Of a stretch of DNA of 42,500 nt, positions 1 through 42,500 are shown one piece after another. Position numbers and translations under genes: made by a program. Source of the stretch: an uncultured Caryophanales bacterium (GTDB lineage Bacteria > Bacillota_I > Bacilli_A > RF39 > UBA660); the NCBI GenBank assembly GCA_947648915.1, contig CANSPQ010000010.1, forward strand, positions 1 through 42,500, given 5' to 3'. Each line of letters opens with the position of its first letter. Within the stretch, counting starts at the first letter, position 1. A model generated the notes under the pieces. The model had not been told where the DNA came from. It saw only the letters and a program-made list of their open reading frames with translations, and did not search any database.

Positions 1-1277
1 TAGTAGATAAAGAAGAATGTAGATTTGATTCTAAAGTAACAATTATGATAAATGGAAATCGTCAAGAAAAGGAAATTGGTACTAATATAACAGCTACTAT
101 CGATTTATCAAGCGTAGATATATCAAATGTTTCCAATGTAAGTTGTAATAAAGGTGCAGTACCAACTTTAGAAAATAATACACTAACAATTGATAATATT
201 ATGATGGGGACCACATGTTATATTAATGATTCATTAGAAAGTACAGTACAAAGCTTAGATAATTCTATTACGAATATCATTTTGTTGAAAGACATCAATG
301 TAGAAACAGACATCTCATTTTTTGAACATGCAAATGTAATTCTTGATTTGCGTTCCCATATTATCAATATGAATGACATTTCATTGTTAAATAGTGGCAA
401 ACTTGTAATTCAAAATGGAACATTTATTGAATCAACGGATAGAAATCTTATATTCAATTCAGGAAATTTATCTATAAAAAATTGTACAATGCAAAATGAA
501 TATGAAAGTAATCAATCCTTAGTCTATAATACTGGAAAGTTAGATTTTGAACAATCAGAGATTATTAGTGGTGGTTTTGGAATTGATGCAAATGACAAAG
601 AAAATTTTGAAGTGAATATATATAGTGGAAAAATAGATGCTCGAAGATGTGCTATTAGAGCAAAACAATCAGAAGTAACTGGAAAGATAAATATATATGG
701 TGGCACTTTAATTAGCGCAGAAGAAAGTACTGTTTCTCTCCTAGAAAGCGAGAATGTAATTGTGCATATAGAACAAAACAAACAACCAATTTATATTGCA
801 TCATACGTTAATAGTTGGCATCCTGCAGTTAATAATAATACTACTGGTGGAGTTATTTATATTAATGGAACAGAAGCGAATCAATGTACTTCAAACCCAG
901 ATGATACAACAAGTGGCTTATGCATATATGGTGAAACGGGTAATGGAGCTATTAGAAATGCAAAAGGGAAAGTATATATATCAGGCGGTACCTTCTATGG
1001 CGGTGACCAAGCTATTAATAGTAGTAATGGTTCTAATTTAGATACTAAGGTGGTAATTACAGGTGGAAAAATATTATCTCCAAAAATAGGTGTTTTGAGT
1101 CATAATATTGGAACAATAAAAATATGTGGAGGTTCAATAACTGCCCCAGTGGCATTGCAACAAACCTTAGATACTGGACATATTTATTATAATAATAATC
1201 TTTTAAGAAATGATGATAGTACATTCAGTGGAATAACGGCAAACATTATTTTAGACGAAAATTTAAGTTGTAATTAA
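1..1277 (+). CDS. beta-helix repeat surface protein, 5' truncated by window edge
   Basis: The reading frame is open from the first base, so the ATG at 45 is probably internal and the true start lies outside the window. The visible ~424 residues are rich in short Gly/Asn-flanked beta strands (GGTLISAEES, SGGTFYGGDQA, GGKILSP, GGSITAP), typical of right-handed parallel beta-helix or carbohydrate-binding surface proteins. The block with ILLKDINVETD and VILDLRSHII matches the same position of the secreted protein on the minus strand at 16319-17419 (KLTDDIAI, TILDLNGHTI), so the two are paralogues. There is no C-terminal membrane anchor here; it ends ENLSCN. The next gene encodes a pseudopilin. 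Function unknown; an extracellular role is inferred. Confidence 0.7.
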   Translation, partial: VDKEECRFDSKVTIMINGNRQEKEIGTNITATIDLSSVDISNVSNVSCNKGAVPTLENNTLTIDNIMMGTTCYINDSLESTVQSLDNSITNIILLKDINVETDISFFEHANVILDLRSHIINMNDISLLNSGKLVIQNGTFIESTDRNLIFNSGNLSIKNCTMQNEYESNQSLVYNTGKLDFEQSEIISGGFGIDANDKENFEVNIYSGKIDARRCAIRAKQSEVTGKINIYGGTLISAEESTVSLLESENVIVHIEQNKQPIYIASYVNSWHPAVNNNTTGGVIYINGTEANQCTSNPDDTTSGLCIYGETGNGAIRNAKGKVYISGGTFYGGDQAINSSNGSNLDTKVVITGGKILSPKIGVLSHNIGTIKICGGSITAPVALQQTLDTGHIYYNNNLLRNDDSTFSGITANIILDENLSCN

Positions 1278-1298
1278 AGGAGTTTTCTCCTTTTTTTG
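1276..1298 (+). terminator. intrinsic terminator after the beta-helix gene
   Basis: AAAGGAG, a TTTT loop and CTCC followed by a run of T; it overlaps the stop codon. Confidence 0.75.
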
Positions 1299-1299
1299 T

Positions 1300-1328
1300 T
1301 TGACTTCTCTAACTAAATTCATTATAAT
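1300..1328 (+). promoter_or_regulatory. SigA-type promoter of the pseudopilin gene
   Basis: TTGACT (1300-1305), 17 bp spacer, TATAAT (1323-1328). About 100 bp of leader separates it from the ATG at 1429; no clear structure was seen in that leader. Confidence 0.75.
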
Positions 1329-1428
1329 GAATTTAGAATAAATGATATCATAATTAGAATAGAAAATTCCTTTTTTATATTGATGTAATTTTAAATATAA
1401 CTAATTTAGAAAGACGAGGGGATATTTC

Positions 1429-1800
1429 ATGAGAAATAATAAAGGGCTTACATTAGTAGAATTAATTGCCGTATTAGTCGTACTTGTGATTGTTGGTTTA
1501 ATTGTTGTTCCTAGAATATTTGATCAAATTACAGAATATCGTGAACAAATGTATCAAGATCAAGTATCTATTATTGAGGATGCTGCACGTAGTTGGGCAA
1601 GTGATCATACAGAATTATTACCTAATCTAGTTGGAAATGTTTATAATGTTACAGTAGAACAATTGCAGCAAGGTTATTTAGATGCTGATTTTAAAAGTAC
1701 AAAAACAAAGCAACCATTTCCACCCACATCCTATGTGGAAATTCGTTGTATCGTATCAACTGATGTCAATTATGATTATAGTTATACTTACATTCCATAG
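1429..1800 (+). CDS. prepilin-type (type IV pilin/pseudopilin-like) protein
   Basis: A 123-residue protein with a class III signal: short basic leader ending in Gly6, then LTLVELIAVLVVLVIVGLIV with Glu at position 5 after the expected cleavage. A hydrophobic N-terminal helix is followed by a small extracytoplasmic domain ending in a Cys-containing strand (EIRCIV). The start follows a GACGAGGGG ribosome site. No prepilin peptidase, assembly ATPase or other pilin gene is in the window, so whether it belongs to a pilus, competence system or pseudopilus is unknown. Its soluble part (AARSWASDHTELLP, VTVEQL) resembles the N-terminal extracellular part of the protein at 25121-26203. Confidence 0.85.
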   Translation: MRNNKGLTLVELIAVLVVLVIVGLIVVPRIFDQITEYREQMYQDQVSIIEDAARSWASDHTELLPNLVGNVYNVTVEQLQQGYLDADFKSTKTKQPFPPTSYVEIRCIVSTDVNYDYSYTYIP

Positions 1801-1817
1801 AACTTCGGTTCTTTTTT
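1799..1817 (+). terminator. UUCG-loop intrinsic terminator
   Basis: AGAAC, loop TTCG, GTTCT, then T6; it overlaps the last base pairs of the pseudopilin stop codon. Confidence 0.8.
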
Positions 1818-1819
1818 CA

Positions 1820-1848
1820 TTGTAAAGTAAGGAATTCTATATTATAAT
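1820..1848 (+). promoter_or_regulatory. SigA-type promoter of the ecf-truA operon
   Basis: TTGTAA (1820-1825), 17 bp, TATAAT (1843-1848). It begins just after the T-tract of the preceding terminator. Confidence 0.65.
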
Positions 1849-1870
1849 ATACATATAGGTGGGTGGTTGT

Positions 1871-2665
1871 ATGAATAGTATTCAAATTGAAAATTTAATA
1901 TATGAACCTTTGTTTTCAAATCTCAATTTAGAGATTCAAAGAGGGACTTTTCTATCACTAGTTGGACGTAACGGTTGTGGCAAAAGTGTTCTTATGAAAA
2001 TATTACTAGGACTTATTTCTGCAGAAGGAAAGATTTTAATTGATGGATTTCAATTGAACAAAAAAAACAAAAGACAAATCCGTAAAAAAATTGGAGTAGT
2101 TTTTGAAAATCCTGATAGTAATTTTGTAGCAGAAACGCCTAGAGAAGATATGTCTACCTATTTAAGAAATTTGGGATATTCGGAAAGTAAAATGAAAGCA
2201 CGAATTATTGAAGTTGCAAAACAGTTTGATATTACGGAAGTATTAGATTACTCAATTTCCAATTTAAGTGGAGGAGAAAAACAAATCATTGCCCTCGCAA
2301 CTGTTATGCTTCATAAGCCATCCATACTCATATTAGATGATGCTTTTTCTATGGTAGATGGAATTACGAAAGAGAAAATGATGAAAATCATTAAAAAAAT
2401 GAATCGAGAAGAAAAAATGACTGTCATTCAAATTACCCATGATATGGATGATACTTTATATGGATCTGAAATTGCGATTATCGATTCTCATCAAATTATA
2501 TTACATGATAAAAAAGAAAAGGTATTTGAACAAGAAAAACTACTCAAACGTGCTGGGTTAGAACTTCCTTTTATGGCATCTTTATCTTTAAAACTACAGT
2601 TTTATGATTTAATTGATACAATGATTTTAGATATGGATAAAATGGTGAATGTCTTATGGAAATAA
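1871..2665 (+). CDS. ecfA1: energy-coupling factor transporter ATPase EcfA1-like
   Basis: First ATPase of the ECF module that energises vitamin and metal uptake. I chose ATG 1871 (264 aa) because AGGTGG at 1857-1862 is correctly spaced; an in-frame GTG lies at 1859. Walker A is GRNGCGKS (32-39), the signature LSGGE (132-136) and the H-loop His190. Two catalytic positions look altered: the Q-loop reads VFENPD (Glu79 for Gln) and Walker B reads ILILDD, with Asp157 where the catalytic Glu is expected. It overlaps ecfA2 by 10 bp and is followed by ecfT, truA and the rplM-rpsI unit, the usual Firmicutes order. Confidence 0.9.
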   Translation: MNSIQIENLIYEPLFSNLNLEIQRGTFLSLVGRNGCGKSVLMKILLGLISAEGKILIDGFQLNKKNKRQIRKKIGVVFENPDSNFVAETPREDMSTYLRNLGYSESKMKARIIEVAKQFDITEVLDYSISNLSGGEKQIIALATVMLHKPSILILDDAFSMVDGITKEKMMKIIKKMNREEKMTVIQITHDMDDTLYGSEIAIIDSHQIILHDKKEKVFEQEKLLKRAGLELPFMASLSLKLQFYDLIDTMILDMDKMVNVLWK

Positions 2666-3507
2666 AGTTTAATGATGTAAGTTATACTTATGATAAAGTA
2701 AATTATCAAAAAAAGGAAGTTTTAAAAGATATCAATCTATCTTTTCCAGAAGGGAAGATAACAGGAATTGTTGGAAAAAGCGGAAGTGGAAAAACAACGA
2801 TGGTAGAACTCATAGATGCTTTATTATTGCCAAGTACTGGTAATATACAGGTTGGAAATTTTGTCATTGATAAAAATCAAAAAATGAAAAATATGAATGA
2901 GCTTCGTTTTCAGGTTGGACTTGTTTTTCAATTTCCCGAAGATCAAATATTCAATAATACTGTACGTGAAGAGTTAGAAATGGGACTTAAGTTTTATCAT
3001 TACAAAATGAATCAATTGGAAAAAAGAACGATGGATGCCCTTAAGATGGTGGGCCTTGATGCTTCCTATTTGGATAAAAACCCACTAGAACTCAGTCATG
3101 GAGAAAAACGTAAAGTAGCACTCGCTTCTATTTTAATGATTAATCCAAGTGTACTCATTCTAGATGAACCTACGATTGGTTTGGATGTGGAAAGCAAGCA
3201 TGATTTGTTGAAATTGCTTCGCATTTTGAAAAATCGATTTCATAAAACTATCATTATTGTAAGTCATGATACGGATTTTCTATTACCCATTGTGGATCAA
3301 GTTGTTGTATTACATAATAAGCAAGTGGTATTAGAGGGAGATAAATATAGTGTATTTAAACAGGTAAAAAAGTTAAAACAATATGGTGTTAAAGTACCGC
3401 AAATCATAGAATTTTCGGCTAAAGTTTTAACCAAAAAAGGAATCAAAATTGGGTATCGTGATGAAATTAATGATTTAATGAAGGACATTTATCGTTATGT
3501 TAAATAA
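2656..3507 (+). CDS. ecfA2: energy-coupling factor transporter ATPase EcfA2-like
   Basis: Second ATPase of the ECF module (283 aa). Walker A GKSGSGKT (40-47), Gln92 in the Q-loop (FQFPEDQ), Walker B VLILDE with Glu171 intact, D-loop GLD and H-loop His204 are all canonical. The signature is LSHGE (146-150) instead of LSGGE. In a head-to-tail dimer this altered signature would face the altered Walker B of EcfA1, leaving one composite site degenerate and one consensus. It overlaps both neighbours, implying translational coupling and equimolar synthesis. Confidence 0.92.
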   Translation: MEIKFNDVSYTYDKVNYQKKEVLKDINLSFPEGKITGIVGKSGSGKTTMVELIDALLLPSTGNIQVGNFVIDKNQKMKNMNELRFQVGLVFQFPEDQIFNNTVREELEMGLKFYHYKMNQLEKRTMDALKMVGLDASYLDKNPLELSHGEKRKVALASILMINPSVLILDEPTIGLDVESKHDLLKLLRILKNRFHKTIIIVSHDTDFLLPIVDQVVVLHNKQVVLEGDKYSVFKQVKKLKQYGVKVPQIIEFSAKVLTKKGIKIGYRDEINDLMKDIYRYVK

Positions 3508-4252
3508 TATTACCATTGGGAAATATTATTATGGAACATCACTGGTTCATAGATGGAACCCTGTTTGCAAATTGTTTTGTAGTTTATTGTTTATTTTATC
3601 TATTTTTACGATAGAGCAATGGATTTTTGCCTTTATTGATACAATTTTCTTATTGTTTCTTTTGTTATGCAGTGGGTTATCTTTTTCTTATTATGCAAAA
3701 CCAATCTGGGGTCTTCGCTATATGTTCCTAATGTTGCTTCTATTTTACTTTATTTTTGGGATTCCATTTGAACAGAGTGCTTTATTGATATGGAAATTAG
3801 TAAGTGTTATTTTATATAGTACAATGGTACTTTATACAACATCTGTTGGTGATTTGACTTATGCACTTGCTTGTTTCTTTTATCCGTTATCTTGGATTGG
3901 AATTCCTACTTTCCTTCTCTCACGGATAATCGGTTTAGCGCTTTCTTTTTTGCCTAATATTTTAGAACATGCGAATCAAATTTTAAAGTCGTTAACAGTG
4001 AGAGGCATGGATTATAAGCGTGCGAATATCAAGCAAAAGTTGTATATCTGGAAAGCTATTTTATTTCCCATATTTGATAATTCAATGCATTATGCAGATG
4101 CGGTTGCGGATACGATGGAGGTACGTTTGTATTCGGAAAATCAGTTTCATTTTCGGGAATGTTCGCTTCAGTGTATGGATATTTTAGGCGTTCTTTTTCA
4201 TATATGTCTTTGTATTTTGATTTGGAAGGATGGTTTATTATGCGGTATTTAA
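3497..4252 (+). CDS. ecfT: energy-coupling factor transmembrane protein EcfT
   Basis: Integral membrane scaffold linking the EcfA ATPases to substrate-binding S components. The 251-residue protein has about five to six hydrophobic segments and a cytoplasmic coupling region with two Arg motifs: VRG (168-170, within SLTVRGMD) and VRL (209-211, within TMEVRLY). The second departs from the usual A-R-G. It starts inside the end of ecfA2 and overlaps truA by 13 bp. No S component is encoded nearby, as in group II systems with unlinked S proteins. Confidence 0.9.
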   Translation: MLNNITIGKYYYGTSLVHRWNPVCKLFCSLLFILSIFTIEQWIFAFIDTIFLLFLLLCSGLSFSYYAKPIWGLRYMFLMLLLFYFIFGIPFEQSALLIWKLVSVILYSTMVLYTTSVGDLTYALACFFYPLSWIGIPTFLLSRIIGLALSFLPNILEHANQILKSLTVRGMDYKRANIKQKLYIWKAILFPIFDNSMHYADAVADTMEVRLYSENQFHFRECSLQCMDILGVLFHICLCILIWKDGLLCGI

Positions 4253-4989
4253 TGACGTTTGCTTATGATGGAACGAATTTCAGTGGTTATCAAAAACAAC
4301 CAGATAAGCGTACGATACAAGAAGTCATTGAGAATTGTCTTACAAAATTGAATGGTAATATACCGGTTTCACTTCATGCGTCTGGTAGAACGGATGCTCA
4401 TGTGCATGCATATGCTCAGAAGGCACATTTTGATTTGGAAAAAGATGTCGATGTAAATAAGTTATGTGCTTCATTGCATCAAATGTTACCAAAAGATATT
4501 TATGTAGAAAAAATAGAAGAGGTAGATTCTAATTTCCATGCTCGTTTTCATGTATTGGCAAAAGAATATATCTATAAAATTAATATTGGGAAATACAACC
4601 CTTTTGAACGGGAATATGTATATCAATATAACCAAAAATTAGACGTTTCTGAAATAATGTCCGCGTTACACAATCTAGAAGGAACCCATAATTTTAAAGC
4701 ATTTACGAAAATGGATGAAGAAAAGGAAAGTTATGAAAGAACGATTTATAAAGCTGAAATAAAAGTGGATGAAGCCAATTCTGATATTCTTATTTTTTCC
4801 TTTTTGGGAACAGGATTTATGCGGTATATGGTAAGAAATATGGTAGGTACTTTAATTGAAGTTGGTGGGGGTAAAAGAGAAGTTAAGGATATTGTTGCTA
4901 TTTTGGAATCAGAAGATAGATGTCAAGCTGGAAAAACTGCTCCTCCTGAAGGATTATATTTGAAAAAAGTGTATTATGAAAATTTATAG
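4240..4989 (+). CDS. truA: tRNA pseudouridine(38-40) synthase TruA
   Basis: Isomerises uridines 38-40 in the tRNA anticodon arm. The frame is open further upstream, but ATG 4240 gives the family N terminus (MRYLMTFAYDGTNFSGYQ) and has GGAAGGA at 4224-4230. The catalytic Asp52 sits in GRTDAHVHA; the family usually has Gly where His54 stands. 249 aa is the normal length. Placement after ecfT and before rplM is conserved across Firmicutes. No terminator was found between its stop and the rplM promoter, so some read-through is likely. Confidence 0.95.
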   Translation: MRYLMTFAYDGTNFSGYQKQPDKRTIQEVIENCLTKLNGNIPVSLHASGRTDAHVHAYAQKAHFDLEKDVDVNKLCASLHQMLPKDIYVEKIEEVDSNFHARFHVLAKEYIYKINIGKYNPFEREYVYQYNQKLDVSEIMSALHNLEGTHNFKAFTKMDEEKESYERTIYKAEIKVDEANSDILIFSFLGTGFMRYMVRNMVGTLIEVGGGKREVKDIVAILESEDRCQAGKTAPPEGLYLKKVYYENL

Positions 4990-5052
4990 AAAGTGTTCTT
5001 AACAAAAAATAATAAATTTTGTGTAAAAACATATGAAATCGCATAATTTTCG

Positions 5053-5081
5053 TTGACTTTTCATATAATTTTTAGTACAAT
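5053..5081 (+). promoter_or_regulatory. SigA-type promoter of rplM-rpsI
   Basis: TTGACT (5053-5058), 17 bp, TACAAT (5076-5081). It predicts a leader of about 80 nt before rplM. Confidence 0.75.
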
Positions 5082-5102
5082 CTTAATTGGTACATTTTAT
5101 TA

Positions 5103-5136
5103 TCCCAAAGAAATAAGTATTGGGAACACTTATTTC
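5103..5136 (+). promoter_or_regulatory. structured rplM leader (L13-leader-like), interlocked inverted repeats
   Basis: TCCCAA (5103-5108) is complementary to TTGGGA (5120-5125), and GAAATAAGT (5110-5118) to ACTTATTTC (5128-5136). The pairs interleave, so they form either a compact pseudoknot or two mutually exclusive hairpins. The position between promoter and rplM start fits autogenous control by a ribosomal protein, as for the Rfam L13 leader of Bacilli. Identity with that family was not tested. Confidence 0.6.
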
Positions 5137-5167
5137 AAAATATTATATATTAGAAAGGGAAATAGTT

Positions 5168-5599
5168 ATGAAAAACACATATATGCAAAAGAAAGAAGAC
5201 GTAGTACGTAATTGGTATGTCATCAATGCGGAAGGTCAAAATCTTGGACGTGTAGCTACTAAAGTAGCGCATATCTTAAGAGGTAAGCATAAACCAACTT
5301 TTACACCTCATGTGGACTGTGGTGACTATGTAATTGTTGTAAATGCTTCCAAAGTAAATCTAACAGGAAACAAGTTAGATGACAAAATTTATTATAACCA
5401 TAGTGGTTATACAGGTGGTCTTAGAGAGAGAACTGCACGTGAAATGAAAGAAAATTATCCAGTCGAAATGATTGAAAGAGCTGTAAAAGGTATGCTTCCA
5501 AAAGGAAGACTTGGACGTCAAATGTATAAAAAATTATTTGTGTATGAGGGTGCTGAACATCCACATGCTGCTCAACAACCTGTTGAGTATACGAAATAG
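5168..5599 (+). CDS. rplM: large ribosomal subunit protein uL13
   Basis: Early-assembling 50S protein bound to 23S rRNA. The frame is open upstream, but ATG 5168 is the start: AAAGGGA lies just before it and the product begins [11 protein letters not shown]. The 143 residues match the family length (~145), with [14 protein letters not shown] at the N terminus and [12 protein letters not shown] near the C terminus. rpsI follows 11 bp downstream, the universal L13-S9 pair. Confidence 0.98.
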
Positions 5600-5610
5600 G
5601 AGGTTTGTAA

Positions 5611-6021
5611 ATGGCAAAAGTTTATATTGGAACTGGTAGAAGAAAATCATCTGTTGCACAAGTAAAGATGACTTCAGGAAAAGGCAAAATTACTGTAAAT
5701 GGTAGAGATGTAAGAGATTTCTTTCCATATGAAACCAATGTTATGGATTTAATGCAACCTCTAACGCTTACAAATAATGAAGAAACATTTGACATTGACG
5801 TAAAAGTATCTGGTGGTGGATTCACTGGACAAACAGGAGCAATTCGTTTAGGTATCACAAGAGCATTATTAGAATATGATGCACCAAATGCTGAAAACGA
5901 AGGAAGCTATAGAAGTGTGTTAAAAAGAGCTGGATTTATTACAAGAGATGCAAGAAGCAAAGAACGTAAAAAACCAGGATTAAAAGCTGCACGTCGTGCC
6001 CCACAATTCTCAAAGAGATAG
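5611..6021 (+). CDS. rpsI: small ribosomal subunit protein uS9
   Basis: 30S protein whose C-terminal tail reaches the P-site tRNA. The 136-residue product has the [12 protein letters not shown] start and the basic [17 protein letters not shown] end with terminal Lys-Arg typical of S9. An AGGAGGT ribosome site overlaps the rplM stop region. A strong terminator follows, so rplM-rpsI is a closed unit. Confidence 0.98.
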
Positions 6022-6030
6022 TGATTTCGA

Positions 6031-6055
6031 AAAGCCTAATGGATGGGCTTTTTTT
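6031..6055 (+). terminator. terminator of rplM-rpsI
   Basis: AAAGCC paired with GGCTTT across a 9-nt loop, followed by a T run. Confidence 0.85.
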
Positions 6056-6090
6056 GTATATAAGGAAAGTATGTTTTTGATACAAACTGA

Positions 6091-6119
6091 TTGACACAAA
6101 CAAATGTATGCTTTATAAT
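6091..6119 (+). promoter_or_regulatory. consensus SigA promoter of rarA
   Basis: TTGACA (6091-6096), exactly 17 bp, TATAAT (6114-6119): a full consensus site, the strongest in this part of the window. Confidence 0.85.
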
Positions 6120-6159
6120 GAATGCAGAAAGTCAAGTGTAAACAAGGAAGTGGAATTTT

Positions 6160-7483
6160 ATGAACCAAGTATCGTTGTTTGATGTACCATCTAGTGAACC
6201 TTTAGCATCCCGTATGCGACCAGTAAGTTTAGATGAATTTGTAGGACAAGATCATTTAATTGGTGAAGGTAAAATACTTCGTAAAATGATTGAAAGTGAT
6301 AATGTTTCTTCTTGTGTTTTTTGGGGCCTCCAGGTGTTGGAAAAACTACTTTAGCAAAATTATCGCCAAACAAACAAAATCAGAATTTGTTACTTTTTCG
6401 GCAGTTACATCTGGAATAAAAGAAATAAAGAAAGTAATGGAAAATGCAGACCAAAATAAAAATCTTGGTATAAAAACGATTGTATTTGTTGATGAAATTC
6501 ATCGGTTTAATAAAGCGCAACAAGATGCATTTTTACCATTTGTAGAAAAAGGTTCTATTATTCTAATTGGTGCAACAACTGAAAATCCATCATTTGAAGT
6601 AAATAATGCCTTATTATCTAGATGTAGAGTATTTGTTCTAAAAGAACTATCCAGTAATGATATTGTGAAACTTTTAAAAAGAGCATTAACAAGTGATAGA
6701 GGATTCGGTAAAGAAAAAGTTGCTATCTCAGATGAAGATTTAAAAATGATTGCTGAGTTTGCGAATGGAGATGCAAGAAGTGCTTTAACAATCTTAGATA
6801 TGATTGTGATAAATGGAAAGACGGATAAGGAAGGAAACATAAATATTTCCAAAGATACAATAGAGGATTGCTTAACCAAAAAAACATTACTCTATGATAA
6901 AAATGGAGAAGAACATTACAATATTATTTCGGCACTTCATAAATCAATGAGAAATAGTGATCCAGATGCAGCTGTTTATTGGTTATCTAGAATGTTGGAG
7001 GCAGGGGAAGATCCTATTTATTTGGCAAGAAGAATTTGCAGATTTGCAAGTGAGGATATTGGACTTGCTGATACCAATGCTTTGAATGTTGCGGTTAATG
7101 TTTATCATGCTTGTCATTTTATTGGTTACCCAGAATGCAATGTTCATTTAGCGGAAGCGGTTATTTATATGTCGCTCGCGCCAAAATCCAATTCTTGTTA
7201 TAATGCTTATATGTTTGCTTCTAGTGATGCTAGAAAAATGCTTGCTGAACCAGTTCCTTTGGTGATAAGAAATGCACCTACCAAATTAATGAAAGAATTG
7301 CATTATGGTGAAGGTTATCAATATGCGCATGATACAAAGGAAAAAATAACCAATATGGAATGTATGCCACCGTCTTTAAAGGGGAAAGCATATTATAATC
7401 CAAGTACACAGGGAAATGAAATTAAATTTAAAGAAAAATTAGATAAAATCAAAAAATGGAAAAAAGATCATACTATGGGTTAG
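6160..7483 (+). pseudogene. rarA: replication-associated recombination AAA+ ATPase RarA/MgsA, two frameshifts
   Basis: Clamp-loader-like ATPase acting at stalled replication forks. The N terminus (MNQVSLFDVP, SRMRPVSLDEFVGQDHL) is in the frame of the ATG at 6160. The Walker A segment PPGVGKTTLAK (6327-6359) is in a second frame, and everything from IIAKQTKSEF to the stop at 7483 is in a third. Each step equals loss of one base: near the GGGG/CC at 6323-6328, then in the AAAA at 6356-6359. Adding one base at each place restores a full-length product with the DEIH Walker B and the AAA/C-terminal domains. A consensus promoter and AAGGAAG ribosome site remain. Sequencing error or recent inactivation are both possible. 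Confidence 0.9.
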
Positions 7484-7526
7484 GTAAAAATGATGAAGTC
7501 GCGAAATACATTAGGAGGAATTGAAA

Positions 7527-8153
7527 GTGGAATTTTACGAAGTAGTAAATAAAAGAAGAACAACGAGAGAATTTTTACAAAAGCAAGTCGATTTTGAAGT
7601 GATTAAAAGAATTTTAGATGCGGGTAATAAAGCACCAACTTGGAATCATAATCGCAATTGGAGTTTTATTGTCTTAAAAACAGATGAGGAAAAGGAATAT
7701 GCTTTTGATTATGCGAAAAAAATAGCAGATAAGTTTGATGCTGAAAAGTATCTAAATATGCCAAGGCCATATCCAATTACGCTTGGTCAAAAAATGTATG
7801 CTCATGCAATGCCAAGACAATTTGCAATGCTTAAAAATGCTCCTTATGTCATAATTCCTGTATTTAAATCAAAAGAAGTAACTGGAGGAAGTTTCTCAGC
7901 ATTCAATCCTTTTTCTACAATTTGGTGTGTGATAGAAAATATATTTTTAGCAGCGACCGCTGAAGGATTATCATGTTCTATGCGAATACCTTTAAATGAG
8001 GAACATGACATTGTAAAAGAAAAGTTAAAAGTGCCAGCAACCTATATGATACCTGTATTTATTGGAATCGGTTATGCGGATCCTAGTGAATTGCAGTTAG
8101 AACAATCTTATCCTGAAATGGATAAGCAATTACACTTTGGTAGATGGAAATAA
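7527..8153 (+). CDS. nitroreductase family protein
   Basis: FMN-dependent NAD(P)H oxidoreductase fold. AGGAGG at 7513-7518 is 8 nt from GTG 7527 but only 2 nt from the in-frame TTG at 7521, so GTG is preferred (208 aa). The FMN-phosphate motif KRRTTREF is at the N terminus, NKAPTWNHNRNW follows, and the C-terminal GIGYADP is typical. It lies 43 bp after rarA with no visible terminator between. The substrate cannot be predicted. Confidence 0.85.
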   Translation: MEFYEVVNKRRTTREFLQKQVDFEVIKRILDAGNKAPTWNHNRNWSFIVLKTDEEKEYAFDYAKKIADKFDAEKYLNMPRPYPITLGQKMYAHAMPRQFAMLKNAPYVIIPVFKSKEVTGGSFSAFNPFSTIWCVIENIFLAATAEGLSCSMRIPLNEEHDIVKEKLKVPATYMIPVFIGIGYADPSELQLEQSYPEMDKQLHFGRWK

Positions 8154-8240
8154 CAATCGAATTCTAATCAACTCAACTTCTAGTTCGTGTTATATTGCTA
8201 TGATTTCCTATATAGTTGAAGTAGAAAGGAAGAAAACCAT

Positions 8241-8788
8241 ATGGATCAAATAAAAATAGGTAATTTTATAAGTGTAAGAAGAAAAGAAAGGAATATAACA
8301 CAAAGTGAACTAGCTGAAGAATTAAATATTAAATCGCCATCTTTGTATAATCATATAAAAAGTCTTGATGAAATAAAACAAAAACTTATGGTTTATGGAT
8401 GGAAGCAAATGGAAGAAAAAATGCTTGATTCTGCTGTTGGGGTATCAGGATATGAGGCATTAAAGAATATGTGTTACTCTTTTTATGATTATGCTACTAA
8501 TAATAAAGGAGTTTTTACTGCTATGCTTTGGTATAACAAATATGAAAATGCCCAAAAAGAAAATGCTACTACAAGGCTATTTAGTATGTTATTTAAAGTA
8601 ATGAAGTCTTTAGATATTAGTGATGATAACATAAATCATATTATAAGAACATTAAGAGGTTTTTTGGGGGGATTTTCTTTACTCGTAAATAATAATGCCT
8701 TTGGAAATCCAATATCTATCAAAGAAAGTTTTGACTTATACTAGAAATAATTATGAATGGCATAAAATCATTAGAAGGAGTGAAATAA
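8241..8788 (+). pseudogene. Xre-TetR chimeric regulator with C-terminal frameshift
   Basis: The first ~28 residues (MDQIKIGNFISVRRKERNITQSE...) are the opening helices of an Xre/Cro-type HTH. From LAEELNIKSPSLYNHIKSLDE onward the protein is TetR/AcrR-type with a WHG-like C-terminal domain, so the TetR first helix is replaced. The frame now stops at 8744. Loss of one base near 8733-8735 explains this: the shifted frame reads LILEIIMNGIKSLEGVK and stops at 8786-8788, two bases before the next ATG, restoring the expected TetR end. The Xre half probably belongs with the regulator fragment at 10492-11184. Whether the chimera binds DNA is unknown. Confidence 0.75.
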
Positions 8789-8789
8789 A

Positions 8790-9536
8790 ATGAATGAATA
8801 TATAAATTTAACTTTAGAAAATATTGATGATGAGCATATCTGTTGTGCAATCGGAGATAAAAAACATCAAATAGGTGTTAATAGTAAAAAGGAATGGATT
8901 AAAAGTAAATTAGAAGATGGACATATTTTTAGAAAATTAAATGCTAGAGGAAAAGTATTTATTGAATATGAGCCAATAGAAACGGCTTGGGTGCCAATAA
9001 GTGGTAAGAATTATGAATATATTTATTGTTTATGGGTGGCAGGAAGTTTTAAAGGAAATGGTATTGCTAAAGATTTATTAGAATATGCAATAAATGATTC
9101 TAAAGAAAAAGGTATGAGTGGTATATGTACTTTAACTTCTAAAAAGAAAAAGCCTTTTATTGGCGAAAAAGAGTTTTTCATTCATTATGGGTTTAAAGTT
9201 GTTGATGAAATAGGCGATTATGAATTACTAACACTTCAATTTGAAACGAGCGAAACTCCTAAATTTAATGATAATGCTAGAACAATGAAAATAGATAGTG
9301 AGAAATTTACAATTTATTATAGTAATGAGTGTCCTTATGTAGAATATGAAGTTAAAGAACTAACCGAATATGCAAAAGAGAAAAATATAAAGATTAACTT
9401 CATCAAAATTGATTCTTTGGAAAAAGCAAAAAACGTACCTTGCATATTCAATAACTGGGCTAACTTTTATAAAGGTGAATTTATATCAAATACTATATTA
9501 AATGCTAATTCTTTTGAAAAGTTGATAAATAAATAA
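8790..9536 (+). CDS. GNAT N-acetyltransferase with YoaP-type C-terminal domain
   Basis: 248 residues. The N-terminal half is a GNAT fold with the acetyl-CoA loop region VAGSFKGNGIAKDLLEYA, followed by IHYGFKVVDE. The C-terminal part (from about residue 165) is a thioredoxin-like YoaP domain with YYSNECPYVEYEV and VPCIFNNWANFYKGEF. GAAGGAG precedes the ATG and overlaps the restored end of the tetR gene. With the tetR-like gene and the radical SAM gene it forms a three-gene cassette. Substrate unknown. Confidence 0.85.
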   Translation: MNEYINLTLENIDDEHICCAIGDKKHQIGVNSKKEWIKSKLEDGHIFRKLNARGKVFIEYEPIETAWVPISGKNYEYIYCLWVAGSFKGNGIAKDLLEYAINDSKEKGMSGICTLTSKKKKPFIGEKEFFIHYGFKVVDEIGDYELLTLQFETSETPKFNDNARTMKIDSEKFTIYYSNECPYVEYEVKELTEYAKEKNIKINFIKIDSLEKAKNVPCIFNNWANFYKGEFISNTILNANSFEKLINK

Positions 9537-9537
9537 A

Positions 9538-10425
9538 ATGGAGTTTATAAAAGCAAAAACAATACTTACAAAAGTAAAATATGGTATTGAGTGGTATGGC
9601 ATAGATTATAATATGAATCTATATAGAGGTTGTTCTCATAGATGTATTTATTGTGATTCACGAAGTAATTGTTACCATATAGATAATTTTGATATAGTTA
9701 GAGGAAAAGAAAATGCTTTAAATATTTTAGAACAAGAACTCTCTAAAAAACGAGAAAAAGGTGTTGTTGGAATTGGGTCTATGTCTGATACCTATAATCC
9801 ATTAGAAAGAGAATACGAACAGACACGAGGAGCATTAAAACTTATATCAAAGTATGACTTTGGTGTTTCTATTGATACTAAAAGTGATTTGATTTTGAGA
9901 GATATTGATTTGTTAAAAGAGATAAATTCAAAAAACAATGTTATTATTAAATTTACGATCACTACTCCAAATGATGAATTATCTAAAATAATTGAGCCAA
10001 ATGTATGTGTATCTTCCAAAAGATTTCAAGCAATTAAAGTATTATCTGATAATGGAATATTTGTAGGAATTATGATGAATCCTGTCTTACCCTTTATAAC
10101 TGATAATGAAAATGATATAAAAGAGTTAGTAAGACTTGCCTATCTAAATGGTGCTAAATTTATTCATACTTATATGGGTATGACTTTAAGAGAAAATCAA
10201 AGAGATTATTATTTTAATAAACTAGATCAAAACTTCAATGTTTTAAAAGAAAAATATATTAAATATTATGGTAATAAATATAATTGTATAGTGCCAAATT
10301 ATAAAAAATTATATAAAGTATTTATTGAAGAGTGTAATAAATATGGAATATTAAATGATATGAAAGATATTATTAAAGCATATAAAAAAGAAATAAAAAG
10401 CAACGAACAAATAACATTGTTTTAG
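9538..10425 (+). CDS. SPL-family radical SAM protein
   Basis: 295 residues related to the spore photoproduct lyase (SplB) family. The [4Fe-4S]/SAM motif is C32-x3-C36-x2-C39 (GCSHRCIYCD), followed by IGSMSDTYNPLE and a TIM-barrel-like body. It lacks the other features that would make it a confident photoproduct lyase, so only the family is called. The ATG follows the yoaP stop with one base between and no clear ribosome site, suggesting translational coupling. Confidence 0.85.
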   Translation: MEFIKAKTILTKVKYGIEWYGIDYNMNLYRGCSHRCIYCDSRSNCYHIDNFDIVRGKENALNILEQELSKKREKGVVGIGSMSDTYNPLEREYEQTRGALKLISKYDFGVSIDTKSDLILRDIDLLKEINSKNNVIIKFTITTPNDELSKIIEPNVCVSSKRFQAIKVLSDNGIFVGIMMNPVLPFITDNENDIKELVRLAYLNGAKFIHTYMGMTLRENQRDYYFNKLDQNFNVLKEKYIKYYGNKYNCIVPNYKKLYKVFIEECNKYGILNDMKDIIKAYKKEIKSNEQITLF

Positions 10426-10491
10426 AAAGATAAATTACAATTAATGCAACAGATCAATCAAAAATATTTATGAGTTTATTACCTATGTCAT

Positions 10492-11184
10492 TTGTACAAC
10501 GAAAGAGGAATCACCTACCCTGATATAACCGTTATCACCAATTTATGTAAAGAATTAAATATTTCAGAACACGAATTCTTTACTGCTTGTGATGATGAAG
10601 CTATGAACAAAGAAAAAAGGGAAGTAAAAAAGTATAGAACGATTAAAAAATGGTTCTTCTATATGATAAACTTTGGATATTTGATTGGAATGATTACCTG
10701 TTTTATTTGTAATTTAGTGATAGATCATAAATTGTCTTGGTTTTTAATTGTATTGCTAGGAATTTTGATTTCCTTTACTTTAACCACAGTTCCCTTTTAT
10801 CTAAAAAATAATAAGTATAGGTTTTCAAAAATTTCTCTTATTGTTACATTTTTGGTGTATTTGTTATTGTTTACGATAAATTATGCATATAATGGAAACT
10901 GGCTATTAGGGAGTTTTCTAATTGCCTCATTTGTTTTTCTATTTTTATGGATTTCTATTTTTATCTGTACATTTACTAAAATTGCTCTTTTATACAAAGT
11001 TTCTATTTGTTTGCTTATGGTATCATTTATTACCATATTTACGAATCCGGTATGTGCAAAAGTATTAGATATTCCCAACAATGATAGTAATATTTCAAAT
11101 ATTATCTGTGCTGCAGTAATGATAGCAATCGCAATCTATCTATCAATCAAACAATTTTTTCGTAAAAGAAGACTATTCATATGA
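10492..11184 (+). pseudogene. 3' fragment of an Xre-type regulator with membrane domain
   Basis: The frame begins inside an HTH_3 domain: ERGITYPDITVITNLCKELNISEHEFF is the second half of an Xre HTH (the usual KWERG...PD...L...L.IS..E), with recognition and first helices missing. After a basic linker there are about five to six hydrophobic segments. No start codon with a ribosome site is present; upstream the frame hits a stop at 10471. The missing N-terminal helices match in type the Xre piece fused to the tetR gene at 8241, suggesting one gene split by the 8.3-10.5 kb cassette. The 3' end overlaps the hydrolase gene by ATGA. Confidence 0.7.
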
Positions 11185-11804
11185 AAAACATTTTAGTACA
11201 TGGATTGGGACAAAATAGTGAGAGTTGGCATGAAGTTAGTTATAATTTAGGGAAGAATGGATTCGATACGATATGTCCTAATTTATTCGAAATCACTGTT
11301 ACTTTAGGAAATTATGAAACTATGTATCATGCTTTTTCTACTTTTTGTAATCAGCAAGAAGGGAAGCTCAATTTATGTGGTTTATCTTTAGGTGGAATAT
11401 TAATATTAGATTTTGTAAAAGAATATCCAGAAAAGGTAAACTCTATCATTTTAATTGGTACACCATATAAAATACCAAAAACTCTTTTTAAAATACAAAG
11501 TTTCCTATTTCATATCATGCCAAAAAGAACATTTGAAAAAATGGGTTATTCGAAAAAACAATTGATTGCTCTTGTTCATTCTATGGGTAAACTTGATTTT
11601 TCAAAAGATTTGGATAACATAAAATGTAAAAGTCTAATTGTATGTGGCGCTAAGGATAATGTCAATATGAAAAGTGCTAAATTATTGAATAAAAGTATAA
11701 AAAACAGTAAATTAAAAATAATATGGAATTCATCCCATGAAGTGAATAGGGATAATCCAAAGGAACTTTCCAATATAATTTATGAGTTTTGGAAAGATTA
11801 TTAA
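11181..11804 (+). CDS. alpha/beta hydrolase
   Basis: 207 residues with the compact alpha/beta-hydrolase fold. The oxyanion region is VHGLGQNSESW, the nucleophile elbow GLSLGG, the acid Asp in CGAKDN and the catalytic His in NSSHEVNRD. No signal peptide. The start overlaps the stop of the Xre fragment (ATGA), so it was presumably co-transcribed and coupled with that regulator before it was disrupted. Substrate unknown. Confidence 0.85.
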   Translation: MKNILVHGLGQNSESWHEVSYNLGKNGFDTICPNLFEITVTLGNYETMYHAFSTFCNQQEGKLNLCGLSLGGILILDFVKEYPEKVNSIILIGTPYKIPKTLFKIQSFLFHIMPKRTFEKMGYSKKQLIALVHSMGKLDFSKDLDNIKCKSLIVCGAKDNVNMKSAKLLNKSIKNSKLKIIWNSSHEVNRDNPKELSNIIYEFWKDY

Positions 11805-11838
11805 TTTTATAAATTATATTTTGAAGGGAATATGAAAA

Positions 11839-12285
11839 ATGAAAATAATCGAAGTAAAGGATAGAACAACACTACTTATAAATGAATTATTAGAAGTATG
11901 GGAAGATTCCGTAAAAGCAACACATTTATTCCTATCTAGTGAAGAAATAAAAAATATAAAAGAATATGTGCCTCAGGCATTAAAAGGAGTATCGCATTTA
12001 ATCATTATAGAAAATGAAAATCATAAACCAATTGCTTTTATGGGGATAGAAGATACAAAGTTAGAAATGTTATTTATCAAAAATAGTGAAAGGAGAAAGG
12101 GATTGGGGAAGCAATTATTAAACTATGGTATAGAAAAATATAATGTGAATGAGTTAGCGGTAAATGAACAAAATCCGTATGCACTTGGATTTTATGAACA
12201 TATGGGATTTCAAATTTATAAAAGAAGTGAATTAGATGAACAAGGGAATTCTTATCCAATTTTATATATGAGATTAGATCGATAA
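11839..12285 (+). CDS. GNAT family N-acetyltransferase
   Basis: 148 residues. The acetyl-CoA pyrophosphate-binding loop is RRKGLGKQLL; the C-terminal NEQNPYALGFYEHMGF is the usual GNAT motif B region. GAAGGGA at 11823-11829 supports ATG 11839; an ATG at 11832 is out of frame and stops quickly. It ends at a bidirectional terminator shared with the convergent cupin gene. Substrate unknown. Confidence 0.88.
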   Translation: MKIIEVKDRTTLLINELLEVWEDSVKATHLFLSSEEIKNIKEYVPQALKGVSHLIIIENENHKPIAFMGIEDTKLEMLFIKNSERRKGLGKQLLNYGIEKYNVNELAVNEQNPYALGFYEHMGFQIYKRSELDEQGNSYPILYMRLDR

Positions 12286-12296
12286 ATTAAAAATAC

Positions 12297-12332
12297 AAAA
12301 AACTTCTAAGGCTTTCCCATTAGAAGTTTTTC
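12297..12332. terminator. bidirectional terminator between GNAT and cupin genes
   Basis: AACTTCTAA (12301-12309) pairs with TTAGAAGTT (12320-12328), flanked by A and T runs that serve both strands. Confidence 0.8.
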
Positions 12333-12334
12333 TA

Positions 12335-12688
12335 TTATTTTATGATTGCATCGTTTGCAGTAAATTCTTCAAGAGAATTCTCTTTTACTTGAATACAGAT
12401 GTAAGAAATAGAATTCTCTTTAGAAGCAAAGAATTGTCTTGCACCATTTGGCGATATTTTTATAAAGTCTCCAGCAACTAAATCAATTTCATCATTATCA
12501 ATAATTGCTTTACCTGATCCAGAGAGGATATAATATATTTCTTCATTTTGTTTATGAGAATGAATAAAAGGGACACATCCTCCAGCATCAATGGTATTAT
12601 AGCTAATCTCTGCTCCGGTTAATTCTAGTTGGTCGTGTAATTCTACCCTTGGGGCATTTTCAACACTTACCTTCTTATAATTTTTCAT
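12335..12688 (-). CDS. cupin domain protein
   Basis: 117-residue single-domain cupin. Motif 1 has the metal ligands HSHKQNEEIYYILSG (His, His, Glu), motif 2 is in GDFIKISPNGARQFF. GAAGGAGG precedes the ATG. Transcribed divergently from the HxlR regulator at 12816, which probably controls it through the palindrome at 12715-12738. Substrate not predictable. Confidence 0.85.
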   Translation of the reverse strand: MKNYKKVSVENAPRVELHDQLELTGAEISYNTIDAGGCVPFIHSHKQNEEIYYILSGSGKAIIDNDEIDLVAGDFIKISPNGARQFFASKENSISYICIQVKENSLEEFTANDAIIK

Positions 12689-12714
12689 TTTAAATTCCTC
12701 CTTCTTGACTTATA

Positions 12715-12738
12715 TTTTACTATAGTATTTTAGTAAAA
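12715..12738. promoter_or_regulatory. palindromic operator candidate between cupin and hxlR genes
   Basis: TTTTACTA (12715-12722) and TAGTAAAA (12731-12738) are inverted repeats, and TACTATAGTA (12718-12727) is a perfect 10-bp palindrome. On the minus strand the site overlaps a plausible cupin promoter (TTGTTT-N16-TAAAAT). Binding by the adjacent HxlR protein is inferred. Confidence 0.55.
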
Positions 12739-12785
12739 CAAGTACGCACTTTAAAGTAACTGTGTATTTATTTTATTATGTGTAG

Positions 12786-12791
12786 TATAAT
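12786..12791 (+). promoter_or_regulatory. -10 element of the hxlR-type gene
   Basis: TATAAT about 25 bp before the start; no convincing -35 sequence at the right distance. Confidence 0.4.
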
Positions 12792-12815
12792 GAAATAAGT
12801 TGAGGAGATGAATGT

Positions 12816-13139
12816 ATGAAAAAAATGAAGGATTTACCAGAATGCCCAGTTGCCACTACAGTAACTTTAATAGGGAGCAAATGGAAGTTATTAATTATAA
12901 GAAATTTAATGAATCGGACTTGGAGGTTTAATGAACTATTGAAATCATTAGATGGTATATCTCAAAAAGTATTAACAGATAATTTAAGGCAACTAGAAGG
13001 AGATGGAATCATTTTTAGGAAAGATTATAAGACGAATCCCCCTAAGGTTGAGTATGGAATGACAGACTTAGGACTAAAATTAAGTAAAATGCTAGAAGTT
13101 ATGGCCTCATTTGGGGACTATTATAAAACGCAAGTATAA
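12816..13139 (+). CDS. HxlR-family winged-helix regulator
   Basis: 107 residues with the HxlR layout: a Cys in the N-terminal ECPVATTVTLIGSKWKLLII, the helix around RFNELLKSLDGISQKVLTDNLRQLE and the wing FRKDYKTNPPKVEYGMTDLG. In HxlR/YodB-type proteins the N-terminal Cys can sense electrophiles or oxidants; that is family knowledge, not shown here. Divergent from the cupin gene, its likely target. GAGGAGAT ribosome site. Confidence 0.92.
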   Translation: MKKMKDLPECPVATTVTLIGSKWKLLIIRNLMNRTWRFNELLKSLDGISQKVLTDNLRQLEGDGIIFRKDYKTNPPKVEYGMTDLGLKLSKMLEVMASFGDYYKTQV

Positions 13140-13162
13140 CCTGAAAAGTGAGATAAAGTATT

Positions 13163-13306
13163 GTGGAAAAGAAAAAAATAGTAAATTGGATAATTGCAAT
13201 TCTTGTTGCCCTTGTTTATTTATCGATAAGTTTTATATTTGATATTTGGACATTTTCTTGGCTCATATGGGTTGTTTATGCAGTTTTTAGATTTATATAT
13301 TTATAG
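13163..13306 (+). CDS. small membrane protein (47 aa), tentative
   Basis: A GTG-initiated frame encodes 47 residues with a KKK N terminus and two hydrophobic segments (WIIAILVALVYLSISFIF and WLIWVVYAVFRFIYL). The ribosome site is weak (AAGTGAG about 10 nt upstream). It lies between hxlR and the DUF5131 gene in the same direction. It resembles two-TM tails found on Xre-type membrane regulators, but it could be non-coding or a remnant. Confidence 0.45.
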   Translation: MEKKKIVNWIIAILVALVYLSISFIFDIWTFSWLIWVVYAVFRFIYL

Positions 13307-13323
13307 TTTAGGAGTGAGATGAT

Positions 13324-14043
13324 ATGGCAATGTGGAATCCGTGGCGAGGATGTAAGAAATGTAGTGATGGGTGTTTCCATTGCTATATCCATAAAGGTGA
13401 TGCAAAAAGAAATGTTAATACGAATGAAATAGTAAAAACAAAAGATTTTGAAAAACCAATAGAAAAATTAAAAAATGGTACATTCAAAATGAAGTCTGGA
13501 ATTGTTTATCTATGTTTTTCTACCGATTTTTTAATTGAAGATGCAGATATTTGGAGAGACGAATGCTGGAAGATGATAAAGATGCGACAAGATTGTACGT
13601 TTCTATTTTTGACAAAAAGGATTGATCGGTTTATGCGCTGTATTCCAGATGACTGGGGCGATGGATATGATAATGTTGTTGTATGTTGTACCATTGAAAA
13701 TCAAAAAAATGCGGATTATAAGCTATCTATATTGAAAGACTTACCCATTAAGCACAAATGTATTACAGCACAACCTTTATTAGAAAAAATTGATATCGAA
13801 AAATATCTTGATGGAATCGAACTTGTCGTAGTTGGTGGTGAATCGGATATCTTTGCGAGACCATTGAATTTTGATTGGGTACTCTCTATTAGAGAACAAT
13901 GTAAAAGAGCAAATGTCAATTTTGAATTTCGGCAATGTGGAACTTATTTTATAAAAGATGGAAAACAATATAGAATACAAACAAAAGATTTAATGAGGCA
14001 AGCTAAATTATCTAATATTGATTATAAGAAAATTGTGAAATGA
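13324..14043 (+). CDS. DUF5131 (phage Gp37/Gp68-type) family protein
   Basis: 239 residues with a Cys-rich N terminus (WNPWRGCKKCSDGCFHCYIHKGD; Cys10, 13, 17, 20) and the family motifs YLCFSTDF, FLFLTKRIDRF and VVVGGESD. The family resembles radical SAM proteins and is found in phages and in chromosomes; its reaction is unknown. AGGAGTGAG precedes ATG 13324. No other phage gene is nearby. Confidence 0.85.
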   Translation: MAMWNPWRGCKKCSDGCFHCYIHKGDAKRNVNTNEIVKTKDFEKPIEKLKNGTFKMKSGIVYLCFSTDFLIEDADIWRDECWKMIKMRQDCTFLFLTKRIDRFMRCIPDDWGDGYDNVVVCCTIENQKNADYKLSILKDLPIKHKCITAQPLLEKIDIEKYLDGIELVVVGGESDIFARPLNFDWVLSIREQCKRANVNFEFRQCGTYFIKDGKQYRIQTKDLMRQAKLSNIDYKKIVK

Positions 14044-14189
14044 AAATTAAATGTAGTAGGGTATTTATCTAGTGTAAAATTGTTGTTGCTTGTTACAATA
14101 GTTTATGATATCGAATAAAATGCAACTGAAAGTTGATAGTATTCAGAAGTTTTGCTACATATAATAGGTCATGAAAGGAGGAAAATCTA

Positions 14190-15107
14190 ATGAAATTCGG
14201 AGATAATTTAAGAAATTTGCGAAAATCAAAAACGCTATCACAAGAAGATCTTGCTGAGAAAGTAAATGTATCTAGGCAGAGCGTTAGTAAATGGGAAACG
14301 GGTGATGCCTATCCTGAAGTGAATAACATATTAGAGCTTTGTAAAATTTTTCATTGCCATATCAATGATCTTGTAAATGATAGTATAATTGATATAGATT
14401 CATTAGATGAAGAGACTAAAATGAGTGTAGTGAAATTTAAAAGGGAACAACAAAGTAAAGTGAAAGGTTTAAGTAAGGCAATCTCTATTATTGCTAAAAT
14501 TGGTAGAATTGCTTGTATGATTGCGATCCCAATTATAATTGCATCCATGATTATATCAGGTATTGTGATTCATAAAGTGGATATCAAAGATAATGAAATC
14601 ACATGGAATGGGAATGATATGATTTCTATTACAGAAATAGATCATAAGGTATCTTTAGCAGTTAACAATGAAGTAGTGATAGATATCACCAATCAAAATG
14701 ACATTATGAGAATGAAAGATATTTTGGAAAATCATCCAAAGGCCATGGTAATTGGTTATGTAGAAATGGGATTTTTGTTCTTAGTTGTATGTTTGATTTT
14801 CATGATTATGATACTCAAATCTTTAGAAAATTTATTTCGCAATATCAATAGTGGCGATACCCCTTTTACGCTTGAGAATGTAGGCTATATAAAGAAAATA
14901 GCATATTTGATGATTGTAGTTACAGTATTGCCAAATCTTGGTGGAGTATTGTTTGAAATCCTTTTAAAAATGGATTTGGATATTGGATTTGAATTATTTG
15001 ATTTGGTTGAAATACTATTTCTATTTAGTATTGCCTATATCTTTCAATATGGGTATGAAATACAACTAGATTCTAAGGGAAAAATGTATGGTGATGAATT
15101 TGAATAA
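14190..15107 (+). CDS. Xre-family regulator with DUF2975-like membrane domain
   Basis: 305 residues. The N-terminal 60 form an Xre HTH (KTLSQEDLAEKVNVSRQSVSKWETGDAYPEV). After a basic linker come four hydrophobic segments (around residues 108-130, 190-212, 232-252, 272-290) with an extracytoplasmic loop between the first two, resembling DUF2975. Such proteins are membrane-anchored regulators whose signal is usually unknown. AAGGAGG precedes the ATG. The 3' end overlaps the next small gene by 20 bp. Confidence 0.85.
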   Translation: MKFGDNLRNLRKSKTLSQEDLAEKVNVSRQSVSKWETGDAYPEVNNILELCKIFHCHINDLVNDSIIDIDSLDEETKMSVVKFKREQQSKVKGLSKAISIIAKIGRIACMIAIPIIIASMIISGIVIHKVDIKDNEITWNGNDMISITEIDHKVSLAVNNEVVIDITNQNDIMRMKDILENHPKAMVIGYVEMGFLFLVVCLIFMIMILKSLENLFRNINSGDTPFTLENVGYIKKIAYLMIVVTVLPNLGGVLFEILLKMDLDIGFELFDLVEILFLFSIAYIFQYGYEIQLDSKGKMYGDEFE

Positions 15108-15354
15108 AAGAGGATTCCTAAATGAACTATCCCATATTCTTTCCTATTCTGAAGATGAATGTATCATGATTCATGATATATTAGAGGATAATTTCTTTCT
15201 CAGCAAAAAAAATAAAGATAAGGTTATAAATGAACTGATTCAAAAATTAGAAATTAACCATGAAGAAGCAGTAATGGTTTATGATGTTGCAACCAAAATT
15301 GTAAATAAGGAAATAAAAGACAAGTTAAAGCATCCATTTCGAAGTAGGGATTAA
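15088..15354 (+). CDS. small helical protein, unknown function
   Basis: 88 residues, soluble, predicted mostly helical, with two similar helical units (FLNELSHILSYSEDECIMIHDILED and VINELIQKLEINHEEAVMVYDV). ATG 15088 is preferred over 15094 because AAGGGA (15075-15080) is 7 nt away. It overlaps the Xre-DUF2975 gene and should be coupled to it; a partner or modulator role is conceivable but untested. I do not recognise the family. Confidence 0.7.
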   Translation: MVMNLNKRGFLNELSHILSYSEDECIMIHDILEDNFFLSKKNKDKVINELIQKLEINHEEAVMVYDVATKIVNKEIKDKLKHPFRSRD

Positions 15355-15365
15355 TTTCATGTATT

Positions 15366-15395
15366 AGATCAACAAAAAGTTGGTCTTTATTTTTT
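15366..15395 (+). terminator. terminator after the Xre-DUF2975 unit
   Basis: AGATCAAC, A5 loop, GTTGGTCT, then TTATTTTTT. Confidence 0.8.
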
Positions 15396-15422
15396 GCATT
15401 CTTCTCGCTTTTTTTGTATAAT
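15394..15422 (+). promoter_or_regulatory. promoter of the methyltransferase gene
   Basis: TTGCAT (15394-15399), 17 bp, TATAAT (15417-15422). This shows that the in-frame TTG at 15394 is a -35 box, not a start codon. Confidence 0.7.
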
Positions 15423-15438
15423 TGAATTGGTGAAGCGT

Positions 15439-16308
15439 ATGCGGTTAAGTAATGAGTGGAAATGTTATCAAATTATAGATGCTGGAAATGGCGAGAAATT
15501 GGAAAGCTGGAATGGGATTATTTTAAGAAGACCAGATCCGCAAGCAATTTGGCCAATCGAAAATAATACAAATTGGAATCACCTAGATGGTTTTTATCAT
15601 CGTAGTTCCAAAGGTGGTGGAGAGTGGGAATTCCGTAAAAAACTACCAGAATATTGGACAGTTGATTACAAAAATTTAACCTTTAAAGTATCTCCCACTA
15701 ATTTTAAACATACAGGGTTATTTCCAGAACAGGCTGTCAATTGGGATTACATGATAGAAAAAATTCAAAATAGCAATCGTCCCATTAAAGTTCTTAATTT
15801 ATTTGCTTATACTGGTGGAGCAACCATGGCTTGTGCTTCTGCAGGAGCAAGCGAAGTTGTGCATGTCGATGCTTCGAAGGGTATGACTGAATGGGCAAAA
15901 GAAAATATGAGATTATCTCATTTGGAAGACAAAAAAATTCGCTTTATTGTAGATGACTGTTTAAAGTTTGTAGAAAGAGAAGCAAGAAGAGGAAACAAGT
16001 ATGATGTCATTATTATGGATCCCCCTTCTTATGGGCGTGGTCCTAATGGAGAAGTATGGAAATTTGAGCGTAGCATTTTTGAACTCATTCAGGCTTGTAT
16101 GAAAATATTAAGTGATGCACCTTTGTTTTTTCTAATCAATTCTTATACGACAGGTATTTCTTCTACTGTACTTGAAAATATTTTAAAAACGACAATTTTA
16201 AAAAAGTATCCGAATGGACAAGTAGAAGCAGGAGAAGTGGGACTTCCAATTCAAACCAATTCTCTTATTTTACCTTGTGGTATCTATGGTAGATGGGAAA
16301 GCAATTAA
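15439..16308 (+). CDS. class I SAM-dependent methyltransferase, RlmI-like
   Basis: 289 residues. ATG 15439 is downstream of the promoter and has GGTGAAG as ribosome site. The SAM-binding motif I is NLFAYTGGAT, the acidic position VDASKGM, and the catalytic DPPSYGRGPNG is the Asp-Pro-Pro-Ser/Tyr motif of nucleic acid base methyltransferases. The C-terminal half matches the SAM domain of 23S rRNA m5C/m2G enzymes such as RlmI/RlmL; it lacks a recognisable PUA domain. The rRNA target is inferred. Confidence 0.82.
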   Translation: MRLSNEWKCYQIIDAGNGEKLESWNGIILRRPDPQAIWPIENNTNWNHLDGFYHRSSKGGGEWEFRKKLPEYWTVDYKNLTFKVSPTNFKHTGLFPEQAVNWDYMIEKIQNSNRPIKVLNLFAYTGGATMACASAGASEVVHVDASKGMTEWAKENMRLSHLEDKKIRFIVDDCLKFVEREARRGNKYDVIIMDPPSYGRGPNGEVWKFERSIFELIQACMKILSDAPLFFLINSYTTGISSTVLENILKTTILKKYPNGQVEAGEVGLPIQTNSLILPCGIYGRWESN

Positions 16309-16331
16309 AAAAACGTAATTACACGTTTTTT
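16308..16331. terminator. bidirectional terminator overlapping two convergent gene ends
   Basis: AAAAAACGT (16308-16316) pairs with ACGTTTTTT (16323-16331). The hairpin spans the stop of the methyltransferase and the last codons of the minus-strand beta-helix gene. Confidence 0.8.
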
Positions 16332-17419
16332 CTTTTGTATAGGACTACTCCAGAAGCTCCTACAACTGCAATTCCTCCGATTAATATCCATATCCAAGTG
16401 TTACTATTTGATGTTTCTTTTGTGATGGTTAGGTTGTCTAATGTGATTTTTGCTACGGAATCGGTATTTTCTACTAGATATTCTGTTACAGGAGTGTTAA
16501 AATTTCCTCCAGAGATAAATTTTTTAAAATCCTCACTATATACAGCAACCCCACCACTCAATGTTGTTTTAAAGTCTCCACCTGTAATACTGATAGTAAT
16601 TTTGTCTAAATCTGTCTTACTATTATTATGTGGATTCCATTCATAGAAGGCGTATTGCCCACTAATATCCCCGCCATTTATAGATACTTTTATTGGATTT
16701 TTAGTTACGTGTTGAGCAACTGCAATTCCAGCACCGTTCGTAGTGGAACCATTTTGATTGGCTGTTTTTGTAAAAGGTGCGATTCCTTCAATGGTCCCGT
16801 TATTGACAGTTAAACTTCCAGAACGTATTTCTATTCCACTGCCACCTTTTATCGTACCCCCATTTATAGTAAGTTCTCCTATTTGCGGTTGATAGATTCC
16901 AACACTATCATCTTGGTTCAAACCTTTGATGATACCATCGTTAATTGTTATTTTAGTGTTATGTCTTTTTCCATTTCCTACGATTCCATAATAGTAACCT
17001 TCAATGGTACCCCCATTTACGATAAGTTCTGCATTTTCTCCAGTAGATTCTTCTTTTAGAAGTTGAATGGCTGCCCATACATTTTGATTATTTGCACCTG
17101 TTGTAATAAGACCTTTTCCTGATGTATCATTAATTGTAAGTGTGGAACCACTTTCCACGACAATAAAGCCTCCATTCACTTTCATATTCACAGATGGGCT
17201 AATGGTGTGACCATTTAAATCTAGTATTGTTTTTCCACGTGATCCCATTGTATATCGTATGGCAATATCGTCAGTTAGTTTACAGATGGATCCATCTCTT
17301 AAGCATTTTTCTAGTGCTACTTCACTTGCAACTTCGGTAATTTCGTTTCCACTAGCGTATACTGATATTGGTAATATTAGGACTAACAATAAAAGAATAT
17401 AGTATCCTGTTTTTTTCAT
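16319..17419 (-). CDS. secreted beta-helix protein with C-terminal membrane anchor
   Basis: 366 residues: signal peptide (MKKTGYYILLLLVLILPISVYA), then repeated NGGTIxG-type rungs (NGGTIEG, NDGIIKG, NGGTIKG, NNGTIEG, NGGDISG, TGGDFKT) of a parallel beta-helix, then a hydrophobic segment near the C terminus (WIWILIGGIAVVGASGVVLY) and the basic tail KRKNV. The layout mimics a sortase substrate, but no LPxTG motif precedes the membrane segment. AGGAGGAAA precedes the ATG. Paralogue of the partial protein at 1-1277. Adhesin or surface-layer role is inferred. Confidence 0.8.
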   Translation of the reverse strand: MKKTGYYILLLLVLILPISVYASGNEITEVASEVALEKCLRDGSICKLTDDIAIRYTMGSRGKTILDLNGHTISPSVNMKVNGGFIVVESGSTLTINDTSGKGLITTGANNQNVWAAIQLLKEESTGENAELIVNGGTIEGYYYGIVGNGKRHNTKITINDGIIKGLNQDDSVGIYQPQIGELTINGGTIKGGSGIEIRSGSLTVNNGTIEGIAPFTKTANQNGSTTNGAGIAVAQHVTKNPIKVSINGGDISGQYAFYEWNPHNNSKTDLDKITISITGGDFKTTLSGGVAVYSEDFKKFISGGNFNTPVTEYLVENTDSVAKITLDNLTITKETSNSNTWIWILIGGIAVVGASGVVLYKRKNV

Positions 17420-17499
17420 TATTTTCCTCCTCTTAATTCATATTATGTCGAAATAGTAACATTATTCTTTATGGTATTTATTTTTAGTATTTCATTATC

Positions 17500-17524
17500 A
17501 AAAAAAGATAGATTTCCTATCTTT
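17500..17524 (-). terminator. terminator of hsp20
   Basis: On the minus strand AAAGATAG, loop, CTATCTTT and a T run follow the hsp20 stop. Confidence 0.75.
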
Positions 17525-17548
17525 CCTTTACAATGCTTCATTGTTCTT

Positions 17549-17962
17549 TTAGTCAATATCAATATACTTTTTTTCTGGAATTTCTTTTTGTTTTTCTATT
17601 TTTGGTATTTCAATTTGTAAAATTCCATTATCAAATTTCGCTTTGATATCTTCGCTTTTGATATCGTCCCCTACATAGAAACTTCTAGAACAAGAACCTG
17701 AATATCTTTCTTTACGAATAAATCTTTCTTCTTTCTCTTCCTTTTCTTGAGATGTGCATGCGTTAATTGTTAAATATCCATCTTCAATACTCATTTTAAT
17801 GTTTTCTTTTTCATATCCAGGCAAATCAATGTCTAATAAGAATTTATCTTCTTTTTCCTTAATGTCTGTTTTCATTAGGTTACTTTCATGATTTTTGAAG
17901 AATGGTTCTCCAAATACATCATCTAACAAATCAAAATCACTTCTTCTTGGTATCAACATCAT
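17549..17962 (-). CDS. hsp20: Hsp20/alpha-crystallin small heat-shock protein
   Basis: ATP-independent holdase chaperone that keeps unfolding proteins soluble. 137 residues: an N-terminal arm (MLIPRRSDFDLLDDVFG), the alpha-crystallin domain (DIDLPGYEKENIKMSIEDGYLTI to FDNGILQIEIPK) and a short C-terminal tail. AAAGGAAG precedes the first of two adjacent ATGs. The gene stands alone, with a consensus promoter overlapped by a CIRCE operator upstream, so HrcA-type heat control is predicted. Confidence 0.93.
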   Translation of the reverse strand: MMLIPRRSDFDLLDDVFGEPFFKNHESNLMKTDIKEKEDKFLLDIDLPGYEKENIKMSIEDGYLTINACTSQEKEEKEERFIRKERYSGSCSRSFYVGDDIKSEDIKAKFDNGILQIEIPKIEKQKEIPEKKYIDID

Positions 17963-18042
17963 ATAAATCGACTTCCTTTCTTAATTTTGTTACCTTTTGT
18001 AACTCCATTTATATGTAAAAGATACCTTTCTCTTACATTTTG

Positions 18043-18071
18043 ATTATAACATCGCTTATTAGCAATGTCAA
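18043..18071 (-). promoter_or_regulatory. consensus SigA promoter of hsp20
   Basis: On the minus strand TTGACA (18071-18066), 17 bp, TATAAT (18048-18043). The -35 and part of the spacer lie inside the CIRCE element. Confidence 0.85.
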
Positions 18072-18085
18072 TATTGGAGTGCTAA
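18059..18085. promoter_or_regulatory. CIRCE element (HrcA operator)
   Basis: TTAGCAATG, 9 bp, GAGTGCTAA. The right arm matches the CIRCE consensus arm fully and the left arm at its first six positions. It overlaps the hsp20 promoter, where bound HrcA would block polymerase. hrcA itself is not in the window. Confidence 0.9.
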
Positions 18086-18141
18086 TAGGTGAAATATTCA
18101 TTAAAATTATTGTTATATCCTTATTATACGGAGAATCTTCA

Positions 18142-18946
<805 letters not shown>

Positions 18947-19036
18947 GGAAAATGTAATTGTAGCAAGTGCACTTATATTTTTTTGAAAACAATCATGATA
19001 TTTCTTATTGTACATATAGTTTAATAGGTGAATTTT

Positions 19037-19708
19037 ATGTTGAAATACAAACTAGGCACATTATTTTTACTGATGATTGGAATATTTAGTTTTAGTTTTG
19101 CATCTGCCCAAGATAATGAACTTCCATTACTAGGAAAAGTGATTTACATAGACCCTGGCCATGGAGGGAGCGACCCAGGTGCTATGTATAAAAATATTCA
19201 TGAGGCAGACCTCAATTTAAAAATAAGCAAAAAATTAGAAGAAAAATTGATTTCTTTAGGCGCTATTGTATATATGACACGTTATGATGACTATGATTTA
19301 TCTGTAAACAATACCATTAACCGAAAAAGAAGCGATTTATCAAGAAGGGGAAATATTATCAATCGCTCCGATTGTGATTTATTTTTATCGATTCATTTAA
19401 ATGCAGAAGAAACAGGCATTTGGAGAGGTGCTGAAGTCTATTATGATGATATTAACAAAGAAAATGAGTTGATTGCCAAAATAATGCAAGAGCAGATGAA
19501 AAAATATCTGGGAAGCAAAAGAAGTGTAAAGAAAACAGATGATTTATATTTACAAAAAAGAATTGAAAGGCCTGGTGTATTAATTGAAGCTGGATTTTTA
19601 AGTAATAGTAGTGACCGATATTTATTAACACAAGATACCTATCAGAATAAAATCGCAACAGCAATTACAGAAGGCGTACTTGAATATATAAAGCAAAAGT
19701 CCAGTTGA
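19037..19708 (+). CDS. cwlD: N-acetylmuramoyl-L-alanine amidase, CwlD-like
   Basis: Zinc amidase that strips peptides from muramic acid, the first step to muramic-delta-lactam in spore cortex. A signal peptide (LGTLFLLMIGIFSFSFASAQ) precedes a single Amidase_3 domain. Zinc ligands His42 (DPGHGG), Glu56 and His120 (LSIHLNAE) and catalytic Glu184 (VLIEAGFLSN) are all present. ATG 19037 is chosen over GTG 19028 because AATAGGTG lies 7 nt before it. The size (223 aa, no binding domain) fits CwlD. CATATAGTT at 19013 is a near-match to the sporulation -10 pattern. Confidence 0.85.
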   Translation: MLKYKLGTLFLLMIGIFSFSFASAQDNELPLLGKVIYIDPGHGGSDPGAMYKNIHEADLNLKISKKLEEKLISLGAIVYMTRYDDYDLSVNNTINRKRSDLSRRGNIINRSDCDLFLSIHLNAEETGIWRGAEVYYDDINKENELIAKIMQEQMKKYLGSKRSVKKTDDLYLQKRIERPGVLIEAGFLSNSSDRYLLTQDTYQNKIATAITEGVLEYIKQKSS

Positions 19709-19725
19709 TTATAACTGGATTTTTC
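19700..19725 (+). terminator. terminator of cwlD
   Basis: TCCAGTT, loop, AACTGGA and T5; it overlaps the stop codon. Confidence 0.8.
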
Positions 19726-19756
19726 ATGAAAAAAACACAATTTTTTTGTTAAACTA

Positions 19757-19765
19757 TGTTATAAT
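19757..19765 (+). promoter_or_regulatory. extended -10 promoter of the Abi_2-htrA operon
   Basis: TGTTATAAT has the TGnTATAAT form; no clear -35 sequence was found. Confidence 0.55.
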
Positions 19766-19791
19766 GGTAGCAGTGACTTGTAGGTGATAAG

Positions 19792-20724
19792 ATGGCGAAG
19801 AATAAAATATTTAAAACGTTAGATGAACAGATAGAAATATTAAAGTCAAAAGGTCTTGTAATTGAAGATGAACAAAAAGCAATGGCTATTTTATTTCGTG
19901 AAAATTACTTCTTTATCAATGGATATCGGCATTTATTTATGCGTTCTATGAAAGATAACGGCTTTATTGAAGGGACAACTTTTGAAGAACTATATGCTAT
20001 GTTTACATTTGATCGTAGAATGCGTAATATTATGTTTCAATATATTTTAGTCATTGAAAATAATTTGAAATCCATTATTAGTTATCAATTATCTAGAAAA
20101 TATGGATTCAAAGAGAAAGACTATTTAAATCCGAAAAACTTCTGTCAAGATCACATGAAAGCAAGACAAGTACATGATGTAATCAATAAAATGAAACGTC
20201 AAATACGTGTTAATGGAGCACAACATACTGCAACGATGCATTATATCAGTAATTATGGTTATATTCCTATGTGGATTTTGGTGAAGGTGTTGTCGTTTGG
20301 AATTATTTCAGAATTGTATAACATATTAAAGACAGAAGATCAATTAGATATTGCCGAAATTTATAATGTAGACCCAGAAACATTATCTATTTATTTGAAT
20401 TTATTATCAAATTTTAGAAATTTATGTGCACATGAGGAAATTTTATATGACCATAGAACACAACGTTCTATACCAGATTCCAAATATCATTATTTGCTAT
20501 CCATTGATATGACAGATGATGAATACAATTACGGGAAGAATGATTTATATGCCATTATCATTATTATGAAACAAATGTTGAGTGAACCAGAATTTGTTCA
20601 ATTGATTAACGAAATTGGGTATGAAATTGATGTGTTAGATGGAAAAGTAGATGTGGTTCCACTGAATCTTATATTAAATAAGATAGGTTTTCCAGACAAT
20701 TGGAGAGAAATTAAAACACTATGA
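19792..20724 (+). CDS. Abi_2 (AbiD/AbiF-like) HEPN family protein
   Basis: 310 residues matching the Abi_2 abortive-infection family: an N-terminal KTLDEQIEILKSKGL, the NYFFINGYRHLF block and a C-terminal NFRNLCAHEEILYD containing the HEPN RNase motif R-x4-H. Relatives block phage growth, apparently by RNA cleavage on infection. It is the first gene of an apparent operon with htrA (ATGA overlap region) and a thioredoxin-like protein. No antitoxin-like partner is seen. Whether it is a defence gene here is inferred from family only. Confidence 0.88.
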   Translation: MAKNKIFKTLDEQIEILKSKGLVIEDEQKAMAILFRENYFFINGYRHLFMRSMKDNGFIEGTTFEELYAMFTFDRRMRNIMFQYILVIENNLKSIISYQLSRKYGFKEKDYLNPKNFCQDHMKARQVHDVINKMKRQIRVNGAQHTATMHYISNYGYIPMWILVKVLSFGIISELYNILKTEDQLDIAEIYNVDPETLSIYLNLLSNFRNLCAHEEILYDHRTQRSIPDSKYHYLLSIDMTDDEYNYGKNDLYAIIIIMKQMLSEPEFVQLINEIGYEIDVLDGKVDVVPLNLILNKIGFPDNWREIKTL

Positions 20725-20732
20725 GGAGGATT

Positions 20733-21833
20733 ATGAAACAGAAATTTACTTATTTTGTCGTAGGATGTATTTGTATTATAGTTGGTATTTGTGGAACGTT
20801 TGTTGTATATAGGCATTATCCACAGACAGTTGCGGATAAAGGGCAAGAAACTATGAAAACTGTGCAAGATGTAACAATACATGAAACCAATACGATTAAA
20901 TCAGCAATTGATAAAATTTATGATGCTGTTGTGGTTGTCGAAGAATATGATGCAAGGGGTAATTTGGTAGGAACAGGTACAGGTTTTGTTTATAAAAAAG
21001 ATGAAAATAAAGGCTATATTTTAACCAATCATCATGTCATAGAAGATGCAAGTACGGTTAGGGTATTAACGTCACAAGAGCGTGAAATTGATGCACAAAT
21101 ATTGGGAAGTGATGAGTATTCTGATATCGCTGTTTTATCCATTGCTTCTGAAGAGGTATTACAGGTAGCGTCTATAGGGGATAGTAGTGTTATGGAACTC
21201 GGAGATACGGTATTTACTGTTGGATCTCCACTTGGAAGTAAGTATATGGGAACGGTTACTAAGGGTATTTTATCGGGTCAAAACAGAAAAGTTACAGTGA
21301 AATTATCAACAGGCAGTTTTATTATGGATGTATTGCAGACAGATGCAGCGATTAACCCTGGAAATAGTGGGGGACCATTGCTCAATATTAATGGTGAGGT
21401 AATTGGAATCACTTCACTTAAGTTAGTACAGGATGAAGTGGAAGGAATGGGTTTTGCAATTCCAATTGAGCTTGCGATGGCATCGATTGATGCATTAGAA
21501 AATGGAAAGCCAATTGTAAGACCAACGTTAGGAGTTCAATTATCTACTTTGGGCAATCCTTATTTATTACGAAATTATCAAATTCGTATTCCAAGTGATA
21601 TTAAAAATGGAGTTGTCGTGGTATCGGTTGAAAATAATAGTGACGCTGCTAAGGCGGGATTACAAAAAGGCGATATTATTACAATGATTGAGGGGAAAAA
21701 AATTACAGAGGCAACTCATTTTAAATATATATTGTATCAATATAATATTGGTGATACAATAACCTTAACTGTTGTTCGAAATGAAAAGGAGCAGTTGATA
21801 AAAGTTACACTTACTGATTTTTATGGTCAATAG
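20733..21833 (+). CDS. htrA: HtrA/DegP-like membrane-anchored serine protease
   Basis: 366 residues: an N-terminal membrane anchor (FVVGCICIIVGICGTFVVY), a trypsin-like domain with catalytic His101 (TNHHV), Asp131 (YSDIAVL) and Ser212 (NPGNSGGP), and one PDZ domain at about 275-360. It acts outside the membrane on misfolded proteins. ATG 20733 is preferred over 20721 because GAGGAGG lies between them and no ribosome site precedes 20721. Its 5' end overlaps the Abi_2 stop region, so the two are coupled. Confidence 0.92.
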   Translation: MKQKFTYFVVGCICIIVGICGTFVVYRHYPQTVADKGQETMKTVQDVTIHETNTIKSAIDKIYDAVVVVEEYDARGNLVGTGTGFVYKKDENKGYILTNHHVIEDASTVRVLTSQEREIDAQILGSDEYSDIAVLSIASEEVLQVASIGDSSVMELGDTVFTVGSPLGSKYMGTVTKGILSGQNRKVTVKLSTGSFIMDVLQTDAAINPGNSGGPLLNINGEVIGITSLKLVQDEVEGMGFAIPIELAMASIDALENGKPIVRPTLGVQLSTLGNPYLLRNYQIRIPSDIKNGVVVVSVENNSDAAKAGLQKGDIITMIEGKKITEATHFKYILYQYNIGDTITLTVVRNEKEQLIKVTLTDFYGQ

Positions 21834-21848
21834 AAAAGGATGTTTGTT

Positions 21849-22529
21849 ATGAAAAAAAAGTATGTTATTACAATGTTGGTTGTTCTTGTACTAGCGATAG
21901 TTGCGCTACTTGCAATTGGAATATTCCATGCTAGTTCAAATGATGCCAGAAAGTTTAAGAACGAATATGAATCATTAAATGGTCAAAAAAATGCGAATGG
22001 AAAGGAATATTTGCCTGTTAATATTAAGGACAGTAATAAAATTGATTATGCTACTTATCAAGAAATTATGGATTTATTAGATCATGGAACAGGTGTGATT
22101 TATTTTGGATTTCCAGAATGTCCATGGTGTCGTAATATGGTTTCTGTATTGCTAGATGCTGCTGATGAGACAAGTATTGATAAAATATACTATTTCAATG
22201 CTTTATCTATGCGTGATACGAAAAGTTTAAAAGATGGTGTTATTGTCACTGAAAAAGAGGGGACAGCAGAATACTATCAATTGCTTGAAGCACTAAGTTC
22301 TATTTTAGGTCCTTATGAGGGATTAAATGATGATACTATTTTGCGTTTGTATTTTCCAACTGTTGTTTTTGTAAAAAATGGAACAATTGTAGGTAGTCAT
22401 GAAGGTACATTGGATTCACAGGAAGATCCTTACATTGCTTTAACAACCGAACAGAAAGAAGAACTCAAAAAGATTTATACAGATTTTATTCATGAATTAT
22501 TGGGTGATATATGTGATAGTAAGTGTTAA
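21849..22529 (+). CDS. membrane-anchored thioredoxin-like protein (CPWC)
   Basis: About 226 residues: one N-terminal membrane segment (VITMLVVLVLAIVALLAIGIF), a linker, then a thioredoxin fold with active-site-like CPWC in FGFPECPWCRNM and the cis-Pro strand LYFPTVVFVKNG. The end DICDSKC carries two further Cys. ATG 21849 is chosen because AAAAGGA is about 9 nt away; 21840 directly abuts it. Last gene of the Abi_2-htrA operon. An extracytoplasmic disulfide or reductase role is likely; substrate unknown. Confidence 0.8.
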   Translation: MKKKYVITMLVVLVLAIVALLAIGIFHASSNDARKFKNEYESLNGQKNANGKEYLPVNIKDSNKIDYATYQEIMDLLDHGTGVIYFGFPECPWCRNMVSVLLDAADETSIDKIYYFNALSMRDTKSLKDGVIVTEKEGTAEYYQLLEALSSILGPYEGLNDDTILRLYFPTVVFVKNGTIVGSHEGTLDSQEDPYIALTTEQKEELKKIYTDFIHELLGDICDSKC

Positions 22530-22550
22530 GAGGATAACTCCTCTTTTTTG
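22528..22550 (+). terminator. terminator of the Abi_2-htrA operon
   Basis: AAGAGGA, loop TAAC, TCCTCTT and a T run. Confidence 0.8.
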
Positions 22551-22570
22551 TTTCCAAAATAGATGAATTA

Positions 22571-22579
22571 CATAAACTA
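22571..22579 (+). promoter_or_regulatory. CATAnnnTA element before the amidase-LysM gene
   Basis: CATAAACTA sits 18 bp before the start, as in other spore/envelope genes here; no matching -35 was seen. Confidence 0.35.
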
Positions 22580-22596
22580 TTTTAGGGGGCATTTGT

Positions 22597-23562
22597 ATGA
22601 ATTATAAGATAATAATAGATGCGAGTCATGGTGGGGATGACACAGGCTGTATGCTTTCTAATATACCTGAAAAGAATATTACATTAGAGTTGTCAAAATA
22701 TATGTATCAAAAATTTGAGTCATTAAATGTGCCTGTAATGTTAGTAAGGGATAAAGATGAAACTATTTTTCCAGTTGACCGTATCAAAAAAATAACAGAA
22801 ATGTATGGTGATCACAAGTTTGTTATTGTGATTTCAAACCACGTTTATTCTGATAAATCATATGAAGTTGTTTATGGATTACAACAGTCTTCACAGTTAC
22901 CCAATCGTATTGTTTCTAATTTAATGCAGCATCATGAACAGGTAATTTGTCATTCCAAACGTTTGGGAAGCAATGTCCATCTAGACTATTATTCGATTCA
23001 TAGGGATATAGCAAATATGCAGGTATTACGCATCTCTTATCCTTTTGTCCAAAATCGCGGTGATTTAGATAAAGGTGTAGATACCATTGTGGATACCATT
23101 TATGAATATATTGGTGGTAAAGTAGAGAATGATTGGTATCAAGTTTCTAAAGGGGATACGATGTGGAATGTTGCAAAGAAATTCCACTTGAGTGTCGATG
23201 AATTAAAAGTTCTAAATGGGTTTACAGATAATTTATTACGAACAGGAGATAGGATTAAGACAAAAAAAGAGGAAAATGTAATTCAATATGTAGTAGGAAA
23301 AGGAGAAAATCTGTATCAAATTTGTCGCAGGTTTGATATCGATTTAATAGAATTAATGGAATATAATCATAAAAAAAGTAATTTAATTCAGATGGGAGAT
23401 GTAATTCAAATTCCAAAACGGAATTCAATTGAACATTCTGTATGTAAGGGAGAAAATTTATATCAGATTGCTGGTAGGTATCAGACAGATGTGGAAGAAC
23501 TTGTTACAAAAAATCACTTACAGAATAAACAAGTTCAAACGGGTGATATTATTACAATATAA
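22597..23562 (+). CDS. amidase-like domain with three LysM repeats, catalytic Glu lost
   Basis: 321 residues. The N-terminal ~170 are an Amidase_3-like domain keeping the zinc-site residues His11 (DASHGG), Glu25 and His82 (ISNHV), but the usual VLVE-GF-SN motif reads LRISYPFVQN, with Ser147 where the catalytic Glu should be. Three LysM domains follow at about 181-222, 230-272 and 279-321 (YQVSKGDTMW, YVVGKGENLY, HSVCKGENLY). There is no signal peptide, as for many mother-cell-made spore proteins. It may bind rather than cut peptidoglycan. AGGGGGC ribosome site. Confidence 0.75.
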   Translation: MNYKIIIDASHGGDDTGCMLSNIPEKNITLELSKYMYQKFESLNVPVMLVRDKDETIFPVDRIKKITEMYGDHKFVIVISNHVYSDKSYEVVYGLQQSSQLPNRIVSNLMQHHEQVICHSKRLGSNVHLDYYSIHRDIANMQVLRISYPFVQNRGDLDKGVDTIVDTIYEYIGGKVENDWYQVSKGDTMWNVAKKFHLSVDELKVLNGFTDNLLRTGDRIKTKKEENVIQYVVGKGENLYQICRRFDIDLIELMEYNHKKSNLIQMGDVIQIPKRNSIEHSVCKGENLYQIAGRYQTDVEELVTKNHLQNKQVQTGDIITI

Positions 23563-23584
23563 AAAACTTCAAATGAAGTTTTTT
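23561..23584. terminator. bidirectional terminator between two convergent wall genes
   Basis: AAAAAACTTC, loop AAAT, GAAGTTTTTT. Confidence 0.85.
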
Positions 23585-24011
23585 AGTGTAGTTCTTTACA
23601 TTCTCCAGCGTATGGTTGGTAGAAACAATGATTTTTATATCTTCCTGTATTCTCTTGATCCCACCATAATGCTTTGCAACTTTGTCCTGTGCTTGGCGCA
23701 TAAAACCATAGAGCATTAGTCGCAGGATGGTAGTATTGTCCTCGAATGACACGATCTGCGAGTTCTTGTTCTTTGACTGTTGGTTTACTGAAGAATAATG
23801 GACTATCTTTTCCGCTAAAACCACCTGGTGTTTGATAAATCATTTGTTGGATTGTTCTAACATCATTAAAGGTAAGACAATTGGCAAGTACACGATTGAC
23901 TCCAACATTTCCCACCATTAACATACCTAAATCACCTTCACCAACGGCTTCTGCTCGCATTAATCTTGCCAGTAAATCCCTTTCAGCAGTTGTATGTTTG
24001 ATAATTGACAT
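23583..24011 (-). CDS. SleB/CwlJ-type cell wall hydrolase
   Basis: 142 residues of Hydrolase_2 type: RLMRAEAVGEGDLGMLMVGNVGVNR with the likely catalytic Glu21, VIYQTPGGFSG-like segment, and ATNALWFYAPSTGQSCK to the Cys-containing end. There is no signal peptide or binding domain, as in CwlJ, which is made in the mother cell and degrades cortex in germination. The frame is open further upstream, but ATG 24011 follows ATAGGTGATT; the upstream ATG at 24038 lies in the promoter. A lytic transglycosylase-type activity is inferred from the family. Confidence 0.85.
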   Translation of the reverse strand: MSIIKHTTAERDLLARLMRAEAVGEGDLGMLMVGNVGVNRVLANCLTFNDVRTIQQMIYQTPGGFSGKDSPLFFSKPTVKEQELADRVIRGQYYHPATNALWFYAPSTGQSCKALWWDQENTGRYKNHCFYQPYAGECKELH

Positions 24012-24026
24012 ATAATCACCTATATA

Positions 24027-24035
24027 TAGTATATG
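24027..24035 (-). promoter_or_regulatory. SigK-like -10 of the cortex hydrolase gene
   Basis: On the minus strand CATATACTA, with an AC dinucleotide 17 bp upstream, matches AC-N17-CATAnnnTA. Confidence 0.5.
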
Positions 24036-24103
24036 CATATCAAGGTAGAAATGTCTAAAAATGGTGTTCTATAAAGCAATTTCTAATTTTTTCGCATAAA
24101 ATA

Positions 24104-24132
24104 TTGTGTGTACTTATATTTTATGTTATAAT
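24104..24132 (+). promoter_or_regulatory. promoter of tRNA-Trp
   Basis: TTGTGT (24104-24109), 17 bp, TATAAT (24127-24132), ending 12 bp before the tRNA. Confidence 0.7.
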
Positions 24133-24144
24133 CAATTTGTTCTT

Positions 24145-24218
24145 AGAGGTGTAATTCAATGGTAGAATGACGGTCTCCAAAACCGTTCATGTGGGTTCAA
24201 CTCCTGCCACCTCTGCCA
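24145..24218 (+). tRNA. tRNA-Trp (CCA)
   Basis: The acceptor stem AGAGGTG pairs with CACCTCT, the anticodon arm ACGGT-CTCCAAA-ACCGT gives anticodon CCA, the T-loop is TTCAACT, and the 3' GCCA is encoded. The anticodon reads UGG only, which agrees with TGA being a stop codon here. Confidence 0.95.
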
Positions 24219-24228
24219 TTTGTAAAAC

Positions 24229-24256
24229 AACTCCGGATTTAGGAGTTTTAATATAT
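24229..24256 (+). terminator. terminator of tRNA-Trp
   Basis: AACTCC, 7-nt loop, GGAGTT, then TT and AT-rich sequence. From here to about 24385 I see no gene. Confidence 0.65.
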
Positions 24257-24387
24257 TTAAAGGTTACAAATTTATAATTGGAATTCTTGGGGGGTGGTGG
24301 AGTAAATAATTATGCTATTCCCTTGTTTAAGTTCTTAGTTAATTATAATTTTATATAAGAAAATATTGTAAAAGATAAGTCTATATC

Positions 24388-24417
24388 ACAAAAAAATGCC
24401 TCAAAATAACATTTTTT
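24388..24417 (-). terminator. terminator of the DUF2238-like gene
   Basis: On the minus strand AAAAAATG pairs with CATTTTTT after the gene end; a GGGAT/ATCCC hairpin lies just before it. Confidence 0.55.
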
Positions 24418-24442
24418 GCATGGGGGATAATTCATCCCTTTT

Positions 24443-25045
24443 TTATAGTGCACCTATAAATTTTGTAATAAATCCTTCTTTTTTTGTCAACATTTCGTAT
24501 AGGTAAGCAATTGTAAATAGTATGCTACCACTAAAAGCCGCTAACATGTCACACATGGTATCTTCTACACCAGTTTCCATCCAGTGTTGCAAATTAGAAC
24601 CTGTTAGTTGATCCATTCCAAATTCAAAAAACTCCCATACGCCTGCTACCAGAAAAACAATTCCTAAAATATAAGTAACATTAAATATAATTTTTTTCTT
24701 AGGATTTTGTTTAAATAAATATAATAAAATCAGTGCAACAAAGCAAGTTAAGATTCCAGATAGAAAATGTGTAAAGGTATCAAACCAACTGATATATTTG
24801 TATAAGTTTACTCCAGAGCCTAAAAATTGGGCAAGGAATAAAAAGATATAATATACGACTTCTAATTCTACACTGATTTTGAATTGGATTAGTTTTTTAA
24901 AACCTACTGGTACAAGAAGTAATGGATATAATGCAATATAAGTTGTAATTCTTGTATGATTTCCTGTACTAAGATCTCGAATGAGCAAATAGGTATTTCC
25001 AATTAACATGATTAATACTAAACTATAATTTAATATTTTCTTCAT
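24443..25045 (-). CDS. DUF2238/YjdF-like integral membrane protein
   Basis: 200 residues with about six membrane segments. Conserved polar positions are WFDTFTHFLSG, VAGVWEFFEFGMDQLTGSN and TGVEDTMCDMLAAFSG, which fit the DUF2238 (YjdF) family. Function unknown. It stands alone between tRNA-Trp and the minus-strand gene at 25121, with a terminator between it and the latter. Confidence 0.75.
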   Translation of the reverse strand: MKKILNYSLVLIMLIGNTYLLIRDLSTGNHTRITTYIALYPLLLVPVGFKKLIQFKISVELEVVYYIFLFLAQFLGSGVNLYKYISWFDTFTHFLSGILTCFVALILLYLFKQNPKKKIIFNVTYILGIVFLVAGVWEFFEFGMDQLTGSNLQHWMETGVEDTMCDMLAAFSGSILFTIAYLYEMLTKKEGFITKFIGAL

Positions 25046-25101
25046 CTTATCACCTTTACTTATTATATTATAAAAATGAAAAAATTAATATCCTTTTTAC
25101 T

Positions 25102-25124
25102 AAAAAAATGGCTTTTGCCATTAT
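25102..25124 (-). terminator. terminator of the gene at 25121-26203
   Basis: On the minus strand AATGGC, loop AAAA, GCCATT and a T run. Confidence 0.75.
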
Positions 25125-26203
25125 TTTATAATATATGGATTTTCTTCACTACCATCGCCACTTGTATATGCAATATCACCGGATAAATGTAATACAACAC
25201 TAAGTGCAGAAGTTCTATTGGTTCTCGTTTCAACTGCAATTCCATTAATTTTGTATGCATAGTTTGTTCGAGTAGAATCTCCTGTAACAGTCCAGAAATC
25301 TTGTGGTAAATCTGCCATCCAGTTATAGTTTACACAATTCATACTGGAAATATTGGTACACTGTGGATCAATACTTGCTAACATAATTTCACTCGCACGT
25401 GGTAACGCAAGTGGTTGATTTTCTAATATATTAGAGCATTCTACAGAATTATCATCTTCTGGAGTTCTTTTTCCAATGCATACATTATGCGAAATAATAT
25501 AAGATCGGTTTGTATCTGTGAAGAATTCTTCATCGTTATAACGTTTCACTACACTATCGCGAATACGACTTAATAAATAGTTGTTAATTCCATCAGAATC
25601 TTCTGATACGCTGTTGTATCTGTCGTCCCATTCCACATCTTCATTTTTAGCAATATGTAGTAATCGGATTGAATTATCAGAATTTACTTTGATAATTCTC
25701 CATGGTTCATTAGCAAACGTAACATAGTTATTTACATATTCACCACGGAAAATATATTCATTTCCAATTTGATATAATCCATTCCCAGAAATAACAATGT
25801 TAGCTGGATTTGTTATTTTAGATACGAGAGTTGCTGTTGTATAGTCCTCTCCACAGTTTAAATAAGGTAAATATAGATAAAAACCATTGTTATTCATTAC
25901 TGTAACAGATCCTGTACAAGTAGCATCTTTTTTTAATTGATCCAATGATTTCATATTTTTTGTTTCAACCAATTCTTCTACGGAAACAGTTACCTTTCCA
26001 CCGTCCTGTTTTGGTAAACTATCTTCTCTATCCTGATAATAAGATTGTGCTGCACTTTTCATTTTTTGTTCAAGCGCTGAAAATGACATTTTACGGCTAG
26101 TAAACATACTGGCAATCGCAATTACTAAAATGAAAAATACAATAATAATTCCTCCAAAAACAAATATCCTATTTTTTGCGTCTATTTTTTGTATCCATTT
26201 CAT
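25121..26203 (-). CDS. single-pass extracytoplasmic protein with pilin-like module
   Basis: 360 residues: a cytoplasmic basic start, one membrane segment (IFVFGGIIIVFFILVIAIASM), then an extracellular part. ATG 26203 is chosen because AGGAGGG precedes it. The first extracellular region (SAAQSYYQDREDSLP, VTVSVEEL, TCTGSVTV) resembles the soluble part of the pseudopilin at 1429; the rest contains EPWRIIKVNSDNSIRLLHI and an SGDGSEENPYIIK end, a pattern seen in large surface proteins of related gut bacteria. Several Cys could form disulfides. Function unknown. Confidence 0.7.
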   Translation of the reverse strand: MKWIQKIDAKNRIFVFGGIIIVFFILVIAIASMFTSRKMSFSALEQKMKSAAQSYYQDREDSLPKQDGGKVTVSVEELVETKNMKSLDQLKKDATCTGSVTVMNNNGFYLYLPYLNCGEDYTTATLVSKITNPANIVISGNGLYQIGNEYIFRGEYVNNYVTFANEPWRIIKVNSDNSIRLLHIAKNEDVEWDDRYNSVSEDSDGINNYLLSRIRDSVVKRYNDEEFFTDTNRSYIISHNVCIGKRTPEDDNSVECSNILENQPLALPRASEIMLASIDPQCTNISSMNCVNYNWMADLPQDFWTVTGDSTRTNYAYKINGIAVETRTNRTSALSVVLHLSGDIAYTSGDGSEENPYIIK

Positions 26204-26292
26204 AAATAGAACCCTCCTGTTCATATAGGATATTATAACAAATATTGTCTTTTAGTACAAGCAATTCTATCTTCTTTTTTGGTCTTTACATT

Positions 26293-26301
26293 CATATAGT
26301 A
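26293..26301 (+). promoter_or_regulatory. CATAnnnTA element before the DUF368 gene
   Basis: CATATAGTA just upstream of TTAGGTG; the -35 region has no clear match. TATAGT within it could also be a weak SigA -10. Confidence 0.35.
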
Positions 26302-26315
26302 TATTAGGTGATTTT

Positions 26316-27143
26316 GTGAAAAAGGAATGCAGTCTAGTATTAAAGGGAATGTTGATTGGTCTAGGGAAAGTAATACCAGGTATTAGTGGCAGTTTGATAG
26401 CGGTGAGCCTTGGAGTATATGAAAAAGCAATTGATGCGATTAGTCACTTTTTTAAGAATATAAAAGAAAATATTGTTTTTTTAGGTACATTAGCACTCGG
26501 TCTTATCTTATCAATTGCTTTTGGAAGTAAAATCGTTATTTATTTACTTGAATTTTGTTATGTACCAACGATGCTTTTGTTTATCGGCTTTATTGCAGGT
26601 GTTTTTCCAAGCTTATATCAAAAAATACAAAATCATGATAAAAAGTTAATCGCTTTCTTTTTTCTAGCTGTTTTTGGGGTATTATGTTTGAATTATTTTT
26701 CTAGTAATTCCAATTTTTATCCACAGAAAAGTATGGGTTCTTATATTACAATATTAGGAATTGGTTTTTTAGATGCAGCTACTATGGTGATTCCAGGCAT
26801 CAGTGGGACAGCTATTTTTATGATATTGGGTTGTTATTCTTTTGTTTTAAATTTATTTGGGAGTCTTTCTAATTTACAAGAAATATATTCCAACTTATCT
26901 TATTTTATCTTTTTTGGACTGGGTCTTATGTTAGGTGTAATTTTGGTATCAAAACTGATGTATTATTGCTTTCAGAACTATAAGAATATCACATATGCCT
27001 TTATTATGGGATTCACGATTTCTTCCATTATCGTATTGCTACAAAAGGTATTTGCTTCTAGTTATACCCTTTTGGATTTGGTAATTGGGATTGTTCTTGC
27101 AATGATTGGGTATCGTTTTTCTATCAAGTTTGGGGGAGATTAA
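26316..27143 (+). CDS. DUF368 family membrane protein (polyprenyl-phosphate translocase PopT-like)
   Basis: 275 residues with about eight membrane segments and two inverted repeats of the family motif: GLGKVIPGISGSLIAVSLGVY near the N terminus and DAATMVIPGISGTAIFMILGCY in the middle. DUF368 members have been shown to return undecaprenyl phosphate across the membrane for wall synthesis; assignment here is by family. GTG start 26316 follows TTAGGTGATT. Confidence 0.85.
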   Translation: MKKECSLVLKGMLIGLGKVIPGISGSLIAVSLGVYEKAIDAISHFFKNIKENIVFLGTLALGLILSIAFGSKIVIYLLEFCYVPTMLLFIGFIAGVFPSLYQKIQNHDKKLIAFFFLAVFGVLCLNYFSSNSNFYPQKSMGSYITILGIGFLDAATMVIPGISGTAIFMILGCYSFVLNLFGSLSNLQEIYSNLSYFIFFGLGLMLGVILVSKLMYYCFQNYKNITYAFIMGFTISSIIVLLQKVFASSYTLLDLVIGIVLAMIGYRFSIKFGGD

Positions 27144-27162
27144 CATTTTATAAAAGTAGAAA

Positions 27163-27171
27163 CATATACTA
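27163..27171 (+). promoter_or_regulatory. CATAnnnTA element before the gene at 27188
   Basis: CATATACTA followed by TTGAGGTG; an AC lies 18 bp upstream, one base more than the usual SigK spacing. Confidence 0.35.
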
Positions 27172-27187
27172 TATTGAGGTGAATCGT

Positions 27188-27508
27188 ATGGATAAAAAAT
27201 TACCAGGAATTTTTGCCAATAAAATTGATAAACCACTTGGAAATAATGAAAAAGTTGCTTATGGTGCAAAGGAAAAACAGGTAGAAAAAGAGGATAGAAG
27301 TGTTGGTATAACAGGTAAAAATATCAATCAAAAAATACGTGATATTTTTGCTTCTCCTAGATATGTATATAAAGCTGATGTAAAAATTGTGACGAAAAAT
27401 GGAACATTTACAAAGAAAATTATTGGACAAAATAATACTCACTTGATTACAATTGATAATGAATTGTTTCCTATCTCCGATATTATTGACATTGCCTTTG
27501 TAGATTAG
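27188..27508 (+). CDS. conserved small protein, unknown function
   Basis: 106 residues, soluble. The N-terminal half is polar and lysine-rich (MDKKLPGIFANKIDKPLG), the C-terminal half has alternating beta-strand pattern (ADVKIVTKNGTFTKKIIGQ, LITIDNELFPISDIIDIAFVD), which could be a small barrel. ATG 27188 is preferred over GTG 27179 because GAGGTG lies before it. The CATAnnnTA element suggests sporulation expression. I do not recognise the family. Confidence 0.7.
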   Translation: MDKKLPGIFANKIDKPLGNNEKVAYGAKEKQVEKEDRSVGITGKNINQKIRDIFASPRYVYKADVKIVTKNGTFTKKIIGQNNTHLITIDNELFPISDIIDIAFVD

Positions 27509-27583
27509 ATACACGATATTTCGTGTATTTTTGTTATAGATAAAAATATGTGTTATAATGAGTATATTTCAGGAGGTGATTTT

Positions 27584-28125
27584 ATGTTTGACATAGATTT
27601 ATTTTCTAATTTAGAACCGATTGATATTACACCTTTGTTAATAGAAATTGATTTGCCAATTCGCCTTGTTAATAGATTAAAAAAAGAAAAATTTTACAAT
27701 ATGGAATCTTTTTATAAAGCAGTGGAAAATTTAAAATTGAAGTATATGAGTTCTTACCTTTTTCCTAATGAATATGTTTTCTTTTATCCACAGATAAGAG
27801 AAAGACATGCCCTAACCGATTTAACATGTTGTTTATCAGGTAGTAGAATTCAAAAAGGATCTTTGTATTGTAGTTATAGCCCTTTCATAGAAAATTTGGA
27901 GCGAGGGGGGTATACACTATTTTTAAACGAGTACCTGTAGAAGGTTGTTATATTGATTATTTACCACAGGATTTATTTACTTACGAAGAGTGGTGTTACC
28001 GATTGAAAAACAGTTATTATGGAAATAGTGATGGTCCAATTGACTTTTATTTTTTGAGTTGCCAGATAGGGGATAATGGGCTTGATTTGCATCGGTTAGG
28101 AAAATCGAAACAAAAGATACGTTAA
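27584..28125 (+). pseudogene. unknown protein interrupted by a frameshift in a G6 run
   Basis: ATG 27584 follows AGGAGGTGATTTT. The frame runs to 27940, but the natural continuation is in the next frame: after LERGG the shifted frame reads YTIFKRVPVEGCYIDYLPQ and stays open to the TAA at 28123-28125. That second frame has no normal start codon, and one added base in the GGGGGG at 27905-27910 joins both into about 180 residues. The middle has a Cys-containing segment (TCCLSGSRIQKGSLYCSY) that could bind metal. Assembly error, decay or phase variation could explain the break. Family not recognised. Confidence 0.65.
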
Positions 28126-28135
28126 CATTTTTTAT

Positions 28136-28161
28136 AGATTGTTTCTAGGACAATCTTTTTG
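28136..28161 (+). terminator. terminator after the frameshifted gene
   Basis: AGATTGT, 7-nt loop, ACAATCT and a T run. Confidence 0.8.
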
Positions 28162-28218
28162 TCTTTTTAAAAGGAAAATGACAACTTCTTTACTATGTTA
28201 ATAGTGAGGAGGTAAAAT

Positions 28219-29046
28219 ATGTCAAAATTTTATAATGGCTGTTATGATGTTGTATTCAAAACAGTCCTATGCGATGAGAATAATCCCTATATGTTAATGC
28301 ATTTCTTAGAACCGATTATCAAGGAAAAAATAGAGAATATCGAGTTTTTACAAAATGAACTGAAAGTAAATGATGTAAATGAAAGAAGAAAAATAATTGA
28401 TTTACTAGTAAAAACCAAAAGTAAATATATACATGTAGAATTAAATCAAAATTACAAAGAATACTTACATGTTAGAAATTTTTGCTTTTTTACCAATATT
28501 TATTCCAAAAATACACGAAAAGGAAATGCGTATGATTTGGTAAGTGAATATTTACACATAGATTTATCTTATGGAATGCCTGATGAAAAAGAATATCGAG
28601 AGTATTATGTAATGGATAAAGATGGCTATTTGTATATAAAAAATATGAAAATCATTGAATACAATATGGATAGAATTACAAAGTATTGGTATAATGGAGA
28701 TAAGAAGAAGATAGAAGAATATAAATATCTCATTATGTTGGGATTGGATAGAGATTCATTAAATACATTAGCGGAAGGAGACAAGTACATGGAAGAATAT
28801 ACGAAGAAAGTAGAAGAGTTAAATGATAGAGATGCCTATACTCCATGGATTACACCAGAAGAAGATGCACAGATGATACTCAATACCGAAAAACATATAT
28901 CATTTGATCAAGGAGTTGCACAAGGAAAAGATAACAGAAATATTGAAATTGCAAAAGCGCTTTTAAAAAAGGGCGTGAGTATGGAACTTATTTCAGAAAC
29001 AATTGGTCTTTCGTTGGAACAATTAAATCAATTAAAGGAAGCATAA
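28219..29046 (+). CDS. Rpn-family PD-(D/E)XK nuclease/transposase-like protein
   Basis: 275 residues. The nuclease core has RRKIIDLLVKTKSKYIHVELNQ, with Asp61 and Glu74-x-Asn76 as the PD-(D/E)XK-type residues. The C-terminal VAQGKDNRNIEIAKALLKKGVSMELISETIGLSLEQLNQL is the helical tail seen on these proteins. Relatives (RpnA) promote recombination; many are annotated as transposases, but there are no inverted repeats here to mark an insertion sequence. GTGAGGAGG precedes the ATG. Confidence 0.85.
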   Translation: MSKFYNGCYDVVFKTVLCDENNPYMLMHFLEPIIKEKIENIEFLQNELKVNDVNERRKIIDLLVKTKSKYIHVELNQNYKEYLHVRNFCFFTNIYSKNTRKGNAYDLVSEYLHIDLSYGMPDEKEYREYYVMDKDGYLYIKNMKIIEYNMDRITKYWYNGDKKKIEEYKYLIMLGLDRDSLNTLAEGDKYMEEYTKKVEELNDRDAYTPWITPEEDAQMILNTEKHISFDQGVAQGKDNRNIEIAKALLKKGVSMELISETIGLSLEQLNQLKEA

Positions 29047-29054
29047 ATTCATAT

Positions 29055-29080
29055 CAAAAAAATAGGCTGAGCCTATTTTT
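29055..29080. terminator. bidirectional terminator between rpn-like and coat genes
   Basis: AAAAATAGGC, loop TGA, GCCTATTTTT. Confidence 0.85.
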
Positions 29081-29531
29081 ATATACATTCAACAAATGTA
29101 TCTTGTAAGCATTTGATTACACAAACACAATTTAGATTCATTGTGAAGAATGAATTTGTTGCTACATAAGGAATTGTAGCAGCCTCTGCAGCATCAGGAT
29201 TTGGTGCCAATACTCTAAAAGTAGCGCAGCATCCATCTATTTTTTCAACTCTAAATACGTTTGAGCAAACTGCTCCAGCGTCACCACATACAACTGCTTC
29301 TTTTGTAGTTGGCATTGACCATGGTGTTCCGTTTCCACAGCAGGTATATAGCATAATTGGTCTTGTGTTACAATTTAAGCTTGTTGTAGAGCATCCTAAG
29401 AATCCACGATCACAAGTATCTAGGCAACATCCATCTGCACAGTTTGCATTTTGTTGAAGAATACAAATAACAGTTAATATTTCAGCGATGCATTTGCAGT
29501 CATTGCTATTGTTGTTATTGTTTTCACACAT
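29079..29531 (-). CDS. cotZ: spore coat protein, CotZ/CotY/ExsY-type
   Basis: 150 residues, very Cys-rich, forming cross-linked crust or exosporium base layers. Family landmarks: DCKCIAEILTVICILQQ, CDRGFLGC, NTRPIMLYTCCGNGTPW, SNVFRVEKIDGCCATFRVL and the end LNCVCVIKCLQDTFVEC. The frame is open upstream, but ATG 29531 follows AAGGGGTGG. It stands alone on the minus strand. It is the clearest single marker of sporulation in the window; CotY and CotZ cannot be told apart here. Confidence 0.92.
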   Translation of the reverse strand: MCENNNNNSNDCKCIAEILTVICILQQNANCADGCCLDTCDRGFLGCSTTSLNCNTRPIMLYTCCGNGTPWSMPTTKEAVVCGDAGAVCSNVFRVEKIDGCCATFRVLAPNPDAAEAATIPYVATNSFFTMNLNCVCVIKCLQDTFVECI

Positions 29532-29684
29532 ATAATCCACCCCTTCTTTTATATTCAATATAGCATATTCCACTTTTTTCAAATGGTGTCGCACAAATGC
29601 CCTATAAACGAATGAAATACGTCAAAAGTTTATCTTCTATAGTAAAAATGGGTGGTTTGAAGTATAATATATTTGAGGTGTCAT

Positions 29685-30944
29685 ATGAAAAGAGCAATTG
29701 TCCTATCTGGTGGTGGATCAAAAGGTGCCTATCAAATTGGTGTTTGGAAAGCCCTTAGAAAATTAAATATAACATATGATATTGTAACGGGTACTTCGGT
29801 TGGGGCTTTGAATGCAGCTTTGATGGTGCAAAAGGACTATATGAAAGCTTTATGGTTATGGTTTAATATGGATTTTAATCGAATCTTTGCTGATAAAATA
29901 GATGCGGACTATAATACCAAAGAAGGTAAAAATACAATATTGCATACCTATGCTCAGGCCATATTAGGTGGTGGCATGCACATTGAGCAATTGGAACATA
30001 CAGTAGAAAAAGCTTTGAATGTGAAAAAAATATACAGGTCTCCCATCGATTTAGGAATTGTAACTGTTAAAGTACCTAGTTTGAAGCCAATTCTATTACA
30101 AAAGAAAGATATCCCAAAAGAACAACTGAAAGATTATTTAATTGCGTCTGCCTCTTGTTATCCTGCATTCCAAAAGAAAAAAATTGGTGATGCTATTTAT
30201 ATTGATGGCGGACTTTATGATAATTTGCCAATTAATCTTGCAATCCAAATGGGAGCGACAGAAGTGATTGCGGTTGATTTAGAGGAAATTGGTTTTAAGA
30301 AAAAGGTAAAGAATAAGGAAATTCCAATTGTTACAATTTCTCCCAATAATAAAATCGGGTCTTTCCTTGTTTTTGACAAACATATGGCGAGAAGATGTAT
30401 TCGATTTGGATACAATGATACGATGAAAGTATATCAAAAATTGGACGGGAATATTTTTACGTTTAAAAAAGGACATTTACAGAAAAATTATGATTTCTAT
30501 TTTTCATCTTTTTTAAAATATTTTAATCGCTATTTATGTTCTTCTAAAAATATCATTTTGGATAACTTGATTAAAATATCCGTTTTGAAACATTTTTTAA
30601 TTACTCCGGATGCAAAGGTAACTTATCAAGATTGGAATCGGGAAATCGAGCGCCTTGGAAAAAGTTTTGGTATGGAGGAAACCAAAGTATATAGTATGCA
30701 AAAATGGAATGATGAAATATTAAAACGTTATCAGTCACTAGAACAAGATAAAACAATTGAAAATAAGATTAAAAAAAATCAATTTAAAAAATTATTTTCG
30801 AGTGCTTCTATGATAGAATACTTGTGTGAACTCATGAAAAAGGATACAATAAATACAAAGAAGTTATATCGTTTATCTTTGTTATTTCCTCATGAATTTT
30901 TACAAGCAGTTTATATTCGAACGATAAGTGGTGATGTGATATGA
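29685..30944 (+). CDS. patatin-like phospholipase
   Basis: 419 residues. The oxyanion motif GGGSKGAY (9-16), nucleophile elbow GTSVG (Ser38) and catalytic Asp174 in DGGLYDN form the Ser-Asp dyad of patatins. A C-terminal extension of over 200 residues, rich in Lys and aromatic residues, has no recognised domain. ATG 29685 is preferred because GAGGTG precedes it; the in-frame TTG at 29673 would leave no ribosome site. No signal peptide, so it acts at the inner membrane face. It overlaps the next gene by ATGA. Confidence 0.88.
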   Translation: MKRAIVLSGGGSKGAYQIGVWKALRKLNITYDIVTGTSVGALNAALMVQKDYMKALWLWFNMDFNRIFADKIDADYNTKEGKNTILHTYAQAILGGGMHIEQLEHTVEKALNVKKIYRSPIDLGIVTVKVPSLKPILLQKKDIPKEQLKDYLIASASCYPAFQKKKIGDAIYIDGGLYDNLPINLAIQMGATEVIAVDLEEIGFKKKVKNKEIPIVTISPNNKIGSFLVFDKHMARRCIRFGYNDTMKVYQKLDGNIFTFKKGHLQKNYDFYFSSFLKYFNRYLCSSKNIILDNLIKISVLKHFLITPDAKVTYQDWNREIERLGKSFGMEETKVYSMQKWNDEILKRYQSLEQDKTIENKIKKNQFKKLFSSASMIEYLCELMKKDTINTKKLYRLSLLFPHEFLQAVYIRTISGDVI

Positions 30945-32191
30945 AAAAATTAGTTTATATATTCCTATTATTATGTGTTATTTATTTTGGAATTTTATTT
31001 TGTAAAAATAAATTAGGAAACGGACATACCATTTCTTATATTGTAAATACACAAAATGAAAAATTTGAGATTACAGAGGTGTATCACAAAAAGACAAGAA
31101 ATCAGGTAGCTGGTTATCATCTTGAGATTCAAATGGGTGATACTATTTTTCCAATAGAGATGTTATCTTCAAAAGAAAAAAGTAAAATTGTAGAATCTGT
31201 TTATGGCTTTGAGAATGATCAGTATCAATGTATCTATCCTATTGGTAGTCATTTATCCAAACTAGATGTAGTATGTCAAAAAGATAATACAATTTATCCC
31301 TATCAAACAATAGCTGGAATAGATTCAGAGGTGGATTCCTTTGTTGCGACTTTGGATTCGGTAGGATATGATAAAACTCAGTTTATGGATCGTAGGAGTA
31401 TTTTAAAATCGGTGAAAGGTATTTCTATTTATGACAATCTGATACAGAATCATAGAATTGCAATCGAAAATTATAAAGGTATTTATCTATTGGATTCTAA
31501 AGATTTATTACGTGAAAAACAATTGTTTCAAAATGACGTGTATCAAAAAAGTGTAGCGTTATTTTACAATAACTATTACATTGTTGCAGATTACAATGAA
31601 AAATATGAATTTCATGAATTTTCTGTAATCAATTTAAGTAACCAGAAGGTGACAAAAATTGTTTCTAATCAAGCGATTTCTTTTGATTCTTATATGCAGG
31701 GTATCTTAGATAATGCAATTTATCTATTAGATCGTACTAATAAAAAACAATATAAAATTGATTTATCTAATAAAACAGTTACCAAAGTAGGAGATGTTGA
31801 TTCTGGAGTACAAATTTATGATGCTTCTAAGTGGAAAACAATGACGATGTATGATGCATTAAAACAGAATACCTATTTTGTACCTTACGATTTGCCAGAA
31901 GAAATTCAGGGTTACGAACATATTGATGTAACAGATGATTTTTATTATGGATACCAATTGGTAGAAGGGGGGTATGCTGTTTATCGTATCTCTAAACAAA
32001 TGCCAACCATTCGTTATTATATTACAACCATAAAAGAAAGAAACCAAGTAATTTACCTATCTGATTATCTATATTTTATGGATAATGGATGTCTTTACTA
32101 TTATCATGATACAACGGGAGTTCGTTTGGTTTTACAAAATCCAGAATTTGCTTTCAATACGAGCTTACAATTTGGAGTATATGAGATATAA
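30941..32191 (+). CDS. membrane-anchored extracytoplasmic protein, possible beta-propeller
   Basis: 416 residues: one N-terminal membrane segment (LVYIFLLLCVIYFGILFC), then a long extracellular region with repeating short strands (GIYLLDSKDL, NNYYIVADYNEKYEFHEFSV, AIYLLDRTNKKQYKIDLSNK, YLYFMDNGCLYYYHD), consistent with a beta-propeller. The start overlaps the patatin stop (ATGA), so the two are translated together. A functional pairing of lipase and surface sensor is possible but only inferred. Family not recognised. Confidence 0.72.
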   Translation: MKKLVYIFLLLCVIYFGILFCKNKLGNGHTISYIVNTQNEKFEITEVYHKKTRNQVAGYHLEIQMGDTIFPIEMLSSKEKSKIVESVYGFENDQYQCIYPIGSHLSKLDVVCQKDNTIYPYQTIAGIDSEVDSFVATLDSVGYDKTQFMDRRSILKSVKGISIYDNLIQNHRIAIENYKGIYLLDSKDLLREKQLFQNDVYQKSVALFYNNYYIVADYNEKYEFHEFSVINLSNQKVTKIVSNQAISFDSYMQGILDNAIYLLDRTNKKQYKIDLSNKTVTKVGDVDSGVQIYDASKWKTMTMYDALKQNTYFVPYDLPEEIQGYEHIDVTDDFYYGYQLVEGGYAVYRISKQMPTIRYYITTIKERNQVIYLSDYLYFMDNGCLYYYHDTTGVRLVLQNPEFAFNTSLQFGVYEI

Positions 32192-32220
32192 AAGAAACAG
32201 TGACCCAAGTTTCTTTTTTT
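32191..32220 (+). terminator. terminator of the patatin operon
   Basis: AAAGAAAC pairs with GTTTCTTT across a 10-nt loop, followed by T7. Confidence 0.75.
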
Positions 32221-32229
32221 CATATATTA
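32221..32229 (+). promoter_or_regulatory. SigK-like -10 of the triple-LysM gene
   Basis: CATATATTA with AC 16 bp upstream; it overlaps the end of the preceding terminator's T run. Confidence 0.45.
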
Positions 32230-32245
32230 TATTGAGGTGATTGAT

Positions 32246-32692
32246 ATGTATAAAGTATATCAAGTACAAGGTGGAGATACCATAGAAAGAATTGCAGACT
32301 TATTTCATACCAATACGGATACTATACGAAGACTCAATGGAATTACAGGCAGTGTGATGTTAAGACTAGGAAGTTTTTTGATTGTTCCAGTAGAAGAAGA
32401 TAATTTATTTGATACTTATATTGTACAAAAGGGAGATAATATGTATGCACTTGCTAGAACCTACAATGTAGATTATGATATGTTACTCGAACTCAATGGT
32501 TTAGATGCGGATGATTATATTTATCCTGGACAAGAAATTTTAATCCCAAAAAAGGGTGTTAAAATGTATCGGGTAAAAGATGGAGATACCGTAGAATCTG
32601 TGTCAAATAATTTAAACACAGATTATGCAGAACTTTCTAAATATAATAAGAATTTATTTTTAATGCCAGATCAGATTTTATTTTATCAATAA
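32246..32692 (+). CDS. protein of three LysM domains
   Basis: 148 residues consisting almost wholly of three LysM repeats starting YKVYQVQGGDTIERIA, YIVQKGDNMYALAR and YRVKDGDTVESVSN. There is no signal peptide or catalytic domain. Such proteins are common in spore coats (SafA/SpoVID-type anchoring) and bind peptidoglycan or cortex. ATG 32246 follows GAGGTGATT. The SigK-like element supports a mother-cell role. Confidence 0.85.
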   Translation: MYKVYQVQGGDTIERIADLFHTNTDTIRRLNGITGSVMLRLGSFLIVPVEEDNLFDTYIVQKGDNMYALARTYNVDYDMLLELNGLDADDYIYPGQEILIPKKGVKMYRVKDGDTVESVSNNLNTDYAELSKYNKNLFLMPDQILFYQ

Positions 32693-32713
32693 GTCTATTT
32701 ATTAGACTTTTTT
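32691..32713 (+). terminator. terminator of the triple-LysM gene
   Basis: AAGTCTA, 5-nt loop, TAGACTT and a T run; it overlaps the stop codon. Confidence 0.8.
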
Positions 32714-32780
32714 GTTGGAATAGTCTAGTAATTTATAAAATGTATGATATAATATATTTAATAGAATAGAGGCGCTATTT

Positions 32781-33194
32781 ATGAAAAAAATTGGAATTGG
32801 ATTTCTGATAACAATATTTTTATTGGGAATGGCAGGTTGTGGATGTTCTAAAACCAATGAGCCAAAGCCAGAAGAAAATAAGACACATGGAAATACCAAT
32901 GAAGGTGTTATTAAAGATCAAGAATTGGGTGATTTAAAATTTACCAATACTGCTTTGGTCATGGAAGATGGTATGTCGAGATTAACGACTTTGGTTACCA
33001 ATAATTCTGATGAAGATATTCAAGTTGAAACTTTTGATATTATAGTAAAAGATGTAAATGGTAATACAATTGTCGTTTTACAAGGATATGTTGGTGGGGT
33101 TGTACCAAAAAGGGAAATTAGAGAGGTAGTAACAGAATGTTCCATTGATCTTTCTCATGCAACAAATATCGAATATAGTATTCGAAATGAATAA
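32781..33194 (+). CDS. lipoprotein with FxLYD-like domain
   Basis: 137 residues. Lipobox LGMAGC at the N terminus, a polar linker, then an immunoglobulin-like beta domain (LKFTNTALVMEDGMSRLTTLVTNNS, VKDVNGNTIVVLQGYVGGVVPKRE) resembling FxLYD domains. Extracellular, membrane-tethered. Function unknown. GAGGCG ribosome site; a terminator separates it from the next lipoprotein. Confidence 0.78.
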   Translation: MKKIGIGFLITIFLLGMAGCGCSKTNEPKPEENKTHGNTNEGVIKDQELGDLKFTNTALVMEDGMSRLTTLVTNNSDEDIQVETFDIIVKDVNGNTIVVLQGYVGGVVPKREIREVVTECSIDLSHATNIEYSIRNE

Positions 33195-33219
33195 GAGATG
33201 TACAAAAGCATCTTTTATT
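33194..33219 (+). terminator. terminator of the FxLYD lipoprotein gene
   Basis: AGATG, 8-nt loop, CATCT, then TTTATTTTG; modest stem. Confidence 0.6.
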
Positions 33220-33263
33220 TTGTTTTGATTTATTATATAATGTGAATAATATGAGGTGAAATT

Positions 33264-33710
33264 ATGAAACGAATATTATTATACTTAACCATTTTTCTGC
33301 TTTTGACAGGATGCGCATCTAACAAGGAAACAAAATCGTATATAGAAATTGATTATAAGGAATATCAACAAAAATTAGAAAATAAAGAGACTTTTGCTCT
33401 TTACATTGGTTCCGCGACATGTAGTCATTGTCAAGACCTAAAACCAATTTTAGAAAAGGTAATTACCAATTATGACTTAGAAATTTATTACATTGATTTG
33501 AATAAATTAGTTGTTACAGAGTATATAGATGGTAATAAGGTTGTAGATGAAACAAAGTATAAAGAAGTTTGGAATACATCTAATCTTACTGGTACGCCAA
33601 CTATTGTGTTTGTATCAGATGGAAAAATTAAGTTATTTCCAAGAATTGTGGGCGCGGTTTCAGAATCTGTACTCATTGATAAATTAAAATCCGCAGGATA
33701 TATAAGGTGA
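33264..33710 (+). CDS. thioredoxin-like lipoprotein (CSHC)
   Basis: 148 residues. Lipobox LLTGC (Cys17) and then a thioredoxin fold with the redox motif CSHC in GSATCSHCQDLKP and the cis-Pro loop LTGTPTIVFV. It is an extracytoplasmic thiol-disulfide protein of TlpA/PedC type. GAGGTG precedes the ATG. Four bases separate its stop from the Clp-like ATPase gene, so they are co-transcribed. Confidence 0.85.
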   Translation: MKRILLYLTIFLLLTGCASNKETKSYIEIDYKEYQQKLENKETFALYIGSATCSHCQDLKPILEKVITNYDLEIYYIDLNKLVVTEYIDGNKVVDETKYKEVWNTSNLTGTPTIVFVSDGKIKLFPRIVGAVSESVLIDKLKSAGYIR

Positions 33711-33714
33711 GACT

Positions 33715-34683
33715 ATGAATGAAATGAATTTAGACAATTTTTCAGTTTTAAAACAATATGGGGAAGATTTAACCAATAAAGTTTATGTAACCAATCCTGC
33801 AATTGCACGTGAAGAAGAAATCAAACGATTGATGTTAGTATTAATGACACCTGAAAAATCTGCTTTATTGATTGGAAAACCAGGTATCGGAAAAACTGCA
33901 ATTGTAGAAGGACTTGCCTATTTAATTGGGAAAAAACAAGTTCCTGATGTATTAAAAGATTACCATATTATCAAAATAAACTCCACATCTTTACTTGGAA
34001 CAGTTCAGGTACAAGGAAAATCAGAATTGATTATTCAACTTTTGGTCAATGAACTGAAACAAGCACCTAAAACAATTTTGTTTATTGATGAAATCCATAC
34101 TTTAATTGGTGGACGCGGTGATGGTCCAATGGATCTTGCAAATATATTGAAACCAGGATTAGATCGTGGTGATATCAAAATGATTGGAGCAACCACTACT
34201 GCGGAATATGATACCTATATTATTCGTGATCGTGCTTTTCTACGTCGTTTTGAACGCATTGATGTAACAGAGCCAGATGAAGCTACCACAACTAAAATTT
34301 TATTAGGATCACTTCCTAAAATTGAGAAACAAACGGGAATCCATATGAAATATAATGGATATTTGAATGAGCTATTGATGGAATCCATTGTCAGTGCCAC
34401 TTCAGAATTTAAACGTGTGTATGGATTATCTGCAATGTATCCTGATGTTGCTTTTTCTGTATTAACAGGTGCTTTTTCACAAGCATTACTACACAATAAA
34501 ACAGAAGTCGATATGTTGGATGTGTACAATGCTATTTTTGAGAGCAAGAGAATTTATCCGGATAGTATTGTGAAGGAATTGGATGCATTTCGTGAAAAAT
34601 TTGCTAAATTTGCAGAGCAAGAGGGTATTATTTTTCCTGTAATTACAATTGATCAAATTCAAAAAAATGACGAAATATATTAG
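33715..34683 (+). CDS. stand-alone Clp D1-type AAA+ ATPase
   Basis: 322 residues corresponding to the first AAA+ module of ClpA/B/C only. Walker A GKPGIGKT (54-61), Walker B ILFIDE (121-126), IHTLIGGRGDGPMDLANILKP, sensor-1 IGATTT and Arg finger region FLRRFERI are present. There is no Clp N domain, no second AAA module and no ClpP-binding loop, so it is not a normal Clp unfoldase. The ribosome site AAGGTGAG lies in the end of the thioredoxin lipoprotein gene. Its partner and substrate are unknown. Confidence 0.85.
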   Translation: MNEMNLDNFSVLKQYGEDLTNKVYVTNPAIAREEEIKRLMLVLMTPEKSALLIGKPGIGKTAIVEGLAYLIGKKQVPDVLKDYHIIKINSTSLLGTVQVQGKSELIIQLLVNELKQAPKTILFIDEIHTLIGGRGDGPMDLANILKPGLDRGDIKMIGATTTAEYDTYIIRDRAFLRRFERIDVTEPDEATTTKILLGSLPKIEKQTGIHMKYNGYLNELLMESIVSATSEFKRVYGLSAMYPDVAFSVLTGAFSQALLHNKTEVDMLDVYNAIFESKRIYPDSIVKELDAFREKFAKFAEQEGIIFPVITIDQIQKNDEIY

Positions 34684-34703
34684 TCGATTTTTACATAAAT
34701 CAA

Positions 34704-34732
34704 TTGTCTGTTGCATATACATATGTTAAAAT
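34704..34732 (+). promoter_or_regulatory. promoter of the gene at 34756
   Basis: TTGTCT (34704-34709), 17 bp, TAAAAT (34727-34732). Confidence 0.6.
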
Positions 34733-34755
34733 AGAATTAGGATGGCGGTGCATAT

Positions 34756-35244
34756 ATGGAAACAAGGAGCATACCTCGTAAAAATTACGTTATTTTGGGA
34801 ATTGTCATACTTGTGACATTTGCATTGCTATATTATTTTGTATCTTTTTACAATAAACAAAAGGCTTATGGAAATAGTATCCATGCAAGAATGCTTTTTC
34901 TATCTGAAGTGAAAGAAAATGAGATTCAAAATTATATTTTGGATAACCATGACGTGATTATTTATCTATCGGATAGTACAGATGATACATACTCTGATTT
35001 TGAAATACAATTAAAAAGTCTTATGAAAGATCAAAATTTGACGAAAAATGTTGTTTATATGGATGTTTATAAAATAAGTTCCGAAGAAAATCTAAAAAAT
35101 ATTTTAAAGTTAGATACACTTATTTATCCCAATGTAGTAATCGTATCTGATGAAATGGGGACATCGGTTTTATATAAAGAAAATCAAGAAAAAAATCCAA
35201 AAGAAATTGTTTATTATATTCAAAATCATTTGGAGGAAGAATGA
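34756..35244 (+). CDS. membrane-anchored thioredoxin-fold-like protein without CxxC
   Basis: 162 residues: one membrane segment (YVILGIVILVTFALLYYFV) and an outer domain whose strand order (VIIYLSDSTDDTYSDFEIQL, VVYMDVYKI, LDTLIYPNVVIVSDEMG) resembles thioredoxin, including the cis-Pro-like YPNVVIV. The Cys motif is replaced by SDSTDD, so redox activity is not expected. It overlaps trmL by ATGA. Similar in design to the protein at 39916. Confidence 0.65.
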   Translation: METRSIPRKNYVILGIVILVTFALLYYFVSFYNKQKAYGNSIHARMLFLSEVKENEIQNYILDNHDVIIYLSDSTDDTYSDFEIQLKSLMKDQNLTKNVVYMDVYKISSEENLKNILKLDTLIYPNVVIVSDEMGTSVLYKENQEKNPKEIVYYIQNHLEEE

Positions 35245-35747
35245 TACATATTGTATTATTTGAACCTGAAATCCCACAAAATACAGGAAATATTATGCGA
35301 ACCTGTGCAGGAACAGGCTCGAAGTTACATTTGATTGAACCTTTGGGTTTTTCTTTAGACGAGAAATATATTAAACGATCTGCAGTGAATTATTTAGAAT
35401 ACTGTGATTACACTGTATACAAAAATTTTGAGGAGTTTCAATCTCAAAATATAGGAACTTATTATTATCTAACACGTTATGGGAAAAAGCCACATACCAG
35501 TTTTGATTATTCTAATCCAGAAGAGTCAATCTACTTGATTTTTGGAAAAGAAAGTACAGGAATTCCGAAGGAAATATTGAAAAATGATTTAGAACACTGC
35601 ATGCGAATTCCAATGAATGCTAATATACGTGCACTTAATTTATCAAATTCGGTTGCAATTATGCTTTATGAAGTATTACGTCAGCAAAACTATCTAGGGT
35701 TACTAACGACAGAACCTTTTAAAGGGGAAAATTATTTAGAGGAATAA
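35241..35747 (+). CDS. trmL: tRNA (cytidine(34)-2'-O)-methyltransferase TrmL
   Basis: SPOUT-fold enzyme that 2'-O-methylates the wobble base of some leucine tRNAs. 168 residues with the family motifs EPEIPQNTGNIMRTC, LIFGKESTGIP and MRIPMNANIRALNLSNSVAIMLYE (trefoil-knot SAM site). GGAGGAAG precedes the ATG within the upstream gene end; overlap by 4 bp implies coupling. Confidence 0.95.
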   Translation: MIHIVLFEPEIPQNTGNIMRTCAGTGSKLHLIEPLGFSLDEKYIKRSAVNYLEYCDYTVYKNFEEFQSQNIGTYYYLTRYGKKPHTSFDYSNPEESIYLIFGKESTGIPKEILKNDLEHCMRIPMNANIRALNLSNSVAIMLYEVLRQQNYLGLLTTEPFKGENYLEE

Positions 35748-35753
35748 AAATGA

Positions 35754-35782
35754 TTGTCAAATATTGTATTTAATGTTATGAT
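35754..35782 (+). promoter_or_regulatory. promoter of the acidic membrane protein gene
   Basis: TTGTCA (35754-35759), 17 bp, TATGAT (35777-35782). The in-frame TTG here is therefore a -35, not a start. Confidence 0.65.
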
Positions 35783-35807
35783 GATTAAGAATAGGAGGAT
35801 AAAAAGT

Positions 35808-36293
35808 ATGGAATATTTAGATTTTGTGATAGAAAATTATGTTTGGTTTTTAGTAGGTGGTATTGTATTATTAATGATTTTAGTCGGTTACTTTGCAGAA
35901 AAAACACAATTTGGAAAAAAGAAAAGTAAAAAACAAGAAAAAATAGTGGAAAAGGTACCAGTTAAATCTGTAGAGATTCCATCCGTGCAAGAACAATCAG
36001 AAGAAGTTTTATTTGAACAAGATATGCCTATGCAAGACGTAGAAGTAGAGGCTGTTGAAGAAACGGAAGAACCTATGGAAGATTTGGATGCAATTGAAAT
36101 TCAAGAACCAGAGGAAAAAGAAGAAACCGAAGAGGAAATTCCAGAAGAGTTATATGCTGGGTTGGATGGGACACCTAATACTTATAAAAGCGAAAAGGAA
36201 GCAGAGGACCTAGATATGGATTTACCAAATATTGAAGATTTAAAAACAGATATTGACGATACAAGCTCAGATGATGATATTTGGAGATTTTAG
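35808..36293 (+). CDS. single-pass membrane protein with acidic tail
   Basis: 161 residues. One membrane segment (YVWFLVGGIVLLMILVGYF) is followed by a Lys-rich stretch and a long Glu/Asp-rich, probably disordered cytoplasmic tail. ATG 35808 follows AGGAGG. A terminator separates it from cdaA. No family recognised; similar tails serve as protein-docking segments, which is speculation here. Confidence 0.75.
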   Translation: MEYLDFVIENYVWFLVGGIVLLMILVGYFAEKTQFGKKKSKKQEKIVEKVPVKSVEIPSVQEQSEEVLFEQDMPMQDVEVEAVEETEEPMEDLDAIEIQEPEEKEETEEEIPEELYAGLDGTPNTYKSEKEAEDLDMDLPNIEDLKTDIDDTSSDDDIWRF

Positions 36294-36311
36294 ACCATTT
36301 GGTCTTTTTTG
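36291..36311 (+). terminator. terminator before cdaA
   Basis: AGACC, loop ATTT, GGTCT and a T run. Confidence 0.75.
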
Positions 36312-36331
36312 TTTTCAAAAAAAAATATATG

Positions 36332-36340
36332 TGATATAAT
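36332..36340 (+). promoter_or_regulatory. extended -10 promoter of cdaA-cdaR
   Basis: TGATATAAT; a weak -35 TTTTCA (36312-36317) lies 17 bp upstream of TATAAT. Confidence 0.6.
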
Positions 36341-36369
36341 TTAAAATGTAAAAATATTGGAGGTAGATT

Positions 36370-37200
36370 ATGACTTTTGATAATATCATGTCACTCATTA
36401 CAAAATTAATTGATGTTTTGTTGGTTTGGCTTGCACTTTATTACATTTTAAAAAATTTAAGAAAAAACGTAAAAATGGTACTTCTATTTAAAGGAATTTT
36501 AATTATTGTTATAATTAAAATTATTAGTGATATATTAGACCTAGTTACCATTGGATATTTATTAGATTATGTAATTACATGGGGTCCTCTTGCTTTAATT
36601 GTAATATTCCAACCTGAAATACGTAATGTATTAGAACAACTTGGAAGAAGTCAATTATTAGGACGACACAAAGTATTGACAGTGGATGAACGTGAGAAGA
36701 TGGTTTACGAAATTACAGGTGCAATGGAATCTTTAAAAAAAGACAGAATTGGTGCTCTTATTGTTATTGAAAGAGATAATAGTTTAAATGACTATATTCA
36801 GAAATCAAAAAAAATTTATGCTGATATTTCATCAGATTTGCTAATTTCGATTTTTTTTCCAAATAATCCTTTACATGATGGCGGTGTAATTATTCAAGGA
36901 GATAAAATTACCAGTGCAGGTGCAGTATTTCCTACGAGTGATAATTTAAAAATCAGTAAACGCTTAGGAACACGTCACCGTGCTGCTTTAGGAATTTCTG
37001 AAACAGGCGACTGTATTGCTTTAGTCGTTTCGGAAGAAACTGGAAGACTTTCCATTGCGATGAATGGGGAGCTCAATTACAATTTAACCATTGATGATGT
37101 TAAAATGATTTTACTAGAAGAATTAAGACCGAAAAAATCATTGATTATGGATGAAGAAGAGGAGGTAGAAGAAGATGAAGAAACTCCTTCGGACAATTAG
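36370..37200 (+). CDS. cdaA: diadenylate cyclase CdaA
   Basis: Makes cyclic di-AMP from two ATP. 276 residues: three N-terminal membrane helices, then the DAC domain with NPLHDGGVII (Asp170; the family usually reads DGA) and GTRHRAALGISE (Arg-His-Arg 202-204). A Glu/Asp-rich tail ends the protein. GGAGGT precedes the ATG. It overlaps cdaR by 26 bp. Cyclic di-AMP controls potassium, osmotic balance and wall homeostasis; glmM, often third in this operon, is not present. Confidence 0.96.
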   Translation: MTFDNIMSLITKLIDVLLVWLALYYILKNLRKNVKMVLLFKGILIIVIIKIISDILDLVTIGYLLDYVITWGPLALIVIFQPEIRNVLEQLGRSQLLGRHKVLTVDEREKMVYEITGAMESLKKDRIGALIVIERDNSLNDYIQKSKKIYADISSDLLISIFFPNNPLHDGGVIIQGDKITSAGAVFPTSDNLKISKRLGTRHRAALGISETGDCIALVVSEETGRLSIAMNGELNYNLTIDDVKMILLEELRPKKSLIMDEEEEVEEDEETPSDN

Positions 37201-38533
37201 AATTGTTAGTCACAAAATTGGTTATATTGTAGATAAATTTATTATTGTCCCTATTACAAAATTAGTCGTATCTATTTCTTCTAAGTTTGACCATTCGGGA
37301 AGAAAGTTTGAAAACTGGCTGTCTAAGAGTAATACCTTATTATTTATCTCACTATTTTTAGCAATCGTAATCTTTATTATAATTGATCAAAAAATTATTC
37401 TATTTACAGATAACTCAGCTGAGGTTTTGAAAAATCGGCCAGTTGAAGTTATATATAATGAAGAATCATATGTCATTGAAGGCTTACCAGAAACAGTTGA
37501 TATTACATTGATTGGAAGTAAAACAGATTTATATATTGCAAAACAATCTTCTTCTCATAATGTAACGGTCGACTTAACGGGTTTAAAACCTGGAACACAT
37601 AGAGTCAATATGGAATATACACAAAATGCTGGGAAGATTGACTATATGGTGAATCCTTCTGTCGCAACGGTTGTTATTTATCGTAAAGTATCTGAAACTA
37701 GAACATTAACAGTTGACATTTTAAATCAAGACAGTTTAGATCCAAAATATGTAATTGATAATGTAGATTATGAAACGGATAAAATTGTCATTAAAGGTGC
37801 AGAACATCAACTGAAACAAGTTGTATCTGTAAAAGCCTTAGTAGATATTAAAAATTTAGTTTCTACAGAAGTAGGAACAACAACTTTAAAGGATGTTCCT
37901 TTGAAAGCCTATGATTCTGAAGGAAACGTAGTAGATGTAGAAATTGTTCCAAGCAAAATAGATGTAGATGTCATGATTTCTTCACCAAGCAAAGAGGTTC
38001 CACTTCGTATTGTTCCAGTCGGGGAAGTAAGCTTTGGTCAAGCAATTAGTACATTAAATGCAAATGTAACGAATGTTACAGTATATGGGGATGCAAAAAC
38101 ATTAGAAACTTTAAATTATATTCCAATCGAAATTGATGTAACAGATTTAAAATCAAATAAAGAATATAAATTAGAAATTCCAAAACCAATTGGAGTACGT
38201 TCTTTATCTGTGAACAATGTAACTGTCAATGTTACTTTAGACGATGTTTCTAGTAGAGATATCGAGAATGTAACTGTCAATATGAGAAATGTTGCTGATG
38301 GATTAAGGGCCAATGCAAAAGATAGTAATGCTGCAAGTGTTACTGTCAACTTAAAAGGTGTTAAATCTGTAATAGATGCAATTCGTGCCAATGATATTAC
38401 TGCTTCTGTTGATTTATCCGGTCTTACAGAACCTGGTGAATACGAAGTAGAAGTACAAGTAGAAGGAACCGATCCAAAAGTACAATATACTTCCAAGACG
38501 AGAAGAGTTCGAATTACATTAACACGAAATTAA
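37175..38533 (+). CDS. cdaR: CdaR (YbbR-domain) regulator of CdaA
   Basis: 452 residues: a basic cytoplasmic start, one membrane segment (TLLFISLFLAIVIFIIID) and an extracellular region of about four YbbR repeats (for example RPVEVIYNEESYVIEGLPETVDI, KVSETRTLTVDI, PLRIVPVGEVSFGQAI, RDIENVTVNM). It binds and modulates CdaA from outside. The start lies within the acidic tail region of cdaA after GAGGAGGTAG. A bidirectional terminator follows. Confidence 0.94.
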   Translation: MKKLLRTIRIVSHKIGYIVDKFIIVPITKLVVSISSKFDHSGRKFENWLSKSNTLLFISLFLAIVIFIIIDQKIILFTDNSAEVLKNRPVEVIYNEESYVIEGLPETVDITLIGSKTDLYIAKQSSSHNVTVDLTGLKPGTHRVNMEYTQNAGKIDYMVNPSVATVVIYRKVSETRTLTVDILNQDSLDPKYVIDNVDYETDKIVIKGAEHQLKQVVSVKALVDIKNLVSTEVGTTTLKDVPLKAYDSEGNVVDVEIVPSKIDVDVMISSPSKEVPLRIVPVGEVSFGQAISTLNANVTNVTVYGDAKTLETLNYIPIEIDVTDLKSNKEYKLEIPKPIGVRSLSVNNVTVNVTLDDVSSRDIENVTVNMRNVADGLRANAKDSNAASVTVNLKGVKSVIDAIRANDITASVDLSGLTEPGEYEVEVQVEGTDPKVQYTSKTRRVRITLTRN

Positions 38534-38536
38534 CGA

Positions 38537-38568
38537 AAAAACCTTCACAATGTGAGGGTTTTATTTTT
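38537..38568. terminator. bidirectional terminator between cdaR and the DUF378 gene
   Basis: AAAACCTTCAC, loop AAT, GTGAGGGTTTT. Confidence 0.85.
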
Positions 38569-38758
38569 CTATATGATTGAAAAGAAGTCCTATATTAATA
38601 AGTCCACATATTCCAACAATGATATAGATAATTCTTGCGATAATATGCATATCTTTGAATAATGTGTCAATAATATTGAAATCGAATAATCCAATCATTC
38701 CCCATACAATCGCACCAATGATTGTAAAGACCAAAGCTACTTTTTGTAACGTTTCCAT
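38561..38758 (-). CDS. DUF378 family small membrane protein
   Basis: 65 residues with two membrane segments. VALVFTIIGAIVWGMIGLFDFNIID and ARIIYIIVGICGLINIG match the DUF378 pattern. AAGGAGAAT precedes the ATG. Function unknown. Confidence 0.88.
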   Translation of the reverse strand: METLQKVALVFTIIGAIVWGMIGLFDFNIIDTLFKDMHIIARIIYIIVGICGLINIGLLFNHIEK

Positions 38759-38866
38759 ATGATTCTCCTTTCTGTCTTAATATTATCTTTTCCTAAGGAT
38801 TAGAAATTATTCATATTTTTTATTATAGTAAATATAATTAAGTGAAATCTGATATGAGGTGAAAGA

Positions 38867-39859
38867 ATGAAAGTAAAAATTTTATGTGCAATGATTCTTT
38901 GCTGCATTTTGGCAACAGGATGTTTTGGAAAGAAAAATCAAGATATTGTAAGTACATTGACGAGTAAAGTAGAAAGTGCAAAAAGTTATCATGTAACAGG
39001 AGAACTGGAAATTATTAACAATGAAGATAGCTATCGATATGACGTAGAAGTTTCCTATAAAAAAGATGATTTATTTCGTGTAAGTTTAAAAAATCAAACC
39101 AATAACCATGAACAAATTATTTTGAAAAACACAGAAGCTGTATATGTGCTAACACCAAGTTTAAACAAAAGTTTTAAATTTCAAAGTGAATGGCCATATA
39201 ATAATTCTCAAAGCTATTTGCTGCAGATATTAGTCAAGGACATTAAAAATGACAAATCTAAAAAGATTGAAGAAAAAGGTGATCAATATATCATCAGTAC
39301 AACAGTCAATTATGCCAATAACAAAAATTTAAAAAGTCAAAAAATTTATTTAGATAAAAAGGGTAATATTCAAAAAGTAGAAGTGCTAAATGAAGAAGGA
39401 ATTGTCCGTATGAAAATGACTTATAAAAAAATAGATATTGGTGCTACCTTTGATAAAAATTATTTTGAACTAAGTGAAAATATGAAAACTGGTGAAGTAA
39501 CCGAAGAGACTTCTAAAACAATTGATGATATTATATATCCAATGTATATGCCAGCCAATACTTATTTAGAGAGTCAAGATGTTGTTAAGAAAACTGATGG
39601 GGAGCGTATTATATTAACCTTTGGTGGGGAATCTCCATTTATGTTAGTGGAAGAAACTGTCAGTGTAGAAGAAGATTTTGTTGTCATCCCTGTTTATGGG
39701 GAACCTGAAATTTTGATGGATACTGTTGGTAGTATTACTAGTAATTCTGCGAATTGGATTAGCAATGGAATTGAATATTATGCAGTATCAGACGTCTTAG
39801 ATGGTGAGGAGTTATTAAAAGTAGTACAATCAATTAGTTCTGTTCCAATCGGAAAATAG
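38867..39859 (+). CDS. LolA-like lipoprotein, GerS/YdcC type
   Basis: 330 residues. Lipobox LATGC, then a LolA-like half-barrel (SYHVTGELEIINNEDSYRYDVEVSYKKDDLFRVSL, QIILKNTEAVYVLTPSLNKSFKF, KIYLDKKGNIQKVEVLNEEG) and a C-terminal beta domain. In Gram-positive spore formers this family includes YdcC and GerS; GerS of Clostridioides difficile works with CwlD in cortex modification. A CwlD-like protein is encoded at 19037, but a functional link is inferred only. GAGGTG ribosome site; weak TTCATA-N17-TATAAT promoter (38810-38838). Confidence 0.78.
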   Translation: MKVKILCAMILCCILATGCFGKKNQDIVSTLTSKVESAKSYHVTGELEIINNEDSYRYDVEVSYKKDDLFRVSLKNQTNNHEQIILKNTEAVYVLTPSLNKSFKFQSEWPYNNSQSYLLQILVKDIKNDKSKKIEEKGDQYIISTTVNYANNKNLKSQKIYLDKKGNIQKVEVLNEEGIVRMKMTYKKIDIGATFDKNYFELSENMKTGEVTEETSKTIDDIIYPMYMPANTYLESQDVVKKTDGERIILTFGGESPFMLVEETVSVEEDFVVIPVYGEPEILMDTVGSITSNSANWISNGIEYYAVSDVLDGEELLKVVQSISSVPIGK

Positions 39860-39882
39860 ATATTTCATGTATCTATTTTTTT
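39853..39882 (+). terminator. terminator of the GerS/YdcC-like gene
   Basis: AAATAGATA, 7-nt loop, TATCTATTT and a T run; it overlaps the stop codon. Confidence 0.8.
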
Positions 39883-39889
39883 GAAATTA

Positions 39890-39898
39890 TGATATAAT
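39890..39898 (+). promoter_or_regulatory. extended -10 promoter of the gene at 39916
   Basis: TGATATAAT (TGnTATAAT form) 18 bp before the start; no clear -35. Confidence 0.5.
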
Positions 39899-39915
39899 TA
39901 CAAACAGGTGATAGC

Positions 39916-40386
39916 ATGGAACAAACAAATTCAAATGAAGTGAAAAATTTTATTCGCATTATAGTAGTTGTAATTGTTATATTTTTTGCGTTTTATTTTA
40001 TAACAATGGTATCTACTGGTCGTAAAAAAGGGGATTATACCAAAAAAACAACGACACCATCTACTATTCAATATGATGAGATTCTTCTGGGAGAATTATA
40101 CCATCAAAAAGAAACAGATTATTATGTATTGGTAGAAGAAACAGAGGATCCTTATATTTCTCTTTTTGAAAATCTTTTAACGCAAGCGAGTAAAAAAGAA
40201 AAAGGACTACCTTACTATAAAGTAGATTTATCCTCTGCATTCAATCAAAAATTTGTAGGTGCAACAGCGGACTTTACAGAAAATTTGAAAGTAACAGGAA
40301 CTACATTGTTCCGAATTCAAAATAGAACAATGGTTGCGCATTATGAAACAAGTGAAACAATTTTAGAATTTTTAAAAACATTATAA
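39916..40386 (+). CDS. membrane-anchored thioredoxin-fold-like protein without CxxC
   Basis: 156 residues: a membrane segment (IIVVVIVIFFAFYFITMV), a Lys/Thr linker, then a domain with thioredoxin-like strand order (YYVLVEETEDPYISLFENLL, PYYKVDLSSAF, VTGTTLFRIQNRTMVAHYE). No Cys is in the expected motif, which reads EETEDPY. It sits between the GerS/YdcC-like gene and the CtpA-type protease. Family not recognised. Confidence 0.62.
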   Translation: MEQTNSNEVKNFIRIIVVVIVIFFAFYFITMVSTGRKKGDYTKKTTTPSTIQYDEILLGELYHQKETDYYVLVEETEDPYISLFENLLTQASKKEKGLPYYKVDLSSAFNQKFVGATADFTENLKVTGTTLFRIQNRTMVAHYETSETILEFLKTL

Positions 40387-40391
40387 GTTGT

Positions 40392-40420
40392 AAAAAAGGT
40401 GTATACACTTTTTTCTTTTT
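40392..40420 (+). terminator. terminator before the S41 protease gene
   Basis: A6-GGTGTATACACTT-T tract; the core GTGTATACAC is a perfect palindrome. Confidence 0.65.
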
Positions 40421-40474
40421 TTTAGAATCATAGACAGAAAAATGAGAATATGATATAGTTAAGAAGGTGATATT

Positions 40475-41677
40475 ATGATAAGAAATAAAAGAGAATCTAA
40501 AAATACATTTCATACTTCTGAGGTTGTTTTTCTTATTATAATAACCTGTATTGTTAGTGTTTTTATGGGAACGACGATATCATCTCGCTTTGTAACAAGA
40601 ACGACAACCAAACAAGAAAATGAACTTGTCTCAAAAATGCTAGAACATTATCAATATATTAAAGATAACTATTATGAAGAAGTAGATGATACTACTTTAT
40701 TGAATGGCGCAATTGCAGGTATGGTAGATGCTTTAGATGATCCTTATTCTACCTTTATTGATGAAATGAATTCTGATAACTTTAATATGTCTTTAAATGG
40801 AAACTATAGTGGTATTGGAATTGAAATCACAAATAATGAAGATGGTAATATTCAAATTGTTGGTGTATTTCCATCCTCTCCTGCAGCACAAGCTGGATTA
40901 CAAGCAAATGATATTGTAACCGCAATTGACGGAACCGATATGCTTGGAAAAGATAAATCGGAATTAACCAAATATGTAAAAGAAAAACAGCTAGATCAAT
41001 TTACTTTAACTGTTCTTCGTGGGGAGGAAAATATAGAGGTTACTGTAAAAAAAACAGTCGTAGAAATTCCATCTGTAAGTTCTAAAGTATATGAACAAAA
41101 TGGAAAGAAGATTGGCTATATCTATTTCAGTATCTTTTCTAATACGACAGATCGACAATTTCAAAATGAACTGAAATCTTTAGAAGAACAAGGCATCGAT
41201 TCTTTGATTATTGATGTAAGAGAAAATTCTGGCGGACATTTGACAACAGCCGTTAATATCGTTAGTTTATTTTTAGATCAAACAAAAGTAATATACCAAA
41301 TTGAAACGAAAAACGAGACAACAAAGTATTATTCAAAAGGCAATAAAACAAAAACATATCCAATCGTTGTTTTACAAAATAACAATAGCGCTTCGGCATC
41401 AGAGTTATTAAGTGGAGCACTAAAAGAATCCTATGGAGCAACTGTGATTGGAGAAACAAGCTATGGGAAAGGAACCGTACAGGAACTTGTTGATGGAAAA
41501 GATGGAATTGAATACAAATTTACTACGAAAAAATGGTTAACACCAAATGGAAATTGGATTCATAAAAAGGGAATTACACCTGATATTGAAGTAAAACTAG
41601 ATGTCAATTATTTTGCAAATCCAAATGATGCAAATGATAATCAATTACAAGAAGCAATTCGTTACTTGTCAGAGTAA
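40475..41677 (+). CDS. ctpB: S41 family carboxy-terminal processing protease (CtpA/CtpB)
   Basis: 400 residues: membrane anchor (VVFLIIITCIVSVFMGT), PDZ domain (about 108-190, GIGIEITNNEDGNIQIVGV) and the S41 tail-specific protease domain with NNNSASASELLSGAL (catalytic Ser about 305-309) and SYGKGTVQ (Lys332). In Bacillus CtpB cleaves SpoIVFA to activate SigK during sporulation; a CtpA housekeeping role is equally possible, so the symbol is tentative. GAAGGTGAT precedes the ATG. Confidence 0.9.
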   Translation: MIRNKRESKNTFHTSEVVFLIIITCIVSVFMGTTISSRFVTRTTTKQENELVSKMLEHYQYIKDNYYEEVDDTTLLNGAIAGMVDALDDPYSTFIDEMNSDNFNMSLNGNYSGIGIEITNNEDGNIQIVGVFPSSPAAQAGLQANDIVTAIDGTDMLGKDKSELTKYVKEKQLDQFTLTVLRGEENIEVTVKKTVVEIPSVSSKVYEQNGKKIGYIYFSIFSNTTDRQFQNELKSLEEQGIDSLIIDVRENSGGHLTTAVNIVSLFLDQTKVIYQIETKNETTKYYSKGNKTKTYPIVVLQNNNSASASELLSGALKESYGATVIGETSYGKGTVQELVDGKDGIEYKFTTKKWLTPNGNWIHKKGITPDIEVKLDVNYFANPNDANDNQLQEAIRYLSE

Positions 41678-41742
41678 AAATATGCTTCTTTTCTTTTTGT
41701 ATTTATTCCTGTATAATGTTTAGCAGGAAGAAGGCGGGAATG

Positions 41743-42282
41743 ATGAAACCAATTTGTATTGGGGACCAATTTCAAATCCACTGTTACAAACACGATGGTA
41801 AAATTCACTGTGCTTGGGCAGAAGCAATTGTATTAGATATCCAAAAGGATTATATTGTATTTGGAAATGATCATACTTTAGTAACAGAAGCAGATGGTAG
41901 AACTTGGAGAACCAAAGAACCAGCTGTCATTTATTTTTTTCGCAACAAATGGTTTAATGTGATTGCACAACTGAAAAAAGACGGCATATCCTATTATTGT
42001 AATGTAGAGTCTCCTTATATAATAGAGGAGGGTGTCATCAAATATATTGATTATGATTTAGATGTTCGTATCTATCCATCTGGAGATTATCGCATTTTGG
42101 ATCGTATGGAATATAAATACCATAAACAATTGATGCAATATTCAGATCAACTTGATATTGCCATTCATAATGGACTCGATGAACTCATACATTTATATAA
42201 AGATGGTTCAAGGGTATTTCAGTCAGAACAAAATATACATTATCATGAAATTTATGAAAAACTAAAAAGTGAAAATAAATAG
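41743..42282 (+). CDS. DUF402 family nucleoside tri/diphosphatase-like protein
   Basis: 179 residues of the DUF402 fold: WRTKEPAVIYFFRNKWFNVIAQL, YYCNVESPYIIEEGVIKYIDYDLDVRIYPSGDYRILDRMEY, with the conserved Asp residues of the metal site. Related proteins hydrolyse nucleoside tri- and diphosphates. ATG 41743 follows AAGGCGGG; the ATG at 41716 overlaps a TATAAT at 41712-41717 and is rejected. Confidence 0.85.
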   Translation: MKPICIGDQFQIHCYKHDGKIHCAWAEAIVLDIQKDYIVFGNDHTLVTEADGRTWRTKEPAVIYFFRNKWFNVIAQLKKDGISYYCNVESPYIIEEGVIKYIDYDLDVRIYPSGDYRILDRMEYKYHKQLMQYSDQLDIAIHNGLDELIHLYKDGSRVFQSEQNIHYHEIYEKLKSENK

Positions 42283-42352
42283 GAATATCTACACCATTTT
42301 TACATATATTTAAGAGAAGTTAAGAAATTTTTAAAAAAGTGAAAAAAACTTC

Positions 42353-42381
42353 TTGACACATTGATTTTCTAATGATATATT
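42353..42381 (+). promoter_or_regulatory. consensus SigA-type promoter
   Basis: TTGACA (42353-42358), 17 bp, TATATT (42376-42381), with an A-rich upstream region. Its transcript would start near 42388. Confidence 0.75.
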
Positions 42382-42408
42382 AATAGTGCTTTCACGGAAA
42401 AAGAACAC

Positions 42409-42440
42409 AAAAAAGCAAACATTACTTCGTTTCTTTTTTT
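42409..42440 (+). terminator. early terminator or attenuator downstream of the 42353 promoter
   Basis: AAAAAAGCAAAC pairs with GTTTCTTTTTT (one bulged C), 8-nt loop, T-rich tail. It would end a transcript of about 50 nt. From 42441 to the window end no gene start is visible. Confidence 0.55.
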
Positions 42441-42500
42441 AAACTAATCTCATTTTTCTCCCATTTGATAGACACTCGTTTGTCAATATTTCGTAGATAG

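Follow-up and report, generated by a model that had tools for sequence, protein, structure and literature searches.

The right-hand junction of a regulator locus in the window, by which we mean the whole 42.5 kb contig analysed (one of 58 in a fragmented genome of 1.33 Mb), is best explained as the attR of a large serine recombinase (LSR) element that integrated into an xre gene, here called xreB, and whose left end was lost later. We place the probability of this reading at roughly 0.8. According to it, Xre HTH genes would be entered by elements of this family at one fixed place, namely the GG of the Gly codon that is conserved in the W-E-x-G motif. The 5′ Xre piece found at the left of the locus belongs to another gene. 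The features of the locus are compiled in Table 1.

Table 1. Features of the locus with their positions, strand and the evidence on which each assignment is based.
Feature	Position	Strand	Evidence
Gene order: nitroreductase, ORF 8241, GNAT-YoaP, radical SAM, open frame 10492, alpha/beta hydrolase, GNAT	7.5-12.3 kb		
xreA-type promoter region and first ~30 codons, 5′ part of chimera	8156..8329	+	nucleotide identity to xreA genes
Chimeric ORF of 167 aa, tetR preceded by residues 1-30 of xreA	8241..8744	+	close matches in relatives, Pfam
Fusion point, 17-bp GCTGAAGAATTAAATAT common to xreA and tetR parents	8313..8329	+	pairwise alignment, both parents
One-base deletion in tetR, premature stop	8739..8740	+	alignment to G001, G007, G231, G077
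GNAT-YoaP gene, intact, 248 aa, cargo	8790..9536	+	Pfam YoaP and Acetyltransf
Radical SAM protein (SPL-like), intact, 295 aa, cargo	9538..10425	+	Pfam Radical_SAM
Cargo/end junction AAATTACAATTA, common to cassette downstream flank and element end	10431..10442	+	homology limits
Type I right end of element	10431..10508	+	97% to G153:C21; 84-87% to two G007 copies
attR: arm TGTCATTTG (10486-10494), 12-bp spacer, core GG (10507-10508)	10486..10508	+	pattern scan, attP symmetry
C-terminal part of xreB with the membrane domain and the second HTH half	10507..11184	+	intact xreB in G004
yoaP loci with differing regulators	L051 7248-8697; L087 about 5934-7760; L042 5827-9912		

The evidence for an integration into xreB starts from an uninterrupted copy of the gene. 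The sister species G004 carries xreB intact (L033:10983-11783, 266 aa), and the open frame at 10492-11184 of the window matches residues 40-266 of its product with 97% amino acid identity, the first ~39 codons being absent. A sequence-only reading of this DNA had taken the 10492 frame for a partial Xre gene, which this comparison bears out. DNA identity to G004 starts at 10501, and the xreB part within the open frame starts at the core GG. The product, which starts with the motif's E-R-G, has no complete Cro/CI-type HTH. Directly upstream, between the cargo cassette and xreB, lies a stretch of 58-78 bases that recurs once in G153 and twice in G007, each copy preceding a different xre C-half in the same frame. 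These sequence comparisons identify the right junction as an attR within xreB, left by a family of serine-integrase elements. In the window, the attR adjoins a target whose uninterrupted form is known from G004; neither the xreB N-half, nor an attL, nor a matching LSR was found in the window or in the rest of this MAG, the best LSR in this genome being ~50% identical and having a different end sequence. A strong DNA hairpin at the element end was considered and rejected (z = 2.1, no structure).

The same end was found in front of many other xre genes. When the pattern TGTCATTTGCACAACGAAAGAGG was scanned, with up to 3 mismatches, over 386 genomes of the family and a control, it returned 13 sites in 12 of the 386 genomes as compared to 1 control match. 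At each of the 13 sites, that of the window included, an xre gene resumes with its second half, the boundary always falling on the Gly codon of the HTH motif W-E-x-G, and the end sequence before these second halves reads TGTCATTTG-N12-GG. The 13 xre genes are different ones, their retained parts showing pairwise local identities of mostly around 30% (43% for the best long pair). A class-wide scan with the pattern gave control-level matches except for the window and G247, and perfect copies of the end were found, in a class-wide search, in this family only. An exact scan of viral contigs for the att end found none, and a scan of contigs for the end returned nothing beyond the three type I copies known before.

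The opposite ends of these insertions were identified as well. An xre N-half with attL is paired with the right end in G401, G002, G236, G247, G153 and G001, and four unpaired attL copies in G007 and G189 each sit on an xre N-half. In G153, for example, an inverse-orientation copy of the end is located 3.8 kb upstream, right after the xre first half. From the paired ends we inferred an attP of the form TGTCATTTG-N12-GG-N12-CAAATGACA, which is symmetric about GG with 12/12 spacing in three end types; the arm match was reached by 0, 6, 382 and 0 of 100,000 shuffles. The bases before GG vary in the left ends like xre codons do (GAAAGA, GAGCGA, AAAACA, GAAACG, GAGACA), whereas they are almost constant in the right ends, which makes GG the likely core. 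Since GG is not palindromic, a single orientation is expected, and indeed every insertion shows that orientation. The two ends form inverted repeats and could be mistaken for the terminal inverted repeats of an ordinary transposon instead of integrase attachment sites. This we rejected as very improbable: the symmetry is centred on a GG that is common to the target, all insertions use one orientation and one codon with no clear target duplication, and the right end coincides with the end of an LSR gene.

Complete copies of ~10 kb contain an LSR and divide xre into an N-half followed by attL and an attR followed by the C-half. At type II ends (G401, G236, G002, G189, G372 and G247) the ORF running into attR is the LSR, and in G401, G002, G236 and G247 the attL lies on an xre N-half 8-10 kb upstream of attR. 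Resolvase, Recombinase and Zn_ribbon_recom domains were detected in the G401 and G002 ORFs, the other copies being recognized by tblastn, and the G401 element also encodes a Mob_Pre relaxase (L188:506-1786). With a recombinase, a relaxase (in G401), paired att sites and a symmetric attP, the type II copies qualify as predicted LSR integrative and mobilizable elements with putative excision and transfer. The 10.1 kb elements of G401, G002 and G236 are 97-100% identical in aligned pieces and reside in three unrelated xre genes; three of the LSRs are ~98% identical in three xre genes, one stands at 89%, and others are truncated or at 63%. Recombinases at L217, L218 and L222 are 57-67% identical to the xre-targeting one (79% in the N-terminal part for L222) and end at GTGTCATT-containing sites with other target sequences, so that they possibly constitute a retargeted sister group. 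At L188 10284-10315, furthermore, the type II element contributes ATG codons that share the reading frame of the xre C-half (MMCHLNKETG..., MNLCHLNKETG...), from which a truncated Xre could be made in type II insertions.

Two other complete copies, of 3.8 and 2.25 kb, are devoid of a recombinase and carry other cargo, namely a response regulator, ABC transporter parts and a histidine kinase in G153, and an HD hydrolase and a YhcG-type nuclease in G001. The end in the window is of the same type as the ends of these recombinase-less cassettes, and no recombinase was found near type I ends. Such cassettes may be mobile in trans, with their type I ends presumably served by the same kind of recombinase, which is predicted to be active.

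Staphylococcal-type cassette chromosomes are islands bounded by ccr LSRs that also occur in cargo-only versions without a recombinase, and they use the end of one gene. The elements described here are alike in combining LSR islands with cargo-only forms, but their targets are many xre genes, each interrupted midway through the HTH. A survey in Streptococcus suis found serine-integrase integrative and mobilizable elements within the gene for an HTH_XRE regulator, which it lists among 13 integration sites (PMC7168690). These are, like ours, serine-integrase mobilizable elements within an HTH_XRE gene; judged by the description of that site, the present elements differ in using one codon of many xre genes, in having LSR-less cassettes, and in belonging to an uncultured Tenericutes family. 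Closely related LSRs in several unrelated target genes have been described as multi-targeting, with the criterion that LSRs 90% identical occur in >3 target clusters at 50% identity, and their target motifs can exceed AT-rich cores in complexity (PMC10083194). The example described has a TT core and AT-rich ends, most of its clade carrying DUF4368 (PMC10083194), whereas the GG core observed here is fixed by a conserved protein motif. No DUF4368 match was reported in the two recombinases scanned. The open-access literature yielded no account of elements that, as a family, use one codon across many xre genes, nor of LSR-less cassettes with such ends, and nothing specific on Tenericutes serine-recombinase elements. 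What is new, then, is the targeting of one codon in many genes together with the recombinase-less cassettes, while a serine-integrase element in an HTH_XRE gene is known.

A more general proposal, to which we give a little under even odds, is that the serine recombinase reads the W-E-x-G codons, the most conserved DNA of the superfamily, such that xre genes would serve as landing pads and potentially reversible off-switches, while recombinase-less cassettes would spread in trans like gene cassettes. This would account for recurring half-Xre genes by a testable rule of one codon, one core dinucleotide and one orientation, and it would tie the loss of a regulator to the arrival of a mobile element. 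It also suggests that small recombinase-less cassettes could spread with a borrowed recombinase. Moreover, a recombinase that has many natural targets and whose site is compact and centred on GG would be of practical interest.

Between the two junctions of the window, a TetR-type, a GNAT-YoaP and an SPL-like radical SAM gene had been recognized, all on the + strand, and we arrived at the same composition. DNA from 8313 to about 10442 matches tetR-yoaP-spl cassettes at 79-93%, with the tetR of G007 at 93%, and the GNAT-YoaP protein shares 76-95% amino acid identity with copies in many family genomes. The cassette homology runs to 10442 and the element-end homology starts from about 10431, giving ~12 shared bases. 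No other genome examined had the tetR-yoaP-spl cargo within such an element. The radical SAM protein remained under the cut-off for NCBIfam rSAM_PA0069, Rv2578c and rSAM_mob_pairB; the radical SAM mobile pair (NCBIfam TIGR04470) is another case of mobile DNA that carries a radical SAM gene, but the SPL-like protein, with a score of 80.8 against a cut-off of 410, is not a member. The literature held nothing specific on YoaP-radical SAM pairs. The regulator upstream of yoaP varies, being xreA in G019, a relative of xreB in G319 and tetR in many genomes, and in G028 tetR-yoaP-spl and xreA are found about 3 kb apart on the same strand.

At the left junction, the ORF at 8241-8744 opens with an Xre HTH and then turns into TetR, as previously described. 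Its 5′ part shows 74-85% nucleotide identity, from 8156 or 8170 up to 8329, to intact xreA genes in G019, G267, G248, G131, G061, G028 and others. These matches come from about ten genomes, with products of 200-209 aa and G019 as the best (85%); they include DNA upstream of the start codon and end at about 8329, thereby overlapping the tetR homology by 17 bp. The shared GCTGAAGAATTAAATAT represents codons for A-E-E-L-N; between the true parents it could extend to about 21 bp. The reading frame is kept across the fusion, which falls at equivalent HTH helices.

The sequence-only reading had joined this Xre piece and the 10492 frame as complementary halves of one ancestral xre gene split by the three-gene cassette. 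The pieces do lie on the same strand with complementary lengths and the cassette in between, and relatives do have one xre gene split by elements at this codon. However, the near-perfect fit in length follows from the constant length of the Xre HTH, and the first ~30 residues are xreA-like and come with an xreA promoter, showing 74-83% identity to xreA (BLAST segments) versus 35% over 34 aa to xreB (tblastn). The N-half of xreB in G004 differs in sequence from the 8241 piece, so the two pieces come from different genes, and in relatives the halves belong to different families, xreA and xreB, an outcome that the sequence-only reading had itself named as its refutation. In addition, the 5′ piece stops about ten codons before the integrase site, inside tetR and without an attL. 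A single-gene split, refuted by the intact xreB of G004, is thereby left with hardly any probability. The insertion of a cassette in an xre HTH holds for the right junction, which is the attR, but not for the left half, which comes from the other gene, xreA. Caution is therefore due with any tidy-looking 'split gene', which may be put together from pieces of three different genes.

The chimera itself was found in this genome only. Among 291 family genomes it has no full-length relative, close matches covering either the Xre start or residues ~16-166 and never both, which rules out a conserved normal gene; the exact junction was also absent from viral contigs. Pfam identified TetR_C_33 and a partial HTH_3 in the product. 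The assignment to tetR stands, but the one-base deletion after 8739 had been missed: after the frameshift the protein has 167 aa compared to 190-194 in homologues, with the last ~20 residues gone, whereas G001 of the same genus has a normal 194-aa TetR ahead of yoaP and spl. With its N-terminus replaced by Xre and its C-terminus frameshifted, the 8241 product is not an intact TetR-family regulator; it is a fusion that looks real but has probably decayed.

These observations would be accommodated by a history in two steps. An element with tetR-yoaP-spl as right-end cargo would have integrated into xreB by recombination at GG between attP and the xre attB, generating an xre N-half with attL and an attR with the xre C-half, with the consequence that xreB was cut after about 39 codons. 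This step is well supported. Subsequently, the 17-bp stretch that occurs as a direct repeat in tetR and in an xreA further upstream would have set the limits of a deletion. Lost with it would have been the remainder of xreA, the N-half of xreB, the left part of the element and its attL, and the event would have created the xreA::tetR chimera and left the cassette stranded. As the simplest account of what is seen in one genome, we grant this second step somewhat better than an even chance.

What counts against this history is that the chimera is unique and located in a fragmented assembly, where two loci sharing 17-21 bp could have been misjoined, so that only the attR/xreB junction would be biological. 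The longer shared stretch conceivable in the true parents would favour such an artefact, but the overlap of 17 bp actually observed is below the usual assembly k-mers, which exceed this length, and no second copy of either parent was found in this genome; a misjoin is accordingly an improbable explanation in our view. It is equally unlikely that the fusion reflects a selected regulator swap, in which recombination between xreA-yoaP and tetR-yoaP-spl would have given the operon the xreA promoter and a regulator whose HTH is a hybrid. While xreA is positioned directly upstream of yoaP in G019, the fusion joins equivalent helices in frame, and yoaP and spl are still intact, the tetR frameshift removes the C-terminus, a second genome with the chimera was not encountered, and the nearby RarA is frameshifted too, so that the region looks decayed.

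The deletion that we prefer would have taken place in a variable region behind rpsI. Positions 6028-10500 of the window are unlike the sister genome throughout, the sister species has other genes than the window behind rpsI (L033 6770-15656), and in 3 other genus members rpsI is directly followed by a methyltransferase-like gene. Given this location, rearrangements other than the proposed deletion are possible. The RarA-like ATPase gene at 6160-7483 contains at least 2 frame changes near the Walker A motif. Together, the RarA and tetR frame breaks suggest decay or indel errors across 6.1-8.8 kb, whereas the genes at 10.5-14 kb have no such frame breaks relative to G004. At another locus, a 71-bp relic (L036 898-968, G000:C39) preserves the 3′-terminal part of a second radical SAM gene and adjoins a 118-aa ORF starting with MARVLKNKK; in G248, an ORF similar to the latter is followed by DUF5131.
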